DNA of 64,000 bases from Sediminibacterium soli (GTDB lineage: Bacteria; Bacteroidota; Bacteroidia; Chitinophagales; Chitinophagaceae): assembly GCF_009939225.1 (NCBI RefSeq), contig NZ_JAACJR010000008.1, forward strand, positions 1,417,377-1,481,376. Reading direction: 5' to 3'. The position numbers and the translations under genes are program-made. Shown in pieces: positions 1 to 64,000 of this stretch. Every line of letters begins with the position of its first letter. Positions within the stretch are counted from its first letter, which is position 1. The notes below the pieces were generated by a model. The model was given only the letters and a program-made list of their open reading frames with translations. It had not been told where the DNA came from and ran no database searches.

Positions 1-2748
1 AATGCCAACACGCCCACTTCCGGTACAGGTAAATGGAGCGCGGTGGCCGGTAATCCTTCCGCTGTGGTGTTTGATGATGTCAATAACCCCACCACTACCG
101 TAAGGGGTATGGCTGCCGGTACCTACCGGTTTATGTGGACCATCTCCAACGGTACCTGCTCGCCTTCTTCCGATATCGTGGACATTACCGTATATCCGCC
201 CACAGTGGCGGGCAGGCTGATTGCAGATTCCTTTGTTTGCGCACCCGTGAACAAGGGTGTGGTAAGGCTGTCCGGCAATACCGGCCGTATACTGCGCTGG
301 GAAATGTCTGCAGACGGCGGCGCTACCTGGACCATCAGCAACGATACCAGCTCCATCCTCACTTACCAGAACCTGACAGCCACAACCCGTTACCGCGTAT
401 TGGTACAAAGCGGAAACTGCAGCAGCGCTTACAGCAACACGGTAACGATCAATGTAAACCAGCCCACCAAGCCTGGCAACCTGTATACCAGCAACAAAAC
501 GGTTTGTCAGACCGTAAACAGCGGCGTGCTTGAATTAAGGGGTGCCACCGGCGGACTGATCCGCTGGGAGTCTTCCACAGACAAAGGCCGCAGCTGGAAC
601 GTGATATCCGATACCGATACCGCGTATCAATACGATAACCTCACCACCAGCACCTGGTTCCGCGTACTGGTGCAAAATGGTGTTTGTACGGCAGCCTATT
701 CGGATACGATGATGATACAGGTAGACTCCAGCACGGTTGCCGGCAAACTTGGCGGAGACGCCACTGTTTGTATGAGCAATAACAACGGCAAGCTGGTATT
801 GACCGGCAATACCGGATCGGTGATCCATTGGGAGTCTACGATCAACAAGGGCGTTACCTGGACGGTGATCGCGCAAACAGGCACACAGCTGAGCTATACC
901 AATGCCGACTCCACCACGATCTACCGTGCGCTGGTTAAAAACGGCGTCTGCGCTACGCAGTATTCCAACGAGATTATGGTGATCACAGTACCGCCGGTTA
1001 CCCCATCCAATGCCGGCCCCGGCCAGACATTGTGCAATGCAGAAACCAACACTGTGCTGAATGCGAATAAACCTGCCTCCGGCGCCGGTATATGGACACA
1101 GCTGCGCGGCCCTTCTGCCGCGGCGTTCACCAATGCGGCCAGCGCTTCTACCAGGGTAGACGGACTGGTACCGGGCACCTATGAATTTGCCTGGAGCATC
1201 GCCAACGGGGTTTGTACCGCATCGACCAGTACGGTTACCGTAAAAGTGGAAAAACTAAGAGCTGCATTCGGCGTAAAAGGCATCTACGACTGCGGTCTCA
1301 CCACGTTCAATTTCCGCGATTCCTCTGCTGCACATTTCAATATTGTTAAACGCAAATGGGTGCTGAACGACAGGGACAGTTCGTTTGATGTAAACTTCCA
1401 GGCGCTGTTTACGCAGACGGGCACCAACCGCGTGGCGCTGACGGTTACCAGCGAAGTGGGCTGCAGCAACACCGCCCGTATCGAATTCCCTGTGGATGTT
1501 TTTGAATTTCCGAAAGCCAATATCGCAGCCATGAGCGAGGCATGCCGAAACCAACTGCTCGAACTGAAATCGGATGTGCATTCAAAAGACTCGATTGCCT
1601 ATATGCTCTGGTTCCTCGGAAACGGCACCAGGATTGCCGACTCGCTGGTTAAGGCGCAGTATACCAAAGAAGGTGAATACACAGTGAAGCTGCTGGTATC
1701 GACTGTTAACCGCTGTTTTGATTCGGCATACAAACAACTGATGATCCATCCAACACCGGTGCTTTCCCTTAACAAGGAAAACATCGTCTGCTCAGGAGAC
1801 TCGGCCGGTCTGGGTGTATCCGGCGCCTTTAACTATATATGGAAAGACCAGAACGATAATGTGGTATGTAATTCCTGCCGCGTGTTCCGTGTAAAACCCA
1901 CCGAGAATACCACGTACAAGGTGATCGGTTATACAGAATACGGATGCTCTGATGTGGCCAGCACTTCTGTTCGTGTGATCAAACCGCTTTCGCTCAGCGG
2001 ACAGTTGCAGGATACGATCTGTTTTGGCAACAATGTGCAGATACGTGTACAGGGAGCCGCAAGCTACCTGTGGCGCAACGATCCGGGACTGAACAATTAC
2101 TCCATCGCCAACCCGGTTGCTTCACCAAAGGAAACCACTACCTATCAGGTGGTGGGCAAAGACGCCTACAACTGTTTTGCAGATACAACGGATGTGCGCA
2201 TCACGGTTGGCAAACCCACCGAAATCAAACTCAATAAGGATACCGCGATCCTGGCCGGCACCGGCATACAACTGCGTGCCATCAGCAGCCTGCCCAATAT
2301 CAGGACCTGGCGCTGGGAAGGAGCCGATTTCTCCTGCCTCAATTGCCCGGCACCGATGGCAAAAGTGGTGATGGACCAGACCATCCGCGTTACCGGTACC
2401 AATATATACGGTTGCACCAGCAGCGATACCATGCGGATAAAAACATTCTGCCCCACTACCGAAATATTTATCCCGAATGCCTTCTCTCCCGATGGAGACG
2501 GCATTAACGATAAACTGGTTGTACAGGGCAAGGGCGTAAAAGTGATCAAGAGTTTCCGCATCTATAACCGCTGGGGCGAAATGGTATTTGAGAAACTGAA
2601 TTTCTATCCCGGAGATGCAAACAGCGGATGGGACGGCACCGTACGCGGAAAAGCCGCCACACCCGATGTGTTCGTATATGTCTGTGAAGTGATCTGTGAA
2701 CGAGGTACGCCCGGATTCTTCAAAGGAAATGTTGCCGTACTGAGATAA
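1..2748 (+). CDS. T9SS-exported gliding-type adhesin, 5' end missing
   Basis: The frame is open from base 1, so the start and signal peptide lie upstream of the window. About 915 residues are visible. They begin inside an Ig-like module, continue with three homologous modules of about 85 residues (bases 202-990), a further GxW-type Ig-like module, PKD-like segments, and end in a gliding-motility type (CHU_C, type B) sorting domain with IPNAFSPDGDGIND and a YNRWGEMVFE motif. Such C-terminal domains direct export through the type IX secretion system and attachment at the cell surface. A PorP/SprF gene follows 39 bp downstream, the usual partner of type B cargo. The role is probably a surface adhesin; the ligand cannot be told from sequence. 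Family call is firm. Confidence 0.87.
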   Translation, partial: NANTPTSGTGKWSAVAGNPSAVVFDDVNNPTTTVRGMAAGTYRFMWTISNGTCSPSSDIVDITVYPPTVAGRLIADSFVCAPVNKGVVRLSGNTGRILRWEMSADGGATWTISNDTSSILTYQNLTATTRYRVLVQSGNCSSAYSNTVTINVNQPTKPGNLYTSNKTVCQTVNSGVLELRGATGGLIRWESSTDKGRSWNVISDTDTAYQYDNLTTSTWFRVLVQNGVCTAAYSDTMMIQVDSSTVAGKLGGDATVCMSNNNGKLVLTGNTGSVIHWESTINKGVTWTVIAQTGTQLSYTNADSTTIYRALVKNGVCATQYSNEIMVITVPPVTPSNAGPGQTLCNAETNTVLNANKPASGAGIWTQLRGPSAAAFTNAASASTRVDGLVPGTYEFAWSIANGVCTASTSTVTVKVEKLRAAFGVKGIYDCGLTTFNFRDSSAAHFNIVKRKWVLNDRDSSFDVNFQALFTQTGTNRVALTVTSEVGCSNTARIEFPVDVFEFPKANIAAMSEACRNQLLELKSDVHSKDSIAYMLWFLGNGTRIADSLVKAQYTKEGEYTVKLLVSTVNRCFDSAYKQLMIHPTPVLSLNKENIVCSGDSAGLGVSGAFNYIWKDQNDNVVCNSCRVFRVKPTENTTYKVIGYTEYGCSDVASTSVRVIKPLSLSGQLQDTICFGNNVQIRVQGAASYLWRNDPGLNNYSIANPVASPKETTTYQVVGKDAYNCFADTTDVRITVGKPTEIKLNKDTAILAGTGIQLRAISSLPNIRTWRWEGADFSCLNCPAPMAKVVMDQTIRVTGTNIYGCTSSDTMRIKTFCPTTEIFIPNAFSPDGDGINDKLVVQGKGVKVIKSFRIYNRWGEMVFEKLNFYPGDANSGWDGTVRGKAATPDVFVYVCEVICERGTPGFFKGNVAVLR
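202..990 (+). repeat. Three tandem Ig-like modules in the adhesin
   Basis: Three consecutive modules (about 202-456, 469-723 and 733-990) share the order: Gly-Leu strand, a Cys (FVC/TVC), LxLxGxTG, a (R/H)WE motif, a TW or SW motif, (F/Y)R(V/A)LV, and a second Cys in a G(N/V)C motif. One Cys pair per module suggests an intradomain disulfide. The modules have diverged clearly at DNA level, so recent slippage is unlikely. Confidence 0.75.
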
Positions 2749-2787
2749 CCGATATCCAAATCCTATGAACCCCAAATAAGACCCCCT

Positions 2788-3813
2788 ATGAAAACCAAAT
2801 TTTACACACTCCTGCTTACGCTGTGCTGCAGTGGCTCGCTGATGGCGCAGGACTTTTCGTTCTCGCAGTTTTACGAGCAGCCGCTGCTGCGTAACCCGGC
2901 GCTGGCGGGGTTGTTTGTGGGCGATCTTCGCGTGTCGATGGCCTATCGCGACCAGTGGAGCAGTGTAACCGTGCCTTACCGCACCGCATCACTGAGCGTT
3001 GAACACAAGACGCCCATCGGCAAACACGATGATTTTATCACCATCGGCGCACAGATGAGCCTGGATGGCGCCGGCGATATACGATTGAAACGAACACAGT
3101 TCCTGCCTGCGGTCAACTTCCACAAGTCACTCAATCCTGAACGCGACACCTATCTTTCGCTGGCGGTAATGGGCGGGCCGGTGTCAAGCCAGTTCGATCC
3201 CACAAAACTGAAAATGGGCGATCAGTACGGCGCCAATGGCTACGACCCGGGTATCCCCAGCGCACAGCCTATTTCGCGCAACGGTTATTCTTACTGGGAT
3301 CTGAGTACCGGTCTTTGTTTCAGCACTGTGCTGGATAATAATATCAAATTCTACCTGGCTGCCGGCGTATCGCATATCACACGCCCAACCATCCGTTCGG
3401 TGATCAACAATGGGTCTACGTTTCTTTCGCCCAAAATTTCTTTCAGCATGGGCACCAGCACCAAAATGGGCGACCGCGGCCACGTGATTGCATTTGCCGA
3501 TTACTATGCGCAGAACGGCAACCGCCAGCTGCTGGGTGGTTTACTGTATGGCATAGACCTTACCCAGGATGACAGCGGCGATGATCAGGCAGCCATTTAT
3601 GCAGGCAGTTTTTTAAGATGGGATGATGCCGTTATTCCGGTGGTAAAGATCGACTTCGGCCATATGACAATGGGTGTAAGCTATGATATCAATATATCCA
3701 AACTCACCGTGGCGTCCAACTGGCGCGGCGGTCTTGAGTTCACTGCCGCATACAGGGGTTTCCTGAAAATACGCAGTTCTACGCTGGACAGGGTGCGTTG
3801 CGTTCGTTTCTGA
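2788..3813 (+). CDS. PorP/SprF family T9SS outer-membrane protein
   Basis: This 341-residue protein has a signal peptide ending near LMAQD and then the family hallmarks: FSQFYEQPLLRNPALAG at the mature N-terminus and SYDINISKLT near the C-terminus. PorP/SprF proteins are outer-membrane beta-barrels that pair with type B cargo for retention or secretion by the type IX system. It lies 39 bp behind the adhesin, likely in one transcript that ends at the hairpin at 3846. A second paralogue lies at 7665-8654 beside another adhesin, so each cargo seems to have its own partner. Confidence 0.93.
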   Translation: MKTKFYTLLLTLCCSGSLMAQDFSFSQFYEQPLLRNPALAGLFVGDLRVSMAYRDQWSSVTVPYRTASLSVEHKTPIGKHDDFITIGAQMSLDGAGDIRLKRTQFLPAVNFHKSLNPERDTYLSLAVMGGPVSSQFDPTKLKMGDQYGANGYDPGIPSAQPISRNGYSYWDLSTGLCFSTVLDNNIKFYLAAGVSHITRPTIRSVINNGSTFLSPKISFSMGTSTKMGDRGHVIAFADYYAQNGNRQLLGGLLYGIDLTQDDSGDDQAAIYAGSFLRWDDAVIPVVKIDFGHMTMGVSYDINISKLTVASNWRGGLEFTAAYRGFLKIRSSTLDRVRCVRF

Positions 3814-3845
3814 TCCGGCCAGGGGATTGGGGTTTACTCAGGGAG

Positions 3846-3893
3846 CCGCAGACTGACATTTGCCATTGCGCAATGCTCAGTCTGCGGTTTTTT
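3846..3893 (+). terminator. Intrinsic terminator after porP-like gene
   Basis: A perfect 11-bp stem (CCGCAGACTGA at 3846-3856 with TCAGTCTGCGG at 3877-3887) is followed by six T residues. The loop contains a second palindrome, CATTGCGCAATG. The T-run is on the + strand, so it serves the adhesin/porP transcript and protects the convergent gene at 3892. Confidence 0.85.
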
Positions 3894-4548
3894 ACATAGC
3901 GACCACATACGCCAGCCATTGCGAAAAAACACCCACCAGCAAACCGGAATACACTTCCAGCGGGGTATGATCGCTTACGATAAAACGGCTTGTACAAACA
4001 ATGCCGGCCAGTAAGGTAACGACACTGATTGCCACACCCATCGGCATCTGGTAATACATCGCAAATAAAATAATAGCTGCCAATGCACCGCCGGCGCCCA
4101 TGCCATGAAGGCTTATTTTGAAATAATTATTCAGTATCAGACCGATAATCGTTGCGATAAAGATGCCCATGAAAAAAAATTTCAGTGCAATGGGCTGGTC
4201 GGTGAAATTCTTGGCGAGATAATACATCCACCAGTAAAAAAACATGGTAACCACATAGGGAACGATGCGTTCTTTCTGCGTTCGGAGAAAAATACTGTTG
4301 CTGAATTTCAGTCGCCATAACAGGAACACGGCGAATGCGGGGAAAAACGCGGTCATCCAGAACACACCGAAGATCCGCATTTTTAACTGCCATTCGGTGA
4401 TACCCGCAAATTCGTACGGGATCTCTTTTACCAGAAAAAGAAAAATATAGATCGGTACAAACAGGGGGTGACACACATACGATATGGTCTTTGCCCCAAT
4501 TCGCAGTAACCATGGATGCCGCACCCGTGATCCGTCTGTTCTTTCCAT
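3892..4548 (-). CDS. PAP2-like integral membrane protein
   Basis: This 218-residue protein has about six hydrophobic segments. Near the C-terminus it has SRFIVSDHTPLEV, which fits the third PAP2 phosphatase motif (SR-x5-H-x3-D) except that the last acidic residue is Glu. The second motif appears only as SLHGMGAG in place of PSGH. The fold is therefore probably PAP2-like, the group of membrane lipid phosphatases, but activity is uncertain because the motifs are degenerate. It is a single gene converging on the T9SS locus. Confidence 0.6.
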   Translation of the reverse strand: MERTDGSRVRHPWLLRIGAKTISYVCHPLFVPIYIFLFLVKEIPYEFAGITEWQLKMRIFGVFWMTAFFPAFAVFLLWRLKFSNSIFLRTQKERIVPYVVTMFFYWWMYYLAKNFTDQPIALKFFFMGIFIATIIGLILNNYFKISLHGMGAGGALAAIILFAMYYQMPMGVAISVVTLLAGIVCTSRFIVSDHTPLEVYSGLLVGVFSQWLAYVVAM

Positions 4549-4604
4549 GGCGCAATGTTACAGCTTTTTGCCCTGACGGGAATGAACGCGGTTACCCGCG
4601 CATG

Positions 4605-4898
4605 TCACAAACAAAAGAACCCGGTCGCCAGCGGAAAACTGACCATAGCGATGAACCACCAGTAGTCATCGCTATACGGCCCCCGGGCCAGCAATGCCCT
4701 GATCAGAAATGCCAGCGATAAAACGCCTGCAATAACCACCGTGATGAAAATATAGACCATCGGCGAAAAATCGCAGGTGTTCCTTCAGTCACCGGCTACC
4801 GGCCGGAACCATAGGTACAGCGGCAGCGTCCACCATAGGAAAGAGAAACAAAGCGCTGCCGAAAAAACAACATGTCGCCTGAATATCCTGCCGGTCAT
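4605..4898 (-). pseudogene. Small membrane ORF interrupted by in-frame TGA
   Basis: On the minus strand a frame opens at ATG 4898, codes 37 residues with one hydrophobic stretch rich in Leu and Trp, meets TGA at 4787-4785, and stays open in the same frame for another 60 codons to TGA at 4607-4605. An internal ATG at 4760 would give a 51-residue two-helix membrane peptide. The continuous hydrophobic character across the stop suggests one about 97-residue membrane protein with a nonsense mutation, or two tiny proteins. No family is recognised. Nothing else is visible in the gene-free interval 4549-4944. Confidence 0.35.
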
Positions 4899-4944
4899 CG
4901 GTGGGTTTACATTAATACCGGTGGCAGGCCGGAAGTAACCTGTT

Positions 4945-7680
4945 CTATTTTTTCAGTTTGATAAAATAGATCACCGTATTGTGTTCAAGATCGCTGGCAA
5001 CGTTTACTTCCGTACGCCGGTTCTCGCTGTCGGTGATTACCATCAATGCCGAATTGGGTGGCGTAAGACCCAGGTTCTCGGCAAAGAAGATCATTTCATT
5101 TTTGGCAACATCGGTACTGAGCTTGATATAGAACGTAACCGGTTTACTGGTTTGCAGCACACGCTGGTAAGCCACCAGCTGTTTATTGAATATCACCGAA
5201 ACCGAATCGCCGTCAAATACCCCGTTATCGTACAGGTCAACACGCACAGAGTCGGATGTGGAATACACATACAGCGGCTGCCTCGGGATGCGTTTGGTCA
5301 TCTCTTCAATAACCCCTGTTTTTACTTTCGGTGTAAAATCAAGTATGTTGTCTATATCGAGTTTTAACGGCGGCGCCGGCCGGTTTTTTACGGCGGGAGC
5401 GCTGGCAGTGGCGGCAGGCGCTCTGCGAACAAGGGCGGCACGGTCATCAGCGGCGGCGTTTTTCGTTTCTTTTTTGGCAGCAGTACCGGCATAATTACTG
5501 GAACCCGTTTTGGGTTTGGCTTCCTTAATCAACGCACCGGTATTTGCTTTATCCGGCCTGGTATGGGTATCCGGTATTTTTACTGAAGCAGCTTTTGACC
5601 CGCTTTTTTCTGCTGCTGCAGGAGTGGCGGATTTTTCCGTTGCGGCATCAGTGGTTTTTACCGGTCCTGATGCCGGCGCTGTTCCCGCTCCGCTGACCGG
5701 CACCGGCCGGTTCGAAGCAACAGAAGACCGCGCATCGGCATTGGCATTCACCGTACGGAACAAAGGATTCATCTGTGCCGGATCCAGATCCAGTTCATTA
5801 CCCATCGGCCGCCATTTGGGATGCTGCTCTTTGGTTATGATCAGGTCTGAACGCCTGTTGGCAAGCTGCGCTTCTTTATTGAACGATTTATCCGCCAGGC
5901 AGGGAAGCACAAAATGTTTCCGACTGAAGAAATCCGTATTGATACGCGATGCGTTGATACCATGCGCCACCAGGTACGCCTTTACAGACTGCGAACGCGC
6001 CTTGGCCACCCGTTCATTACCCGCGGGCGTACCATTGCAATCGGTAAAAGAAGCCACCACAATATTCAGCAGCGCATTTTCCTTCAGTTGTTTCACGATG
6101 ATATCCAGCTGCGGTCTGTCGGTACGGCGGATCTTTGAACTGGCATAATCGTAATGCACATAGGCTCTTTCGAGCATGTTCGAATTGATGGAATCCAGTA
6201 TGCGTCTGTTCTTTTTTTCTTCCGCATCATCGGTTACCGCGGGTGTGGATACGGATTTGGGTAATTCCGTTTTGGCCATAACGGGTTGTTTCCCTGCAGT
6301 ATCGATATATTTTACCGTAACGGCTTTAAAAATTTCCAGGCAACAGGAAGAAGCCCTGTCTGAACTCAGGTAGGCCGTCTGTGAATTTTTTTCCTTTCGG
6401 TAATACTGGTCGTCGCGCACCGAGTTGAGCGGCGCACCCAGGTTGGTGATATGGCCCCATCGATTGCCGGAGGGGTGACCGGCCGCGCTGTAAATATCCA
6501 GTCCGCCCATACCGATCCTTCCGTCGGAACTGAAATACAGTTTTGCTGAGTCGAGATCGTAAAAAGGTGTCACCTCATCTCCCGCGGTATTGATGCTGTC
6601 GACATGAACGGCTTTACCAAGCACGTTCCTTCCCTCCATCGGCACCATCCATATATCGAATTTACCTGCTCCGCCGGGCTGATCGGATGCAAAGAACAGG
6701 TACTTGCTGTCGCGTGTGATATACGGTTGCTTGGACTGGTAGTTTGCCTGGTTCACCGAGCTGCCCATTTCAACCGGCAAATGCCAGGGAGAATCCACCG
6801 CGTTGCGTATCATGTAATAAATATGATAAGGTGTGGTGGCGCCGCTTTTTGCATTGCTTTTCCAGCCGGTAAAATACATCGTCAGCCCATCGGAAGAAAG
6901 CGAGGGCGTGGCCATGTTCAGTTCGCCCGGTATCGGCGCAGGCCTGGAAGCGGTACGGTTGTTCAGGTTACCGGTATATAACCGTATCGGGTATACTTTC
7001 TCTCCTTTTTTATCGATTTCGTGCCTCGACGTAGTGAACCAGAACAAACTGTCGTTGATCTTCTCCAGTGCAAAATCGGAGCCATCCTGGGGATTGGTGG
7101 CATTCAGTTTGGTCACTTCCGCTGCCGGCTTCAGTGTTTTATTGGCCAGGATAAAATTGGCGGATGCAATTCCCTCTCTTGCTTTGGTGGCGTTGGCGTC
7201 TTTGGTCCGGTTTGTTTTGAGGTAGTTGTTGAATGCAACGGTTGCCTTTTCGGGTTCGTTGTTGGCAATAAGTGTATAGCCATACCATAACTGGGCGGTT
7301 GGGTTGTGCATGTCCTTCGATGCAATATATTTCTCGTACTGCAGCGCCGCATCTTTGGGTCGGTTGTACAGGCGATACGATTCCGCAAGCTTAAACACCA
7401 CTTCATTCCTTCGCGAATCGGAAATTTTTTCCGGTTTGCTGTTGTTCCTGGTCTGGAAGGGATACAGCCTGCTGTTACCCAGAGCGGTCAGCGGGCTATC
7501 GTACAGAATGGCCGCATATAATTTGGAAGCGCTGTAATAATCCGTACGTGCAAATGCACCATCACCTGCCCGCTCGATCTTCCTGGCGCTTTGCGAAAAA
7601 ACGATGGCCGGCAATAGCATGATCGCCGCTGTACAAATGCCCTTACAGGCATTCAGCTTATATCTTACAGTCTTGGGCAT
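4945..7680 (-). CDS. OmpA/PD40 periplasmic protein, PorE-like, with extra C-terminal domain
   Basis: The 911-residue protein has a signal peptide (about 1-30), TPR-like helices (35-175), PD40/WD40-like propeller blades (about 200-455, including SSDGLTMYFTG and LYFSSDGRIGMGGLDIY), and an OmpA-type peptidoglycan-binding domain (about 505-617, ending ANRRSDLII). It resembles PorE, which links the type IX machinery to peptidoglycan. Unusually the OmpA domain is internal: an Ala/Lys/Pro/Thr-rich linker (about 640-770) leads to a further domain of about 135 residues with a DLYDNGVFDGDSV motif. The regulatory-like domain often found between propeller and OmpA was not evident. It overlaps the upstream porP-like gene by 16 bp, so the two are co-transcribed. 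Confidence 0.85.
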   Translation of the reverse strand: MPKTVRYKLNACKGICTAAIMLLPAIVFSQSARKIERAGDGAFARTDYYSASKLYAAILYDSPLTALGNSRLYPFQTRNNSKPEKISDSRRNEVVFKLAESYRLYNRPKDAALQYEKYIASKDMHNPTAQLWYGYTLIANNEPEKATVAFNNYLKTNRTKDANATKAREGIASANFILANKTLKPAAEVTKLNATNPQDGSDFALEKINDSLFWFTTSRHEIDKKGEKVYPIRLYTGNLNNRTASRPAPIPGELNMATPSLSSDGLTMYFTGWKSNAKSGATTPYHIYYMIRNAVDSPWHLPVEMGSSVNQANYQSKQPYITRDSKYLFFASDQPGGAGKFDIWMVPMEGRNVLGKAVHVDSINTAGDEVTPFYDLDSAKLYFSSDGRIGMGGLDIYSAAGHPSGNRWGHITNLGAPLNSVRDDQYYRKEKNSQTAYLSSDRASSCCLEIFKAVTVKYIDTAGKQPVMAKTELPKSVSTPAVTDDAEEKKNRRILDSINSNMLERAYVHYDYASSKIRRTDRPQLDIIVKQLKENALLNIVVASFTDCNGTPAGNERVAKARSQSVKAYLVAHGINASRINTDFFSRKHFVLPCLADKSFNKEAQLANRRSDLIITKEQHPKWRPMGNELDLDPAQMNPLFRTVNANADARSSVASNRPVPVSGAGTAPASGPVKTTDAATEKSATPAAAEKSGSKAASVKIPDTHTRPDKANTGALIKEAKPKTGSSNYAGTAAKKETKNAAADDRAALVRRAPAATASAPAVKNRPAPPLKLDIDNILDFTPKVKTGVIEEMTKRIPRQPLYVYSTSDSVRVDLYDNGVFDGDSVSVIFNKQLVAYQRVLQTSKPVTFYIKLSTDVAKNEMIFFAENLGLTPPNSALMVITDSENRRTEVNVASDLEHNTVIYFIKLKK

Positions 7681-8654
7681 ATAAATTTGGTGTCAGGAAT
7701 TTTCCTGGGTTTGGTAAAACTGATCGATAGTTCGTATCCGCCGTTGATGGAGGAAACCGTTTTCATCTGCGACATATTGATATCATAACTGAAACCGATC
7801 ATCAGGCCGTTCAGGTAAAGACCTATATTGGGTGCGATCGCATCACCGGTCCTGTACATTGCGCCGGCAACAAGGTCTTTGGCACCGTCGATCCGGATAT
7901 TCATCGAGAGACCCGCGGCAATTTCATTTGCATTGCCCTGCGCCGCGTAAAGGGCATTGGGCATCAGATCCACCCTGTTGTTCATTTTCAGCCGCATGCC
8001 GCCATGTATCGAGTAGCGTGCAGGTATCTTATTTTTTTCGCCGGTGTTCAGGAACTGGTTATTCGGTTCCGACGGATGGTACAGGCTTACCCCGATAAAA
8101 GGATTGACGGAACTGTTGGGGTTTGCGTCAAAATACAGCAGGCCCACACTTCCGTCGAGCGAGCTGGCCGAAGCGTTGCTGAAGTTTTCGTTCGAAGGAA
8201 GCGTCGGATCATACCCCATCAGCGGATTGAACTGACTGCCGAACTGCAGTTTGGAAGCATCGAGCCGGCGGTTCAGCAATCCCACCTGAAAACCGGCGCT
8301 CAGTATTTTATATTCGGAAAGATGCACCTGGTAAGAAAGCGAAAGATACCCTGCATTGTACTGGTAGCTGCCATCGCCTGTTTTCTGGTTGAATACCGTG
8401 GCGCCTACGCCAAAATTTTTGGGCAGGGCAATATCGGCCGAGACAGCCTGCGCCGTCATGGCGGCTGTTGAAGAAGGCCATTGCTTTCTGTAGTTGGCGC
8501 TGATACGGTAACTGCCATCAATCGCTCCCGTAAAGGCGGGGTTCAGCCACTGCGGGTACGCATAGTATTGCGTAAAATGCGCATCCACCTGCGCATGCAC
8601 ACGGCCCGTGACAAACAGCAGGCAACCGAATAGCAATAAAAATAAGTTACGCAT
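7665..8654 (-). CDS. PorP/SprF family T9SS outer-membrane protein
   Basis: This 329-residue protein has a signal peptide ending near VHAQ and then the family pattern FTQYYAYPQWLNPAFTGAI, with FSYDINMSQM near the C-terminus. It is a predicted outer-membrane beta-barrel of the type IX secretion system. It sits between an adhesin (8675-10993) 20 bp upstream and the OmpA/PD40 protein it overlaps downstream, forming a three-gene adhesin-PorP-OmpA operon. It is a paralogue of the protein at 2788-3813 but clearly diverged from it. Confidence 0.93.
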   Translation of the reverse strand: MRNLFLLLFGCLLFVTGRVHAQVDAHFTQYYAYPQWLNPAFTGAIDGSYRISANYRKQWPSSTAAMTAQAVSADIALPKNFGVGATVFNQKTGDGSYQYNAGYLSLSYQVHLSEYKILSAGFQVGLLNRRLDASKLQFGSQFNPLMGYDPTLPSNENFSNASASSLDGSVGLLYFDANPNSSVNPFIGVSLYHPSEPNNQFLNTGEKNKIPARYSIHGGMRLKMNNRVDLMPNALYAAQGNANEIAAGLSMNIRIDGAKDLVAGAMYRTGDAIAPNIGLYLNGLMIGFSYDINMSQMKTVSSINGGYELSISFTKPRKIPDTKFICPRL

Positions 8655-8674
8655 CCTGTTGAATTAAGTGGTGG

Positions 8675-10993
8675 TTATCGTATCAAACTGAACGTCCCTA
8701 CCTTCGTTACACGCTGCCCGTTCTGCATAATCGCTTCCAGTGCATAGGTATAGGTTCCGGCCGGCGAGGGCTTTCCGCTATAGGTGCCATCCCATCCCAG
8801 TCTCCTGTCTTTCGTCTCAAATACCTGCTTCCCCCATTGGTTGTACACCATCAGCCTGATCGACGACATCGCGGTGGCATATACCAGGAATTCGTCGTTA
8901 ACGCCATCGCCATTGGGGGTAAATGCATTGGGTATATACAGGTTATTGCCAAACGGGTTCGGTGTGATCACGGTTAATTGGCTCGAATCGCTTGTTTCGC
9001 AGACAAACCTTCCCTCTGCTATCACGGCAATGGTGGCAGGCTGGTTGGGACCCAGGTTGGTAACTACCTGTACCAGTGCCTGCGATCCGCCGGCGGGCAC
9101 CTGCGCGTAGCTGGTTCCTTTGTCGATGCTTACGCGATAGGACACCGCGTTGGGCACCACATCCCAGCGGAAATTTACATCAGGTACGCCCACCGCTTCT
9201 GCACGTATCACCGGTTTGGGCAGCTTGCTGCGAAGGATGATCCGGGTGGCAGCACTTTTTGCGGGGCATGCCGGCGGTGTTCCTGTTGCGTTGACGATAT
9301 AATCGGTATTGCCGATAATGTTCTGCAGCACCAGTGAACTGCCTTTGTTAACCGGGTTGGGATTACCCGGAATATACCAGGCATATTCGATATTGGCCTG
9401 CGGCGACACTACGTACAGCGAATCCGATTCGCCGGGACAAATAGAATCTTTCAGGTTCCGTACAACAAAATCGAGTATCGGTACCGCAAACCTTACCACG
9501 CTTGTATCTTTTACGGTGCAACCGCCGATCGTAACGGCCACGCCATAACTTCCGTTCTGCGTTACATTGATGCTTTGTGTGGTCTCACCCGTGCTCCACT
9601 GGTAACGCTGGAAATTAGGACCTGCATCGAGCTTGGCCTGGCTGCCGCAGACATCCAGTTTTTTCTGGATGTTGGTGGCCATATTCGGGATCGTAACCGT
9701 AATGGTATCGTTACAGGATTTGCCCGATGCGATGCGGTTGACAAAATAGGTTGTGGTGGCAGTGGGTTTGATATTGATGGATGCTGTTGTTTCGCCCGTG
9801 GACCATTTATACGATTGCTGCGAAAAAGGTATCAGCGAAGAATCGGGGTAGTAAGCCCAGATGCCATCGTACCTGGCCCAGATAATCCTTTTACCCGCTT
9901 TATCATAATAGGCTTTTCCGTTGGTGCCAAACCCGCCTGCAGCCGGCGGTGCAGCTCCTTCTCCGGTAAACGCTACAAAGCCGGTGTCTTTACCAAGCCG
10001 GTACCGGAATGTTTTGAAGGTGTTGGGCAAAGACTGGTTCTGCACCGCATTGCCTGTGGGCTGGAACCCGCCGAATAAAAAAAACCGGGAAGAATCGTAA
10101 TCATAGGCAACCGCTCCCTCGTACTGAATCGTGGGGTTATTAACCGGCAGCAGGTTCCGGAAACGATAGGTGGCAAGATCCAGCTCCCAGAGATCGCGAA
10201 GCCAGCAGTACATGCCGCTGGCCGTAGCCCAGGGACTTCCCAGCAAACAGGTTCCGGTTAACTCATCGCCGGTATAATTGCCCTGTCCGGAGAACATGTA
10301 TACCTTGGATCCGTCGGCATTGGCGCCAATGATGTTACCACCTTTGGGTACGGTATCAACGGGCAAATCGGGTCTTTTCTGCTGCCATGCCGTACCGTTG
10401 TGTTCGTATATCCATCCCTTGGTTTTGTTAAACCCGTAACCGCCGTAAAAACCCGGCTGTTTTGTCACCGGGTTCCAGAAAGAAGCGGCACCAAAAGCAT
10501 CCCTGTCGAGCGCACCCGGCCCAACAGATACCCAGCTGCCTCCCGCTGCAGGCAATGCAAATACCTCATCGCGACCGGATTTCCATAACAGCAACCGGTT
10601 GTTAAGCGGGTCGAAAACAAACTCCGTAAGATCGCCGGGCCAGTTGGTGGCAGGGATAGAACTAACTGTATTGTTCTTCAGGTCAAACCGGGTGATCCGC
10701 TGGTAATTGATGGAATAGAGGTACTGGTTGACCCTGTCAAAACCAAATGATTTCAGGTTGAAGAGCAGCGAATCGATGGCCCCGCGTGTAATCAGTAATT
10801 TCCAGACACCGGGTAAGATGGAATCGGGCGGAGGTGGCGGCTGCAGATCGAGTGTAAGCGGTGTGCCTGAACAAACGATGGTATCACGTAAACGGATAAA
10901 AGGGCTGCAACCAGATTGGCTGTACAATTCTGTACTACAGAAAAACACGGCCAGTACCAGCAACCTGTAAAGAAGCAGTTCGTTTTTTTTCAC
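8675..10993 (-). CDS. T9SS-exported surface protein with gliding-type C-terminal domain
   Basis: The 772-residue protein starts at GTG and has a signal peptide (about 1-26), a Kelch-like propeller region (about 70-400, with YGGYGF, VYMFSGQGN and FFLFGGF), Ig/PKD-like modules with repeated YxWSTGETT motifs, and a type B sorting domain (about 680-772, starting IPNAFTPNGDGVNDEF). It is probably a surface adhesin exported by the type IX system. It leads the operon with the PorP-like and OmpA/PD40 genes. An A8 tract directly follows the GTG start codon. Confidence 0.88.
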   Translation of the reverse strand: MKKNELLLYRLLVLAVFFCSTELYSQSGCSPFIRLRDTIVCSGTPLTLDLQPPPPPDSILPGVWKLLITRGAIDSLLFNLKSFGFDRVNQYLYSINYQRITRFDLKNNTVSSIPATNWPGDLTEFVFDPLNNRLLLWKSGRDEVFALPAAGGSWVSVGPGALDRDAFGAASFWNPVTKQPGFYGGYGFNKTKGWIYEHNGTAWQQKRPDLPVDTVPKGGNIIGANADGSKVYMFSGQGNYTGDELTGTCLLGSPWATASGMYCWLRDLWELDLATYRFRNLLPVNNPTIQYEGAVAYDYDSSRFFLFGGFQPTGNAVQNQSLPNTFKTFRYRLGKDTGFVAFTGEGAAPPAAGGFGTNGKAYYDKAGKRIIWARYDGIWAYYPDSSLIPFSQQSYKWSTGETTASINIKPTATTTYFVNRIASGKSCNDTITVTIPNMATNIQKKLDVCGSQAKLDAGPNFQRYQWSTGETTQSINVTQNGSYGVAVTIGGCTVKDTSVVRFAVPILDFVVRNLKDSICPGESDSLYVVSPQANIEYAWYIPGNPNPVNKGSSLVLQNIIGNTDYIVNATGTPPACPAKSAATRIILRSKLPKPVIRAEAVGVPDVNFRWDVVPNAVSYRVSIDKGTSYAQVPAGGSQALVQVVTNLGPNQPATIAVIAEGRFVCETSDSSQLTVITPNPFGNNLYIPNAFTPNGDGVNDEFLVYATAMSSIRLMVYNQWGKQVFETKDRRLGWDGTYSGKPSPAGTYTYALEAIMQNGQRVTKVGTFSLIR

Positions 10994-11141
10994 AACGCTT
11001 TCATTAGGATATCAAGACCGGAATGATCGTTTTAACCAGTCGAAATCAGTCAGTAAGATAACTAATAAAAACAGGATTTATTGCAGGTAACCTTGATTAA
11101 AATACAGATTTTCAATTCTTTACAAGAGTATAGGAATATCA

Positions 11142-12632
11142 CTACAGCTCTTTGCGTAATCTTGCTACGGGCACATTCAGCTGTTCGCGGTATTTGGCCA
11201 CTGTGCGGCGGGCGATATTGTAGCCTTTTTCCTGCAGCATATCGGTAAGCACTTCATCGCTGAGTGGCTTGCGTTTGTCTTCCGCCTCGATCAGGTCGCT
11301 GAGGATCTTTTTCACTTCGCGTGTGCTCACTTCTTCTCCGCTGTCGGTGCTTAGCGATTCACTGAAAAAGAATTTCAGGCGATAGGTACCAAATTCTGTC
11401 TGAACAAACTTACTGTTGGCAACCCGGCTCACAGTGGATATATCCAGTCCTGTGATCTCCGCAATATCTTTCAGGATCATCGGGCGCATGGTGGTTTCGT
11501 CGCCGGTAAGGAAGAATTCCCTCTGGTGCTGCATGATGGCGCTCATGGTGCCGATCAGCGTTTCCTGCCGCTGTTTGATCATATCGATAAACCATTTTGC
11601 CGAGTCTATCTTCTGCTTGATGAACAGTACCGCTTCCTTCTGCCGCTTGTCTTTTTTGCTGCCTTTCTCATAATCTTTCAGCATATCCCTGTATCCCTCG
11701 CTGATGCGCAGATCGGGTGCATTCTTGGCATTGAGTGTAAGCTCCAGTTTGCCGTTGTTATTGATCACAAAAAAATCGGGAACGATATAACTCTCGGCTT
11801 TATTGATCTCGCCGATATTGCCACCGGGTTTGGGATTGAGTTTGATGATCTGGCCGATTACGTCCTTCAACTGCTCATCGTTCAGGCTAAGACTGCGCTG
11901 GATCTTCTCATAGTGCTTCTTCGTAAACTCATCAAAATACCTGGTGATCACCTGTATTGCCAGTTCAACACTTTTTCCTTCGCTGAGCTTGCGTCTTAGC
12001 TGCAGCAACAGGCATTCCTGCAGGTTGCGCGCACAGATACCGGGCGGATCGAACTGCTGTATCTGGTCAACCAATGCTTCGATCTCCTTTTCCTCAACAG
12101 ACAATCCCTGCCTGAACGCCAGGTCGTCTGCGATGGACGACAGTTCCCGGCGCAGGTAACCGTCGTCGTCGAGACTGCCAACAATCTGTTCTGCAATTTT
12201 CAGGTTGCGCTCGTCCAGGTCAAGCATACCCAGCTGGTTGAGCAGCATCTCATGAAAACTGGTTTCCACCCTGATCGGGATCACTTTCTGGTCATCGATC
12301 TCAGGATAATTGTCGTCCTTCATTTTATAATCGGCAATCTCTCCATCATCATCCACTACGTATTCGCTGATATCAACGTTCTCGTATTCGTCAGCACTGC
12401 CGTCCATATCCGAATCGTCATCGCTGCTGTTGTCGAACTCGTCGTGCATTTCATCCGCATACTCATCTTCATGTCCCTCTTCGCCCTGTTCCAGGGCAGG
12501 GTTCTCCTCGAGCTCTTCCTTGATGCGCTCCTCGAGGTTGGCCGTAGGCACCTGCAACAATTTCATTAACTGAATCTGTTGAGGCGACAGCTTCTGCAGT
12601 AATTTTTGCTGTAATGACTGGTTTAATGACAT
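11142..12632 (-). CDS. rpoN: RNA polymerase sigma-54 factor RpoN
   Basis: The 496-residue protein has region I at the N-terminus (SLNQSLQQKLLQKLSPQQIQ), a strongly acidic region II (about 40-115), the core-binding and HTH domains, and the diagnostic RpoN box ARRTVAKYRE near the C-terminus. I chose ATG 12632, because the longer open frame adds 13 residues ahead of the conserved N-terminus. Sigma-54 directs RNA polymerase to -24/-12 promoters and needs AAA+ activators, none of which is in the window. Gene order around it gives no obvious target. Confidence 0.96.
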   Translation of the reverse strand: MSLNQSLQQKLLQKLSPQQIQLMKLLQVPTANLEERIKEELEENPALEQGEEGHEDEYADEMHDEFDNSSDDDSDMDGSADEYENVDISEYVVDDDGEIADYKMKDDNYPEIDDQKVIPIRVETSFHEMLLNQLGMLDLDERNLKIAEQIVGSLDDDGYLRRELSSIADDLAFRQGLSVEEKEIEALVDQIQQFDPPGICARNLQECLLLQLRRKLSEGKSVELAIQVITRYFDEFTKKHYEKIQRSLSLNDEQLKDVIGQIIKLNPKPGGNIGEINKAESYIVPDFFVINNNGKLELTLNAKNAPDLRISEGYRDMLKDYEKGSKKDKRQKEAVLFIKQKIDSAKWFIDMIKQRQETLIGTMSAIMQHQREFFLTGDETTMRPMILKDIAEITGLDISTVSRVANSKFVQTEFGTYRLKFFFSESLSTDSGEEVSTREVKKILSDLIEAEDKRKPLSDEVLTDMLQEKGYNIARRTVAKYREQLNVPVARLRKEL

Positions 12633-12700
12633 AATGGTGAGGGTATGGGTGTTACAAAAAAACCATACCACTGTTCAAATCCCTGTTCCTGTTAACGCCG

Positions 12701-12708
12701 TAAATTTA
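12701..12708 (+). promoter_or_regulatory. Putative -7 box TAAATTTA
   Basis: TAAATTTA fits TAnnTTTA, a one-base variant of the Bacteroidota -7 consensus, and lies 21 bp before ATG 12730. It sits in the palindrome GTAAATTTAC in the space shared with divergent rpoN. Confidence 0.4.
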
Positions 12709-12729
12709 CATACAAATCAAAGCAGCACG

Positions 12730-13032
12730 ATGATGAAAGGAATTTGTTTGTTTGTGAATTTATTGCTAATTGGCTGCTTTCTTCATGCGCAATATCTGGC
12801 CGCCCCGGCAAAGAACAGTGTTAAAATTAGCGACAGCCTGCGAAGCGCACCCATACGATTGTTGCCCGAAAATTTTTATGTAAAGCAACTTCCTTTTTTC
12901 TGCAAAAAAGAATGGCAGCTGGAAAAAATAACGGGCATTCCTTTCAGGCTCCGTCTCGGCAGCCTGGATTATGTTGATGCGCTGGAAGGAAAACACAACC
13001 TTCTTAGGCAACCGCGCGATCGAAAAAAATAA
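12730..13032 (+). CDS. Small secreted protein of unknown function
   Basis: This 100-residue protein begins with a clear signal peptide (MMKGICLFVNLLLIGCFLHAQ would be the cleaved part, about 21 residues). I chose ATG 12730 because the longer frame adds 32 residues that do not look like protein and hides the signal. The mature part is basic and contains LPFFCKKEWQLEK and FRLRLGSLDYVDALEGK. From memory, similar LPFFCKKE...RLGSLDYV proteins recur in Chitinophagaceae, but I cannot verify this and no function is known to me. It is divergent from rpoN and converges on the aminotransferase gene with a 24-bp gap. Confidence 0.7.
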   Translation: MMKGICLFVNLLLIGCFLHAQYLAAPAKNSVKISDSLRSAPIRLLPENFYVKQLPFFCKKEWQLEKITGIPFRLRLGSLDYVDALEGKHNLLRQPRDRKK

Positions 13033-13056
13033 ACCCTTACCGGTAACCCGGCGCTG

Positions 13057-14274
13057 CTATGCTTTTTGTGCGTGTGCAGCCAGAACTGTTCTCACGGCAT
13101 CAGCTATCTTCTCTCCTTTTTCCCTGACCTGCTGTTCTGTCCACAACAGGCTGATCGAAGTGGAGATGCAGCGGCTCATGATCTCATCGCTTGCTGCAAA
13201 GGATGCACTGTTCAGAGCTGTCAGCGCGTTTTTCTGTTCATCGCTGATGGCGTGCAGGGCGAGTGCCTGCTTCAGGTGATCCCATTTACGGATATAATGC
13301 CAGTTGTTGACGAACCAGTAAAAACTTCCCGGCATCACCTGCTGCGCCCTCATTTCTTCAACAACGGCTGCGGTGATTTCCGCCGTAGGCAGGAACCAGG
13401 AAAGAAATGTGCAGCTGTCTTCGCCTCCTTCCGGAACCCGCCTGAAACTGATCTCCGGAACCTGGGCCAGCTGTTCGCGCAGCAAGGCGCAGTTCTTTTT
13501 CTGCAGCGCAAGAAAGGTGTCCAGCTTCCTGATCTGCGCCAGGCCAACCGCCGCATGCAACTCGCTGATGCGGTAATTGTACCCGATAAAAGGATGCAGA
13601 TCCGCGCCCCGGTCAACACCCTGGTGATCGTGCCCGTGATCGGTATAACCGTCCGACTTCACATACACTTCTTTCTTATTCGTCATCACCACACCGCCTT
13701 CCGCGCAGGTGATCGTCTTTACAAAATCAAAGGAAAAAGTGCCCGCATCGCCGATGGTACCGAGAAATTTTCCTTTGTACCGGGCGCCGATGCTCTGGCA
13801 GGCATCTTCCAGCAGTATCAGGGAATGCGCTTTACAAAGCTGCTGCAGGGCATCCAGGTCGGCAGGGCTGCCGCACATATGCACCGGCATGATGCATTTT
13901 GTTCTGGGCGTGATAGCCGCGCGGACCGCAGCGGGATCAAGGGTAAGTGTGTCATCAACATCAACCAATACGGGTATGGCGCCCACACTCAGCACCGCTT
14001 CGAAGCTTGCCACGAAAGTAAAACTCGGCATGATCACCTCATCCCCCGCACCTATGCCCAGCGCCGCCATGGCGGTGGTAAGCGCCGAGGTGCCGCTCGA
14101 TGTCAGTTGCGCGTAAGCTGCCCCAAACACTTCCGTGATCGCCTTCTCCAGCTCTTTCGCCTTCCAATGCCCTTTACGCGCACCGTCAAAACCATAACGC
14201 ATCAGGATACCTGTTTCCAGTACATCATTGACTTCTTTTCGTTCTTCTTCTCCAAAAAATTCAAAACCGGGCAT
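13057..14274 (-). CDS. DegT/DnrJ/EryC1/StrS family PLP aminotransferase
   Basis: The 405-residue protein has the sugar-aminotransferase fold: SSGTSALTTAMAALG near the N-terminus, EDACQSIGARYKG in the middle and FSFDFVKTITCAEGG containing the PLP-binding lysine. The family transfers an amino group from glutamate to keto-sugars on nucleotides, or makes related aminosugars. The substrate cannot be inferred, because no nucleotide-sugar or polysaccharide genes adjoin it. ATG 14274 (MPGFEFFG) was chosen because the 39 residues upstream are out of family and a TACCTTTG box lies within them. Confidence 0.9.
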   Translation of the reverse strand: MPGFEFFGEEERKEVNDVLETGILMRYGFDGARKGHWKAKELEKAITEVFGAAYAQLTSSGTSALTTAMAALGIGAGDEVIMPSFTFVASFEAVLSVGAIPVLVDVDDTLTLDPAAVRAAITPRTKCIMPVHMCGSPADLDALQQLCKAHSLILLEDACQSIGARYKGKFLGTIGDAGTFSFDFVKTITCAEGGVVMTNKKEVYVKSDGYTDHGHDHQGVDRGADLHPFIGYNYRISELHAAVGLAQIRKLDTFLALQKKNCALLREQLAQVPEISFRRVPEGGEDSCTFLSWFLPTAEITAAVVEEMRAQQVMPGSFYWFVNNWHYIRKWDHLKQALALHAISDEQKNALTALNSASFAASDEIMSRCISTSISLLWTEQQVREKGEKIADAVRTVLAAHAQKA

Positions 14275-14315
14275 GGATGATCTTTTAATGATAAATAAGC
14301 AAAATCCGTTGCCCG

Positions 14316-14323
14316 CAAAGGTA
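14316..14323 (-). promoter_or_regulatory. -7 box TACCTTTG for the aminotransferase gene
   Basis: TACCTTTG on the minus strand matches TAnnTTTG exactly and lies 41 bp before ATG 14274. It supports that start over the longer frame. Confidence 0.55.
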
Positions 14324-14404
14324 TAGAAAAGGAGGTTCTGGAAAAGCGAGTCAGCGCAGATTCGGTTGTTTGCACCCGGCCTGCTTTTCACGATCCCGGC
14401 TTCC

Positions 14405-14412
14405 TACCTTTG
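14405..14412 (+). promoter_or_regulatory. -7 box TACCTTTG four bases before ATG
   Basis: TACCTTTG matches TAnnTTTG and ends four bases before ATG 14417. With the usual transcription start about five bases after the box, the mRNA would begin at the start codon. Confidence 0.5.
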
Positions 14413-14416
14413 CAGT

Positions 14417-15061
14417 ATGGACCCTATTCTGTTTTATTGTTACGATGCTTATTGCGGCTGGTGTTATGGATTCAGCCCCGTGATGAAAAAACTGGCGGCC
14501 GAAAACCCGCAGTTGCAGATAGAAGTGCTGTCCGGCGGCATGATCTTACCCGAAGAACCGGTGCATATTTCCGCCACCGCGGCATATATTGCCAAAGCCT
14601 ATCATACCGTGGAAGAACATACGGGCATCAAATTCGGCGAGGATTACCTCTGGCATGTAAAAAACCCGGAGTTGAGCGACTGGTACCCCAATTCAGAAAA
14701 ACCTGCTATCGCTCTCTGCATATACAAGGAATTCTATCCCGGCAGGCAGGTTGCGTTTGCGGCCGATCTGCAGTACGCGCTGCATTCAGAAGGCCGCGAT
14801 CTTACAGACGACGAAGCCTACCGGCATCTTCTTGAAAAATACAGCATACAGCCCGAAACATTTTACGAAAAACTGCATAGCGAAACATATAAGGAACAGG
14901 CCTATTACGAGTTTCAGTTATGCAAACAGCTGCAGGTTACAGGCTATCCGGCCGTGCTGCTGCAGGTTTCAGAAACCAGGTTCCACCTGCTTGCAAGGGG
15001 TTATACGGATTATGAAACGCTTGCGGCGAGATTAAAAACCGCCATGGCTGACCAGACCTGA
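14417..15061 (+). CDS. DsbA family thioredoxin-fold protein (FrnE-like)
   Basis: This 214-residue protein has no signal peptide, so it is probably cytoplasmic. The active-site CxxC is C13-G-W-C16 within YCGWCYGFSP, followed by a helical insertion and a cis-proline loop VTGYPAV, as in the FrnE branch of the DsbA family. Such proteins are thiol-disulfide oxidoreductases or isomerases, often linked with oxidative stress. ATG 14417 was chosen because the conserved N-terminus starts here. It is monocistronic and converges on the DinB-like gene with a hairpin between them. Confidence 0.85.
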   Translation: MDPILFYCYDAYCGWCYGFSPVMKKLAAENPQLQIEVLSGGMILPEEPVHISATAAYIAKAYHTVEEHTGIKFGEDYLWHVKNPELSDWYPNSEKPAIALCIYKEFYPGRQVAFAADLQYALHSEGRDLTDDEAYRHLLEKYSIQPETFYEKLHSETYKEQAYYEFQLCKQLQVTGYPAVLLQVSETRFHLLARGYTDYETLAARLKTAMADQT

Positions 15062-15071
15062 GCCATAAGCA

Positions 15072-15109
15072 GCAGATTTGCATACGACCGCTGTTGTACG
15101 CAAATCTGC
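15072..15109. terminator. Possible bidirectional terminator hairpin
   Basis: A perfect 10-bp stem (GCAGATTTGC at 15072-15081 with GCAAATCTGC at 15100-15109) and an 18-nt loop lie between two convergent genes. There is no strong T-run on either side, so termination efficiency is uncertain. Confidence 0.5.
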
Positions 15110-15126
15110 GGTTGCCGTTTCCTTCA

Positions 15127-15672
15127 TCAGAACAACATTTCATTCGGTGGCTTTACACCCTGTAAACGGATATAGATTGTGCACTGCCCGCGGTGATGTG
15201 TCTGGTGCTCGAACGCTTTTTGTATCCAGGATAATTTTGTTTCATCCAGGTTACCGCGTTTTACATGTTCGCCCAGTTGCGCGGCATCCATATTCCGGAT
15301 GGAATTGATGGCATAGTCATAGCTGGCATTCACATAATGTGTAACAGAATCCTTGCTTTGGGCACCGGCTGATTTCTCCATGTTGAACCCCGCAAATATC
15401 CGCTGTGCTCCCGTACCGTTCGCCACCAGGCCGATATTGCCTGACGCCAGGTGCAGCATCTGTTCGGAAAACGTGCGGATACTGTCGACCACTTTTTTAG
15501 CATACCTGTCTGCAGGCATTGCATCGAGATAGGCATCCGTATATTTTTTGGCGCGTTCCCAGTCCTTGATCAGCTGTGCTTTCAGATCCTCGTTCGAAAG
15601 GGTCTGTGCACCGGCCGGAAACCAGGCGGTGATGGCAATAAGGATGGTGATGAGGGAACAGATTTTTTTCAT
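15127..15672 (-). CDS. DinB-family four-helix protein, exported
   Basis: The 181-residue protein has an N-terminal signal peptide (about 1-22, ending AGAQ) and a DinB-like helical bundle. The C-terminal HQTHHRGQCTIYIRLQG carries metal-ligand type histidines typical of the fold. DinB superfamily members are metal-binding thiol transferases or hydrolases; this subgroup is exported and has no assigned substrate. It is convergent with the DsbA-like gene. The 273-bp region upstream, shared with the DUF5606 gene, holds no gene that I can support. Confidence 0.8.
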   Translation of the reverse strand: MKKICSLITILIAITAWFPAGAQTLSNEDLKAQLIKDWERAKKYTDAYLDAMPADRYAKKVVDSIRTFSEQMLHLASGNIGLVANGTGAQRIFAGFNMEKSAGAQSKDSVTHYVNASYDYAINSIRNMDAAQLGEHVKRGNLDETKLSWIQKAFEHQTHHRGQCTIYIRLQGVKPPNEMLF

Positions 15673-15918
15673 GTTGAAAATTTTAATGATGAATAATTTA
15701 TAGCGCTACAAAGTGTAATCCGGTACGGTTTTCTTCCGTATCGGGTGATGGACATAGGGTTTTTAGCATAGGAATGTACAAAACCCACTTATTCCACCCC
15801 GATTTTTTATATGAGCGCGCCGGCGGTATGCTGGCTCCAACCGCAAAATCGGCATTATGATGACCGGGCGGCAGATCCTGCCCGGAAACGGGTTTATTCC
15901 AGATTGCTTCATTTCCCC

Positions 15919-15926
15919 TTACTTTG
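15919..15926 (+). promoter_or_regulatory. Putative -7 box TTACTTTG
   Basis: TTACTTTG differs from TAnnTTTG at one position and lies 19 bp before ATG 15946, within the spacing seen at several other genes in this window. Confidence 0.35.
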
Positions 15927-15945
15927 CAGCCTTAATACCTGATGT

Positions 15946-16362
15946 ATGGAATATAGTAAACTGATAGCTGTAACAGGCCTGAACGGCCTTTTTGAACTCG
16001 TAGGCAGCAAAACAGACGGCGCGATTGTAAGATCCCTCGACGACAAAAGCACAAAATTTGTCAGCAGCCGCGTACATAATTTTTCGCACCTGGAAAGTAT
16101 CGAAGTGTATACCATCCGCGAGAATGTAAACCTGGTAGACGTTTTCCAGGCAATGGACGGCAGCAAGGAAAAGCTTCCTGATGAGAAAGATGCGGCGGCT
16201 GTTAAAGCCTATTTCAAAAAAGTGTATGCCGATATGGATTTCGAACGGGTATATGCCAGCGATATGAAAAAAATGATCAAATGGTACGGTATCCTCAAAG
16301 TCAACAACATTGAACCCAAGTTAAGCGAGGAAGAGGAAGAAAATACGGACGAACAGGCCTAA
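15946..16362 (+). CDS. DUF5606 domain protein
   Basis: The 138-residue protein has no signal peptide. It starts MEYSKLIAVTGLNGLFELV, followed by a small beta-rich part with VRSLDDKSTKFVSSRVHNFS, a helical region with AYFKKVYADMDFERVY, and an acidic tail. This is the conserved Bacteroidota DUF5606 family, whose function is unknown to me. It has its own terminator at 16379, so it is monocistronic. Confidence 0.88.
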   Translation: MEYSKLIAVTGLNGLFELVGSKTDGAIVRSLDDKSTKFVSSRVHNFSHLESIEVYTIRENVNLVDVFQAMDGSKEKLPDEKDAAAVKAYFKKVYADMDFERVYASDMKKMIKWYGILKVNNIEPKLSEEEEENTDEQA

Positions 16363-16378
16363 AATAACTGACAGCAGC

Positions 16379-16408
16379 AACCCCGGCACCCCGCCGGGGT
16401 TTTGTTTT
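16379..16408 (+). terminator. Intrinsic terminator after DUF5606 gene
   Basis: A 9-bp GC-rich stem (AACCCCGGC at 16379-16387 with GCCGGGGTT at 16393-16401), a 5-nt loop and a following TTGTTTT tract form a standard rho-independent terminator. Confidence 0.85.
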
Positions 16409-16468
16409 GCCATTCTTTGACATACTTGAAACATGATATTACCTAACTTGGCGTTTCCAAGTACGGTT

Positions 16469-19444
16469 ATGAAAAAAACGATTCCATGCCTGTTGCTTGC
16501 CTTGCTGGCAGGTTTGTTTACAACGGCTAAAGCCCAGAAATTTTACGAAGAAACCCCCGATGCAAAACGCTGGGTGAAAAAGAAGTTCCGCAAACTCAGC
16601 AAAGACGAGCGGATAGCGCAACTGATGATCATCCGCGCGCACAGCAATCTTGGCCCGGAGCATGTTGCTGAAGTTACAGAGCTGATCAAAAAATACAATG
16701 TGGGCGGACTCTGCTTCTTCCAGGGTGGACCGGTTAGACAGGCCCTGCTTACAAACAGCTACCAGTCGATCGCCAAAACACCGCTGATGATCTCCATAGA
16801 TGCGGAATGGGGTGTTGGCATGCGGCTGGACAGTGTAACCAGTTTTCCGCGCCAGCTGATGATGGGTGCAACACCCGATGCCAGGCTTATTTATCGCTTC
16901 GGCCGGGCGGTGGGAGAGCAATGCAGGCGTTTGGGTATACAGGTAAACTACGCGCCGGTGGTGGATATAAATAATAACCCGCTCAACCCCGTGATCAACG
17001 ACCGGAGTTTTGGCGAAGACAAATACAAAGTGGCGCTGTACGGTGTTGAATATATGAGGGGCATGCAGGACGTGGGCATTATGGCCACTGCAAAACATTT
17101 TCCCGGTCACGGAGATGTGTCGGTTGACTCGCACAAGGACCTTCCCGTGATATTGAAAAGCCGCGGACAACTGGAAGGACTCGAACTGTACCCATTTAAC
17201 GAATTGATCAAAGCGGGCGTGGGCAGCATCATGACGGCGCACCTGTCTATTCCGGCCATCGATACCACCACCAACCTGCCCAGTTCTCTTTCTTACCGGA
17301 ATGTAACAGAATTGCTGCGCAACGACCTTCACTTCAAAGGCATCACTTTTACAGATGCGCTCGAAATGCAGGGCGTAGCCAAGTTCTTTCCCAAAGGAGA
17401 TGCATCGGTGATGTCGCTGATAGCAGGTAACGATATGTTATGCCTGCCCGGTGATATACCCGGCAGTATACAGAAAGTGAAAGAGGCCATCAGAGAAGGC
17501 AAACTCAGCTGGGATGATATCAATGCCAGGGTGAAAAAAGTGTTGCTGGCTAAATACCATCTCGGTCTCAACAACCTGCAGTCCATTCAAACCGAAAACC
17601 TGCTTACAGATCTCAACGCACAAACCGATGCCATCCGTAAAGAAATCAGTGAAACAGCGCTTACGCTGCTGAACAAACCCGATCAGGCTGTTTTTCCAAT
17701 CGCCAAGGGAAAAAAGATTGCCTATGTAAGCATAGGTGCGCCCGCAGCCAATACCATCAGCAACCAACTGAAAGTTGATTACAATGCGGATATTTATCTT
17801 TTCGGGACCAGGGCGCAGATTGGCGCGCAGGTGATGGATGACAAGACAAATATTGTTCCCGCTGATAAAATCGACAATGAATCTGCAGCACAGGTTATCA
17901 ACCTCATCAAGCAGAAGAATTACGACGTGATCGTTGTAGGACTGCATAATTTCAGTCGCAGACCTGCCGGTAATTTTGGATTGAGCAATGCGGCTGTTGC
18001 GCTTGTTAACGGGCTGCAGCAGAATAACTCGATAACGGTGGTATTCGGCAATCCGTATGCCATAAAAAATATCAGCGCCCCCACTGCGCTTATCGCTGCT
18101 TATGAAGACGATGAGCTGACACAGGCGGCGGCGGTTAAACTGCTGGAGGGGTCTATTCAGTCCAAGGGCAAATTACCTGTTAGTGTAACGGATCAGTTCA
18201 GGTTCGGAACAGGTATCGTGTACAATAGTTATTTTGCTCCTGCCGATCCCGCTGTGGCGGGCATCAACGCTTCGGCCCTGACGAGGATCGATAGCATTGC
18301 AAATGATGCCATTGAAAAAGGCGCCATGCCGGGCTGCGTGGTACTGGCGGCAAGAAATGGAAAGATCGTTTACCACAAAGCCTTTGGTTATACCACTCCC
18401 GATAAATCCGAACCGGTTAGCAAGGATATGGTATACGATCTGGCATCGGTAACCAAGATATCGGCCACTACGGTCTCCATTATGAAACTGTATGAACAGG
18501 GCAAAGTCGACCTCACCAAAACGCTTGGCGACTACCTGCCATGGACACGCGGTACGGATAAGGCGGGGCTGAACCTTACCGATATACTGCTGCACCAGGC
18601 GGGGCTGAATCCGTTTATCCCGTTCTATCGCGAGGTGATCGATACCAGTACCGGCGAGCCCAGATGGCAGTACTTTTCCATGGTAAAGGATGCAGCACAC
18701 CAGACACGTGTTGCAGAAGACCTGTACCTGCGAAACGATTGGCAGGATTCTTTATTCAGGCGCATATTACAAAGCAAGCTCACACCACATGGCAGATACG
18801 TGTACAGTGATAACGATTTTATTTTTCTCGGAAAGATCGTGGAAGCCGTCAGTGGCAAGCCGCTTAATGAATATGTAAGAGAAATTTTTTACGAACCCCT
18901 TCATATGAGCAGCACCACCTTCCGGCCGAGGGAGCTGATGCCCCTGGATATGATCGTTCCCACAGAAGAGGAAAAACATTTCCGCCGGCAACTGATCCGC
19001 GGCGATGTACATGATGAAGGCTCTGCCATGTTTGGCGGTGTTGCAGGCCATGCAGGCCTGTTCAGCAATGCTTACGACCTGGCCCAGCTCTACCAGATGC
19101 TGCTGAACGGCGGACAACTGAATGGAATAAAACTGCTTCAGCAATCCACGATCGATAAATTCACCGCCTACAACAGTGATATCAGTCGCCGCGGCCTGGG
19201 CTTTGACAAACCGGAAAAAGACAATGCAACAAGAAAAGAGCCCTATCCCTCCGCCAGCGCTTCGCCGCAAACCTTTGGGCATACCGGCTTTACGGGCACC
19301 TGTGTTTGGGTTGACCCGAAAGAAAACCTGGTATATATTTTCCTGTCGAACCGCGTAACGCCCACCAGGAACAATACCAAATTCGGGCAAATGAATGTTC
19401 GTCCCAATATACAGGAGGCGATTTATCACGCCATAATTCGGTAA
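16469..19444 (+). CDS. GH3 beta-N-acetylglucosaminidase fused to serine beta-lactamase-like domain
   Basis: The 991-residue protein has a signal peptide (about 1-23) and a GH3 domain of NagZ type (about 30-400): KHFPGHGDVSVDSH carries the substrate and Asp-His catalytic loop, and FTDALEM carries the likely nucleophile Asp. A GH3 C-terminal-like part follows (400-590). The last 390 residues are a class C beta-lactamase/PBP4-type domain with SVTK nucleophile motif, YSD in place of YxN, and HTGFTG in place of KTG. Both activities point to peptidoglycan turnover in the envelope. ATG 16469 was chosen for its signal peptide; the 12 extra upstream codons are not needed. A short hairpin (16446-16462) lies just before this start. 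Confidence 0.92.
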   Translation: MKKTIPCLLLALLAGLFTTAKAQKFYEETPDAKRWVKKKFRKLSKDERIAQLMIIRAHSNLGPEHVAEVTELIKKYNVGGLCFFQGGPVRQALLTNSYQSIAKTPLMISIDAEWGVGMRLDSVTSFPRQLMMGATPDARLIYRFGRAVGEQCRRLGIQVNYAPVVDINNNPLNPVINDRSFGEDKYKVALYGVEYMRGMQDVGIMATAKHFPGHGDVSVDSHKDLPVILKSRGQLEGLELYPFNELIKAGVGSIMTAHLSIPAIDTTTNLPSSLSYRNVTELLRNDLHFKGITFTDALEMQGVAKFFPKGDASVMSLIAGNDMLCLPGDIPGSIQKVKEAIREGKLSWDDINARVKKVLLAKYHLGLNNLQSIQTENLLTDLNAQTDAIRKEISETALTLLNKPDQAVFPIAKGKKIAYVSIGAPAANTISNQLKVDYNADIYLFGTRAQIGAQVMDDKTNIVPADKIDNESAAQVINLIKQKNYDVIVVGLHNFSRRPAGNFGLSNAAVALVNGLQQNNSITVVFGNPYAIKNISAPTALIAAYEDDELTQAAAVKLLEGSIQSKGKLPVSVTDQFRFGTGIVYNSYFAPADPAVAGINASALTRIDSIANDAIEKGAMPGCVVLAARNGKIVYHKAFGYTTPDKSEPVSKDMVYDLASVTKISATTVSIMKLYEQGKVDLTKTLGDYLPWTRGTDKAGLNLTDILLHQAGLNPFIPFYREVIDTSTGEPRWQYFSMVKDAAHQTRVAEDLYLRNDWQDSLFRRILQSKLTPHGRYVYSDNDFIFLGKIVEAVSGKPLNEYVREIFYEPLHMSSTTFRPRELMPLDMIVPTEEEKHFRRQLIRGDVHDEGSAMFGGVAGHAGLFSNAYDLAQLYQMLLNGGQLNGIKLLQQSTIDKFTAYNSDISRRGLGFDKPEKDNATRKEPYPSASASPQTFGHTGFTGTCVWVDPKENLVYIFLSNRVTPTRNNTKFGQMNVRPNIQEAIYHAIIR

Positions 19445-19460
19445 TGGCGGGCATCGGGTT

Positions 19461-19499
19461 TAGTTTACTTGTTCTATCTTAGTGTACACAAGTAAACTA
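19461..19499. promoter_or_regulatory. 12-bp perfect inverted repeat at DUF4836 promoter
   Basis: TAGTTTACTTGT (19461-19472) and ACAAGTAAACTA (19488-19499) are exact reverse complements separated by 15 bp. The spacer holds TATCTTAG (19475-19482), a near -7 box, and the palindrome GTGTACAC. The right arm ends three bases before ATG 19503. It could be an operator or an RNA hairpin masking the start. There is no T-run, so a plain terminator is less likely. Confidence 0.7.
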
Positions 19500-19502
19500 T
19501 TT

Positions 19503-21227
19503 ATGAAATCCATTTTACGCTTCGGATGCGGGGTCCTGCTGTTGGCGGCCGTCCTCACATCCTGCAAAAACACCGTATCCAAAGAGGCCAAATACATTCC
19601 CAAGGAAGCCACCATGGTATTTGTGGTAGATGCTGGTCAGATGCAGGATAAACTGCAGAAAGGCGGTATCAGTACCGATAGCCTGATTGCCCGTTTGTTC
19701 AAAAATGAGCCGGCTGACTCCAAAGACCGCGCAGAATTCAATGAAGCCCGGACCAATGCAGGTATCGACTGGGAGAAGAAATGGTTTTTCTTCATGATAC
19801 AAAAAGCATTGCCCGACAAGAGCATGTCAACGACTTTCAGCGTACTCGGCTCTTTAAAAGATGCAGCGAAGCTGGAGGCTTATCTGAAAAAACAGGAAGA
19901 CCTCAAAACCAAACCCATCCAGAAAGAGACTGATTACAGCTACCTCCTGGCGAAGGACAACACCCTGTTTGCATGGAACAAGGAGCAGGTGATCATTACT
20001 TTTTACTCGCACGCATCCAACTTAATTGGAGATACCGCAGCGGTTCAGATGGACCAGCCCAAAGATGTGGATGAAACTGCGGCACTGAAAGCACAGGTAG
20101 CAAAGTATTTTACCCAGAAAACCAGCGAATCGCTGGCTGACCAGTCGATCTTTATCGATATGTTCAAAGAAAAAGCAGACGGCTATGTGTTTACCAATAC
20201 CAACAATGCGCCTGGCTATCTGCGCCTGCTGCCAATGCAGGTTCCGAAACTGGAAGAATTTATAAAAGACAATTACTCAACGACCACCTTGCATTTCGAA
20301 GAGGGAAAAATTGTTGCCCGGGGAACCAGTTATCCCAATCCGATCGTCAGCAACCTGATCAAACAGTATTCAGGACCGGCGGTGAATCTTTCGCTGCTTG
20401 AAAAATATCCATCCGCCAACCTCAATGGTTTTATGCTGTTTGCGGTGAACCCTGAGATCATCGGCGGTTTACTGAAACAACTGGAGATAGAAGGCTTTGC
20501 GAACATTGCTATGCAGAAAACCGGGTTAACACCGGAAGATATTTACAAAGCATTCAAAGGTGATTTTGCGGTGATGGTGTCAGATATCGGTATGATGGGT
20601 ATTGAACCGCAGCTGAAAACCGATGAAAAAAGCATGATCAGCAAAAGACCATGGGGTAAAATGATCGTCAATCTTCCGGTGGGCGACAAAACAAGCTTCG
20701 ACAAGGTCATGGGTAAGGGGGTTGAAATGGGTGGACTTGTAAAGACACTCGGCGGGTATAAGGGCAGCCAGCTATTGTCTTCTATCGGCTTATTTATACA
20801 GGCCGATGAGAAGAACCTTGTGATCGCAAGCGATTCCCTCACCTATACGCAATACATGGCCGGAGCATCAAAAGCTGTGATCGGAAAGGATATCATGGAT
20901 AAGTTCAGCGGCGGCAAGTCTGCGATCATGTATTTTGATATCGCAAAAACGCTCAACACGCTTGCAAAAGACTCTGTTGGCAGCTATCATAACTCCCTGC
21001 TGACGGCCAGGCAAACATTTAAAGATGCAATAGGAGTGGTGAACTCGTTTGACGGCAAAACCCTGAAAAGCAGTTTTGAAGTACGGCTGCAGGACGAAAA
21101 ACAGAATAGTCTTGTAACGCTTACCAGGCTGTTTACCGATATAGCGGTTGATATGCGTGTACAGGCAAGAATCCAGGACAGCAAACTTTTTCCGGGTGGT
21201 GTACCGGCGATTATCAGGACAAATTAA
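19503..21227 (+). CDS. DUF4836 family lipoprotein
   Basis: The 574-residue protein has a lipoprotein signal with lipobox VLTSC (Cys 21). The body starts KYIPKEATMVFVVDAGQM, the typical opening of DUF4836, and continues as a long mixed alpha/beta protein with no catalytic motif that I can name. The family is periplasmic or membrane anchored and of unknown function. ATG 19503 was chosen because it begins the signal peptide and directly follows the inverted repeat. A strong terminator at 21245 separates it from the ABC genes. Confidence 0.85.
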   Translation: MKSILRFGCGVLLLAAVLTSCKNTVSKEAKYIPKEATMVFVVDAGQMQDKLQKGGISTDSLIARLFKNEPADSKDRAEFNEARTNAGIDWEKKWFFFMIQKALPDKSMSTTFSVLGSLKDAAKLEAYLKKQEDLKTKPIQKETDYSYLLAKDNTLFAWNKEQVIITFYSHASNLIGDTAAVQMDQPKDVDETAALKAQVAKYFTQKTSESLADQSIFIDMFKEKADGYVFTNTNNAPGYLRLLPMQVPKLEEFIKDNYSTTTLHFEEGKIVARGTSYPNPIVSNLIKQYSGPAVNLSLLEKYPSANLNGFMLFAVNPEIIGGLLKQLEIEGFANIAMQKTGLTPEDIYKAFKGDFAVMVSDIGMMGIEPQLKTDEKSMISKRPWGKMIVNLPVGDKTSFDKVMGKGVEMGGLVKTLGGYKGSQLLSSIGLFIQADEKNLVIASDSLTYTQYMAGASKAVIGKDIMDKFSGGKSAIMYFDIAKTLNTLAKDSVGSYHNSLLTARQTFKDAIGVVNSFDGKTLKSSFEVRLQDEKQNSLVTLTRLFTDIAVDMRVQARIQDSKLFPGGVPAIIRTN

Positions 21228-21244
21228 GAAAGCACAACGCGTAT

Positions 21245-21271
21245 AAAAAGTCCTGCATGGCAGGACTTTTT
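21245..21271 (+). terminator. Intrinsic terminator after DUF4836 gene
   Basis: AGTCCTGC (21249-21256), loop ATG, and GCAGGACT (21260-21267) form a perfect stem, extended by flanking A5 and T5 runs. It should end the DUF4836 transcript. Confidence 0.85.
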
Positions 21272-21307
21272 ATTTTGAATAAAATTTAATTTAGGACACA
21301 TCAGCTG

Positions 21308-21955
21308 ATGCGTATATCATTTACCAATATCATACCCCTTCCGCTAAGAGACAGGCTGACGCAAAGAAGCTCGGATATATGGAATACAACACTGACCCTT
21401 GAGCAGGGAGAATGGGTCAAAATAAAAGCCCCAAGCGGGACAGGGAAAACAACATTGATACATATCGTATACCGGCTCAGGCAGGATTACGAGGGGAAAA
21501 TTTATTTTGACGATGATGCTATCGATTCAATGAAAGACGAATCGATAGCCGGGATCAGGCAGCAAAAGATGGCGATCGTCTTTCAGGATCTCCGTTTGTT
21601 TCCTCAATTAAGCTGTCGGGAGAATATCCAATTAAAACGTGTTATGCAGGACCCGGTTTACGCAGAACCGATGATAGATACCATGGCCGAGGCATTGGGC
21701 GTGTCGCATATTATGGAACAGAAAGCCGGTATCTGCAGCTACGGGGAACAGCAGCGTGTGGCGATCATTCGTTCGCTGATGCAACCCTTTGAATGGCTGG
21801 TGATGGATGAGCCTTTCAGTCACCTGGACCAGGTAAATACCGCTAAAGCTGTTCAGTTGATTACTACCGAATGCAAAAAAAGGAACGCGGGATTATTGAT
21901 CACCGATCTTGAGGAGGACAATCATTTTACCTATACCCGGCAGTTACAGTTATAA
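21308..21955 (+). CDS. ABC transporter ATPase, LolD/MacB-like, atypical
   Basis: The 215-residue ATPase has Walker A APSGTGKTT, a Q-loop VFQDLRLFP, Walker B WLVMDEPFSHLD, and a signature read as CSYGEQQRVA instead of LSGGQQQR. After Walker B the H-loop is ITDLEED where ITHD is expected, so the switch histidine is missing. Together with the FtsX-like permease 8 bp downstream it would form a MacB/LolCDE-type mechanotransmission complex acting on a lipoprotein or peptide in the periplasm. The unusual motifs suggest altered ATP hydrolysis. Preceding near -7 box: TAATTTAG at 21287-21294. Confidence 0.85.
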   Translation: MRISFTNIIPLPLRDRLTQRSSDIWNTTLTLEQGEWVKIKAPSGTGKTTLIHIVYRLRQDYEGKIYFDDDAIDSMKDESIAGIRQQKMAIVFQDLRLFPQLSCRENIQLKRVMQDPVYAEPMIDTMAEALGVSHIMEQKAGICSYGEQQRVAIIRSLMQPFEWLVMDEPFSHLDQVNTAKAVQLITTECKKRNAGLLITDLEEDNHFTYTRQLQL

Positions 21956-21963
21956 AGAACCCC

Positions 21964-23157
21964 ATGCAATTATTCAATAAATTATTGAAGAAACTGATCC
22001 GCACCGGCAGAGGGCGCAGAAGTTTTTTAATGGCGTCGATCGGTTTGTCCATAGCCATGCTGCTGATCCTGGCCGCCGTGCAGATACAGGAAAACTACCA
22101 CGAACTATTGTACAGCAAAAGCAACCAGGACAGCGTGGCCAATTTCCTGGTCCTGAACAAAGAACTGACCGATCGCAATCTCGGCGCAACTGCCCTGGAG
22201 CGTGCGGAGATAACCGGGTTACGGAACCAGTCGTTTGTTGAATCCGTTGGCATATTAACGGCCAGCCGTTTCAAGGCGTCGATACAGAGTCGCAGCGATC
22301 GGTTCCCGTTTTTCACCGATATCGCTTTTGAAAGTGTACCCAAAGAATTTCTGGATGTAAACAGTAAAGAATGGAAATGGGAGCCCGGCGAGTTCTTTGT
22401 GCCGATCATAGCGCCCAATATGTTTCTCGATTTTTACAATTTTCAGTTCTCTTTTTCGCAGAACCTTCCGCAATTGACCCAGGAAATTGTAAAAATGATA
22501 GGGTTTACCGTCAATGTGTATGATGCTCAGGGAAAGGCGACCAGTTTTACGGGACGGGTAGTGGGTTTCAGCGACCGGATATCGTCGTTACTGGTGCCGC
22601 AGGAGTTCATGGATTGGGCGAACGGTCAATTTGCGCAGTCTGGTGAAGCCAAGCCCTCCCGGGTGATTGTGCGTACAAAGGATCCGGGTAATCCGGAGCT
22701 AGTGCAATATTTACAGCAGAACGGGCTAACTACGGATGCGGATAAGACGCGTTTCAGCAGGTACCGGCAGGTAGTTACCATTGTAGTGCGAATCGCCTGG
22801 ATCACGGGGGTTGTTATGTTTGCTTTCGCGATGCTGGTTTTTACGCTTTTCATTCAGTTGACGATTGCCTCGAGCAAGGATGATATTTCGCTTTTGATCG
22901 GCCTGGGCACTTCACCCCGGCAGCTGCAGCGTTTTTTGATGAGGCAGTTTTTCCCCGCCAATATCTGGATAATCTGCGTTGCGTTGCTGGCGATCGGGGT
23001 GCTGCAGTATTTGCTTCATGGATGGCTGGTGCCGCAGCATGTATTTATAAAGCCGATTCCCTCGCCAGTATTGTTGGTGGCCGCCGTGCTGGTTTTATTG
23101 GTCATCTGGCTGGTGAACCTGGTAACCATAAAAAACTATACCAGACAGGTTATTTAA
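21964..23157 (+). CDS. FtsX-like ABC transporter permease
   Basis: The 397-residue protein has an N-terminal membrane segment (about 20-42), a periplasmic domain of about 215 residues, and three C-terminal membrane segments (about 268-295, 320-348 and 365-388), the four-helix MacB/LolC/FtsX topology. The cytoplasmic loop contains KDDISLLIGLGTSPRQLQ, typical of FtsX-like permeases. It is translationally linked to the ATPase 8 bp upstream. The substrate is unknown; a role in lipoprotein or envelope handling is an inference from the family. Confidence 0.85.
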   Translation: MQLFNKLLKKLIRTGRGRRSFLMASIGLSIAMLLILAAVQIQENYHELLYSKSNQDSVANFLVLNKELTDRNLGATALERAEITGLRNQSFVESVGILTASRFKASIQSRSDRFPFFTDIAFESVPKEFLDVNSKEWKWEPGEFFVPIIAPNMFLDFYNFQFSFSQNLPQLTQEIVKMIGFTVNVYDAQGKATSFTGRVVGFSDRISSLLVPQEFMDWANGQFAQSGEAKPSRVIVRTKDPGNPELVQYLQQNGLTTDADKTRFSRYRQVVTIVVRIAWITGVVMFAFAMLVFTLFIQLTIASSKDDISLLIGLGTSPRQLQRFLMRQFFPANIWIICVALLAIGVLQYLLHGWLVPQHVFIKPIPSPVLLVAAVLVLLVIWLVNLVTIKNYTRQVI

Positions 23158-23461
23158 TTGGGCAAAATAGGCAGGTGATTAATGACTTTTATCGACAATT
23201 TTCGCCCTAAAATCTATAGTTTTTTGTAGACTATTTATAAATTTTTTGTCATGAAGCACCGTGTTTTCACCGTTTTATTAACAAGAAAACACCGTTTTTT
23301 AAAACAATACTATCCTGTAATTAATTGAAAATCAACATATTTTTTTATTTTAATGTTTTTTACAGGTTTTGCCTATTTAACAAATTCTAATATAGACTAC
23401 CTTGCGTACGATTGGGTTTTTCTCGAAAGGTCGGAAAAGCAAAATTTTAAAACGGAAAGAC
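23158..23461. other. AT-rich intergenic region with inverted repeat
   Basis: No ORF is supportable here. The base composition becomes strongly AT-rich compared with the flanking genes. GTGTTTTC (23261-23268) and GAAAACAC (23285-23292) form an 8-bp inverted repeat, and CACCGTTTT occurs twice around it. TACCTTG at 23398-23404 could be a weak -7 box for the lipoprotein gene at 23462. Confidence 0.5.
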
Positions 23462-23971
23462 ATGAAAAAATTTACGTTTGCCGGTAGCGTATTTACACTC
23501 TTTTTTGTTACAGGTTTTTTGATTATTGGGTGTAAGAAAGAGCAGGTTTCTACTCAAGAAAGCCAGATCAACTCATCAGAGTTGACAAACGTGTCTAGCC
23601 AAGGTATGGGCACGGAATCCATAAAAGGTCTTATTCCGCAGGATCATGCCGATAAAATGAGCGAAGCCTTTATTAGAAGATTTCCAAATGTTGATACAAG
23701 ATCCGTTGGATACTCTACTAAAAACTTGATTTCCTTCTTAAATACACTTCTCGCCAAATATAAGTCAGACAGCGTTTTTGTTAGTTTTGGGTACTATGAT
23801 AAAGAAACGGCTCCTCAAGCCTCGTATGTTGGACGGACAACGATCTTTTTCATGGGAAAAAATAATAAAGCTAAAACTTCTGGCGGCTCTCAGGGTTTTG
23901 AGGCAACTAGCGAAACCTCATCTAACTTTATGAATACCGGAGCAGTTGTTCCCCCTCCAGCGAATGACTAG
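23462..23971 (+). CDS. Hypothetical lipoprotein in AT-rich patch
   Basis: The 169-residue protein has a lipoprotein signal peptide with lipobox LIIGC (Cys 24). The mature part has a Ser/Thr-rich linker, a central part with AFIRRFPNVDTRSVGYSTKNL, a Lys/Tyr segment, and a Pro-rich C-terminus. I do not recognise a family. It uses many A/T-ending codons, unlike most neighbours. ATG 23462 was chosen because it begins the signal peptide. The next gene starts 15 bp downstream, so the two are probably co-transcribed. Confidence 0.65.
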   Translation: MKKFTFAGSVFTLFFVTGFLIIGCKKEQVSTQESQINSSELTNVSSQGMGTESIKGLIPQDHADKMSEAFIRRFPNVDTRSVGYSTKNLISFLNTLLAKYKSDSVFVSFGYYDKETAPQASYVGRTTIFFMGKNNKAKTSGGSQGFEATSETSSNFMNTGAVVPPPAND

Positions 23972-23986
23972 AATGTTAGCTTAAAT

Positions 23987-24667
23987 ATGCATAGATTCTT
24001 TTCGCTGTTTTTTATTTTTGAAGTAGTTAGTCTGATTTGTTGTGTCTTTTTTTATTTCAAAAAAGGTCATAAGTTAATTGTATACTTCCTCCCGTTTCTC
24101 TTACTTACAGTAGGTGTAGAGTTTATTGGTAATTGGTGGATCGATCATGACATTTTCGGGAAATCCGCTTCCTTCGGAAAAAATGCGATGTACAACATTT
24201 TTTCCGCGGTTGAATTTATTTTCTATGGTTTCCTTTTTACTCGTTTTTTTAAAAAAAAGGTATTTAAGAGATTGGCCGCACTATTTATCCCCTTTTTTAC
24301 TGTCGTCGTCCTTTTAAATATGATTTATGTACAGGGGTTTAATAAAACATACAATACTAATCCCTTACTTATAGGTTCCTTCTTTGTAGTGCTTTTTTGT
24401 TGTTGTTACTTTTATGAATCGATTTTACCAGACCAAGTAGATTTACAATTGACAAAACAACCATTTTTTTGGATATCCTGCGGTTTGTTGATTTTCTACT
24501 TGGGTTCCGTAATTATTAATGCCCTATTTGAGTACCTTACCAGTCAGGATTTAAAAGCAGAAGGATTAAAGATTTATAGTATAATAAATAATTCCTTAAA
24601 TGTATTTTTGTATACATCTTTTTGTATAGCATTCTACGTATGCCCCAAGAGAAAGAAAACATTTTAG
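23987..24667 (+). CDS. Polytopic membrane protein of unknown function
   Basis: The 226-residue protein is highly hydrophobic with six or seven predicted membrane helices (near 3-22, 29-48, 70-88, 95-117, 127-146, 160-182 and 200-220). Only short loops connect them, with NWWIDHD after the second helix and a basic C-terminal tail CPKRKKTF. No family is recognised. Its last 28 bases overlap the histidine kinase gene, so translation is coupled. Since that kinase has almost no sensory domain, this protein may provide sensing; that is inference. Composition is AT-rich. Confidence 0.7.
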   Translation: MHRFFSLFFIFEVVSLICCVFFYFKKGHKLIVYFLPFLLLTVGVEFIGNWWIDHDIFGKSASFGKNAMYNIFSAVEFIFYGFLFTRFFKKKVFKRLAALFIPFFTVVVLLNMIYVQGFNKTYNTNPLLIGSFFVVLFCCCYFYESILPDQVDLQLTKQPFFWISCGLLIFYLGSVIINALFEYLTSQDLKAEGLKIYSIINNSLNVFLYTSFCIAFYVCPKRKKTF

Positions 24668-25431
24668 TTACTATTGTAATCGTTTCCGTTTTCTTAGTAT
24701 TGGTTGGTGCATTTCTTTTATTGCTCTTATTCGTCTTCCTCCGTCGCCAACGAAAGAATAAACAGGAGAAAGAAGAGATGAAAAATCGTTTTGAGCAGAC
24801 CCTGCTTAAAACACAGCTGGAGATACAGGAGCAGACCTTTAAATACATCAGCCAGGAAATTCATGACAATATCGGGCAGGTACTGAGTCTGGTTCGACTA
24901 AACCTGAACACCCTAGGTGAAAACGCCAACGGAGAAAAGGTGGAAGCCACCGATGAACTGCTTGGCAAAGCCATCAAAGACCTTCGTGATTTAAGTCATA
25001 ACCTTCAAAATAACAGACTCCACGATATCGGCATCATCGAATCTCTACGCCAGTTGCTTTTCTCCTTGGAAAAAAGCGGCAGGTACCAGACCCGCTTCAT
25101 AGCCTCGGATCACTTTTATATCGTAGATGCCAATAATGATATCATCCTTTACCGGATGATCCAGGAAATCATCAACAACATCATCAAACATGCCAACGCC
25201 AGGACCATCGACGTAAAAATCGATAGCCTGCCAGACCTCACCACCGTTACCATCGGCGATGACGGCATCGGGTTTAACACCAGCGTATTGAAGGAATCCC
25301 GTACAGGTATCGGACTTCAGAACATTGCCAACAGGGCAAGAATGATCAATGCATCGGTAGACATAAAAAGTACGCCGGGTAGCGGAACTGTCATAACTTT
25401 ATTAATAAGATCTAAACAAATACCTGTATGA
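24640..25431 (+). CDS. NarL-type sensor histidine kinase (HisKA_3)
   Basis: The 263-residue kinase has one N-terminal membrane helix (about 8-32), a short coiled linker, a HisKA_3 dimerisation domain with the phospho-acceptor in EIHDNIGQVLS, and a HATPase domain with NNIIKHANA (N box), GDDGIGFN and GIGLQNIANRA. There is no periplasmic or PAS sensor. ATG 24640 is preferred over an upstream TTG that adds six residues. It overlaps the membrane protein upstream and shares ATGA with the response regulator downstream, giving a tightly coupled unit. Confidence 0.92.
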   Translation: MPQEKENILVTIVIVSVFLVLVGAFLLLLLFVFLRRQRKNKQEKEEMKNRFEQTLLKTQLEIQEQTFKYISQEIHDNIGQVLSLVRLNLNTLGENANGEKVEATDELLGKAIKDLRDLSHNLQNNRLHDIGIIESLRQLLFSLEKSGRYQTRFIASDHFYIVDANNDIILYRMIQEIINNIIKHANARTIDVKIDSLPDLTTVTIGDDGIGFNTSVLKESRTGIGLQNIANRARMINASVDIKSTPGSGTVITLLIRSKQIPV

Positions 25432-26081
25432 CGTTTGTTGCTTTAGTAGATGACCACGAGCTGCTTAGAACAGGGCTTGCGGCCATGATCAATTCGTTCG
25501 AGGGATTTAAAGTTGTTATGGAAGCCAACAACGGTCAGCAGTTCGTTGAAAAAATAAAAACCACAAAAATAAACCCGGATATCGTACTCCTGGATATCAC
25601 CATGCCACAAATGGACGGGTACGAAACCTCCAGCTGGATCAAAAGCAATCTTCCGCAGACAAGGGTATTGGTACTTAGCATGCTTGAGAACGATACGGCC
25701 ATCATTCGTATGCTCAAGAACGGCGCACGCGGCTATATCTTAAAAGACAGTAAACCCAAGATTTTTAAAGATGCGCTCGACAGCATCAGAGACAGCGGCT
25801 ATTACATCAACGATCTGGTCAGCAACAAACTCATGCATTATATCAACCACGAAGAAGTGTACGATAATGATGCCATGGCCCTAAGCAACCTCAGCGAAAA
25901 TGAAATCACCTTCCTGAAATGGATCTGTACCGAGAAAACATATAAAGAAATCGCCGACGAAATGTGCCTCAGCCCGCGTACCATCGACACGTATCGCGAC
26001 AACCTGTTTAAAAAACTGGATGTCAAAACAAGGGTGGGGTTGGCTATTTTTGCCATTAAGAACGGTATCGTCACTATTTAA
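25428..26081 (+). CDS. LuxR/NarL-type response regulator
   Basis: The 217-residue protein has a receiver domain (about 3-120; acidic pocket VDDHE, phospho-acceptor in VLLDITMPQMDG, KDSKP lysine) and a LuxR-type HTH (about 150-212; LSENEITFLKWICTEKTYKEIA). It is the cognate partner of the upstream kinase, overlapping it by 4 bp. Its targets are not evident; PorZ starts 32 bp downstream and could be in the same transcript. Confidence 0.95.
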   Translation: MTFVALVDDHELLRTGLAAMINSFEGFKVVMEANNGQQFVEKIKTTKINPDIVLLDITMPQMDGYETSSWIKSNLPQTRVLVLSMLENDTAIIRMLKNGARGYILKDSKPKIFKDALDSIRDSGYYINDLVSNKLMHYINHEEVYDNDAMALSNLSENEITFLKWICTEKTYKEIADEMCLSPRTIDTYRDNLFKKLDVKTRVGLAIFAIKNGIVTI

Positions 26082-26113
26082 TTCATCTTAGCAACGGGTA
26101 CTGCTATTATACT

Positions 26114-28471
26114 ATGCAGCCGTCAAATACCATCATCCGACGGGTACCAGCACCCGACATTTATCAGGCCTGCTTCCGTTGCGCCCTCTTGTTTTTTTTG
26201 TTGTTTTTACACGGCCTGGTCTTTGCCCAGGTTCGTTTACAACCCATCGGCTTCTGGAGAGACCACCTGAGTTACCAAAATACCACACAGGTGATCACGG
26301 GCGATAAAATATACTGCGCCGCCAATACCCATGTATTTTCTGTTGATGCTGCAAACGAGGTGGACCGGTATACCAAGGTCACCGGCCTGAACGATGTGGG
26401 CGTTCGCTGTATTGGCTGGGACAATGCCAGCCGCCAACTGATCATCGCTTATCATAACAGCAATATCGATGTGGTACATGGATCTGGCGTAAAAAATATC
26501 GGCGATGTGAAAAGAAGCGGCATTTCAGGAAACAAAAGCATCAACGCTGTTTTTTGCAGGGAAGGATTTGCCTACCTGTCATCAGGCCTGGGTATCATCA
26601 TAGCAGATCTTTCAAGGTATGAAATCAAAGACACCTGGTTTATCGGTAACAATGGAGGACAGGTAAATGTGAACGCATTTTGTACCGATAATACCTTCTT
26701 TTATGCGGCTACTGCCGAAGGTGTTAAACGGGCGCCCATAAATTCAGCAGCACTTGCCAACTACAACTCCTGGCAGAACCTGAGCGGAAACAACGGACTG
26801 CCGACAGGTGTCGCTAAAAATGTCGTACTCGCTTACAGCCAGGTTTTTGTTCAGACCGGTGACTCGCTGTTTGTTTTTAATGGCAACACATGGCAATTAG
26901 CCTACACCGACCCTGCCTGGTCTATTGTAAACATCACTTCGTCAGAGAACAAATTATTGGTTTGTCAACGCAATGCATCCGGCAATGCAAGGGTCATCGT
27001 GTTAACAGGCAACGGATCCATTGAACGAATACTTTCCCAAAGTGGTGTCATCTCGCTGCCGCTGTCTGCCATCCTCTCGAATAATATTCCCTGGGTCGCC
27101 GATCAGTTTGGCGGTCTTTCACGTTTTTCTGCTACGGTTGACCGGTTTGTGCCTAACGGACCGCCTGCACCCGCAGACGGTGAAATGGCCTTTTCTAACG
27201 ATACCCTGTTTGTTGCTGCGGGCAGCGTTAACACATCCTGGAATTACCAGTATAACCGCAACGGCGTGTACCGGTTCCGGAACGGTCTGTGGGATGCACG
27301 CAGCAATTTCAACACACCGGTACTTGATTCCGTTCTTGATTTTATAACGATCGCTGTCAACCCCGGCGATCGTAGTCTCTGGGGAGGCAGCTATGGCGGC
27401 GGCCTGGTGAATTTCCGAAACGACAATACCATCGTCCTTTACAAAAAAAACCTCACCCTGCAGCCGGCAACAGGCGATCCCTCCAGCTATCGCATAAGCG
27501 GCCTGGCTTTCGACCGGTTGAATAATCTCTGGATCAGCAATTACGGCGCTCCGCAGAACCTGCAGGTCAGGAAAAACGACGGGAGCTGGAAATCGTTCAC
27601 GATTCCTTTTCTGCTGACCGAAAACGCGGCCGGACAGATCATTGCCGATGACTATGACCAGTTGTGGATCGTAAGCCCGAAAAACAATGGCCTGGTCTGT
27701 TATCGTCCCGGTGCGGGTATCGACAATACCAACGACGATAAATGGAAGTTGTACCGGCAGGGGGCCGGAAACGGCAATCTTCCCAGCAACAATATACTGT
27801 GCATCGCCAAAGATAAAAACGGGTTTATCTGGGTGGGTACAGACAGGGGCGTAGGTATCATACAATGCACAGGCGATGTCTTTGGCGCACAGCTCTGCGA
27901 AGCCACTGTACCGGTTGTTCAGCAAAACGGATTTAATGGTTTGCTGTTCAAAGATGAGCTGGTGCAAAGTATAGCTGTTGATGGCGCCAACAGAAAATGG
28001 GTTGGCACAAAAAACGGTGTATGGCTGGTATCGGCAGACGGAGAAAAAATCCTTTACCGCTTTACTGCAGAAAACAGTGCGTTATTACACAACGATGTCA
28101 GGAAGATTGCAGTGAACCCTGTTACCGGCGAGGTTTTCTTCGCCACTTTCAGCGGCATCTGCAGTTTCAGAAGCACCGCCACTGAAGCGGACAATCGCTT
28201 TGACCAGGTGCTTGTATTTCCCAATCCCGTACCGCCGGGTTATTCGGGTACCATTGCCATCAAGGGTCTTGCGGATAATTCGTTTGTTAAAATCACCGAG
28301 CTGAATGGCAGACTGGTATACCAGGGACGCGCTCTTGGCGGACAGTTTACCTGGAACGGAAAAGACTACAAAGGTGGCAAAGCGGCCAGCGGCGTTTACC
28401 TTGTTTTAGCAAGAAACGATTCCGGGAACGAACAATTCGTTACCAGGATCGTTATCGTATCAGGAAGATGA
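26114..28471 (+). CDS. porZ: PorZ-like T9SS surface protein
   Basis: The 785-residue protein has an N-terminal hydrophobic signal (about 20-39) and two beta-propellers. The first begins GFWRDHLSYQNTTQVITG and has TKVTGLNDVGVRCIGWD, the PorZ pattern. The second contains periplasmic two-component-type propeller repeats (FIWVGTDRGVGIIQ, KWVGTKNGVWLV). The C-terminus is a type A T9SS sorting domain (VFPNPVPPGYSG to the end). In Porphyromonas PorZ delivers anionic LPS to the T9SS attachment complex at the surface. It is the third T9SS-linked locus in the window. Confidence 0.88.
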   Translation: MQPSNTIIRRVPAPDIYQACFRCALLFFLLFLHGLVFAQVRLQPIGFWRDHLSYQNTTQVITGDKIYCAANTHVFSVDAANEVDRYTKVTGLNDVGVRCIGWDNASRQLIIAYHNSNIDVVHGSGVKNIGDVKRSGISGNKSINAVFCREGFAYLSSGLGIIIADLSRYEIKDTWFIGNNGGQVNVNAFCTDNTFFYAATAEGVKRAPINSAALANYNSWQNLSGNNGLPTGVAKNVVLAYSQVFVQTGDSLFVFNGNTWQLAYTDPAWSIVNITSSENKLLVCQRNASGNARVIVLTGNGSIERILSQSGVISLPLSAILSNNIPWVADQFGGLSRFSATVDRFVPNGPPAPADGEMAFSNDTLFVAAGSVNTSWNYQYNRNGVYRFRNGLWDARSNFNTPVLDSVLDFITIAVNPGDRSLWGGSYGGGLVNFRNDNTIVLYKKNLTLQPATGDPSSYRISGLAFDRLNNLWISNYGAPQNLQVRKNDGSWKSFTIPFLLTENAAGQIIADDYDQLWIVSPKNNGLVCYRPGAGIDNTNDDKWKLYRQGAGNGNLPSNNILCIAKDKNGFIWVGTDRGVGIIQCTGDVFGAQLCEATVPVVQQNGFNGLLFKDELVQSIAVDGANRKWVGTKNGVWLVSADGEKILYRFTAENSALLHNDVRKIAVNPVTGEVFFATFSGICSFRSTATEADNRFDQVLVFPNPVPPGYSGTIAIKGLADNSFVKITELNGRLVYQGRALGGQFTWNGKDYKGGKAASGVYLVLARNDSGNEQFVTRIVIVSGR

Positions 28472-28482
28472 AGTCATAAGGA

Positions 28483-30915
28483 CTAATCATCATCGTCGTC
28501 TGCTTTTTTGATCGGCTTGAAGAAAGCTGCACGTTTGGGACCCGGAAACGGCACGTTGTCTCCTTTTAACCCATGCCATAATACAATATTAAACTCCAGG
28601 TCAGGCACCGCGTCTTCCTTGGCAAGATTAAACTTCTCGGAACGTTGCTGCCATTCATTCATGGCCGTATTCCGCTCGTTCAGATCCACTTTAGCCATCC
28701 TTGCCGTAAAGCCGGCAGGATTTGTTTCAGATGAAAAGCAGCGCCACATGGGTTGTGCAGCGGCATCATACTGGCTCATGGGTGGTATTCCCAAAATCAA
28801 TTCCATTGTGCGGAGCATGGAGGACGTTGAGTACATAGTATGATCAACCAATCCTCTTTTTACAAAACCACCGGCAACATAGGCCGTGCTTCTGTGTGCA
28901 TCCACATGATCTGCGCCATTCTGCGCATCGTCTTCTATGATAAACACAGCTGCCTCCTTCCAGATCGGGCTTTTGCTGAGGTGTTCCACAAACAAGCCTA
29001 CCGCCAGGTCATTGTCTGCCACATGCGCATAGGGCGTAGGCCTTCCCTTACGTAAACCCTCGGTATGGTCGTTGCCAAAACGAACGCTGTTGAATTTAGG
29101 CACCGCGTTCACACTTACCAGTGAATCAAATTCTCTTTTCCATTGGAAAAAGCGCGTGGTATCGGGTATCCGGTTATCGTATCCGTTGAAATAAGGACAG
29201 AAATGATTTTTCAACGAGGGAATATTGGCTTTAAAATTATCGACAAACTCGCCGTAAGACCGGTAGCTCACACCCGCTTTTTTGCAATGGTCCCATATAA
29301 ATCCACCTTTGTTATTGGCTGCCTCCCGGTTACCTTCTCCGTCGTAGGAGCCACCGCGGCCACCGTAACTGCTTACCCAGCTCTTTTCCAGGAAATCGGT
29401 TGCGTAGGCACCCATGGTCCAGTTATGCCCGTCGGCGCTTACTTCCCCGTCTACATAAAAATTATCAAGCAGCACAAATTCTCTTGCCAGCGCATGCTGG
29501 TTGGGCGTAATATGCTCGCCAAATAATACGAGCCTCGGGTCGCCATTGCCTTCTTTCATATCACCCAATACCTGGTCGTAGGTCCGGTTTTCCTTGATGA
29601 TATAGAAAACATATTTGATGGGGCTTGGATCTCCGACTTTTCTTGGAATGGGATTGCCGGTCTCGCCCTGTGTAAACATCTCCTTAACCTTATTGTAAGG
29701 CGTATTGCGATAAACCACCTGCGAATACACGCTTAACTGCTGTTCGGTGGGCTCTTCCATCACCGTCATCGTTCCCTGGAAAAGACCTGCAATGTATTGT
29801 ACGTTCTTCGGTCTTTCCGGGTCGCCTTCGTGATGCAGCACGATCTGTTTGTTTCCCAGCGGGTTTGGCCCGTATACATTGGCCATAGAAGAGAAGCCTT
29901 TGCCGTTTGATACAAATAATTTCTTCCCTATCACCTTAACATTGGTGGGGTACCAGCCTACGGGAATAAACCCCTTGCTTTTGCTCTTTACCGGAACTGC
30001 CACATCGAATACAGTCACACAGTTGTTGTCTGCATTGGCTATGTATAAAGTCTTTTCATTTTTACTCAATGCGATGCCGTTCGTGGTGGAGCCGTTCGGG
30101 GCATCGGGGTAAAGCGCCGCGTTAAGCGTTTCGATCACTTTTCTCTGTTTTGTATCGATTACAGAAACGGAGTTATCGTTGGAATTGGCCACATAGAGGT
30201 ATTTGCCGCTGGCGGTAAGACAAAGCTCGTTGGGGTTATCTCCCACTGTTATTTCAGATACAATGTTATTTTTCTCCGTATCGAATACATATACCTTATC
30301 GCATCCCCAGCAACTGATATACAGCTCTTTTTTATTTGGTGAAAGCATACAGGCATATGCTTCCGCACCGAGCGAAAATTTCTGTTTTATGTTTTTTGTA
30401 CGGAGATCGATGGTGTACAGGTAATGATCGTCCCTGGTAACCACATACAGCAGCTGTTTATTGTCGTCGATCGCTATACCGGCGGGAGCAATGCGGTTCG
30501 GCCATTTTTTACCCAGGATGATGCTGTCTTTTAACACCAGCTTTTTATTCTCGATCGCATACTCGAGTATCCAGTTATCATGACCGCCCGAGGCGTATAA
30601 TCTTTTTTCATCGCCGCTGAAGACCAGTCCATACCAACTCTTGGGAACGATAACACTGTCGATCATCTTTTCCGATTCGGGATCAATCAGCTGAATGCTT
30701 TGAACGCTTTGCCCGTTATTGGTCACAGCCATCAGTTTTTTTGATTTGCTGACTGCGATATTCAGTGGCAGGTCTCCCAGCTGAAAGCTGCGCCCCACGG
30801 GCGTGAGGCCCCATCCGTTGGGAAGCATTACTTTTTTTGATTCGATGTCTGAAATTGTCTGGGAAAACGACGCGTAAGCGATGCCGATACAACATACAAA
30901 CAGCAGCTTTCTCAT
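28483..30915 (-). CDS. YncE-like propeller fused to phosphoesterase
   Basis: The 810-residue protein has a signal peptide (about 1-18), a seven-bladed YncE-like propeller (about 30-390, with repeated blades such as LYVANSNDNSVSVIDT), and a C-terminal phosphoesterase domain of the alkaline phosphatase superfamily (about 430-800; YIIKENRTYDQVLGDM, FYVDGEVSADGHNW, VFIIEDDAQNGADHVDAHR). These residues match the acid phosphatase/phospholipase C group. It ends in an acidic tail of Asp residues. The substrate, a periplasmic phosphoester, is unknown. It is monocistronic and converges on porZ with an 11-bp gap. Confidence 0.9.
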   Translation of the reverse strand: MRKLLFVCCIGIAYASFSQTISDIESKKVMLPNGWGLTPVGRSFQLGDLPLNIAVSKSKKLMAVTNNGQSVQSIQLIDPESEKMIDSVIVPKSWYGLVFSGDEKRLYASGGHDNWILEYAIENKKLVLKDSIILGKKWPNRIAPAGIAIDDNKQLLYVVTRDDHYLYTIDLRTKNIKQKFSLGAEAYACMLSPNKKELYISCWGCDKVYVFDTEKNNIVSEITVGDNPNELCLTASGKYLYVANSNDNSVSVIDTKQRKVIETLNAALYPDAPNGSTTNGIALSKNEKTLYIANADNNCVTVFDVAVPVKSKSKGFIPVGWYPTNVKVIGKKLFVSNGKGFSSMANVYGPNPLGNKQIVLHHEGDPERPKNVQYIAGLFQGTMTVMEEPTEQQLSVYSQVVYRNTPYNKVKEMFTQGETGNPIPRKVGDPSPIKYVFYIIKENRTYDQVLGDMKEGNGDPRLVLFGEHITPNQHALAREFVLLDNFYVDGEVSADGHNWTMGAYATDFLEKSWVSSYGGRGGSYDGEGNREAANNKGGFIWDHCKKAGVSYRSYGEFVDNFKANIPSLKNHFCPYFNGYDNRIPDTTRFFQWKREFDSLVSVNAVPKFNSVRFGNDHTEGLRKGRPTPYAHVADNDLAVGLFVEHLSKSPIWKEAAVFIIEDDAQNGADHVDAHRSTAYVAGGFVKRGLVDHTMYSTSSMLRTMELILGIPPMSQYDAAAQPMWRCFSSETNPAGFTARMAKVDLNERNTAMNEWQQRSEKFNLAKEDAVPDLEFNIVLWHGLKGDNVPFPGPKRAAFFKPIKKADDDDD

Positions 30916-30934
30916 AAGGTAGTCCTATTTAAAA

Positions 30935-30960
30935 TAAAGGTATGAACAGGTATCTGTCAA
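30935..30960 (-). promoter_or_regulatory. Promoter of the phosphoesterase gene
   Basis: On the minus strand TTGACA (30960-30955) is followed by TACCTTTA (30942-30935), a TAnnTTTA variant of the -7 box, 19 bp before ATG 30915. Confidence 0.5.
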
Positions 30961-30984
30961 CAGGCGGCGAAACAATTATTTAAT

Positions 30985-31008
30985 AAAAAAGAGCCGTTAC
31001 CAGCTCTT
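30985..31008 (-). terminator. Intrinsic terminator after PliI-like gene
   Basis: On the minus strand AAGAGC and GCTCTT form a 6-bp stem with an 8-nt loop, followed directly by a run of T residues (A-run 30985-30990 on the + strand). Confidence 0.75.
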
Positions 31009-31013
31009 GTCAA

Positions 31014-31598
31014 TCAGGGTTTGTTGAAATCATAGGTACGTGTTACTCTGAACCGAAGGGTACCCTTTTCATCGCGCTGTACCCGGTACATCACCTGCCG
31101 CATGGTGCCTGTTGGCTTCAGATCCGTAGTGTCTGCGGTTGCATACACCGGAAACCTGCGCACCAGTGTACCTTCCATCAGCGCAAACTGGTCGTTACCC
31201 ATATAGCCCGTACGTATTTTGGGATCGTCTACAATGTCGGGGAAAAAGATAGGCGCATACCCCTGGTTCTTGTCGGAACTGATGGCAATCACGCTTCCCT
31301 TGTTTTTAGCATCTTCCGGAAACACATATAACAGCAGATCCGGAAACCCATCCGCATTCAGGTCGTCCACCTCAGATTTGCGTATCCTTCCTTTCACTTC
31401 GATGGATACATCGCGGGCAGTATTTTCAAACCCGATCGGGCTGATGGTAACCATATTTTTATCCGGGTTCCTGTTGGTCGAATTTACCCGGTAACCCGTC
31501 TTACCCAGTTTCATGGTGGTGTCAAAGCGTCTATTCTGCGCCTGCAGGCAGGCAATGCACAACATTCCCAGCAATGCCAACCCGATCTTTTTCTGCAT
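31014..31598 (-). CDS. PliI-like periplasmic protein (I-type lysozyme inhibitor fold)
   Basis: The 194-residue protein has a signal peptide (about 1-20, ending LQAQ). The body has VDDLNADGFPDLLLYV, FFPDIVDDPKIRTGYMGND and LVRRFPVY, in the order seen in PliI-type periplasmic lysozyme inhibitors. The loop where PliI has SGSYGS reads DAKNKGS here, so the inhibitory residues are not conserved and inhibition is doubtful. ATG 31598 starts the signal peptide. It follows icmF by 40 bp and ends at a terminator, so it may share that transcript, but no functional link is evident. Confidence 0.6.
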   Translation of the reverse strand: MQKKIGLALLGMLCIACLQAQNRRFDTTMKLGKTGYRVNSTNRNPDKNMVTISPIGFENTARDVSIEVKGRIRKSEVDDLNADGFPDLLLYVFPEDAKNKGSVIAISSDKNQGYAPIFFPDIVDDPKIRTGYMGNDQFALMEGTLVRRFPVYATADTTDLKPTGTMRQVMYRVQRDEKGTLRFRVTRTYDFNKP

Positions 31599-31638
31599 GT
31601 CTACTTCTTTAAGCGCTAATGTACAGATTTTAACGGCA

Positions 31639-34600
31639 TCACATATTGCGCCTGTATTGTCCGCCCACTTCGTACAGGGCATGGGTTATCTGCCCCAGCG
31701 AGCAGTATTTTACGGCTTCCATCAGTTCGTTAAAGATATTTCCATTGGCCGTGGCCACTTCCCTGAGTTTTTTCAATGCCTCCGCACTGCTGTTTTCATT
31801 GCGTTTCCAGAAACCCTGCAGGTTTTGGATCTGCTGTTCCTTTTCTTCGGTCGTGCTGCGTATTACTTCGCCGGGAAGAACCGTGGGACTTCCTTTTTTA
31901 TTAAGGAAAGTGTTGACGCCGATCAATGGCAGTTCTCCGGTATGCTTCAGGGTTTCATAATAAAGACTTTCTTCCTGGATTTTGTTGCGCTGGTACATCC
32001 GCTCCATGGCGCCCAGTACGCCGCCCCGTTCGGTAATCCGGTCAAATTCGGCCAGTACGGCCTCTTCCACAAGGTCTGTCATCTCCTCTACGGCAAAACT
32101 TCCCTGGATAAAGTTTTCGGTAACCGCCGAACCCAGCTCCCGGTTAATGATCAGCTGGATCGCCATGGCGCGTCTTACACTTTCTTCGGTGGGAGTGGTA
32201 ATTGCCTCATCGTATGCGTTTGTATGAAGGCTGTTGCAGTTATCGTAGATAGCATACAGTGCCTGCAGCGTTGTACGGATATCATTAAAATCTATTTCCT
32301 GTGCATGCAGGCTGCGGCCGCTGGTCTGTATATGGTATTTCAGTTTCTGAGAGCGTTCATTCGCCTTGTATTTATACTTCATCGCCTTGGCCCAGATACG
32401 TCTGGCCACACGTCCTATCACACTGTATTCCGGGTCCATGCCGTTGCTGAAGAAAAACGAAAGATTGGGTGCAAAATCGTCGATACGCATGCCCCGGCTC
32501 AGGTAATATTCCACGTAAGTAAACCCGTTCGATAAGGTAAATGCCAGCTGCGTAATGGGGTTGGCGCCGGCCTCGGCAATATGGTATCCGCTGATGCTGA
32601 CACTGTAAAAATTCCGCACTTTCTGCTCAATAAAATAGGCCTGTACATCACCCATCAGCTTCAGGGCAAATTCGGTGGAGAAGATACAGGTATTCTGTGC
32701 CTGGTCTTCTTTCAGGATATCCGCCTGCACGGTTCCCCTTACCTGCGAAAGGGCCTGCGCTTTTATGGACGCGTACACATCCGGCGGCAGCACCTCGTCG
32801 CCGCTGATACCAAGCAGCTGCAAACCCAGTCCGTTGTTTCCTTCGGGCAATCGTTCCGGGGAAGCCGGATTATAATAGATCGGTTTGGGTACAGACGCAA
32901 ATTTTGTCTGCATGTATGCATGCACGCCATCCCAGGCATTGTTCTCCGTAATCCATTTTTCGCATAGCTGGTCGATGGCTGCATTCATGAAAAAAGCCAG
33001 CACAATGGGCGCGGGACCGTTGATCGTCATGCTCACCGATGTTTTGGGATCGCAGAGATCAAAACCGCTGTACAGTTTTTTGGCGTCGTCCACAGTGGCA
33101 ATGCTCACACCGCTGTTGCCAACTTTTCCATAGATATCGGGACGATGATCGGGATCTTCTCCATACAGCGTAACGCTATCGAACGCGGTAGACAACCGGA
33201 TTGCCGGCTGCCCGATCGATACATAGTGAAACCGCTTATTGGTTCTTTCAGGCCCGCCTTCGCCGGCAAACATTCTTGTCGGGTCCTCGCCCTGGCGTTT
33301 TAATTCAAAAACACCCGATGTATAGGGGAACGAGCCCGGCAGGTTCTCCTGTAATTGCCAGCGCAGAATATCGCCCCAGTCTCTGTATTTTGGCAACACG
33401 ATCCTGGGTATCCTTGTTCCGCTTAAAGATTTTGTTGTCAGCGATTGCCTGATGGTTTGGTCGCGGACGGTATATTCGAAATAATCTCCTGCATATTTCC
33501 TGATCACGCCGGGCCAGTTATCGACCAGGTGCCGGCAATCGGGGTGCAGCTCCTTTTCCCACTGGTCTTGCAAAGACTGCAGGGCAGTGGCTGTATGGCT
33601 GTCGCGGATATGACCGATGGTTCCGTATAACTGGTACAGCCTGGTGGCAATAGCGCATTGCTCGGTTACCCAACTGTCGTAGCTCCTGTTGGCCTCAGCT
33701 ATTTCAGATAAATACCGGGCGCGTTTGGGCGGTATGATCTGCGATTTGGTGGTGGCATTTGCATTGCCCGGCTGATCATTCCCGTTCGCAAACCGTACAC
33801 GACATTTTGCACTGATCGTGTCCATGAGTTTATCAAACAGGTGATTGATTCCGGCATCGTTGAACTGTGCGGCAATCGTTCCTATCACCGGGATATCCTC
33901 GTCTTTAGCCGAAAACAGGTTGTGGTTGCGCCTGAATTGTTTTTTTACATCGTGCAGTGCATCCAGCGCCCCGGCCTTGTCGAATTTGTTGATGCAGATA
34001 AGATCTGCATAATCCAGCATATTGATCTTTTCCAGCTGCGAAGCCGCGCCGTATTCCGGCGTCATCACATACAGGCTCACGTCGCAATAATCGAGTATCG
34101 ATGCATCGCTCTGTCCTACGCCGGCAGATTCAAGAATGATGAGCTCAAAGCCGGCATCCTTACAGATATCGATCGCCTCCTGTACATAAGCGCTCAGCGC
34201 GGTATTGTCATCGCGGGTAGCGAGGCTGCGCATATAGGCACGTGCGTGGGAGATCGCATTCATACGTATACGGTCGCCAAGCAGCGCGCCCCCCGTTTTC
34301 TTTTTCGACGGATCAACAGAAATAACCGCTATGGTCTTATCTGTAAACCGGCTAAGGTACCGTCGAACGATCTCGTCGGTAACGGAGCTCTTGCCCGCGC
34401 CGCCGGTTCCGGTGATACCCAGTACGGGAATATGTTTTGTTTCGTTTTTCTGCGTTCCGGTGTTCACAGGCAGGCCATTCTCTGCATTGGTGATCTGGCG
34501 GGCAATCCGGCGCACGTCTTTTACTTCGGGCAGCGTCATCCCGTTTTTGTATTCGCCGTTGCCGTTAAGATTAAAATCGCACTGCCTGATCACATCTTCG

Positions 34601-34995
34601 ATCATCCCTTCCAATCCCATATGACGCCCATCGTCGGGACTGTAGATCCGCGTAATCCCGTACTGGTGCAGTTCCCGGATCTCTTCGGGTAAAATGGTGC
34701 CGCCGCCGCCGCCGAATATCCTGATATGCCCGCAACCGTTCTGGTCAAGCAGGTCTTTCATGTATTTAAAAAACTCCACATGACCGCCCTGGTAGCTGGT
34801 GATGGCGATGCCCTGGGCATCTTCCTCTATGGCACATTCTACGATCTCCGCAACACTGCGGTTATGGCCGAGATGAATGATCTCTGCCCCCTTTGCCTGC
34901 AATATGCGGCGCATGATATTGATGGCGGCATCATGACCATCAAAAAGGCTGGCTGCTGTAACGATCCTGATCTTATGGGTAGCTGTGTATGACAT
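31639..34995 (-). CDS. icmF: Fused isobutyryl-CoA mutase IcmF
   Basis: The 1118-residue protein has a cobalamin-binding domain (about 5-140; DGHDAA and GGGGG), a MeaB-type G-protein chaperone (about 175-420; P-loop GTGGAGKSS and [18 protein letters not shown]), and a mutase TIM barrel (about 470-1118). [20 protein letters not shown] has Phe where methylmalonyl-CoA mutases have Tyr, which points to isobutyryl/n-butyryl-CoA isomerisation with B12. The G-domain repairs or reloads the cofactor. ATG 34995 follows a good promoter and starts the domain; the 13 codons upstream are not needed. No B12 riboswitch precedes it. Confidence 0.93.
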
Positions 34996-35010
34996 GGTGC
35001 TGGTAGCCCG

Positions 35011-35040
35011 CAAATCTACAACAATAGTTAACAACTGTTA
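35011..35040 (-). promoter_or_regulatory. icmF promoter with 10-bp direct repeat
   Basis: TAGATTTG on the minus strand (35018-35011) matches TAnnTTTG and lies 15 bp before ATG 34995. Immediately upstream, AACAATAGTT (35020-35029) and AACAACTGTT (35030-35039) are direct repeats differing at two positions, and TAACAACTGTTA (35029-35040) is a dyad. This looks like an operator between the -33 and -7 regions. Confidence 0.5.
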
Positions 35041-35104
35041 GCTTTTTGGGTTACGGCTTTTTCCTGCCGAAACTTCTTACTTTCAGTGCCCGAAAAAGAC
35101 ATCT

Positions 35105-36037
35105 ATGCCATTTGAGACGAATAGTAACAGGGAAGAAGGAATTGTTGTTTTAAAAGATACGGACAGTGGCACGGAAGCCAGGATTTTTCTGTTCGGCGCC
35201 CTGCTGAATGCGTTCTGCGTCAAAACCGGTGATACCACCGCCAACATCATCGATGGATTTTCCTCGCCTGCCGATGCGCGGCTGCGTATCACAGACGGTT
35301 TCAGGAGCGCAAAGCTAAGTCCCTTTGTATGCCGGCTGCGCGGGGGCAATTATTCATTCGAGGGAACCGATTACCATATCACCGGCCATTTCCTCAACGG
35401 TCATGCCATTCACGGCCTGCTGTTTGCGCAGGAATACCTGGTGCAGGATTCGGGAAGCAACGACCAGGAAGCTTTTGTGGTACTTACTGCGGAGTACCGC
35501 GGCTCGGATATGGGCTATCCCTTTCCCTTTCATATTACCATCGAGTGGAAACTGGGCGCCGGAAACACGCTGAGCGTTACAACCTGTCTATCGCATAAAA
35601 ACGCGCACGCCATTCCTTATACAGATGGATGGCACCCCTATTTTACGCTGGGCGAAACGGTGGATGACTGTACACTGCAATTCGACAGCCGCACACAGCT
35701 GGAGTATGATGCAGAACTGCTGCCCACGGGCGAACGATTCACCGATACCCGTTTTGAAAAAGGAATCTCACTGAAAGGGATCGAGATCGATAACTCTTTT
35801 GTACTGGAAGGAACCGATCCTGTATGCAGACTCAGTAACAAACGCCTGGAGCTGACCATACGCGCCGATGCCGCTTACCCCATCCTGCAGCTGTACATAC
35901 CACCGCACAGGAAAAGCATTGCCATAGAGAACCTGAGCGGTCCTCCGGACAATTTCAATAACCATATGAACCTGCTGCTGCTTTCTCCGGGAGAAGAGCG
36001 GGCGTTCACCACCAGCTACTCGGTGAGGGCCTTATAG
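35105..36037 (+). CDS. Aldose 1-epimerase
   Basis: The 310-residue cytoplasmic protein belongs to the galactose mutarotase-like fold. GHFLNGHAIHGLLF carries the first catalytic histidine and PYTDGWHPYFTLGE the second His region. It interconverts alpha and beta anomers of an aldose, substrate unknown. It is divergent from icmF, with a near -7 box TTACTTTC at 35077-35084, and its last 6 bp overlap the convergent RidA gene. Confidence 0.88.
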   Translation: MPFETNSNREEGIVVLKDTDSGTEARIFLFGALLNAFCVKTGDTTANIIDGFSSPADARLRITDGFRSAKLSPFVCRLRGGNYSFEGTDYHITGHFLNGHAIHGLLFAQEYLVQDSGSNDQEAFVVLTAEYRGSDMGYPFPFHITIEWKLGAGNTLSVTTCLSHKNAHAIPYTDGWHPYFTLGETVDDCTLQFDSRTQLEYDAELLPTGERFTDTRFEKGISLKGIEIDNSFVLEGTDPVCRLSNKRLELTIRADAAYPILQLYIPPHRKSIAIENLSGPPDNFNNHMNLLLLSPGEERAFTTSYSVRAL

Positions 36038-36418
36038 ATCCACCACGGCTATCATGCTGATTTCTACGTTCACGCCACGGGGCAACCCTTTTACGGCAAC
36101 GGTTTCGCGCGCCGGAAAATCGCTGTTGAAATAGGTGCCGTACACTTCGTTCACCTGAGCGAATAAAGACATATCGCTGAGAAAGATCGTGGTCTTTACA
36201 ATATGTTCAAAGCTGAGTTTGGATTCTTCCAGCACAGCTTTCAGGTTCTGCATCACCTGGTGCGTTTCTGCAGGAATACTGCTGAGCTCAAGCCCTCCGG
36301 TTGCCGGAATGAAAGCCACCTGGCCACTGATAAAAACCAACCCGTTGGCTTTAACAGCCTGGCTGTAAGGACCGATCGGAGCCGGTGCTTTTTCGGTATT
36401 GATGATCTGCTTTGACAT
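36032..36418 (-). CDS. ridA: RidA family enamine/imine deaminase
   Basis: The 128-residue protein has the family hallmarks: KAPAPIGPYSQAVKANGLVF at the N-terminus, GQVAF, and the C-terminal RETVAVKGLPRGVNVEISMIAV with the conserved arginine. RidA hydrolyses reactive 2-aminoacrylate and related enamines from PLP enzymes. ATG 36418 is the family start; the open frame extends 111 codons upstream without homology. Stops of this gene and the epimerase overlap by 6 bp. Confidence 0.93.
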   Translation of the reverse strand: MSKQIINTEKAPAPIGPYSQAVKANGLVFISGQVAFIPATGGLELSSIPAETHQVMQNLKAVLEESKLSFEHIVKTTIFLSDMSLFAQVNEVYGTYFNSDFPARETVAVKGLPRGVNVEISMIAVVDL

Positions 36419-36542
36419 AAAAGACGTTATGGGGCAAATGTACTCAGGCCGCAGGAAACGGCAAAGAGCCGCGATCCTGGAACAGGAATGACATCGCAAA
36501 GACCGTATTACCGCAACCGGCTTTTGCGGGGTTGCTTTTCTG

Positions 36543-36550
36543 TAACTTTG
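36543..36550 (+). promoter_or_regulatory. -7 box TAACTTTG
   Basis: TAACTTTG fits TAnnTTTG exactly and lies nine bases before ATG 36560. It implies a leader of only a few bases. Confidence 0.5.
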
Positions 36551-36559
36551 CAGGCCGTT

Positions 36560-37177
36560 ATGCTGATTGTTATCAATGCCACCGAAGAACAGAAAAAAGA
36601 ACTGCTGATAAAGCCGGTTCCCGATGCTATTGCACTGCGCTGGTGGCGCAAGGGAGATGCGGTAGAAGCAGCGGACGCCTATTTTGACCTGCAGTTTGAA
36701 GACGGAGAACCGGCATTTACGGGTGTTGATGAAAAGCCTGTTTTTGTGCATGCGGTATTGACTTTATCGGAAAAGCTGCCGGCCAATTTTATCCGCATCA
36801 ACGCCTGGAAAGGCTTTCTGCAAAGAGCCGTTATGGAAATTGCCGGCCGGGAACAGGCGCTCGAAAAAGCTGCTGCCGTACTGTATGCCCTGCAGTGGAA
36901 ATACCAGGTAGTGCCCGATACACCGGGTATGGTTGCGGCAAGAGTGATTGCCATGATCATCAACGAAGCTTATTTCGGGCTGGGTGAAGAACTCAGCAGC
37001 AAGCAGGATATAGACACCGCCATGAAACTGGGCACCAATTATCCTTACGGCCCTTTTGAATGGAGCGAACAGATCGGTCTGCAGAAAATACATGCCTTAT
37101 TAACCCGGCTGAATAAATCCGACACGCGCTACGAGGTTGCGCCGGCGCTATCGGAAGATCTCTTTAAAAACCAATAA
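36560..37177 (+). CDS. Stand-alone 3-hydroxyacyl-CoA dehydrogenase C-terminal domain protein
   Basis: The 205-residue protein has an uncharacterised N-terminal half (about 1-110) with no Rossmann GxGxxG motif. The C-terminal half matches the helical domain of 3-hydroxyacyl-CoA dehydrogenases: PDTPGMVAARVIAMIINEAY and AMKLGTNYPYGPFEWSEQIG. The NAD-binding domain is missing, so classical activity is unlikely; a dimerisation or CoA-binding role is possible. ATG 36560 follows a -7 box. tsaB follows 3 bp downstream, so they form one transcript. Confidence 0.8.
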   Translation: MLIVINATEEQKKELLIKPVPDAIALRWWRKGDAVEAADAYFDLQFEDGEPAFTGVDEKPVFVHAVLTLSEKLPANFIRINAWKGFLQRAVMEIAGREQALEKAAAVLYALQWKYQVVPDTPGMVAARVIAMIINEAYFGLGEELSSKQDIDTAMKLGTNYPYGPFEWSEQIGLQKIHALLTRLNKSDTRYEVAPALSEDLFKNQ

Positions 37178-37180
37178 CGG

Positions 37181-37873
37181 ATGCCCACCATTCTCTATAT
37201 AGACACCGCCACGGATCTTGCCAGCGTATGCATCAGCAGCGATGAACGCGTACTCGGCATTACCGAAAGCAGCGATCAGAAAAACCATGCCTCGTTCATA
37301 CAATCGGCTATTGCCGAACTCTGCGCGCAAACCGGTACCGCATTACCCACGCTGGACGCGGTTGCCGTTACTGCCGGGCCCGGCAGTTATACGGGACTGC
37401 GCGTGGGCATGGCTACGGCAAAAGGCATCTGTTACGCGCTGCAGAAACCATTGATAGCACTCACTACGCTGGAGGTGATGGCGCAGGCTGCACTGTCAAA
37501 AAGCGGTATCGCCGCAACACCGGCCGCGCTGCTTTGCCCGATGATAGATGCTCGGCGCATGGAAGTGTTCACGGCATTGTTCGATCAGTCGATGCGGACC
37601 AAAAAGACCGCACATGCGCTTATCATTGATGAACAATCATTTGCAGCCGAGCTGGAGCAGGATGCCGTCTTGTTTTTCGGTTCGGGCATGCCAAAGTTCA
37701 AACATCTGATTCAGCATACCAATGCACTGTTCACCGATATAAAACACAATGCCACCGATATGGTTCTGCCCGCGCTTGCGGCTTTCCGGTCGTCGCATTT
37801 TACCGATCTCGCTTATAGTGAACCAGTTTACGTAAAAGAGTTCTTCTCTCCGACGAAATTAGAATCCAATTAG
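37181..37873 (+). CDS. tsaB: tRNA t6A biosynthesis protein TsaB
   Basis: The 230-residue protein has the ASKHA fold of TsaB: LYIDTATDLASVCIS at the N-terminus and AVTAGPGSYTGLRVGMATAKG as phosphate-binding region, with a C-terminal part ending EPVYVKEFF. TsaB partners TsaD (and TsaE) in threonylcarbamoylation of A37 in ANN-decoding tRNAs in the cytoplasm. It is co-transcribed with the 3HCDH-like gene 3 bp upstream. Confidence 0.93.
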   Translation: MPTILYIDTATDLASVCISSDERVLGITESSDQKNHASFIQSAIAELCAQTGTALPTLDAVAVTAGPGSYTGLRVGMATAKGICYALQKPLIALTTLEVMAQAALSKSGIAATPAALLCPMIDARRMEVFTALFDQSMRTKKTAHALIIDEQSFAAELEQDAVLFFGSGMPKFKHLIQHTNALFTDIKHNATDMVLPALAAFRSSHFTDLAYSEPVYVKEFFSPTKLESN

Positions 37874-37905
37874 AGTTAAAAAATATACATAAAATTTATA
37901 CTATG

Positions 37906-37928
37906 ACTACAAATCTGTAGTACCTTTA
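37906..37928 (+). promoter_or_regulatory. arsR promoter with 6-bp inverted repeat operator
   Basis: ACTACA (37906-37911) and TGTAGT (37916-37921) are exact reverse complements with a 4-bp spacer. The right arm overlaps the first T of TACCTTTA (37921-37928), a TAnnTTTA -7 box. ATG 37975 lies 46 bp downstream. The position between -33 and -7 fits autorepression by an ArsR protein. Confidence 0.55.
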
Positions 37929-37974
37929 TGTGGTCACAATTTTAAGTTCACACCCCCCTTTCAACTTTTATTGT

Positions 37975-38310
37975 ATGACCCAGTCTTTGCAATCCGTAGT
38001 ACTGTTAAACGGCAAGAGCCAGATCAAGGTCGATTTTCTGCATACGAAAAAAGCTTCGCTGATTTTAAGATCGATCAATCATAAGCTGCGTCAACAGATC
38101 ATCAAACTTCTGGATGAGCACCAGCGAATGACGGTAACAGAAATCTACGTCAAGCTCCGCCTGGAGCAATCCGTGGCATCCCAGCACCTGGCCATCCTTC
38201 GCCGCGCGGGCATTGTGACCACCTCGCGCGATGGCAAATTCATCTTCTATTCTGTTAATTATAACCGCCTTGCGGAGGTTGTGCAGTTCGTGGAATCGCT
38301 GGTGGGATAG
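37975..38310 (+). CDS. ArsR-family winged-helix regulator
   Basis: The 111-residue protein has a winged HTH: ILRSINHKLRQQIIKLLDEH, a recognition helix region LEQSVASQHLAILRRAGIV and a wing TSRDGKFIFYSV. It contains no cysteine, so neither the metal site ELCVCD nor a thiol persulfide switch is present. The signal is therefore unknown. ATG 37975 was chosen because the 15 codons upstream are not family-like and a palindromic operator precedes. The MBL/rhodanese gene starts 43 bp downstream. Confidence 0.85.
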   Translation: MTQSLQSVVLLNGKSQIKVDFLHTKKASLILRSINHKLRQQIIKLLDEHQRMTVTEIYVKLRLEQSVASQHLAILRRAGIVTTSRDGKFIFYSVNYNRLAEVVQFVESLVG

Positions 38311-38328
38311 GCATCTGCTATTGTTTGT

Positions 38329-38336
38329 TATCTTTG
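38329..38336 (+). promoter_or_regulatory. -7 box TATCTTTG
   Basis: TATCTTTG matches TAnnTTTG and lies 17 bp before ATG 38354, so the MBL/rhodanese gene can be transcribed apart from arsR. Confidence 0.5.
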
Positions 38337-38353
38337 TGTTTTAAATCACAGGT

Positions 38354-39769
38354 ATGTTTATACAGCAACTTTACACGGGCTGTATCAGTGAGGCAGCTTA
38401 TTATATCGAGAGCGATGGTGTTGCCGCAGTGATAGACCCCTTACGCGATATTGAAGAATACCTCGATCTTGCGCGCGACAGAAAAGCGACCATCAGGTAT
38501 ATCTTCGAAACCCATTTCCACGCAGATTTTGTCAGCGGCCATCTTGATCTTGCCACCGCCACAGGCGCTACGATCGTTTATGGGCCCGGCACTGTCACCA
38601 AAATGCCCGTACATATTGCAAAAGACGGCGAAGTGTTTTCCATCGGCAAACTAAAGGTGGAAGTATTGCATACACCGGGACACACCGTTGAAAGCAGCTG
38701 TTACCTGCTGAAAGATGAACAGGGAAAGGATCACGCGCTTTTTACGGGCGATACCCTGTTTGTTGGTGATGTAGGCCGGCCGGATCTCTCGCAGAACATC
38801 ACCGAGGTAACCACCAATGATCTTGCCGGCATGCTGTATGAAAGTCTGCAGAAAAAGATCGTACCGCTGGCCGATGATATCATCGTTTATCCTGCGCACG
38901 GGGCGGGCAGCAGCTGCGGTAAAAACCTGGGCACCGAAACCTATAGCACCATCGGCGAGCAGAAGCAGACCAATTATGCGCTGCAGCCGCAGACAAAAGA
39001 AGTCTTCATCAAGGCGGTAACGGAAGGACTTACCGCACCGCCGCAATATTTCCCGATCAACGCGCGGATCAACAAGGAAGGCTATGAAAGCCTGGAAGCG
39101 GTTATGGAAAAAGGCATGAAGCCTTTGAGTGTAGCGGCATTCAAACAAAGAGCCGGGCAGGATGATATGATCATACTGGATACGCGCAATTCAGACCTGT
39201 TTACCCAGGGCTTTGTTCCCGGATCGGTCAGCGTCGGTCTTGATGGTCGCTTTGCCGAGTGGGCGGGCAGCCTGCTGCCTTTTGATAAACCGATGCTGCT
39301 GGTAACAGAGGCCGGTAAGGAGAAGGAAACCATTGTACGACTGGCCCGTGTGGGTTTTGACAAGATAGAAGGCCATCTTGACGGCGGTTACGAGGCCTGG
39401 GTAAAAGCCGGTGAAAAAGTTGATATGATCATCGATGTGGAAGCGGATGAACTGGCGATGGATATACCCTTTGATCCCAACCTGGTGATCGTGGATGTGC
39501 GCAAGGAAGCCGAATACGCCAGCGGTCATATCAGCGAAGCAATCAATATACCCCTGGCCGAACTGACCGACCCCGGCAGCATGGCCAACCTGGACGATAA
39601 CCATAATATCTATGTTCACTGCGCCGGCGGGTACAGAAGCGTGATCGCCGCTTCGCTTATCAAACGCCAGGGAATCCATAACCTGCGCAATGTTGTGGGC
39701 GGATGGGGCAAGATCAAGGATCTGCCTGGTAAGTTCACCATAGAGAAGAGCGCGGAAGTGCTGAATTAG
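38354..39769 (+). CDS. MBL-fold hydrolase with two rhodanese domains
   Basis: The 471-residue protein has a glyoxalase II/ETHE1-like metallo-beta-lactamase domain (about 1-245): THFHADFVSGH as metal motif, HTPGHT and YPAHG. Two rhodanese domains follow (about 255-360 and 365-471). The second has an active-site Cys in VHCAGGYRS, while the first has LLVTEAGKE at that position and is catalytically dead. Such proteins are persulfide dioxygenase-rhodanese fusions that handle sulfane sulfur in the cytoplasm. The ArsR gene upstream is the likely regulator. Confidence 0.92.
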   Translation: MFIQQLYTGCISEAAYYIESDGVAAVIDPLRDIEEYLDLARDRKATIRYIFETHFHADFVSGHLDLATATGATIVYGPGTVTKMPVHIAKDGEVFSIGKLKVEVLHTPGHTVESSCYLLKDEQGKDHALFTGDTLFVGDVGRPDLSQNITEVTTNDLAGMLYESLQKKIVPLADDIIVYPAHGAGSSCGKNLGTETYSTIGEQKQTNYALQPQTKEVFIKAVTEGLTAPPQYFPINARINKEGYESLEAVMEKGMKPLSVAAFKQRAGQDDMIILDTRNSDLFTQGFVPGSVSVGLDGRFAEWAGSLLPFDKPMLLVTEAGKEKETIVRLARVGFDKIEGHLDGGYEAWVKAGEKVDMIIDVEADELAMDIPFDPNLVIVDVRKEAEYASGHISEAINIPLAELTDPGSMANLDDNHNIYVHCAGGYRSVIAASLIKRQGIHNLRNVVGGWGKIKDLPGKFTIEKSAEVLN

Positions 39770-39825
39770 GGTCGGGTAAAATTGGGTGGTTGTGTGCGAA
39801 GTAATTCCGTTGGCAACCACTCAGC

Positions 39826-40710
39826 TTATTCAATCAGCAATTTTCCATGTTTCTCCGGATCGAACGTGTATTTCCACCTGCGATGGCTCCACAAATAGTT
39901 TGCAGGACGTTCGCGGATGGATTTTTCCAGGTGTTGAACGAATAATTTTGTCAGCTCACCGTCTGCAAATTTGCGCGGCTCATCGGTAAGCAGGGACACT
40001 TCGATGTTGAAATATCCTCTTTTTCTCCTGTAAAAATTGGCGTAAAGCACCACCGTATCGTTGCGTTTGGCTCCTTTTTCAGGGCCTGGTGTAAACGGCG
40101 CCGGTTTACCCAGAAAATTCACCCAGTAAGCAGCCATGGGATTACCGGGGTTCTGGTCTGCCGCAAGCGCCAGCGCATACCTGTCTTTTACATACTGGTG
40201 AAAAGAAGTCCTGAACGAGCCTGCCGGTATCAGTATGGCGCCGTACCGTGTGCGCATACGGTAGATCATCCGGTCGAATGCCTTATTGGCGATGGGCATA
40301 TACACCACCACAAAAGGATAAGGTCCGCGCCTGGACTCGCCGATGTTCACATATTCGATATTGAAGAAATGACCTGTATGGTATTGTATGTTCTTCCCGG
40401 TTTGATAAAACGAAGCGGCCAGCGTATTATTGGTTTCGTAACGTTTCAGGAAAGATTTTTCACTGAGCGATAGCAGTTTGATGGTTTCAACAATGGTATC
40501 GGTAAGGTTCCTGTAAAAATCTTTTGCGATACGGGTGCGCTCTCCTTCGGTTTTTTCGGGGAATGCAATAAGGAGATTGCTCATCACCACTTCTTTCCGG
40601 TAACCGATGATATAATAGATCAGCCCGTATAGTCCGTCGCTGATAATATACAAAACACGCCAGGGAAGCAGCGAGAGTAAATACAATATCGGGTAAACAA
40701 TGTAATACAT
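39826..40710 (-). CDS. LpxL/HtrB-like lipid A acyltransferase
   Basis: The 294-residue protein has an N-terminal membrane helix region, then TGHFFNIEY, which corresponds to the HxxxxE/D-type catalytic block of LpxL-like acyltransferases although its histidine is followed by Phe-Phe, AADQNPGN, and the C-terminal LWSHRRWKY. It would add a secondary acyl chain to lipid A at the inner membrane. It starts 2 bp after nadB and ends the ispG-nadB-lpxL operon. It converges on the MBL gene across a weak 7-bp hairpin (39786-39820). Confidence 0.87.
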   Translation of the reverse strand: MYYIVYPILYLLSLLPWRVLYIISDGLYGLIYYIIGYRKEVVMSNLLIAFPEKTEGERTRIAKDFYRNLTDTIVETIKLLSLSEKSFLKRYETNNTLAASFYQTGKNIQYHTGHFFNIEYVNIGESRRGPYPFVVVYMPIANKAFDRMIYRMRTRYGAILIPAGSFRTSFHQYVKDRYALALAADQNPGNPMAAYWVNFLGKPAPFTPGPEKGAKRNDTVVLYANFYRRKRGYFNIEVSLLTDEPRKFADGELTKLFVQHLEKSIRERPANYLWSHRRWKYTFDPEKHGKLLIE

Positions 40711-40712
40711 AC

Positions 40713-42308
40713 TTATAATATCGTGTTTTGCAGTAAACTGCTTTTTTCTTTGTGATCTGTGTTAAAATGCAACCCCCGGCTTTCTTTGCGGAACTGCGCG
40801 CCTTTTACGATCAGGTAACCTACGGTGATCAGGTTACGGAGCTCGCACAGCTGCGGCGACACTTTGGTGGACCGATACAGGTCTTCTGTTTCTGTAAACA
40901 ACAGGTCTAACCGCTTCATCGCCCTTTCAAGTCGCACATCGGTTCGTACGATACCAACATAGTCGCTCATGATCTGCTGCAGTTCTTTCTGGCTCTGCGT
41001 AATGAGGATCATTTCTTTGGGTTCGCCCGTACCCTTCGCATTCCAGTCGGGTATGGTGGTTTCAAACGATACCTGTCCGATCTTTTCCATGCTGTCGAGA
41101 TAACAGCGGTGGGCGAATACCATGGCTTCGAGCAAACTGTTACTTGCCAAACGGTTAGCGCCGTGCAAGCCCGTGCTGGCGCATTCGCCGCAGGCATACA
41201 GGTGTTGTATGGATGTTCGGCCCCATTCATCGGTTTTGATACCGCCGCAGCTATAATGCGCGGCCGGCGCAACCGGTATCATCTGCTGCTGCACATCGAT
41301 ACCGATGCTGAGACATTTCTCATAGATATTCGGAAAATGATGAATGAATTTTTCTTTGTCCATATGACGGCAGTCGAGGTATACATACTCGGTACCCGTC
41401 TTCTTCATTTCATTGTCGATGGCCCTGGCTACGATATCGCGCGGCGCCAGGTCGCGGCGAGAATCATACCGTTCCATAAAAGCCTCGCCCTGTTTGTTGC
41501 GAAGGATACCCCCATCGCCGCGCACGGCTTCCGTGATCAGGAAGGACGGCGATACACCCGGTTCGTACAAGGCAGTGGGATGGAACTGGATGAATTCCAT
41601 ATTCTCTATACGCCCTTTCGCCCTGTATACCATGGCAATGCCATCACCTGTTGCAATACGCGGGTTGGTTGTGGTTCTGTATGCCTGCCCCGCGCCGCCC
41701 GTGGCCAGCAGTGTGATACAAGCCAGTATTTTTTCGATCTTATTGGTATGAAGATTTAAAACATATACCCCGTAACAGGTGATATCGGTGGTTGATTTTG
41801 TAACAAGAAAACCCAGGTGGTGCTGCGTCAGGATGTCCACCACGAAACAATGGTTGATCAATTCGATGTTCGGTGTCTCCTGCAATTGCGCCAGCAGGGC
41901 ACGTTCCATTTCCCTGCCCGTTACGTCTTTATGATGCAGGATCCGGTTTTCGCTATGTCCGCCTTCCTTGCCAAGGCTGTACTCTCCTTTCTCATCCTTG
42001 TCAAATTCCGCTCCGTACCCAATGATCTCCTTGATACGATCCGGCCCTTCCTTAACAACGATCTCAACGATATGCGGGTTACACAATCCATCACCCGCTA
42101 TCAGCGTGTCTTCTATATGTTTGTCGTAGCTGTCTTTTTCTTCATCCCATACACCGGCAATACCGCCCTGTGCATACTTGGTATTGGTTTCATCAGCCTG
42201 TGTTTTGGTGATGATGGCCACTTTCTTATCAGGAAACTGCCTGGCTGTTTTCAGCGCATAGGTCAGACCAGCAATACCGGAACCAATTACAAGAAAATCT
42301 GTTTGCAT
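40713..42308 (-). CDS. nadB: L-aspartate oxidase NadB
   Basis: The 531-residue flavoprotein has the FAD motif VIGSGIAGLTYAL at the N-terminus, TKYAQGGIAGV, and the active-site block CASTGLHGANRLASNSLLEA. It oxidises L-aspartate to iminoaspartate, the first step of de novo NAD synthesis. nadA and nadC are not in the window. It lies 8 bp after ispG and 2 bp before the acyltransferase gene, clearly one operon. Confidence 0.95.
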   Translation of the reverse strand: MQTDFLVIGSGIAGLTYALKTARQFPDKKVAIITKTQADETNTKYAQGGIAGVWDEEKDSYDKHIEDTLIAGDGLCNPHIVEIVVKEGPDRIKEIIGYGAEFDKDEKGEYSLGKEGGHSENRILHHKDVTGREMERALLAQLQETPNIELINHCFVVDILTQHHLGFLVTKSTTDITCYGVYVLNLHTNKIEKILACITLLATGGAGQAYRTTTNPRIATGDGIAMVYRAKGRIENMEFIQFHPTALYEPGVSPSFLITEAVRGDGGILRNKQGEAFMERYDSRRDLAPRDIVARAIDNEMKKTGTEYVYLDCRHMDKEKFIHHFPNIYEKCLSIGIDVQQQMIPVAPAAHYSCGGIKTDEWGRTSIQHLYACGECASTGLHGANRLASNSLLEAMVFAHRCYLDSMEKIGQVSFETTIPDWNAKGTGEPKEMILITQSQKELQQIMSDYVGIVRTDVRLERAMKRLDLLFTETEDLYRSTKVSPQLCELRNLITVGYLIVKGAQFRKESRGLHFNTDHKEKSSLLQNTIL

Positions 42309-42316
42309 CTTATCAG

Positions 42317-44326
42317 TTACGCCGGTTCTACCCAGGCATTGTTTTCTTTCAATAAGTTGATCAGTTCGTCAACGGCGATATCGCTGTCGATATTCCGCTT
42401 CATGATATCTTTTCCCTTATACAGGGTTATCTTACCCACCCCGCTGCCTACATAGCCAAAATCCGCATCGGCCATTTCGCCCGGTCCGTTCACAATACAA
42501 CCCATGATGGCGATCTTAACACCCTTGAGGTGATTGGTAACGCTGCGGATCTTTGCAGTGGTTACCTGCAAGTCAAATAAAGTGCGGCCGCAGCTGGGGC
42601 AACTGATGTATTCCGTTTTGGAGATGCGTGTGCGTGTTGCCTGTAGTATGCTGAACGCGGTTGAATTGACGAACTGTTCAACCGTTGTATTGCTGATATA
42701 ATTTCTGCCGCTGGTATCCTGTTTGTTCGATGACTGCTGTTTATAGCTCTCCAGCGTCATGCCCAGGCAGATTCCGTCGCCAAAACCATCCAGCAGTAAG
42801 GCACCGCACTCGGTGGAATAATGGATCAGGTGCTCGTCGGTTGTTTGCCAGCGGCTGTCGCTGATGATCACAACAGGGTTGTTGATGTTCCTGCTGATCA
42901 GCTCCATGAACATGCGACGGATGGCAGGCATGGTATGGGGGTTGGTGCTGCTGAGACAGAGCACCACCGTTGGGTCATTGGCGATCTCGTCAAGCCCGGT
43001 GAAATCATTGATTGCCGTGGCATCGGTAAAGCAATCCATCATCACAAAATTCATTATACTGCTCTTATGCTCTGCCTGCAGGTAACCGGTGATATCGAAT
43101 ATCGGAAAGTGTTTTTCCTTATCTGCTGCCAGCTGCCAGGTGGCGGGATAGCTGATCACTTTCACCGTACCGGGTAAGGCAAAATCCGGCAGGCGGTTTC
43201 CGGTGAAAATATAATCCGCCGCCGCATCGCTGATATTCCATTTATCCGATGGTATATCGTAGGTATAGCCGATGCCTGCAAGATCCGCGGGTGCGATGGA
43301 AGCAAGTTTACTGAGATCGGCCACCGCCACGGGAACCTGCCTGGCGCCGATATTGCCGACGGCAAAACTCTCGCGGCGTTTATATTCGAAGGGACTATAC
43401 GGAACTTTGGCTATCGGGGGAATGGTGTCTGCTGTTTTTGCGCGTGTTGTGTAGCGTTTTACCAGGTCGCGGCAAACAGGTATTTCAAATTCGGGGTCTT
43501 CAGTCAGGCTTACCCGAACCGTGTCGCCGATGCCATCTTCCAGTAAGGTGCCGATACCGGCGGCGCTTTTCACACGGCCATCTTCTCCGTCGCCAGCCTC
43601 CGTTACGCCAAGATGCAGGGGATAGCATTCGCCGAATTCGGCATCCATCTGCTGTATCAGCAAACGGTACGCCTGTACCATTACCTGCGGGTTACTGGCT
43701 TTCATACTGAGCACGATGTTATGGTAACTTTCCGAGCGGGCAATACGCAGGAACTCCATCGCACTTTCCACCATACCCATTGGCGTATCGCCGTAACGGC
43801 TCATGATACGATCGCTGAGCGATCCGTGGTTGGTGCCGATGCGCATGGCGGTGCCATATTCCCGGCAGATCGACACCAACGGGGTAAACCGCTCCCTGAT
43901 ACGCTCTATCTCTTCCAGGTATTCCGCATCGGTATAATCGATCTGCTCAAATTTTTTCTTATCAACATAATTCCCCGGGTTAACCCTTACCTTTTCAACA
44001 ATACGTGCGGCGATTTCTGCCGCATTGGGTGTGAAATGGATATCGGCCACCAGCGGCGTGGTATACCCTCTTTTGCGCAGTTCGTTTTTGATAGTAAGCA
44101 GGTTCTCCGCTTCTTTTTTACTGGGCGCTGTAATACGCACCAGTTCTGCTCCCGCCTCGATACAACGGATGCTCTGTTCAACTGTTCCGATGGTATCCAT
44201 CGTATCGGTTGTTGTCATGGTCTGCAGGCGGATGGGATGCAAATTGCCCAGCAGCAGGTCACCGACCCCTACTTCTCTGGTCTGTAAACGACTGTATCGG
44301 GTGAGGGAAGGACAATAAAGTTGCAT
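42317..44326 (-). CDS. ispG: 4-hydroxy-3-methylbut-2-enyl diphosphate synthase IspG, long form
   Basis: The 669-residue protein is the long form with an insert between the TIM barrel and the iron-sulfur domain, common in Bacteroidota and plants. It opens YCPSLTRYSRLQTREV, has IRLQTMTTTDTMDT, and the cluster-binding C-terminal part with SCPSCGRTLFDL and MGCIVNGPGEMADADFGYVG. It converts MEcPP to HMBPP in the MEP isoprenoid pathway using a 4Fe-4S cluster. It heads the operon with nadB and the lpxL-like gene. A TAGCTTTG box ends four bases before its ATG. Confidence 0.96.
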   Translation of the reverse strand: MQLYCPSLTRYSRLQTREVGVGDLLLGNLHPIRLQTMTTTDTMDTIGTVEQSIRCIEAGAELVRITAPSKKEAENLLTIKNELRKRGYTTPLVADIHFTPNAAEIAARIVEKVRVNPGNYVDKKKFEQIDYTDAEYLEEIERIRERFTPLVSICREYGTAMRIGTNHGSLSDRIMSRYGDTPMGMVESAMEFLRIARSESYHNIVLSMKASNPQVMVQAYRLLIQQMDAEFGECYPLHLGVTEAGDGEDGRVKSAAGIGTLLEDGIGDTVRVSLTEDPEFEIPVCRDLVKRYTTRAKTADTIPPIAKVPYSPFEYKRRESFAVGNIGARQVPVAVADLSKLASIAPADLAGIGYTYDIPSDKWNISDAAADYIFTGNRLPDFALPGTVKVISYPATWQLAADKEKHFPIFDITGYLQAEHKSSIMNFVMMDCFTDATAINDFTGLDEIANDPTVVLCLSSTNPHTMPAIRRMFMELISRNINNPVVIISDSRWQTTDEHLIHYSTECGALLLDGFGDGICLGMTLESYKQQSSNKQDTSGRNYISNTTVEQFVNSTAFSILQATRTRISKTEYISCPSCGRTLFDLQVTTAKIRSVTNHLKGVKIAIMGCIVNGPGEMADADFGYVGSGVGKITLYKGKDIMKRNIDSDIAVDELINLLKENNAWVEPA

Positions 44327-44330
44327 GCCG

Positions 44331-44338
44331 CAAAGCTA
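44331..44338 (-). promoter_or_regulatory. -7 box TAGCTTTG four bases before ispG ATG
   Basis: TAGCTTTG on the minus strand matches TAnnTTTG and ends four bases before ATG 44326, the same geometry as at 14405. A leaderless ispG mRNA is predicted. Confidence 0.5.
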
Positions 44339-44466
44339 ATGAATATCGAACAGAGGAATGCCGAATATAGGGTGGGAAACCGGCGGCTTTTTCCTCGAAA
44401 AACACGACTGCTTCCGCCCTGTGGTGATCGCCATGCTGAAACAGCGCGCCATGCGTCGATGAACGA

Positions 44467-45303
44467 TTATTTTTTACCCTCGAAAAATCCCTGTTCTTTC
44501 AGTACGGACCGGAGAATGCCGAGGCGTATGGGTATCATATCCGCAGAATGCGGGCCTTCGACATTGAGCACAAAGAAATACGGATGTTTGTTTTCCTCTA
44601 TCCAGCCAACCACCCAGCCAAGGGCGTTGCCGTTCTCGCGGAAACCCCACCCGGTTTTGTAGCTGAGCTGGTAATTGGCGTTGTTTTCCTGCAGCATCAC
44701 TTTTTTAACAATATCCTGTGTACGTTTCTGGAAAGGGAGCTGACCGAAATACAGTCTTTTTGCCAGACCCATTTCCTCGTCGGGGGTCAGTTTCAGGGTG
44801 TTGTCGAGCCAGAAAGAATCGATACGCGCGCCAATTGTATGGTTACCGTATTTCAGGCTGTCCAGCCAGCGCTGCATGGTATCGCGGCCAATGCGCCTGG
44901 CCACTTCCTGGTAATAGGGAACGGCCGAGGCTTTGAAAGCTTCTTCCATCGTAAGATCCTTATTCCAGGATACGGCCGTGTCTCCATTGGGGAAACGGCG
45001 GACAACACCATCCCATCTGATCTGCATTTTCTCATCGGCGATACGGCCGGTTTCTATACCGATCAGGGAGTTCACGATCTTGAATGTGGATGCGGGCAGG
45101 TAAGCCGAATCCCTGAAACGGGATAGGTTGTACATCAGGAATTCGCCTGTGCCGTTGTTATACAATCCGAAGGTTCCCGTTACATGGTGCGCATCAAAAT
45201 ATTTCTTCAGCGAATCATCCGTCTTCACATTATTCGGCGAACAGGAAATAATGACAAGGCACACACTTATGATAACGGCTGCTACTGATACATTTTTTTT
45301 CAT
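44467..45303 (-). CDS. Class D (OXA-type) beta-lactamase lipoprotein
   Basis: The 278-residue protein has a lipoprotein signal with lipobox VIISC (Cys 21). Class D motifs are complete: nucleophile S72-T-F-K75 in PASTFKIVNS, SAV at 126-128, YGN at 152-154, Trp 165 in FWLDN, and KTG at 216-218 in YKTGWGF. It should acylate and hydrolyse beta-lactams in the periplasm. It follows kbl by 32 bp, so they may share a transcript. No mobile element adjoins it, which suggests an intrinsic chromosomal enzyme. Confidence 0.93.
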   Translation of the reverse strand: MKKNVSVAAVIISVCLVIISCSPNNVKTDDSLKKYFDAHHVTGTFGLYNNGTGEFLMYNLSRFRDSAYLPASTFKIVNSLIGIETGRIADEKMQIRWDGVVRRFPNGDTAVSWNKDLTMEEAFKASAVPYYQEVARRIGRDTMQRWLDSLKYGNHTIGARIDSFWLDNTLKLTPDEEMGLAKRLYFGQLPFQKRTQDIVKKVMLQENNANYQLSYKTGWGFRENGNALGWVVGWIEENKHPYFFVLNVEGPHSADMIPIRLGILRSVLKEQGFFEGKK

Positions 45304-45335
45304 TCCTGTCCGGATTATTGGTTCTTGGTTACTGA

Positions 45336-46529
45336 TTATGCATTCTTCAATACGCCCAGTTCCTTACCTGTTTTGGTAAAGGCGGCAATAGCTTTGTCCA
45401 GGTGTTCCTGTTCATGCGCTGCGCTCAGTTGCACGCGTATCCGGGCAAGCCCCTTGGGCACTACGGGGAAGAAGAAACCGATTACATATACGCCTTCGTC
45501 AAGCAGTTTTGCGGCAAAATTCTGTGCCACCACGGCATCGTAGAGCATAATGGGAACGATGGGATGATCGCCGGGTTTGATATCAAAACCCGCTTCGGTC
45601 ATTTTGCTGCGGAAATAACTGGTATTGTACTCGAGTTTATCGCGCAGCTGGGTGGTCTCCGTCAGCATATCCAGCACCGCTATGGAAGCGCCCACGATAC
45701 TGGGGGCCACCGTGTTGGAGAAAAGATAAGGGCGGCTTCGCTGCCGCAGTATTTCAATGATCTCCCTGCGCCCCGAGGTAAAGCCCCCGCTTGCGCCACC
45801 AAGGGCTTTGCCCAGGGTGCCTGTGATAATATCGATCCTGCCCATTACATTACGGTATTCGTGGGTACCGCGACCTGTTTTTCCTAGGAACCCGGAAGAA
45901 TGGCATTCATCGATCATCACGATCGCGTCGTATTTATCGGCCAGATCGCAGATCTTATCGAGCTGCGCTATCGTTCCGTCCATGCTGAACGAGCCATCGG
46001 TAACGATGATGCGGCTTCTGCAGCCTGCCGCTTCTTTCAGTTTGACCTCCAGGTCGCCCATATTGTTGTGTTCGTAGCGAAAGCGCTGCGCCTTGCACAA
46101 ACGCACCCCGTCGATGATGGAGGCGTGGTTGAGTGCGTCGGAAATGATGGCATCTTCTTCGCCAAACAAGGGTTCAAACACACCGCCGTTTGCATCAAAC
46201 GCAGCGGCGTAGAGGATCGTGTCCTCTGTTCCGAGAAACTGCGCGATCTTTTGCTCGAGTTCTTTGTGAATATCCTGCGTACCGCAGATAAAACGCACAC
46301 TGCTCATACCGTATCCATGCGTATCGATTGCCTTATGCGCGGCTTCGATGACCCTGGGATGAGAGGAAAGCCCGAGATAATTGTTCGCACAGAAATTCAG
46401 CACCTGTTTTCCGTTTACGGTGATTTCCGGTCCCTGTTCGCTGGTAATGATCCGCTCTTTCTTGAACAGTCCGGCTTTTTCTATTTCGGCCAGCTCTTCG
46501 CGAATGCGGGTAACAAATTTCTCATTCAT
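45336..46529 (-). CDS. kbl: Glycine C-acetyltransferase (2-amino-3-ketobutyrate CoA ligase)
   Basis: The 397-residue PLP enzyme of the alpha-oxoamine synthase family has NFCANNYLGLSSHPRV, SSVRFICGTQDIHKELE and the PLP lysine in GTLGKALGGASGG, all characteristic of Kbl. It cleaves 2-amino-3-ketobutyrate with CoA to glycine and acetyl-CoA in threonine breakdown. No threonine dehydrogenase gene is in the window. It has its own -7 box at 46550 and lies between the two-component regulator and the beta-lactamase gene. Confidence 0.95.
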   Translation of the reverse strand: MNEKFVTRIREELAEIEKAGLFKKERIITSEQGPEITVNGKQVLNFCANNYLGLSSHPRVIEAAHKAIDTHGYGMSSVRFICGTQDIHKELEQKIAQFLGTEDTILYAAAFDANGGVFEPLFGEEDAIISDALNHASIIDGVRLCKAQRFRYEHNNMGDLEVKLKEAAGCRSRIIVTDGSFSMDGTIAQLDKICDLADKYDAIVMIDECHSSGFLGKTGRGTHEYRNVMGRIDIITGTLGKALGGASGGFTSGRREIIEILRQRSRPYLFSNTVAPSIVGASIAVLDMLTETTQLRDKLEYNTSYFRSKMTEAGFDIKPGDHPIVPIMLYDAVVAQNFAAKLLDEGVYVIGFFFPVVPKGLARIRVQLSAAHEQEHLDKAIAAFTKTGKELGVLKNA

Positions 46530-46549
46530 GGATGCATGGTTTGGGAAGG

Positions 46550-46557
46550 CAAAGGTA
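46550..46557 (-). promoter_or_regulatory. -7 box TACCTTTG for kbl
   Basis: TACCTTTG on the minus strand matches TAnnTTTG and lies 20 bp before ATG 46529, so kbl can be expressed without the upstream regulator genes. Confidence 0.55.
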
Positions 46558-46606
46558 ATGGAATAAGTATGACCGGTTACCGAATTTCGGAGCTGCGGAC
46601 CACGGG

Positions 46607-47293
46607 CTATGCCGTTACAAAACGGTAGCCTACGCCTTTGATGGTGATGATTTCGAGAGAGCCATCGTCTTTGAGGTAGCCGCGTATCTTGGTAATATAC
46701 ACATCCAGGTTACGGCTGTTGAAGAAGGAATCGTTGCCCCAGATATGATTGAGGAGGTCGCGGCGGTCGATAACGCTGTCGCGATTCTGGAAAAGGTATT
46801 TGAGCAGTTCACTCTCGCGGTAAGAAAGTTTTTTTTCTTCCCTGCCCGACGATAATACCTGTTTATTCAGGTGAAACTGGTATTTGCCAAGGGTTATCGT
46901 ATCGCCTGTTAAAGCAACCGGTATTTCTTTTTTCACGCGCACTGCGTTCTCGATACGAACGATCAGTTCTTCCATGCTGAACGGCTTGCGTATGTAATCG
47001 TTGCCCCCGATACGGAAGCCATGCACCACATCGTCTGTCTGTGTTTTTGCCGTCAGGAAGATCAGGGGCACATCGTTGTTGAGCCGGCGTATCTCTTCCG
47101 CAATTTCAAAGCCGCTTTTGTTGGGCAGCATTACATCGAGCACACATATATCGGGTTGTTCGTCCTCGAAAGTGCGCACCACATCCGCGCCGTCGCTCTC
47201 CATGACCACTTCAAAACCCCGGGTTTCCAGGGTTTCTTTAACGATCTTTCCGAGAAACAATTCGTCCTCTACGTACAGCACTTTGATGCTCAT
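46607..47293 (-). CDS. OmpR/PhoB-type response regulator
   Basis: The 228-residue protein has a receiver domain (about 3-118; YVEDE acidic pocket, phospho-acceptor Asp in CVLDVMLPNKSG, RKPFSMEE lysine) and a C-terminal winged-helix DNA-binding domain (about 130-226; LSYRESELLKYLFQN and GVGYRF). It resembles the RprY type of Bacteroidota, although that name is not certain. OmpR-type regulators bind direct repeats spaced about 10-11 bp, as found at 49097 and 60849. It overlaps its kinase gene by 4 bp. Confidence 0.95.
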   Translation of the reverse strand: MSIKVLYVEDELFLGKIVKETLETRGFEVVMESDGADVVRTFEDEQPDICVLDVMLPNKSGFEIAEEIRRLNNDVPLIFLTAKTQTDDVVHGFRIGGNDYIRKPFSMEELIVRIENAVRVKKEIPVALTGDTITLGKYQFHLNKQVLSSGREEKKLSYRESELLKYLFQNRDSVIDRRDLLNHIWGNDSFFNSRNLDVYITKIRGYLKDDGSLEIITIKGVGYRFVTA

Positions 47294-49047
47294 GCAATTG
47301 GAAATTTCACTGTGAATGTGCTTCCTTTCCCCTCTTCGCCCGTTACCGAAATGGACCCTCCGTGTTTCTCCACCACATGGGCCACATAGCTCAGGCCCAG
47401 GCCGTAGCCCCTGGTATTATGGTGGTTGCCCGCGGGTACCCGGAAGAATTTATCAAACACCTTATCCCGGAAAGCGGCGGGTATGCCCATGCCCTTATCC
47501 GAAACCGATAATACAACCGTGTCGGTATCGCGCTTCAGTACCAGTTTGATCTCGGGGTTTCCGGGACTGTACTTTATGGCGTTGTCCAGCAGGTTATAGA
47601 TCACACTGGTGATGTGCAGCCTGTCGGCATTGATGGTGAAATAGCTGCCCTGTATTTCCATATCCAGTTTTGCCTGGTGTTTCTCGAACTGGAGACGCAT
47701 GGTATTGCGCACTTCCCTTACCAGCTCCTCCAGGTCAAAATGCTCCTTCTTCATTTCCAGTTCGCGGTTTTCGAAGAGCGAAAGTTTCAGCACTTTATCT
47801 ACCAGCAAACCCAGTCTCTGCAGTTCAGCAGCTGAAATATCAAGGTATTCTTTTGTGCGTTCCGGATTGTGTATACCGCCGAAATTGCGCAATGCCTCCA
47901 CAGCCACGCTCACCGTGGCGATCGGTGTTTTCAGTTCATGCGTGATATTGCTGATGAAATCGTCTTTCATTTCCGCAAGCCTTCGCTGCTGCGCCAGGTT
48001 GCGGTAGAGAAAAATAAAAGCAACGGATGTAAAGGCCACCAAAAAAACCGAAAACAGTATCTGCGGCGATACTTTTCGGGCAAGAAAAGAAGCCGGGTTT
48101 TCGAATTCTGCCTGGTACCATAAGGGTTTCATAAACCCGACCGATGCGGGCCTGGTACCAAATTGCCCCGCGGCCAGCGTGTCTTTGCGGTGCAGGGAAT
48201 CATCTTTTCCCATATGAATGGTAAAGGAAAGCCGGATATTGTTTTTGCCGAGTTCTTTCCGGTATACAGAATCCACTTTGGCAACAGGAATGCTGTCGTC
48301 CAGTATTTTTCCATTTGTCAGGAACCGCACGAAGGCTTCGCCGGGCTGTTTCAGGTTTACGCGCAGGTCTCCGTTTATAAACCTTCTGTTGCCGCTGTCT
48401 TTACGCTGCGTCACCCATACGCGGCGGTCAACGGGAACAGGCGGTTTCAGGATCAGATTTTTGCCTGCACCCATCTTTTGCATAAAGACGTTGCGGAGCG
48501 AATCGGCGCTGGCACCTCCCCGCACGATGATGTTCACACCCATACGGGAAGACAGCTTGCGCATAACAGCAGAATCATCCATAGCAGATTTGCCATCGGG
48601 CATGATCTGTTTACGCAACGCCAGCTCCAGTTCTTTGGGTAATACACGGTTAACGGACATGCCTGCCCCACGGGGAAACAAGGTATCTGTTTTATCGTTC
48701 ATAACAACCGCTATGCCACCTGCACTGTCTGGCTGCCTTGTACCTGCAGACTGGTTACGCATCTCTCCCGCCACTTCTTTCCTGAAATCGTTCATAAAAC
48801 TGTGCACGAAAATATTCGGGCCTACGGTGGTGCGATAGTAGGGTGTATCTGCCCTGAATTTTTCGGCCTGCAGGTTAAACACCACATCGCGGAAAATATT
48901 GTTGGCTTCTTTTTTCAGTCCTTCCCTTTCTTCTTTATACAAACGGCTTACCCAATACGACTGGAATGCGACAATCAGCAGTATGGCTGCGATCATCAGC
49001 ACGCGGGCCGTCTGTAGTTTGTTTTGAAGGAATGTTGTTTTCTTCAT
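47290..49047 (-). CDS. Membrane sensor histidine kinase, RprX-like
   Basis: The 585-residue kinase has a membrane helix (about 14-36), a periplasmic sensor of about 290 residues, a second helix near 330-350, a HisKA domain (phospho-acceptor in THELKTPIATVS) and HATPase motifs (YNLLDNAIKYS, DKGMGIP, GYGLGLSYV). No HAMP domain is obvious. It should sense an envelope signal and phosphorylate the regulator encoded 4 bp inside its end. ATG 49047 is preferred to the five-codon longer frame. Its promoter faces the repeats shared with the GLPGLI gene, so autoregulation is likely. Confidence 0.94.
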   Translation of the reverse strand: MKKTTFLQNKLQTARVLMIAAILLIVAFQSYWVSRLYKEEREGLKKEANNIFRDVVFNLQAEKFRADTPYYRTTVGPNIFVHSFMNDFRKEVAGEMRNQSAGTRQPDSAGGIAVVMNDKTDTLFPRGAGMSVNRVLPKELELALRKQIMPDGKSAMDDSAVMRKLSSRMGVNIIVRGGASADSLRNVFMQKMGAGKNLILKPPVPVDRRVWVTQRKDSGNRRFINGDLRVNLKQPGEAFVRFLTNGKILDDSIPVAKVDSVYRKELGKNNIRLSFTIHMGKDDSLHRKDTLAAGQFGTRPASVGFMKPLWYQAEFENPASFLARKVSPQILFSVFLVAFTSVAFIFLYRNLAQQRRLAEMKDDFISNITHELKTPIATVSVAVEALRNFGGIHNPERTKEYLDISAAELQRLGLLVDKVLKLSLFENRELEMKKEHFDLEELVREVRNTMRLQFEKHQAKLDMEIQGSYFTINADRLHITSVIYNLLDNAIKYSPGNPEIKLVLKRDTDTVVLSVSDKGMGIPAAFRDKVFDKFFRVPAGNHHNTRGYGLGLSYVAHVVEKHGGSISVTGEEGKGSTFTVKFPIA

Positions 49048-49059
49048 GAATCGATGAGT

Positions 49060-49067
49060 CAAATATA
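49060..49067 (-). promoter_or_regulatory. -7 box TATATTTG of the kinase-regulator operon
   Basis: TATATTTG on the minus strand matches TAnnTTTG and lies 12 bp before ATG 49047. The TTAACC repeats begin about 30 bp upstream of it. A CCCCGC/GCGGGG hairpin (49068-49082) lies between. Confidence 0.5.
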
Positions 49068-49096
49068 CCCCGCGATGCGGGGCGCCCTGGTTTTTA

Positions 49097-49133
49097 TTAA
49101 CCTAAATTAACCTTTGTGCAAGAATGCTTAACA
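49097..49133 (+). promoter_or_regulatory. Triple TTAAC(C/A) direct repeat upstream of GLPGLI gene
   Basis: TTAACC at 49097, TTAACC at 49107 and TTAACA at 49128 are direct repeats with starts 10 and 21 bp apart, all on the same face of the helix. They precede the -7 box at 49144. The same three repeats with the same spacings precede the TonB-type gene at 60849-60885. Spacing fits tandem binding of an OmpR-family regulator, encoded by the divergent operon. Confidence 0.7.
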
Positions 49134-49143
49134 CAGGGCTGGA

Positions 49144-49151
49144 TAGTTTTG
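49144..49151 (+). promoter_or_regulatory. -7 box TAGTTTTG of the GLPGLI gene
   Basis: TAGTTTTG matches TAnnTTTG and starts 27 bp before ATG 49171. The third TTAAC repeat ends 10 bp upstream, overlapping the -33 region, which is typical of activator sites. Confidence 0.55.
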
Positions 49152-49170
49152 GCTCATCAAACCGACACAA

Positions 49171-49995
49171 ATGAAACGAGTATTTATTATGGTGCTTGCC
49201 CTGCTTGGCGGTTCCGGGTTATATGCACAGATCAAGGAAGGGACCATCGTCTACGAACGCCGGATCAACATGCACCGTACGATACAGAATGAACAGATGA
49301 GGGCTATGATACCTGAGTTCCGCACCAGCAAACACATGCTGTTGTTCAGCGACAGTGTATCCGTCTACAAACTGGTTCCTGAAGACGAGGCGCCGGATCC
49401 CTTTGCAGGTGGGGGCGGCGGTGTCAGGATGATCATGCGCGGCGCGGCCGATGGCGGCGATCTGTACAAGAATTTCTCGCAGGCAAAATCGGTGCAGACT
49501 TCCGAACTGGCGGGCAAAAACTACCTGATCGTTGATTCTATACGTCAGCAGCCCTGGAAATTGTATCCGGAAACCAAACAGGTATTGGGTCATACCTGTC
49601 GTAAAGCGGTCAGAAAAATGCCGGCGCCGGTTGCCGCTATGCGCACCATCAGCATGGTCAACGGTGTACAGCGCGACTCCGGCAGCGCGCCCGCTGTACC
49701 GGCCGCACGCGAAGTGGAGGTTATTGCCTGGTATGCCGATAATATTATAACACCCGCAGGCCCCGAAGGTTATGGCCAATTACCGGGTGCTATTTTGCAG
49801 CTTGATTTTGACAACGGACAAAATGTAATTACCGCTGTTGAGATCAGGGAAAAAGTTGATCAGAAAGAATTAAAAGAACCCCGGAAAGGAAAAATTGTTA
49901 CACAGGCAGCCTACCGGCAATTGATGCAGGATCTGATGAATACACAAATGCAGTCAATGCCCGGTGGTGGAATGAGAATGAGGTTTGGGAATTAG
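49171..49995 (+). CDS. GLPGLI family protein
   Basis: The 274-residue protein has a signal peptide (about 1-19, ending LYAQ). Family features are the opening KEGTIVYERRINM, LLFSDSVSVYKLV, WKLYPETKQVLGHTCRKA, and the namesake loop AWYADNI...GPEGYGQLPGAILQL, where GLPGLI reads QLPGAIL. GLPGLI proteins are envelope proteins of unknown function usually encoded beside TonB-type outer-membrane barrels. Here the likely partner is 8.8 kb away (57993-60800) and shares its promoter architecture. The C-terminus is Met-rich. Confidence 0.9.
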   Translation: MKRVFIMVLALLGGSGLYAQIKEGTIVYERRINMHRTIQNEQMRAMIPEFRTSKHMLLFSDSVSVYKLVPEDEAPDPFAGGGGGVRMIMRGAADGGDLYKNFSQAKSVQTSELAGKNYLIVDSIRQQPWKLYPETKQVLGHTCRKAVRKMPAPVAAMRTISMVNGVQRDSGSAPAVPAAREVEVIAWYADNIITPAGPEGYGQLPGAILQLDFDNGQNVITAVEIREKVDQKELKEPRKGKIVTQAAYRQLMQDLMNTQMQSMPGGGMRMRFGN

Positions 49996-50495
49996 TTGAA
50001 ACGTAATTCAATACTATCTGCCCGGTAGGAGCAGAACGCGATACCCAGCGAAAAAATACCGGCAATATTACCCGGTATCGCATCAATGCGCCGGGTGGGT
50101 CTTCTATAGACAACTACGAACAGGTTTATTTACCCCTACATCAGGAAATATGCGGTGGCCACACTTTCACCTGCATTAACGTCTATTTATTGCACAGATT
50201 CCTCCCATTTCCTCGGCCTGTTCCGGAAAAGCAGATATATATCAACAAATTATTATTAAAGCATTTATTTTTTAAAATTTTGTTATAAATTCTGTTAATT
50301 TAGGTGAATATTGATTTGAAATAGGTGTATACAAATTCCTGATCGGTTAATAAATGCTTACCCAACCCAATCAATTATGAAATCGGCTGCTTATATGTCG
50401 GAGAATTCATCATTGTGGAACATACCCTACGCGCGTCCCTATTTATATCCTCATACAGCCATACAGGCTTTCTTTTAACCAAAAATCAATCTTTC
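49996..50495. other. 500-bp leader region before susC
   Basis: ATACCGG and CCGGTAT (near 50057-50079) form a weak 7-bp hairpin behind the GLPGLI gene. The region 50230-50340 is AT-rich and holds TAATTTAG (50296-50303), a near -7 box. If used, the susC leader would be about 185 nt long, with room for post-transcriptional control. The only coding signal seen is the 33-codon ORF at 50377-50478. Confidence 0.45.
50377..50478 (+). CDS. Possible 33-residue leader ORF before susC
   Basis: ATG 50377 opens a 33-codon frame ending at TAA 50476-50478, 17 bp before the susC start. Seven of 33 residues are aromatic (Tyr, Trp, Phe) and three are Pro. There is no known family. It may be a chance ORF, or a translated leader that influences susC expression. 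Confidence 0.25.
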   Translation: MKSAAYMSENSSLWNIPYARPYLYPHTAIQAFF

Positions 50496-53400
50496 ATGAA
50501 AAAACGACTGCTTGCTGCCAAACTTTTCATGTTTTTGGCATTGCTGATTACCTGCCGAACGGCATTGGCTCAGAACCGGCAGGTTTCGGGGATGGTAACT
50601 GATGCAAAGGGGCAGGGAATCCAGGGGGTTTCTGTTTCCGTGGTAGGCACCAGCATCAATTCTGTTTCCGATGCCGATGGAAAATTCACCATTACAGTAA
50701 GAAAACCGGCCGATCAGATTTTGATCTCGTACGTAGGGTTTATCTCGAAACGGATCACTGTTGGAACGCAAACCAACATATCGGCGGTATTACTGGAAGA
50801 TGAAAGTCCGGCAACGGAAGTAGTAGTGACCGGTTATTCCGCACAACGAAAAAGAGATATCACCGGCGCTGTAACGGTAGTGAATGCCAAAACCCTTACC
50901 TCATTACCGGCGGCATCCGTAACACAAATGCTCCAGGGGCGCGCAGCCGGTGTAAGTGTAGGTAACGACAATTCACCGGGAGGAGGCACCATGGTGCGTA
51001 TTCGGGGATTTGGCACCATTAACAATAACAGCCCCCTGTATATTATTGACGGGGTGCCTACGCAAGGTACACTGAACCAGATCAATCCCAACGATATTGA
51101 AAGCATGCAGATACTCAAGGACGCGTCTGCCGCTTCCATTTACGGAGCGAGAGCTGCTAACGGGGTAGTGATTATCACAACTAAAAAAGGAAAGGTAGGT
51201 GAATCGAATATCACATTCGATTATTATACCGGCTCGCAAAGACCCGGCAAAATGCTGAACCTGTTAAACACGAGTGAACTGGGCCAGTACCTGTACCTGG
51301 CAGATATTGGCGCAGGAAAAAATCCTTCAGTCACTTCACCCTCGGCTCAATACCGCTTTGGACCAAACGGTGAACAAACCATTGCCGATTATATTTACCC
51401 GAATGTTTTCGGAGCACTTCCTTCAAATTATACCTATACCAATGATATCGCAGATCCGGCATTGGGTAAAACTGCCTTTAATATTACTAAGGCAAACAAG
51501 GAAGGTACAGACTGGCAGCGTACTATTTTCAAGCCCGCCAGTATCTCCAATTACCAGATCGGCGCCACTGGCGGTTCAAAAACAGGCAGATATGCCATAT
51601 CAGGCAATTATTTCAGGCAGAATGGTATTCTCCAGTACACAAAGTATAACCGCTATTCTGTGAGGGCGAACACTGAATTTACCAAGGGCAGGTTCACCTT
51701 CGGCGAGAACCTCACTTTTTCTTATGATGAAAGGCAGGGCATTGCCAACAATGACGAAAGCAACCCCATTATGTTTGCCATCCGGGTGCATCCGATCATT
51801 CCGGTGTTCGATATCACCGGTGGCCCACCCGCTCTTGGGGGTACCAATACATCTCCTTATAATGGGTTTGCCGGCAGCAGGGGCGTAAATCTGGGAAATG
51901 CACCGAATCCGCTGGCCAGGCTATACCGCGAAAAAGATAATATCACAAAGGGGTTGCATCTTTTTGGTAATGCTTTCCTGGAATTGCAGATAACCAAGAA
52001 CCTCAAAGCGAGGACCAGTTTCGGTGCAGAGATCAATCAATACAACAGGTCTGAATATTTCCATCGTGATATTGAAGCAGCGGAACCAAGGAATTCCAAC
52101 AGTTTAAATGTCAGGAATGACTATGACCGGTCACTGACCTGGTTCAATACGTTGAATTACAATCGGACGTTTGGCAATCATGCGGTTAACGTACTGGTTG
52201 GAACGGAAGCTGTTACCACCTATTCGGTCGGAACAGTTGCCAGCCGCAGTGGTTTTTCCTTTGATGACCTCGATTATCGTTACCTCGATGCAGGATCGGC
52301 CTCTGGTTTAAGCAACAGCGGCGGAGGTGCTACAAAAACCGCCCTATTCTCACAATTCGGCAAGATCAATTATGGTTATAAGAATATTTACCTCGCCGAT
52401 TTCACCCTGCGCCGCGACGGATCTTCCCGTTTTTCCAAATCGAACCGCTATGGTGTTTTCCCGGCCTTCTCCGTAGGTGTACGTATGACGGAACTGGCTT
52501 TTATGAGGAAAGCAACTTTTCTTGATGAATTCAAGATACGGGGAGGCTGGGGTAAAACAGGCAACCAGCTAATCCCCAACGTGTATAATGCATACACCCT
52601 TTATCAGTCTGATCCTTCCAACAATGCTTACGATATTAACGGCACGGGTTCTTCCATCGTAGGCGGGTTCGACAACAGCCAGTTTGGAAATCCGAATGGC
52701 AAATGGGAGACCACCACTTCCACCAATATCGGGTTCGATTTGGTTACCATGAAAAATAAACTGGAAGTGGTATTTGACTGGTACAACCGTATTACATCGG
52801 ATATGCTGACGCAGGTAGCGATTCCCAGAACAATGGGTACCGCCACTATTCCTTATACCAATATTGGTGAAATGCGGAACAGGGGATTTGATCTGGGTAT
52901 CAATTACAGGAACAACAGCGGCAATTTCCGTTACCAGATAGGGCTGAACATTGGCCATTACAAAAATGAAGTGCTGAAATTGAACAACGATCCCAATGCA
53001 ACGATCTTCGGATTTTCGACCCGTCTTCCCCCAATCTCTGCAACCCGAAGAGGATTACCGATCGCCAGCTTTTACGGATATATCGTGGATGGTGTTTTCA
53101 AAGACGCATCTGAAGCTGCCAAGGGAGCCAAATTCGGAACCTATACACGGGAAGGCACATTCAATTTCCGTGATGTGAACGGCGATGGTGTTATTACCGC
53201 TGCCGACAGAACGATCATCGGCAACCCGCATCCTGATTTCACGTACGGATTAAATATCAATATGGGATACAAAAGCTGGGATCTTACGCTTTTTGCCCAG
53301 GGCTCGCAGGGCAACCAGATATTTGATTACGTCAGGTACTGGACAGATTTTAATACGTTTCAGGGAAACCGTTCAAAAGACATCCTGTATAATTCATGGA

Positions 53401-53744
53401 AACAACCCGGAGATGTTGCCAAATTGCCACGTCTGAATTCCGGAGATGCCACCAGCCAGCAGGTATCTTCTTATTTCATTGAGGATGGCTCGTATATGCG
53501 CATAAAAAATATACAGCTTACTTATACCATTCCGGCGAATATCTTAAAGAAGGTACACCTGGGATCTGCCCAGATATATTTGCAGGGGCAGAACCTGTTT
53601 ACTATTACAAAATACAGCGGCCTCGATCCTGATATCAACCTGAGAACATCCGGCAATAACAACCAGGATATTCACATGGGTATTGATGAAGGAGCGTATC
53701 CGGTGGCAAAATCATACCTGCTGGGTGTACGTCTCGGTCTTTAA
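50496..53744 (+). CDS. SusC/RagA family TonB-linked outer-membrane transporter
   Basis: The 1082-residue protein has a signal peptide (about 1-25), a carboxypeptidase-regulatory-like domain (about 28-110; VSGMVTDAKGQGIQGVSVSV), a plug with VTGYSAQRKRDITGAV, IRGFGTINNNSPLYIIDGVP and IYGARAANGVVIITTKKG, and a long beta-barrel ending LGVRLGL. It imports a ligand, often a glycan or peptide, with its SusD lid and TonB energy. ATG 50496 starts the signal peptide. susD follows 26 bp downstream. No glycoside hydrolase or peptidase gene adjoins, so the substrate cannot be inferred. Confidence 0.96.
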   Translation: MKKRLLAAKLFMFLALLITCRTALAQNRQVSGMVTDAKGQGIQGVSVSVVGTSINSVSDADGKFTITVRKPADQILISYVGFISKRITVGTQTNISAVLLEDESPATEVVVTGYSAQRKRDITGAVTVVNAKTLTSLPAASVTQMLQGRAAGVSVGNDNSPGGGTMVRIRGFGTINNNSPLYIIDGVPTQGTLNQINPNDIESMQILKDASAASIYGARAANGVVIITTKKGKVGESNITFDYYTGSQRPGKMLNLLNTSELGQYLYLADIGAGKNPSVTSPSAQYRFGPNGEQTIADYIYPNVFGALPSNYTYTNDIADPALGKTAFNITKANKEGTDWQRTIFKPASISNYQIGATGGSKTGRYAISGNYFRQNGILQYTKYNRYSVRANTEFTKGRFTFGENLTFSYDERQGIANNDESNPIMFAIRVHPIIPVFDITGGPPALGGTNTSPYNGFAGSRGVNLGNAPNPLARLYREKDNITKGLHLFGNAFLELQITKNLKARTSFGAEINQYNRSEYFHRDIEAAEPRNSNSLNVRNDYDRSLTWFNTLNYNRTFGNHAVNVLVGTEAVTTYSVGTVASRSGFSFDDLDYRYLDAGSASGLSNSGGGATKTALFSQFGKINYGYKNIYLADFTLRRDGSSRFSKSNRYGVFPAFSVGVRMTELAFMRKATFLDEFKIRGGWGKTGNQLIPNVYNAYTLYQSDPSNNAYDINGTGSSIVGGFDNSQFGNPNGKWETTTSTNIGFDLVTMKNKLEVVFDWYNRITSDMLTQVAIPRTMGTATIPYTNIGEMRNRGFDLGINYRNNSGNFRYQIGLNIGHYKNEVLKLNNDPNATIFGFSTRLPPISATRRGLPIASFYGYIVDGVFKDASEAAKGAKFGTYTREGTFNFRDVNGDGVITAADRTIIGNPHPDFTYGLNINMGYKSWDLTLFAQGSQGNQIFDYVRYWTDFNTFQGNRSKDILYNSWKQPGDVAKLPRLNSGDATSQQVSSYFIEDGSYMRIKNIQLTYTIPANILKKVHLGSAQIYLQGQNLFTITKYSGLDPDINLRTSGNNNQDIHMGIDEGAYPVAKSYLLGVRLGL

Positions 53745-53770
53745 ATTATACAGATATAAATTCTATCTAA

Positions 53771-55546
53771 ATGAAAAAGATATTCCTACTACTATTGGCA
53801 GCTGGGTCTCTGGCGGGGCTCCATTCCTGCTCAAAAAGCTTTTTCGATGTGCAGCCGCAAGGGCGTGCTTCTATCGAACAGTTGAGTAACAAAAACGGTG
53901 TATCCGCTTTGTTGATCGGCGCCTATTCTCTTCTGGACGGTGTTGGCGCAGGTAATACCGGTCGGCAGTCTACCATCTCCAATTATGTTTTCGGGGGCAT
54001 CGCCAGCGATGATGCCGTAAAGGGAACTGATGCCGGCGACCAACCGGAGCAGTCTTTTATAGAGCAATACAACTGGCTTGCCGATAACTCTTATTTTCTT
54101 GGAAAATTCCAGCATTCCTATGATGGTGTGGCGCGTTGTAACGAAGTGATCCAGATCGTTAACAGCGCTGCAGTTGTTGATATGACTGCCGCCGAAAAAA
54201 CGCAGGTAATTGCCGAAGCACGCTTCCTGAGAGGTCATTATCATTTTGAAGCAAAAAAAATGTGGAACATGGTTCCTTTCATAGATGAAAAAACCTATGA
54301 CCGGAACGATCCGAATTCAACCAAGATTCCCAACACCGCGGATATCTGGAAGGATATTGAAGCCGATTTCGATTTTGCTGCCAAAAACCTTCCAGCCACC
54401 CAGGCTCAAAAAGGAAGGGCAACGCAATGGGCTGCTAAAGCCTATCTGGCAAAAGCCTATGTGTTCCAGAAAAAATGGGCAGCAGCCAAACCGTTGCTGG
54501 AAGATATCCTGACCAATTCAGGCAAGAAACTGGTTGCCAACTACCATGATAACTATCGTTCCGCCACAAACAACAATGTAGAATCCATATTTGAGGTTGA
54601 ATTTTCGGTAAACGACGGCACCACGGGCAATAACGGCAATGCTGGCGATAACCTTAACTGGCCTTATTCTTCTACCGCTCCCGGCAGAGGATGCTGCGGC
54701 TTCTATCAGCCCTCGCAGAACCTCGTCAATGCTTTTAAAACAGATGCTTCAGGGTTGCCGCTGATAGGCGCAGCATCTGACGGATCGCTGGACACTTACA
54801 ACAAAGTAGACCTGCCGAACGACCAGGGTATCGCAGCGAATGCTGCGTTCACATTGGACAAAACGATTCCTGTTGATCCGCGCCTCGACTGGACAGTAGG
54901 CCGCAGGGGTGTAAGTTTTCTTGACTGGGGGCCTATGCCAGGCGCCAGCTGGATCCGCGACCAGGCATATGCGGGGCCGTATACAGGGAAAAAATGGATG
55001 TACTACCTCGCTGAGGAAAACAGCTCCACCCACGCCACCTCCAAACGCAGTGTGAACAATAATTACCGGTTATTCAAAGTGTCGCATATCATTCTGTGGC
55101 TCGCCGAATGTGAAATGGAACTGGGCAATCTCACTGTTGCCGAAAATTACGTCAACCTGATCCGTAACCGCGCCAAAAACGGATCTGTGCAGGATGCCAC
55201 GGTTACCTACAAAGTAGAACCCTATCCGGCAGGAACATTTCTTGCCAAAGGAACTGAGTTCGCCAGGAATGCGGTACACATGGAAACCAGGCTGGAATTC
55301 GCCATGGAAGGGCATCGCTTCTTCGATCTCGTTCGCTGGGGCGTTGCAGAAAAAGTATTGAATAAATATGCGCAGGAAGAATCCGTCCCGGGTACAGAGC
55401 CTTCCGGCAGAACGTTTAATAAACGAACCTATATGGCAGGCAAAGTATTTGCTGCAAAAAACAATTACTATCCGCTTCCACAGGACGAAATCCTGAATTC
55501 ACAAAAGAACGGCAAACCTACTTTGGTGCAGAACCCGGGTTATTGA
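53771..55546 (+). CDS. RagB/SusD family surface lipoprotein
   Basis: The 591-residue protein has a lipoprotein signal with lipobox GLHSC, followed by SKSFFDVQPQGRAS, the usual SusD start. TPR-like helices surround the binding face (FLRGHYHFEAKKMW, AAKAYLAKAYVFQKKW), and the C-terminal block has LAECEMELGNL, FAMEGHRFFDLVRWG and YPLPQDEIL. It is the extracellular lid of the SusC channel encoded 26 bp upstream. Two hairpins close the transcript. Confidence 0.96.
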   Translation: MKKIFLLLLAAGSLAGLHSCSKSFFDVQPQGRASIEQLSNKNGVSALLIGAYSLLDGVGAGNTGRQSTISNYVFGGIASDDAVKGTDAGDQPEQSFIEQYNWLADNSYFLGKFQHSYDGVARCNEVIQIVNSAAVVDMTAAEKTQVIAEARFLRGHYHFEAKKMWNMVPFIDEKTYDRNDPNSTKIPNTADIWKDIEADFDFAAKNLPATQAQKGRATQWAAKAYLAKAYVFQKKWAAAKPLLEDILTNSGKKLVANYHDNYRSATNNNVESIFEVEFSVNDGTTGNNGNAGDNLNWPYSSTAPGRGCCGFYQPSQNLVNAFKTDASGLPLIGAASDGSLDTYNKVDLPNDQGIAANAAFTLDKTIPVDPRLDWTVGRRGVSFLDWGPMPGASWIRDQAYAGPYTGKKWMYYLAEENSSTHATSKRSVNNNYRLFKVSHIILWLAECEMELGNLTVAENYVNLIRNRAKNGSVQDATVTYKVEPYPAGTFLAKGTEFARNAVHMETRLEFAMEGHRFFDLVRWGVAEKVLNKYAQEESVPGTEPSGRTFNKRTYMAGKVFAAKNNYYPLPQDEILNSQKNGKPTLVQNPGY

Positions 55547-55559
55547 CCGGTTACTGTTT

Positions 55560-55586
55560 AAAGACCGGTAAAACTATCCGGTCTTT
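55560..55586 (+). terminator. First hairpin after susD
   Basis: AAAGACCGG (55560-55568) and CCGGTCTTT (55578-55586) form a perfect 9-bp stem with a 9-nt loop. It lacks a long T-run and may act with the stronger terminator at 55635. Confidence 0.6.
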
Positions 55587-55634
55587 GGCTGTTCTGCAGG
55601 TTTAGCTTTTTGGATAGAGAAGCGCTGGTACTTT

Positions 55635-55666
55635 AAAGGGTGCATCTTTGGATGCACCCTTTTTTT
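55635..55666 (+). terminator. Intrinsic terminator after susD
   Basis: AAAGGGTGCATC (55635-55646), loop TTTG and GATGCACCCTTT form a perfect 12-bp stem continuing into a T-run to 55666. Confidence 0.88.
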
Positions 55667-55729
55667 AGGAATGAATGATGACGATAGAAAAACGAAAACA
55701 GCCTTTACGTACTTTCACCGAACATTACT

Positions 55730-56215
55730 ATGGGAAAAACACTAATTACAGGACTATTGCTGCTGGCGGTTTGCCTGCAGGTGCCTGCTCAGCCGGCGGT
55801 AAATAAAACCGAACTGCCCCACTTTACACTCCAGTTAACGAGTGGACATTTCGTCAGCTATAAAGATCTTCCACGAAAAAAAGACCTCATTCTTATTTAT
55901 TTTGCCCCTAATTGCGACCATTGCCGCGAATTCATAAAAAGGTTAGTGGATAAAATAGACAATTTCAAACATGCACAGATAGTACTGATCTCCTATTTCC
56001 CCCTCGCCGATCTTCGAAAATTCGGTACGGAATTCGGACTTGACAGATTATCGAATGTGATGATCGGCACGGAAGGGAATTCTTTTCTGGTTCCGGCATT
56101 TTTTAAAATCGTAAACTTCCCTTTTACGGCTGTATATAATAAATCCGGGCGGTTGATACGCGTATTCCGCGAAGCACCGCCCTTGAATTTACTGGCAGAT
56201 CTCTTAAAGAAATAA
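55730..56215 (+). CDS. Exported thioredoxin-fold protein
   Basis: The 161-residue protein has a signal peptide (about 1-21, ending VPAQ) and a TlpA/AhpC-like fold with the redox motif NCDHC in FAPNCDHCREFIKRL, and FKIVNFPFTAVYNKSG carrying the cis-proline region. It is a periplasmic thiol-disulfide protein. It follows the SusCD operon behind a terminator, so it is independently expressed. Confidence 0.85.
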   Translation: MGKTLITGLLLLAVCLQVPAQPAVNKTELPHFTLQLTSGHFVSYKDLPRKKDLILIYFAPNCDHCREFIKRLVDKIDNFKHAQIVLISYFPLADLRKFGTEFGLDRLSNVMIGTEGNSFLVPAFFKIVNFPFTAVYNKSGRLIRVFREAPPLNLLADLLKK

Positions 56216-56246
56216 TAAGCTCTTATTCAATCCAGCCGTTTTAACC

Positions 56247-57683
56247 CTACACCTTATAATACTGCTCCCATCCCTTTCGCGGAGGAAGGCCATGCAGCAT
56301 TTCGTTGGCGGTTTTGTTGTTGGTGATGGTTTTTGTTTTGCGGTCGAACAAAAGCTTGGTGTTAAGATGCTGCGCCAGTACACCTAAACAGAACACCTGG
56401 CTCAACGGACCTGCAACAGCAAAAGGCGATCTTGTTTTCTCTTCACCCATACAGGCTTTCAGGAAGTTGGCATAGTGGTTAGACGGGCTCTTAGGCACTT
56501 CGGGAAGCCTGGATGCCATTTCTTTGGCTTTTTCTTCGGGGATGATCGATAATGTGGAACCATGCGAACCGCCTTTGAAAGTGAGTTCCTTGCTGTAAAT
56601 GATCTTGCCCGGATTCAGTTTGGCAGACTGAAGGGTTCCGCTGCTGGGCGGCGGTATATTGGGATCAAGTCCCAGTACGCCATATCCTGCCGGGATCGGA
56701 GGAAGGTTGTTTACACCGTCGTACCAGGTGATATCGCAGGCCGGCATATGGTTGCGCTCGGGGAAGCGGAACAATATGGTAGATGAATGCGGGAAGAAGA
56801 AATCGTTATGACCTTCCGCCTTCAGCATATTGATCTCATAGGGCAATCCCAGCTCGAGGAATTCATGCGCCGTATCAATCAGGTGCGCGCCCCAGTCGCC
56901 CAAAGCACCCATTCCGAAATCGTACCAGCAACGCCACTGCCCGTTGATGTAATCATGGTTATAATCATGTACAGGCTGCACAACGCCATGCCATGTATCC
57001 CAGTCGAGTGTTGCCGGGATGGCTTCTTTGGCAGGAAGGCTCTTGATATTCGCATTCCATCCATGCCAGCGGCGTGCGTTGTTCATATGTGCGCTGATAG
57101 CCGTCACGTCTTTGATAATACCTGCTTCCTTCCATGCTTTGAACTGGAAGTAGTTCGCATCCGAATGACCCTGGTTGCCCATTTGGGTAGACAGCTTGGG
57201 GTATTTTTTTGCGGCCGCCATCATCAGTTCCACTTCATGGAATGTGCGAGCCATGGGCTTTTCAACATATACATGCTTGCCCAGTGCCAGCGCCATCATG
57301 GTAATGGCAAAATGAGAATGATCGGGCACGCCTATCGCAACAGCATCGATCTGGTTGCCCATTTTATCGAACATGGTGCGGAAATCCTGGAAACGAGGCA
57401 CATCAGGGAATTTTTTCAATACGGCCTCGGTCTGCGGAGCGCCCATATCCGTATCGCAAAACGCCACGAATTCGGCAAGACCGGTCTTATCGAACGACAT
57501 TACGTCCGAACCACCCTGGTTACCGATGCCGATACAGGCGAGTTTTACTTTTTGCCCTGCAAAGGGATTGATCAATGCAGGTGCGCCATAGGCTTTGGTA
57601 ATCATGGATGGCACCGCTGATGCCGCGGATAACATAGCCGCATTTCTCAAAAATTTGCGGCGTGATTTCTGATCAGGTTTCAT
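56247..57683 (-). CDS. Gfo/Idh/MocA family oxidoreductase with Tat signal
   Basis: The 478-residue protein opens with a twin-arginine signal (SRRKFLRNAAM followed by a hydrophobic stretch, about 6-33), so it is exported folded. The Rossmann motif is GIGNQG in LACIGIGNQGG, and the family motif YVEKPMAR follows near 140. The C-terminal domain is of the Gfo/Idh/MocA type used for periplasmic sugar derivatives in Bacteroidota. It would use a bound NAD(P). The start at ATG 57683 avoids a TTG two codons upstream and follows a TAGCTTTA box. Confidence 0.92.
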   Translation of the reverse strand: MKPDQKSRRKFLRNAAMLSAASAVPSMITKAYGAPALINPFAGQKVKLACIGIGNQGGSDVMSFDKTGLAEFVAFCDTDMGAPQTEAVLKKFPDVPRFQDFRTMFDKMGNQIDAVAIGVPDHSHFAITMMALALGKHVYVEKPMARTFHEVELMMAAAKKYPKLSTQMGNQGHSDANYFQFKAWKEAGIIKDVTAISAHMNNARRWHGWNANIKSLPAKEAIPATLDWDTWHGVVQPVHDYNHDYINGQWRCWYDFGMGALGDWGAHLIDTAHEFLELGLPYEINMLKAEGHNDFFFPHSSTILFRFPERNHMPACDITWYDGVNNLPPIPAGYGVLGLDPNIPPPSSGTLQSAKLNPGKIIYSKELTFKGGSHGSTLSIIPEEKAKEMASRLPEVPKSPSNHYANFLKACMGEEKTRSPFAVAGPLSQVFCLGVLAQHLNTKLLFDRKTKTITNNKTANEMLHGLPPRKGWEQYYKV

Positions 57684-57992
57684 TAGCAATCGTATTTGGT
57701 ATGATAAAGCTAATGTAGCGGAAATATGATGTGAACAGGAGAAGATATCGGTAAAGACAAGAGGGAAATTACGAAAACGATGTCGGAGATGAGCAGCGTA
57801 TTTGCTCCGCAGATACGCTATTAGTCATCTTAGGTATCGTTGCAAAATCCGCTTTGCAGGTGGGCTGATGGCAGCATGAAAGGGACAAAGAATTGGCCAT
57901 TGAACAGAGGTGTTTTTGCCACAGATGACACAGATTAGCACGGTTGATTTCTACATTGGTTGAGATCGGCGTGATCTGCAGCAGAGATCCCG
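57684..57992. other. Intergenic region with hairpin and short repeat-like sequence
   Basis: No ORF is supportable. TAGCTTTA on the minus strand (57712-57705) is a TAnnTTTA -7 box for the oxidoreductase. AGCGTAT (57795-57801) and ATACGCT (57813-57819) form a 7-bp hairpin with an inner TGC/GCA pairing. CCACAGATGACACAGATTAG (57919-57938) contains ACAGAT twice and resembles short sequences that I recall between genes in several Bacteroidota genomes. Confidence 0.5.
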
Positions 57993-60800
57993 CTATCCGC
58001 CGAAGGTGCGTATCATCACCCTCGGCGCCTCTGCGTTTGCTTTATTGATACGGAAGCTGAAGCTAAGCATGAAATACCTGTTAAGCACATTGAAACGGCT
58101 GTCTTCGATATAGTTCTGGTTGCCGCTGCTGCTGATACCGATATTCTGGTTCAGCAGGTCAAATGCGCTGAATTTGATCTCTCCGCGGTTATTCTTCAGG
58201 AAACTTTTTGCCAATGAAGCGTTCCAGTAGGCCGCTTTCGTATTGAATCCTGCCGATCTGCCGGTGTTGATGGTATAATTGAAGGTATTGTTCAGCACGA
58301 TACCGGCGGGCAGGTAATTGGTCATATCCAGTCCGTATACCTGCTGCTGGTAATTGGTATTCAATACAGGCTGCAGTGTATATTTTATTTTGCTGAAATT
58401 TACCCTGGCAGTAGCCATGATATCCAGTTTGCCATCGAGCGAAAAGTTATAGCTCAGGTTAGGGCTGAAACTGAAATTGTTGATCTCATTCCTGTTGCCA
58501 TTAACGAAACTGATATTGTGCAGCAGGTTGGATCCGATACCCGCATCCACCCGAGATTTTAGTTTCCTGATCGGAAATCCCGCATTTATATTCGAGAAGA
58601 CCGTATAGTTGCCATTGACATTCACCGGCGAAGAAGACCGCGAACTGTTGGCATTGATCACATCCGAATTCACGATCGCATTATTGGTTTTGGTAAGCGC
58701 AACAAAAGCAAATACATTCCGCTGGGTATAGATATTCGTTGAGAAATAATTCAGACTTACCGAATGCTGGTAGCTGCGTTTCAGGTTGGGATTACCGGTA
58801 TAGGTGTTCAATGGATCGCTTACATCCGCCACAGGCTGCAACTGGTAAGTGCTGGGCTGGTTCGTGGTGGTTGTATAGTTCACACTCAGCGAGCGCGTCT
58901 GGTTCATCCGGTATTGGATATTGGCGTTAGGTAACCAATCTGTAAATGTCTGTGCGATCCTGTTACCATTGGTATTATTGGTGCTGTATAAACTGGCAGA
59001 TTGCAAAGCACTGCCGAATGTAAAGCTCATTTTTTTTCGGTTGGTGCGCAAACTGATGCTTCCGCCTGTATAGTTGTACCCGCTTTTGAAATCATTGCTG
59101 AGTTTTGCATTCGGTCTATCGTGTTTACCGGAACTGCCGTTGTAGTCGTAGGTATCCCGCTTGCTGTCACCCACGCTGGTATTGTAGAAAGCGCTGAACT
59201 CGAGCAGCGACCGTTTACCGAGGGGTTCCGTATAAATAATATTGCCGCCAAGACTGCGTGTAACCGCCTCACGGCTGTTGCGCTGGTTCTGTACAGAGTC
59301 CGGCAGGGGTATGCCTGCGTTGTAAAATGTGTTGCGTGTATACAACATACCGTTCTGCTTACTGTCGTTATAGGTAAGACTGAGATTGGATGAAATGGTT
59401 CTTCCCTTCCTGGCAAGCCGCTTACGGAACTGCGCATTACCGCCAAAATTGAACGCATCTGAATGCGAGCTGCTGCTGGTATTACCATCGCTCAGTTTCA
59501 ATTCTTTTGCATCGACGGACTGGTAATCGCTGACAGATTTTGAATCGGATTGCTGAAAAGTGATCTGTGGAACAAATTTCAGTGAAGTAAGGCTGTCGAA
59601 CCTATGGTCTAAGGTGACATTGAAACGTTGCTGGTCATTCTTTCTTGCAGAATTGCTGTTAGACTGATAGATAAAGTTATTGCCCGGCAACACATTTCTC
59701 CGGTTGGTGCTTCTGTCGGTGCGCAGGTCTACATCGCTCGCCATGGCACTCGCATTGAAATCGGTTTTTTTATTGTTCCAGAGATCGTTGAAATTAAGTC
59801 CGCCTGCGATCGTTGTGGCAACGCCCGGCTGCCCCGGTCCCTGTCCCGTAACCGGCAATCCCAGATCATCCTGTCCACCCGTTCTGATGGTAATCCCACC
59901 GCCGTTGCGCATGCCTCTTGCCAGTTCGCCCGTAAAGTTCATTACATCGCTTATCGAGAATCCCTGTTTGTTCGTGTTATTTGCCATCGCAATAAGCGAG
60001 GTTTGCTGATCGCCACGGAATTTATTAAGATTGGTCTGGCCATCATACCGCTCATTGGTACCGCCTCCAGCGGTGAGCCTCCCGAACAGGGCATTGTTCC
60101 GGTCCTTTTTCAGTTTCAGGTTGATTGCTTTTTCACTTTGGCCATCGTCTACCCCGGTAAATTCGGATCGGTCGCTTTTTTTATCAAATACCTGCACTTT
60201 GTCGACTGCATCGGCATCAAGGTTTTTGGTGGCCATACGCGCATCTCCGGTAAAGAATTCCCTCCCGTTCACCAGCACACGGTTAATACGCTGACCATTC
60301 ATGCGTACGGCGCCATCGTTGTCTACCGTAACACCGGGCAGCTTCTTCAACAGGTCCTCGACTACCGCGTTGGGCTGTGTTTTAAAATTCTCCGTGTTAA
60401 ATTCCACCGTATCGTTGTTGATCGTAACAGGTGCCCGCCTGGCGATAACGGTTACATCGCCCGAATGCACGATATCTGTCATGGTGATATTGCCCAGCGA
60501 GAGCTCCACTCCTTCTGTCAGTTCTATGGTCTTCCAGACAGGCACGTATCCCACATAAGATGCAGACAGCAGGTATTTACCTTCACTTATCGACGGTATT
60601 CTAAACCGGCCGGCAGAATCAGCGCGCGCAAAAGTGATCAGTGTGGAATCCTTTGCATTGACAACAGAAATAGTGGCGTATGACAGACCTCTCCGGGACA
60701 GGCTGTCGAAAACAACGCCTTTTACACTGGCGGGCGTTCTCTGTGCCTGTAGAAAAAAGGGTGCATTGATCAGTAAAAGCAGTGCAACGATCCGGTACAT
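57993..60800 (-). CDS. TonB-type outer-membrane beta-barrel protein with regulatory-like domain
   Basis: The 935-residue protein has a signal peptide (about 1-20), a carboxypeptidase-regulatory-like domain (about 22-110; VKGVVFDSLSRRGLSYATIS), a plug-like region (NAVVEDLLKKLPGVTVDNDG, VLVNGREFFTGD) and a long outer-membrane barrel of the OMP_b-brl type ending NRYFMLSFSFR. Its ligand is unknown. Proteins of this architecture typically neighbour GLPGLI genes. ATG 60800 is preferred to ATG 60818 because a putative -7 box lies at 60827-60820, just before the latter. The promoter carries the TTAACC triple repeat. Confidence 0.88.
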   Translation of the reverse strand: MYRIVALLLLINAPFFLQAQRTPASVKGVVFDSLSRRGLSYATISVVNAKDSTLITFARADSAGRFRIPSISEGKYLLSASYVGYVPVWKTIELTEGVELSLGNITMTDIVHSGDVTVIARRAPVTINNDTVEFNTENFKTQPNAVVEDLLKKLPGVTVDNDGAVRMNGQRINRVLVNGREFFTGDARMATKNLDADAVDKVQVFDKKSDRSEFTGVDDGQSEKAINLKLKKDRNNALFGRLTAGGGTNERYDGQTNLNKFRGDQQTSLIAMANNTNKQGFSISDVMNFTGELARGMRNGGGITIRTGGQDDLGLPVTGQGPGQPGVATTIAGGLNFNDLWNNKKTDFNASAMASDVDLRTDRSTNRRNVLPGNNFIYQSNSNSARKNDQQRFNVTLDHRFDSLTSLKFVPQITFQQSDSKSVSDYQSVDAKELKLSDGNTSSSSHSDAFNFGGNAQFRKRLARKGRTISSNLSLTYNDSKQNGMLYTRNTFYNAGIPLPDSVQNQRNSREAVTRSLGGNIIYTEPLGKRSLLEFSAFYNTSVGDSKRDTYDYNGSSGKHDRPNAKLSNDFKSGYNYTGGSISLRTNRKKMSFTFGSALQSASLYSTNNTNGNRIAQTFTDWLPNANIQYRMNQTRSLSVNYTTTTNQPSTYQLQPVADVSDPLNTYTGNPNLKRSYQHSVSLNYFSTNIYTQRNVFAFVALTKTNNAIVNSDVINANSSRSSSPVNVNGNYTVFSNINAGFPIRKLKSRVDAGIGSNLLHNISFVNGNRNEINNFSFSPNLSYNFSLDGKLDIMATARVNFSKIKYTLQPVLNTNYQQQVYGLDMTNYLPAGIVLNNTFNYTINTGRSAGFNTKAAYWNASLAKSFLKNNRGEIKFSAFDLLNQNIGISSSGNQNYIEDSRFNVLNRYFMLSFSFRINKANAEAPRVMIRTFGG

Positions 60801-60819
60801 GGTTTGGTTTTTAGGCAAT

Positions 60820-60827
60820 CGAAATTA
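60820..60827 (-). promoter_or_regulatory. -7 box TAATTTCG of the TonB-type gene
   Basis: TAATTTCG on the minus strand differs from TAnnTTTG at one position. It starts 27 bp before ATG 60800, the same distance as at the GLPGLI promoter. Confidence 0.45.
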
Positions 60828-60848
60828 TACCGGTGTCACGCCGAAAGC

Positions 60849-60885
60849 GGTTAATGAACTTTGGGGAAAGGTTAATAAAGGTTAA
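60849..60885 (-). promoter_or_regulatory. Triple TTAACC direct repeat upstream of TonB-type gene
   Basis: Read on the minus strand, TTAACC starts at 60885, 60875 and 60854, spaced 10 and 21 bp, as at 49097-49133. Between the second and third repeats both sites share CTTT and a CAA block at the same offsets. The repeats lie upstream of the -7 box at 60827. Confidence 0.7.
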
Positions 60886-60988
60886 AGAATGGGAGGGATT
60901 GGTGGATTGCGGATTACGGATCGGTCGTATTGCTCTGCGAAACTCCGCCCCTTCTGCGTCTCCGCGGCGAAACAGAACTTACTCCCAA

Positions 60989-61018
60989 ACAAAAGCCCCG
61001 CAGTTGCGGGGCTTTTGT
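60989..61018 (-). terminator. Intrinsic terminator after FKBP gene
   Basis: ACAAAAGCCCCGCA (60989-61002) and TGCGGGGCTTTTGT (61005-61018) form a perfect 14-bp stem with a 2-nt spacer. On the minus strand a T-rich tail follows. It lies 16 bp beyond the stop of the FKBP gene. Confidence 0.85.
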
Positions 61019-61034
61019 AAAATAATTTGACTGA

Positions 61035-61811
61035 CTACTCCTTGATATCCAGCAGTTCCACCTCGAACACAAGCAGTGAACCGGGCTGGATAATTCCGGG
61101 AGGAGGGTTGTCGCCATAACCCAGGTCTGCCGGAATCCAAATCCTCCATTTACTGCCTACGGTCATTTGGGTGATCGCCTGCTGCCAGCCAACGATCACG
61201 CGTTTGAGCGGGAACGTAGCAGCACCGCCATGATCCTCCGAAGCATCGAATTTTTCGCCGCTGAGCAATGTGCCTTTGTAATTGCATTTTACGGTGCTGT
61301 CCAGGGTCGGTTTCAGGTCACTGGTTCCTTTTTGCAAAACCTCGTACTGAATACCGCTTGGCAATGTTGTCACACCGGCGCGTTTGCCATTGGTGGCAAG
61401 AAATGCCTCGGCTTCTTTACGATTGACAGCGGCTTTGGCCGCGTTGGCCGCATTGGCTTTTTCCGATTCCGCATTTTTTGCCTCGCCCAGCTTCTGCTGC
61501 AAAACACCCAAACAGGCGCCGATGGCAGCATCATCCAATGCCGGTTTTTTCTTCTGCTGCATATCGGCAAGGGCTTTGTGCAAAAGCGCAATATTGATAT
61601 TGCCCAAACCGTCTCTCTCAAAATTTCGGTAAAGACTTACGCCGATGGCATAACTGGCGCTGTCGATATTATTTTTGAATACAGTAGTAGCGGGTTTTGC
61701 CGCCGCTGATTTGGCAGCCGCAGGCTTTGTTGCCGTTGCCGGTTTCTTTGTTTGCGCACCGGCGGCTATTACCGCGGTACAAAGACCTATTGACAGGATC
61801 GTCTTTTTCAT
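61035..61811 (-). CDS. FKBP-type peptidyl-prolyl cis-trans isomerase
   Basis: The 258-residue protein has a signal peptide (about 1-20, ending AGAQ), an Ala/Lys-rich linker, an FKBP_N-like helical dimerisation part (about 45-140; DSASYAIGVSLYRNFE) and a C-terminal FKBP domain (about 150-256; YKGTLLSGEKFDAS, VIVGWQQAITQM, LGYGDNPPPGIIQPGSLLVF). It is a Mip/FkpA-like periplasmic foldase. ATG 61811 starts the signal; the longer frame adds eight codons. It follows argH by 114 bp. Confidence 0.93.
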   Translation of the reverse strand: MKKTILSIGLCTAVIAAGAQTKKPATATKPAAAKSAAAKPATTVFKNNIDSASYAIGVSLYRNFERDGLGNINIALLHKALADMQQKKKPALDDAAIGACLGVLQQKLGEAKNAESEKANAANAAKAAVNRKEAEAFLATNGKRAGVTTLPSGIQYEVLQKGTSDLKPTLDSTVKCNYKGTLLSGEKFDASEDHGGAATFPLKRVIVGWQQAITQMTVGSKWRIWIPADLGYGDNPPPGIIQPGSLLVFEVELLDIKE

Positions 61812-61925
61812 GAAAGTATTTATTTGAGGGGCCAAAGAAACGATATTTTGAGGTTGAGGAATCTAAAATAGGGTTAAAATCGGTGCGCCTGTTTACCTGT
61901 AAAAGGTGAACGGCCGACCCGCCTG

Positions 61926-63260
61926 CTATTTTCCCAGTAATGCATTCAGCGCAACATCCGTTTTTCCGAATGAAAAACCATCCAGTGCCTTTTGCATCAT
62001 TTCCCCGATTGCCTGGGTTTGCAGGTTGCCGATGCTTCCTTCATGGGTATGCTGCAGTTTTGTATCGTAGGTAAACTGTCCCGCTTCGATAGCCATACCC
62101 ACCTGCCTGTATGCATCGCGGAATGGAATGCCCTGCAGCACCAGTTTATTTACTTCCTCCACGCTAAAGAGGTACTGGTATTTTTTATCGGACAGCAGGT
62201 CTTCCTTAATATTTATATTCGACAGCATCAGCGATGCCATCGACAGGCAGTCTTTCAACGCCTGGAACGCCGGGAATAAGTGTTCTTTTAACAATTGCAG
62301 ATCGCGGTGATAACCCGAGGACAGGTTGGTGGTCATCAGCATGATCTCATTGGGCAATGCCTTGATACGGTTGCTATGCGAACGGATAAGTTCGAATACA
62401 TCGGGGTTCTTTTTATGCGGCATAATACTTGAACCTGTTGTCAGTTCTGCGGGAAAACTGATAAAATCGAAATTCTGATTCAGGTACAGACAGGCATCCA
62501 TGCTGAGCTTTGCCAGTGTATCTGCTATATTGGCCAGGGCCATTGCCGTGATGCGTTCTGCCTTGCCGCGTCCCATCTGCGCATAAACCACATTATAATT
62601 CAGGTTGCCAAAACCCAACAGCGCCGTTGTCATGGTTCGGTTGATCGGAAAAGAAGAGCCATATCCCGCAGCTGATCCCAGCGGGTTTTTATTAACCACC
62701 TGGTAAGCCCCCTGTAAGGTGATCATATCATCCACCAGGCTTTCTGCATAGGCGCCGAACCAAAGACCGAATGAGGATGGCATGGCCAGTTGCAGGTGTG
62801 TGTAGCCGGGAAACAGGTGGGCTTTGTATTTCTCACTTTGCTGCTGCAGCAATCCGAAAAAGGGCTGCACCGCTTCGGCAAGCTCCCTGATTTCGTTACG
62901 GAGAAAAAGCTTGATATCTACCAGCACCTGGTCGTTGCGGCTGCGGGCAGAATGTATTTTCTTACCGGTATCACCCAGTTTCTGTGTAAGCAGCAGCTCT
63001 ACCTGGGAATGTATGTCCTCTACATTTTCATCGATGGTAAACGGGCCTTTTTCGATCTGCGTATATATTGTACGCAATTCCGCTACGAGCGAGCTGCATT
63101 CATTTTCTGTCAGCAACCCCACCGAAGCCAGCATTTTTGCATGTGCGATGGAACCCAGCACATCAAAGGGTGCCAGCATCAGGTCAAACTCCCGGTCCCT
63201 GCCCACTGTGAACTGTTCTACCGCTGAAGAAACCGTCGTATTTTTTTGCCAGAGTTTCAT
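61926..63260 (-). CDS. argH: Argininosuccinate lyase ArgH
   Basis: The 444-residue protein belongs to the fumarase/aspartase superfamily. It has HSARSRNDQVLVDI and the signature GSSIMPHKKNPDVFELIR, the mobile catalytic loop. It splits argininosuccinate to arginine and fumarate, the last step of arginine synthesis, in the cytoplasm. It lies 17 bp downstream of the argE-like gene, in the order argE-argH usual in Bacteroidota arginine operons. Confidence 0.96.
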   Translation of the reverse strand: MKLWQKNTTVSSAVEQFTVGRDREFDLMLAPFDVLGSIAHAKMLASVGLLTENECSSLVAELRTIYTQIEKGPFTIDENVEDIHSQVELLLTQKLGDTGKKIHSARSRNDQVLVDIKLFLRNEIRELAEAVQPFFGLLQQQSEKYKAHLFPGYTHLQLAMPSSFGLWFGAYAESLVDDMITLQGAYQVVNKNPLGSAAGYGSSFPINRTMTTALLGFGNLNYNVVYAQMGRGKAERITAMALANIADTLAKLSMDACLYLNQNFDFISFPAELTTGSSIMPHKKNPDVFELIRSHSNRIKALPNEIMLMTTNLSSGYHRDLQLLKEHLFPAFQALKDCLSMASLMLSNINIKEDLLSDKKYQYLFSVEEVNKLVLQGIPFRDAYRQVGMAIEAGQFTYDTKLQHTHEGSIGNLQTQAIGEMMQKALDGFSFGKTDVALNALLGK

Positions 63261-63277
63261 GTTGCTTATCGGCGCCG

Positions 63278-64000
63278 CTACAGCAGCTGGTTTAATAGTT
63301 GAATATACAAATCAATCCCGTCCCGGATCTCACCGAGGTGGATGTATTCATCGGCTGTATGACTCCTGGCGCTGTCGCCGGGACCCATTTTCAGTGTGGG
63401 AAAAGGCATCAATGCCTTATCGCTGGTTGTGGGTGAGCCGTAATAGGTACGATTCAGCGCCAGTCCGGCTTTCACCAGCGGGTGATCCATCGGTATGGAG
63501 GTTGAACGCAGCCGGGTGCTCCTCGGCGTCACTTCGCCGGCAACATGCGATTGAATGGTACTTAACACTTCTTCGAATGTATACAGTTCATTCACCCGTG
63601 TATCCACTACAAAATGACATTGAGACGGCACCACGTTATGCGCTTTATTCTCCGTATCGATCACCGTTACGGTCATTTTCACTTCGCCGAGTAATGGCGA
63701 TACTTTTTCAAACCGATGATTCCGGAACCATTCGATATCGGACAGTGCTTTGTACAGTGCGTTCTCGCCCTCTTCGCGTGCCGCATGACCGGCTTTGCCT
63801 GTTGCCGTTACATCCAGTACCAGTAACCCTCTTTCGGCAATAGCCATCTGCATAAGGGTAGGTTCGCCAACAATGCCGCAGGCGATGGCAGGCAGTTCAT
63901 GCACCAGTTTTTCAATGCCATTCAAACCGGATATCTCTTCTTCCGCTGTAGCTGCGAGCACCACGTTATAGGCAAGATCGTTCCGGTTGTAATAATGCAG
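63278..64000 (-). CDS. M20 family peptidase, argE-like, N-terminus missing
   Basis: The minus-strand frame is open to base 64000, so the start lies beyond the window. 240 residues are visible. They contain the M20 catalytic Glu pair in AATAEEEISG, a dimerisation domain (GKAGHAAREEGENAL), and a C-terminal DSARSHTADEYIHLGEI with a metal ligand. In front of argH it is most likely an N-acetyl- or N-succinyl-ornithine/citrulline deacylase of arginine synthesis. Confidence 0.85.
   Translation of the reverse strand: MHYYNRNDLAYNVVLAATAEEEISGLNGIEKLVHELPAIACGIVGEPTLMQMAIAERGLLVLDVTATGKAGHAAREEGENALYKALSDIEWFRNHRFEKVSPLLGEVKMTVTVIDTENKAHNVVPSQCHFVVDTRVNELYTFEEVLSTIQSHVAGEVTPRSTRLRSTSIPMDHPLVKAGLALNRTYYGSPTTSDKALMPFPTLKMGPGDSARSHTADEYIHLGEIRDGIDLYIQLLNQLL

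Follow-up and report, generated by a model that had tools for sequence, protein, structure and literature searches.

A TTAAC repeat array predicted to join a GLPGLI/barrel gene pair to a neighbouring two-component system in Sediminibacterium soli

The window (the whole stretch of 64,000 nucleotides of Sediminibacterium soli DNA that was analysed) contains a sensor kinase and response regulator operon that diverges from a gene for a GLPGLI family protein, and, beyond a block of four genes, a gene for a large outer membrane barrel. The features discussed here are as follows.

46607..47293, minus strand: OmpR/PhoB-type response regulator, 228 amino acids (PF00072 and PF00486), with recognition helix NSRNLDVYI; proposed binder of the arrays
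47290..49047, minus strand: sensor histidine kinase, 585 amino acids (PF00512 and PF02518)
49060..49067, minus strand: -7 box TATATTTG of the kinase/regulator operon, 29 bp from the edge of array 1
49097..49132, plus strand: putative regulatory array 1, TTAACC-N4-TTAACC-N15-TTAAC, with TTAAC at 0, +10 and +31 and a weak gCAAG at +21
49144..49151, plus strand: -7 box TAGTTTTG of the GLPGLI gene, 47 bp from the start of array 1 and 27 bp before the ATG (49171)
49171..49995, plus strand: GLPGLI family periplasmic protein, 274 amino acids (TIGR01200, 110 bits against a cut-off of 50; PF09697)
50493-53744, plus strand: SusC, first gene of the block 50493..57683 between the GLPGLI and barrel genes
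53771-55546, plus strand: SusD, same block
55730-56215, plus strand: AhpC/TSA-like protein, same block
56247-57683, minus strand: Gfo/Idh/MocA oxidoreductase, same block
57993..60800, minus strand: TonB-dependent-receptor-like outer membrane barrel, 935 amino acids (PF13620, CarboxypepD_reg; PF07715, plug; PF14905, OMP_b-brl_3)
60820..60827, minus strand: -7 box TAATTTCG of the barrel gene, 58 bp from the start of array 2 and 27 bp before the ATG (60800)
60850..60885, minus strand: putative regulatory array 2, TTAACC-N4-TTAACC-N15-TTAACC, with TTAAC at 0, +10 and +31 and cCAAA at +21

The response regulator has both a receiver domain (PF00072, 1e-25) and a winged-helix Trans_reg_C domain (PF00486, 2e-19) in Pfam, the N-terminal extracytoplasmic region of the kinase matches no Pfam domain, and the barrel scores 126 bits against PF14905, above the gathering cut-off of 27. 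The predicted model of the GLPGLI protein (pLDDT 80) matches the N-terminal domain of PNGase F-II (4r4x and 7zgn; E 5e-8 to 1e-6) and, at a weaker E of about 6e-4, RseB and LolA, with TM-scores of only 0.3-0.5; a fold like that of LolA, RseB and the PNGF-II N domain is therefore a prediction from the model. Unlike PNGase F-II, the GLPGLI protein stands alone, without a glycosidase domain. The low-precision model of the barrel resembles TonB-dependent receptors but superposes poorly on them. To our knowledge, both GLPGLI and OMP_b-brl_3 proteins occur widely in Bacteroidota, mostly without an assigned function; three additional GLPGLI/barrel pairs occur in this genome.

Three TTAAC repeats had been predicted in the promoters of both the GLPGLI and the barrel gene, and they are present at 49097-49132 (plus strand) and 60885-60850 (minus strand). 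The first array lies where the original prediction had placed it, in the divergent promoter region between the kinase and GLPGLI genes, with its last repeat starting 16 bp before the GLPGLI -7 box. The second lies upstream of the barrel gene, whose -7 box TAATTTCG is one mismatch away from TANNTTTG. In the whole 3.88-Mb genome the exact triple has two copies, both in these promoters and neither scattered in coding DNA, against 0.009 expected genome-wide by base composition; the reversed-pattern control has zero exact copies in the same genome. TTAAC alone is common, and its 102 copies in the 64,000-nucleotide window might suggest a chance likeness of AT-rich promoter sequences, although shuffled sequences hold even more. 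A chance origin has a vanishingly small probability, and we rule it out on the basis of the two copies seen versus 0.009 expected and the conservation of the arrays over genera with diverged surroundings. Because the two-repeat core TTAAC-N5-TTAAC occurs eight times in the genome, the specificity is carried by the third repeat and the fixed spacing to the -7 box. Relaxed genome scans gave one extra candidate, a double-PDZ protein gene (G000:C13:1392121) with a TTAACC pair and a -7 box at +48. It was not counted as a regulon member because the pair is also kept in G150, a genome without the system; this pair may belong to another regulator.

Kinase relatives, defined at E ≤ 1e-70, are present in 91 of 398 genomes of the order, and a search for the exact triple in 299 genomes of the order found it in 76. 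At 45 of the 55 kinase loci of the 299-genome set (same threshold) the triple is directly upstream in divergent orientation, and it occurs in 47 of the 53 kinase-bearing genomes, compared with 29 of the other 246 (Fisher p about 5e-28, a value that is descriptive only because the genomes are related and relatedness is uncorrected). In several of these 29 (G026, G059, G164, G241, G268 and G275) the site holds a kinase that has diverged, together with GLPGLI and barrel genes. The array is conserved in orthologous promoters over several families of the order, with surroundings that have diverged between genera, and the locus is also carried by Cnuella and Flaviaesturariibacter. In relatives, 23 second arrays were sampled, and each stands in front of a barrel ortholog, some of them on separate contigs. 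Our comparative samples were partly gathered by the exact pattern, so that the invariance of the TTAAC letters is by construction; the results on spacing, -7 box and co-occurrence are independent of this bias. The small envelope regulon first proposed from this sequence is strengthened by the presence of the array at the kinase/GLPGLI and barrel promoters and by its order-wide co-occurrence with the kinase.

Gene maps drawn for 40 fetched stretches fall into three arrangements. Most same-genus relatives, and many genera, have GLPGLI and barrel genes that converge, each preceded by an array; in a second arrangement the barrel gene has been relocated together with its array (L110, L117, L128, L130, L133 and L135); and in a third, one array precedes an operon of both genes (L136, L139, L140, L142, L144 and others). 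The two families had been described as frequent neighbours that lie 8 kb apart here, and the maps account for this gap by a block of about 7 kb (SusC, SusD, AhpC-like and Gfo/Idh genes) that splits the two genes in the window and is absent between the convergent genes of same-genus relatives.

Since GLPGLI and OMP_b-brl_3 genes are often neighbours and this genome has three further pairs, the repeat could be imagined as a general promoter feature of either family, unrelated to the two-component system. Yet even the two-repeat core is absent upstream of the other three pairs, so the array is no generic GLPGLI/barrel feature. Conversely, three genomes (G010, G289 and L176) have kept the sensor system and TTAACC repeats upstream of the kinase, with GLPGLI and barrel genes absent at the locus; the full array remains in G010 and the kinase-proximal pair alone in G289 and L176. 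These two observations rule out a generic element, which we consider extremely improbable.

The geometry of the promoters is strongly constrained. Counted from the first base of the array, the -7 box (TANNTT[T/C]G) is at +58 in 25 of 28 barrel promoters; GLPGLI -7 boxes stand at +58/59 in 25 of 40 and at +47/48 in 13 of 40, the shorter offset being found in the genus of the window and close genera. In the direction of the kinase, the -7 box lies 27-30 bp from the outer edge of the array in 34 of 40 loci, which supports the autoregulation that had been raised as a possibility. Elsewhere relative to the array, -7 boxes are almost absent, and the sequence that separates array and -7 box shows only 27-36% identity. 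One helical turn, 10-11 bp, lies between the two GLPGLI offsets, and within this genus the GLPGLI array is 10-11 bp nearer its -7 box than is the barrel array. In a second barrel copy of G013 only the last TTAAC is left, still 27 bp before its -7 box. The original prediction had stressed a -7 box exactly 27 bp before the ATG; this is true of both genes in the window but does not hold as a conserved spacing, since the distance that is conserved runs from array to -7 box rather than from -7 box to ATG. No -33 element, conserved or recognisable, emerges from the alignments of the three promoters. Columns +22 to +25 (CAAG) are moderately conserved in both the GLPGLI-side and the barrel-side arrays, and we infer that they represent a degenerate half-site at +21, which would make the array two 10-bp-spaced pairs 11 bp apart. 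With this weak half-site, the array resembles a tandem of two dimer sites of the kind used by OmpR/PhoB-type regulators.

In Escherichia coli, PhoB at the pho box and regulators of the OmpR/KdpE type bind direct repeats of 10-11 bp as head-to-tail dimers; the sites keep a fixed distance to the core promoter and stand in for its upstream element. The arrays described here have a similar sequence layout, with 10-11 bp direct repeats, a fixed distance to the -7 box and no conserved -33 element; they differ in the half-site sequence and in belonging to a Bacteroidota promoter (TANNTTTG).

Genomes that lack the system bear on which protein reads the array. Five same-genus genomes (G150, G297, G017, G209 and G283) lack orthologs of the kinase and regulator and keep an RprY-like paralog that is 42% identical to the linked regulator. 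The array is absent in the four of these that were included in the pattern search (G150, G209, G283 and G297), and the closest barrels of regulator-less same-genus genomes, 34-45% identical to the barrel of the window, have no TTAAC array upstream. We consider it unlikely that the array is read by another regulator, either the RprY-like paralog encoded at another locus or a global regulator, with the linked two-component system as merely another target. The similarity of the paralog would allow it, and TTAAC-N5-TTAAC pairs precede the kinase genes that accompany RprY-like relatives over the phylum; together with the pair retained at the PDZ gene in system-less G150, these pairs indicate that other regulators may read similar half-sites. 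However, the four searched genomes have the paralog without the linked system and without the array, the paralog of this genome has no TTAAC pair upstream, and the sites of the branch with an RSM recognition helix differ at the base after TTAAC.

This last difference coincides with a difference in the proteins. The recognition helix R(N/T)L-DVYI is paired with TTAACC sites in 42 of 46 cases, and the branch with an RSM helix is paired with TTAAC[A/G/T] in 26 of 27, a relation between helix type and following base that is consistent with direct recognition. Independent covariation of helix and motif was rejected: R(N/T)L and RSM are the two sides of a single well-supported split in the tree, and the correlation therefore counts as one event. 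The closest NCBIfam model of the window regulator is RprY (NF051850), known from Porphyromonas and Bacteroides, and many loci of the RprY branch outside Bacteroides/Prevotella share TTAAC-N5-TTAAC pairs upstream of the kinase. We reject orthology with RprY, because the regulator scores 233 bits, below the cut-off of 370 (a Parabacteroides distasonis protein scores 459 bits), and falls in a separate clade with support of 100/99; it also has the helix RNL and TTAACC sites instead of RSM and TTAAC[A/G/T].

Binding data exist for a regulator of this broad type. In Riemerella anatipestifer, the most conserved letters of the DAP-seq motif of PhoP (of PhoPR) are TTTAACA, described as ArcA-like, and PhoP binding sites lie ahead of the PhoP operon itself and of genes for GLPGLI and outer membrane beta-barrel proteins (PMC9603813). 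Both proteins are Bacteroidota two-component regulators, and the TTAAC motif core and the types of target proposed here agree with those of PhoP; DAP-seq gave hundreds of peaks for PhoP, as against three promoters here, and we compare the two without assigning orthology (PMC9603813). As far as the available description of Riemerella PhoP goes, the four-half-site array and the fixed -7 spacing are features of the present system only (PMC9603813). The Riemerella data lend independent support to the reading of TTAAC by a Bacteroidota regulator of this broad type.

We propose that the linked response regulator controls its own operon, the GLPGLI gene and the barrel gene as an autoregulated regulon of three promoters, a reading to which we assign a probability of about 0.85. 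The array would be the binding site of the neighbouring OmpR/PhoB-type regulator, which would bind head-to-tail as two dimers on four half-sites of 5-6 bp (TTAACC, TTAACC, tCAAGg and TTAAC at 0, +10, +21 and +31) and would lie along one face of the helix, next to the -7 box on its upstream side, in place of a -33 element. The array in the divergent region would serve both the kinase-regulator operon, by autoregulation, and the GLPGLI gene, and the second array would serve the barrel gene. Activation of these targets, rather than repression, is fairly probable on geometric grounds, because the array just upstream of the -7 box stands where a -33 element would be expected.

The same regulon could also operate by repression, with the regulator occupying the promoters until it is released or dephosphorylated on a signal. 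The arrays do abut the core promoters, as the 16 bp before the GLPGLI -7 box illustrate, and deletion of phoP in R. anatipestifer had mixed effects, with some GLPGLI/barrel targets going up and others going down (PMC9603813). Repression is nonetheless doubtful, given that no -33 element can be recognised at the three promoters and that the spacing shifts by one full helical turn, which is what contact of an activator with RNA polymerase would predict.

With the regulator as probable activator, an envelope-sensing circuit is plausible: the kinase would sense an envelope signal and the cell would make more of the LolA/RseB-like GLPGLI protein, the TonB-receptor-like barrel and the sensor system itself. 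A more specific version, which we regard as speculative and rather improbable, is an envelope-homeostasis circuit of Chitinophagales and neighbouring groups that resembles the RseB/sigma-E or CpxP/Cpx feedback of E. coli, in which the induced GLPGLI protein would bind lipid or a misassembled envelope component and either feed back on the kinase or supply the co-induced barrel. We found no description of this regulon in the literature on TTAACC repeats and response regulators, on GLPGLI and two-component systems or on Chitinophaga-type direct-repeat regulators; the kind of system is already known, and this regulon appears to be undescribed.

The analysis predicts a difference in DNA recognition between two branches of RprY-like regulators. 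It also ties one ortholog pair of GLPGLI and barrel proteins to one sensor kinase through a precise, searchable promoter signature that the order has conserved, which makes the inducing signal and the role of the pair directly testable in relatives.

Pairs of the form TTAAC[A/G/T]-N4-TTAAC lie approximately 40-70 bp upstream of the kinase genes of the RprY branch, a separate clade of related regulators, in many Bacteroidota (stretches L186-L253, upstream of histidine kinase genes). Among the loci examined, those of Prevotella, Bacteroides and Parabacteroides have no such pairs upstream of these kinase genes. In another RprY-like lineage, from Chitinophaga and relatives (L188, L342, L343 and L345), the kinase and a barrel gene are divergent, with TTAACA repeats at 0/+10/+30; this arrangement parallels that of the window system but uses a different half-site (TTAACA).

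Within the window, a repeat with one mismatch, TTCACCTAAATTAAC, lies upstream of a SusC gene (50294-50308, minus strand), and is possibly a decayed or chance copy. Two further genes lie within 44467-46529.

Class D beta-lactamase-like gene: its NCBIfam score of 244 bits falls slightly under the cut-off of 250
45336-46529: 397-aa gene, the orthologues of which remain adjacent to the regulator within the same genus

Elsewhere in the same genome, a gene for a double-PDZ periplasmic protein (G000:C13:1392121; L255:4122-5186) carries a TTAACCTTTTTTAAC pair with a -7 box at +48. A TACNAAANNTTTNGTA-like palindrome and TTCGTA elements are conserved alongside the pair in its orthologues, including that of G150, a same-genus genome that lacks the two-component system. 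In the compared genome G120, a PDZ gene has a near-complete array, TTAACCTTGATTAACCATTGTGCAAGGTTCATTAAG (L291:1075-1110), and a -7 box near +49, which suggests that this gene was recruited into the regulon in the G120 lineage.
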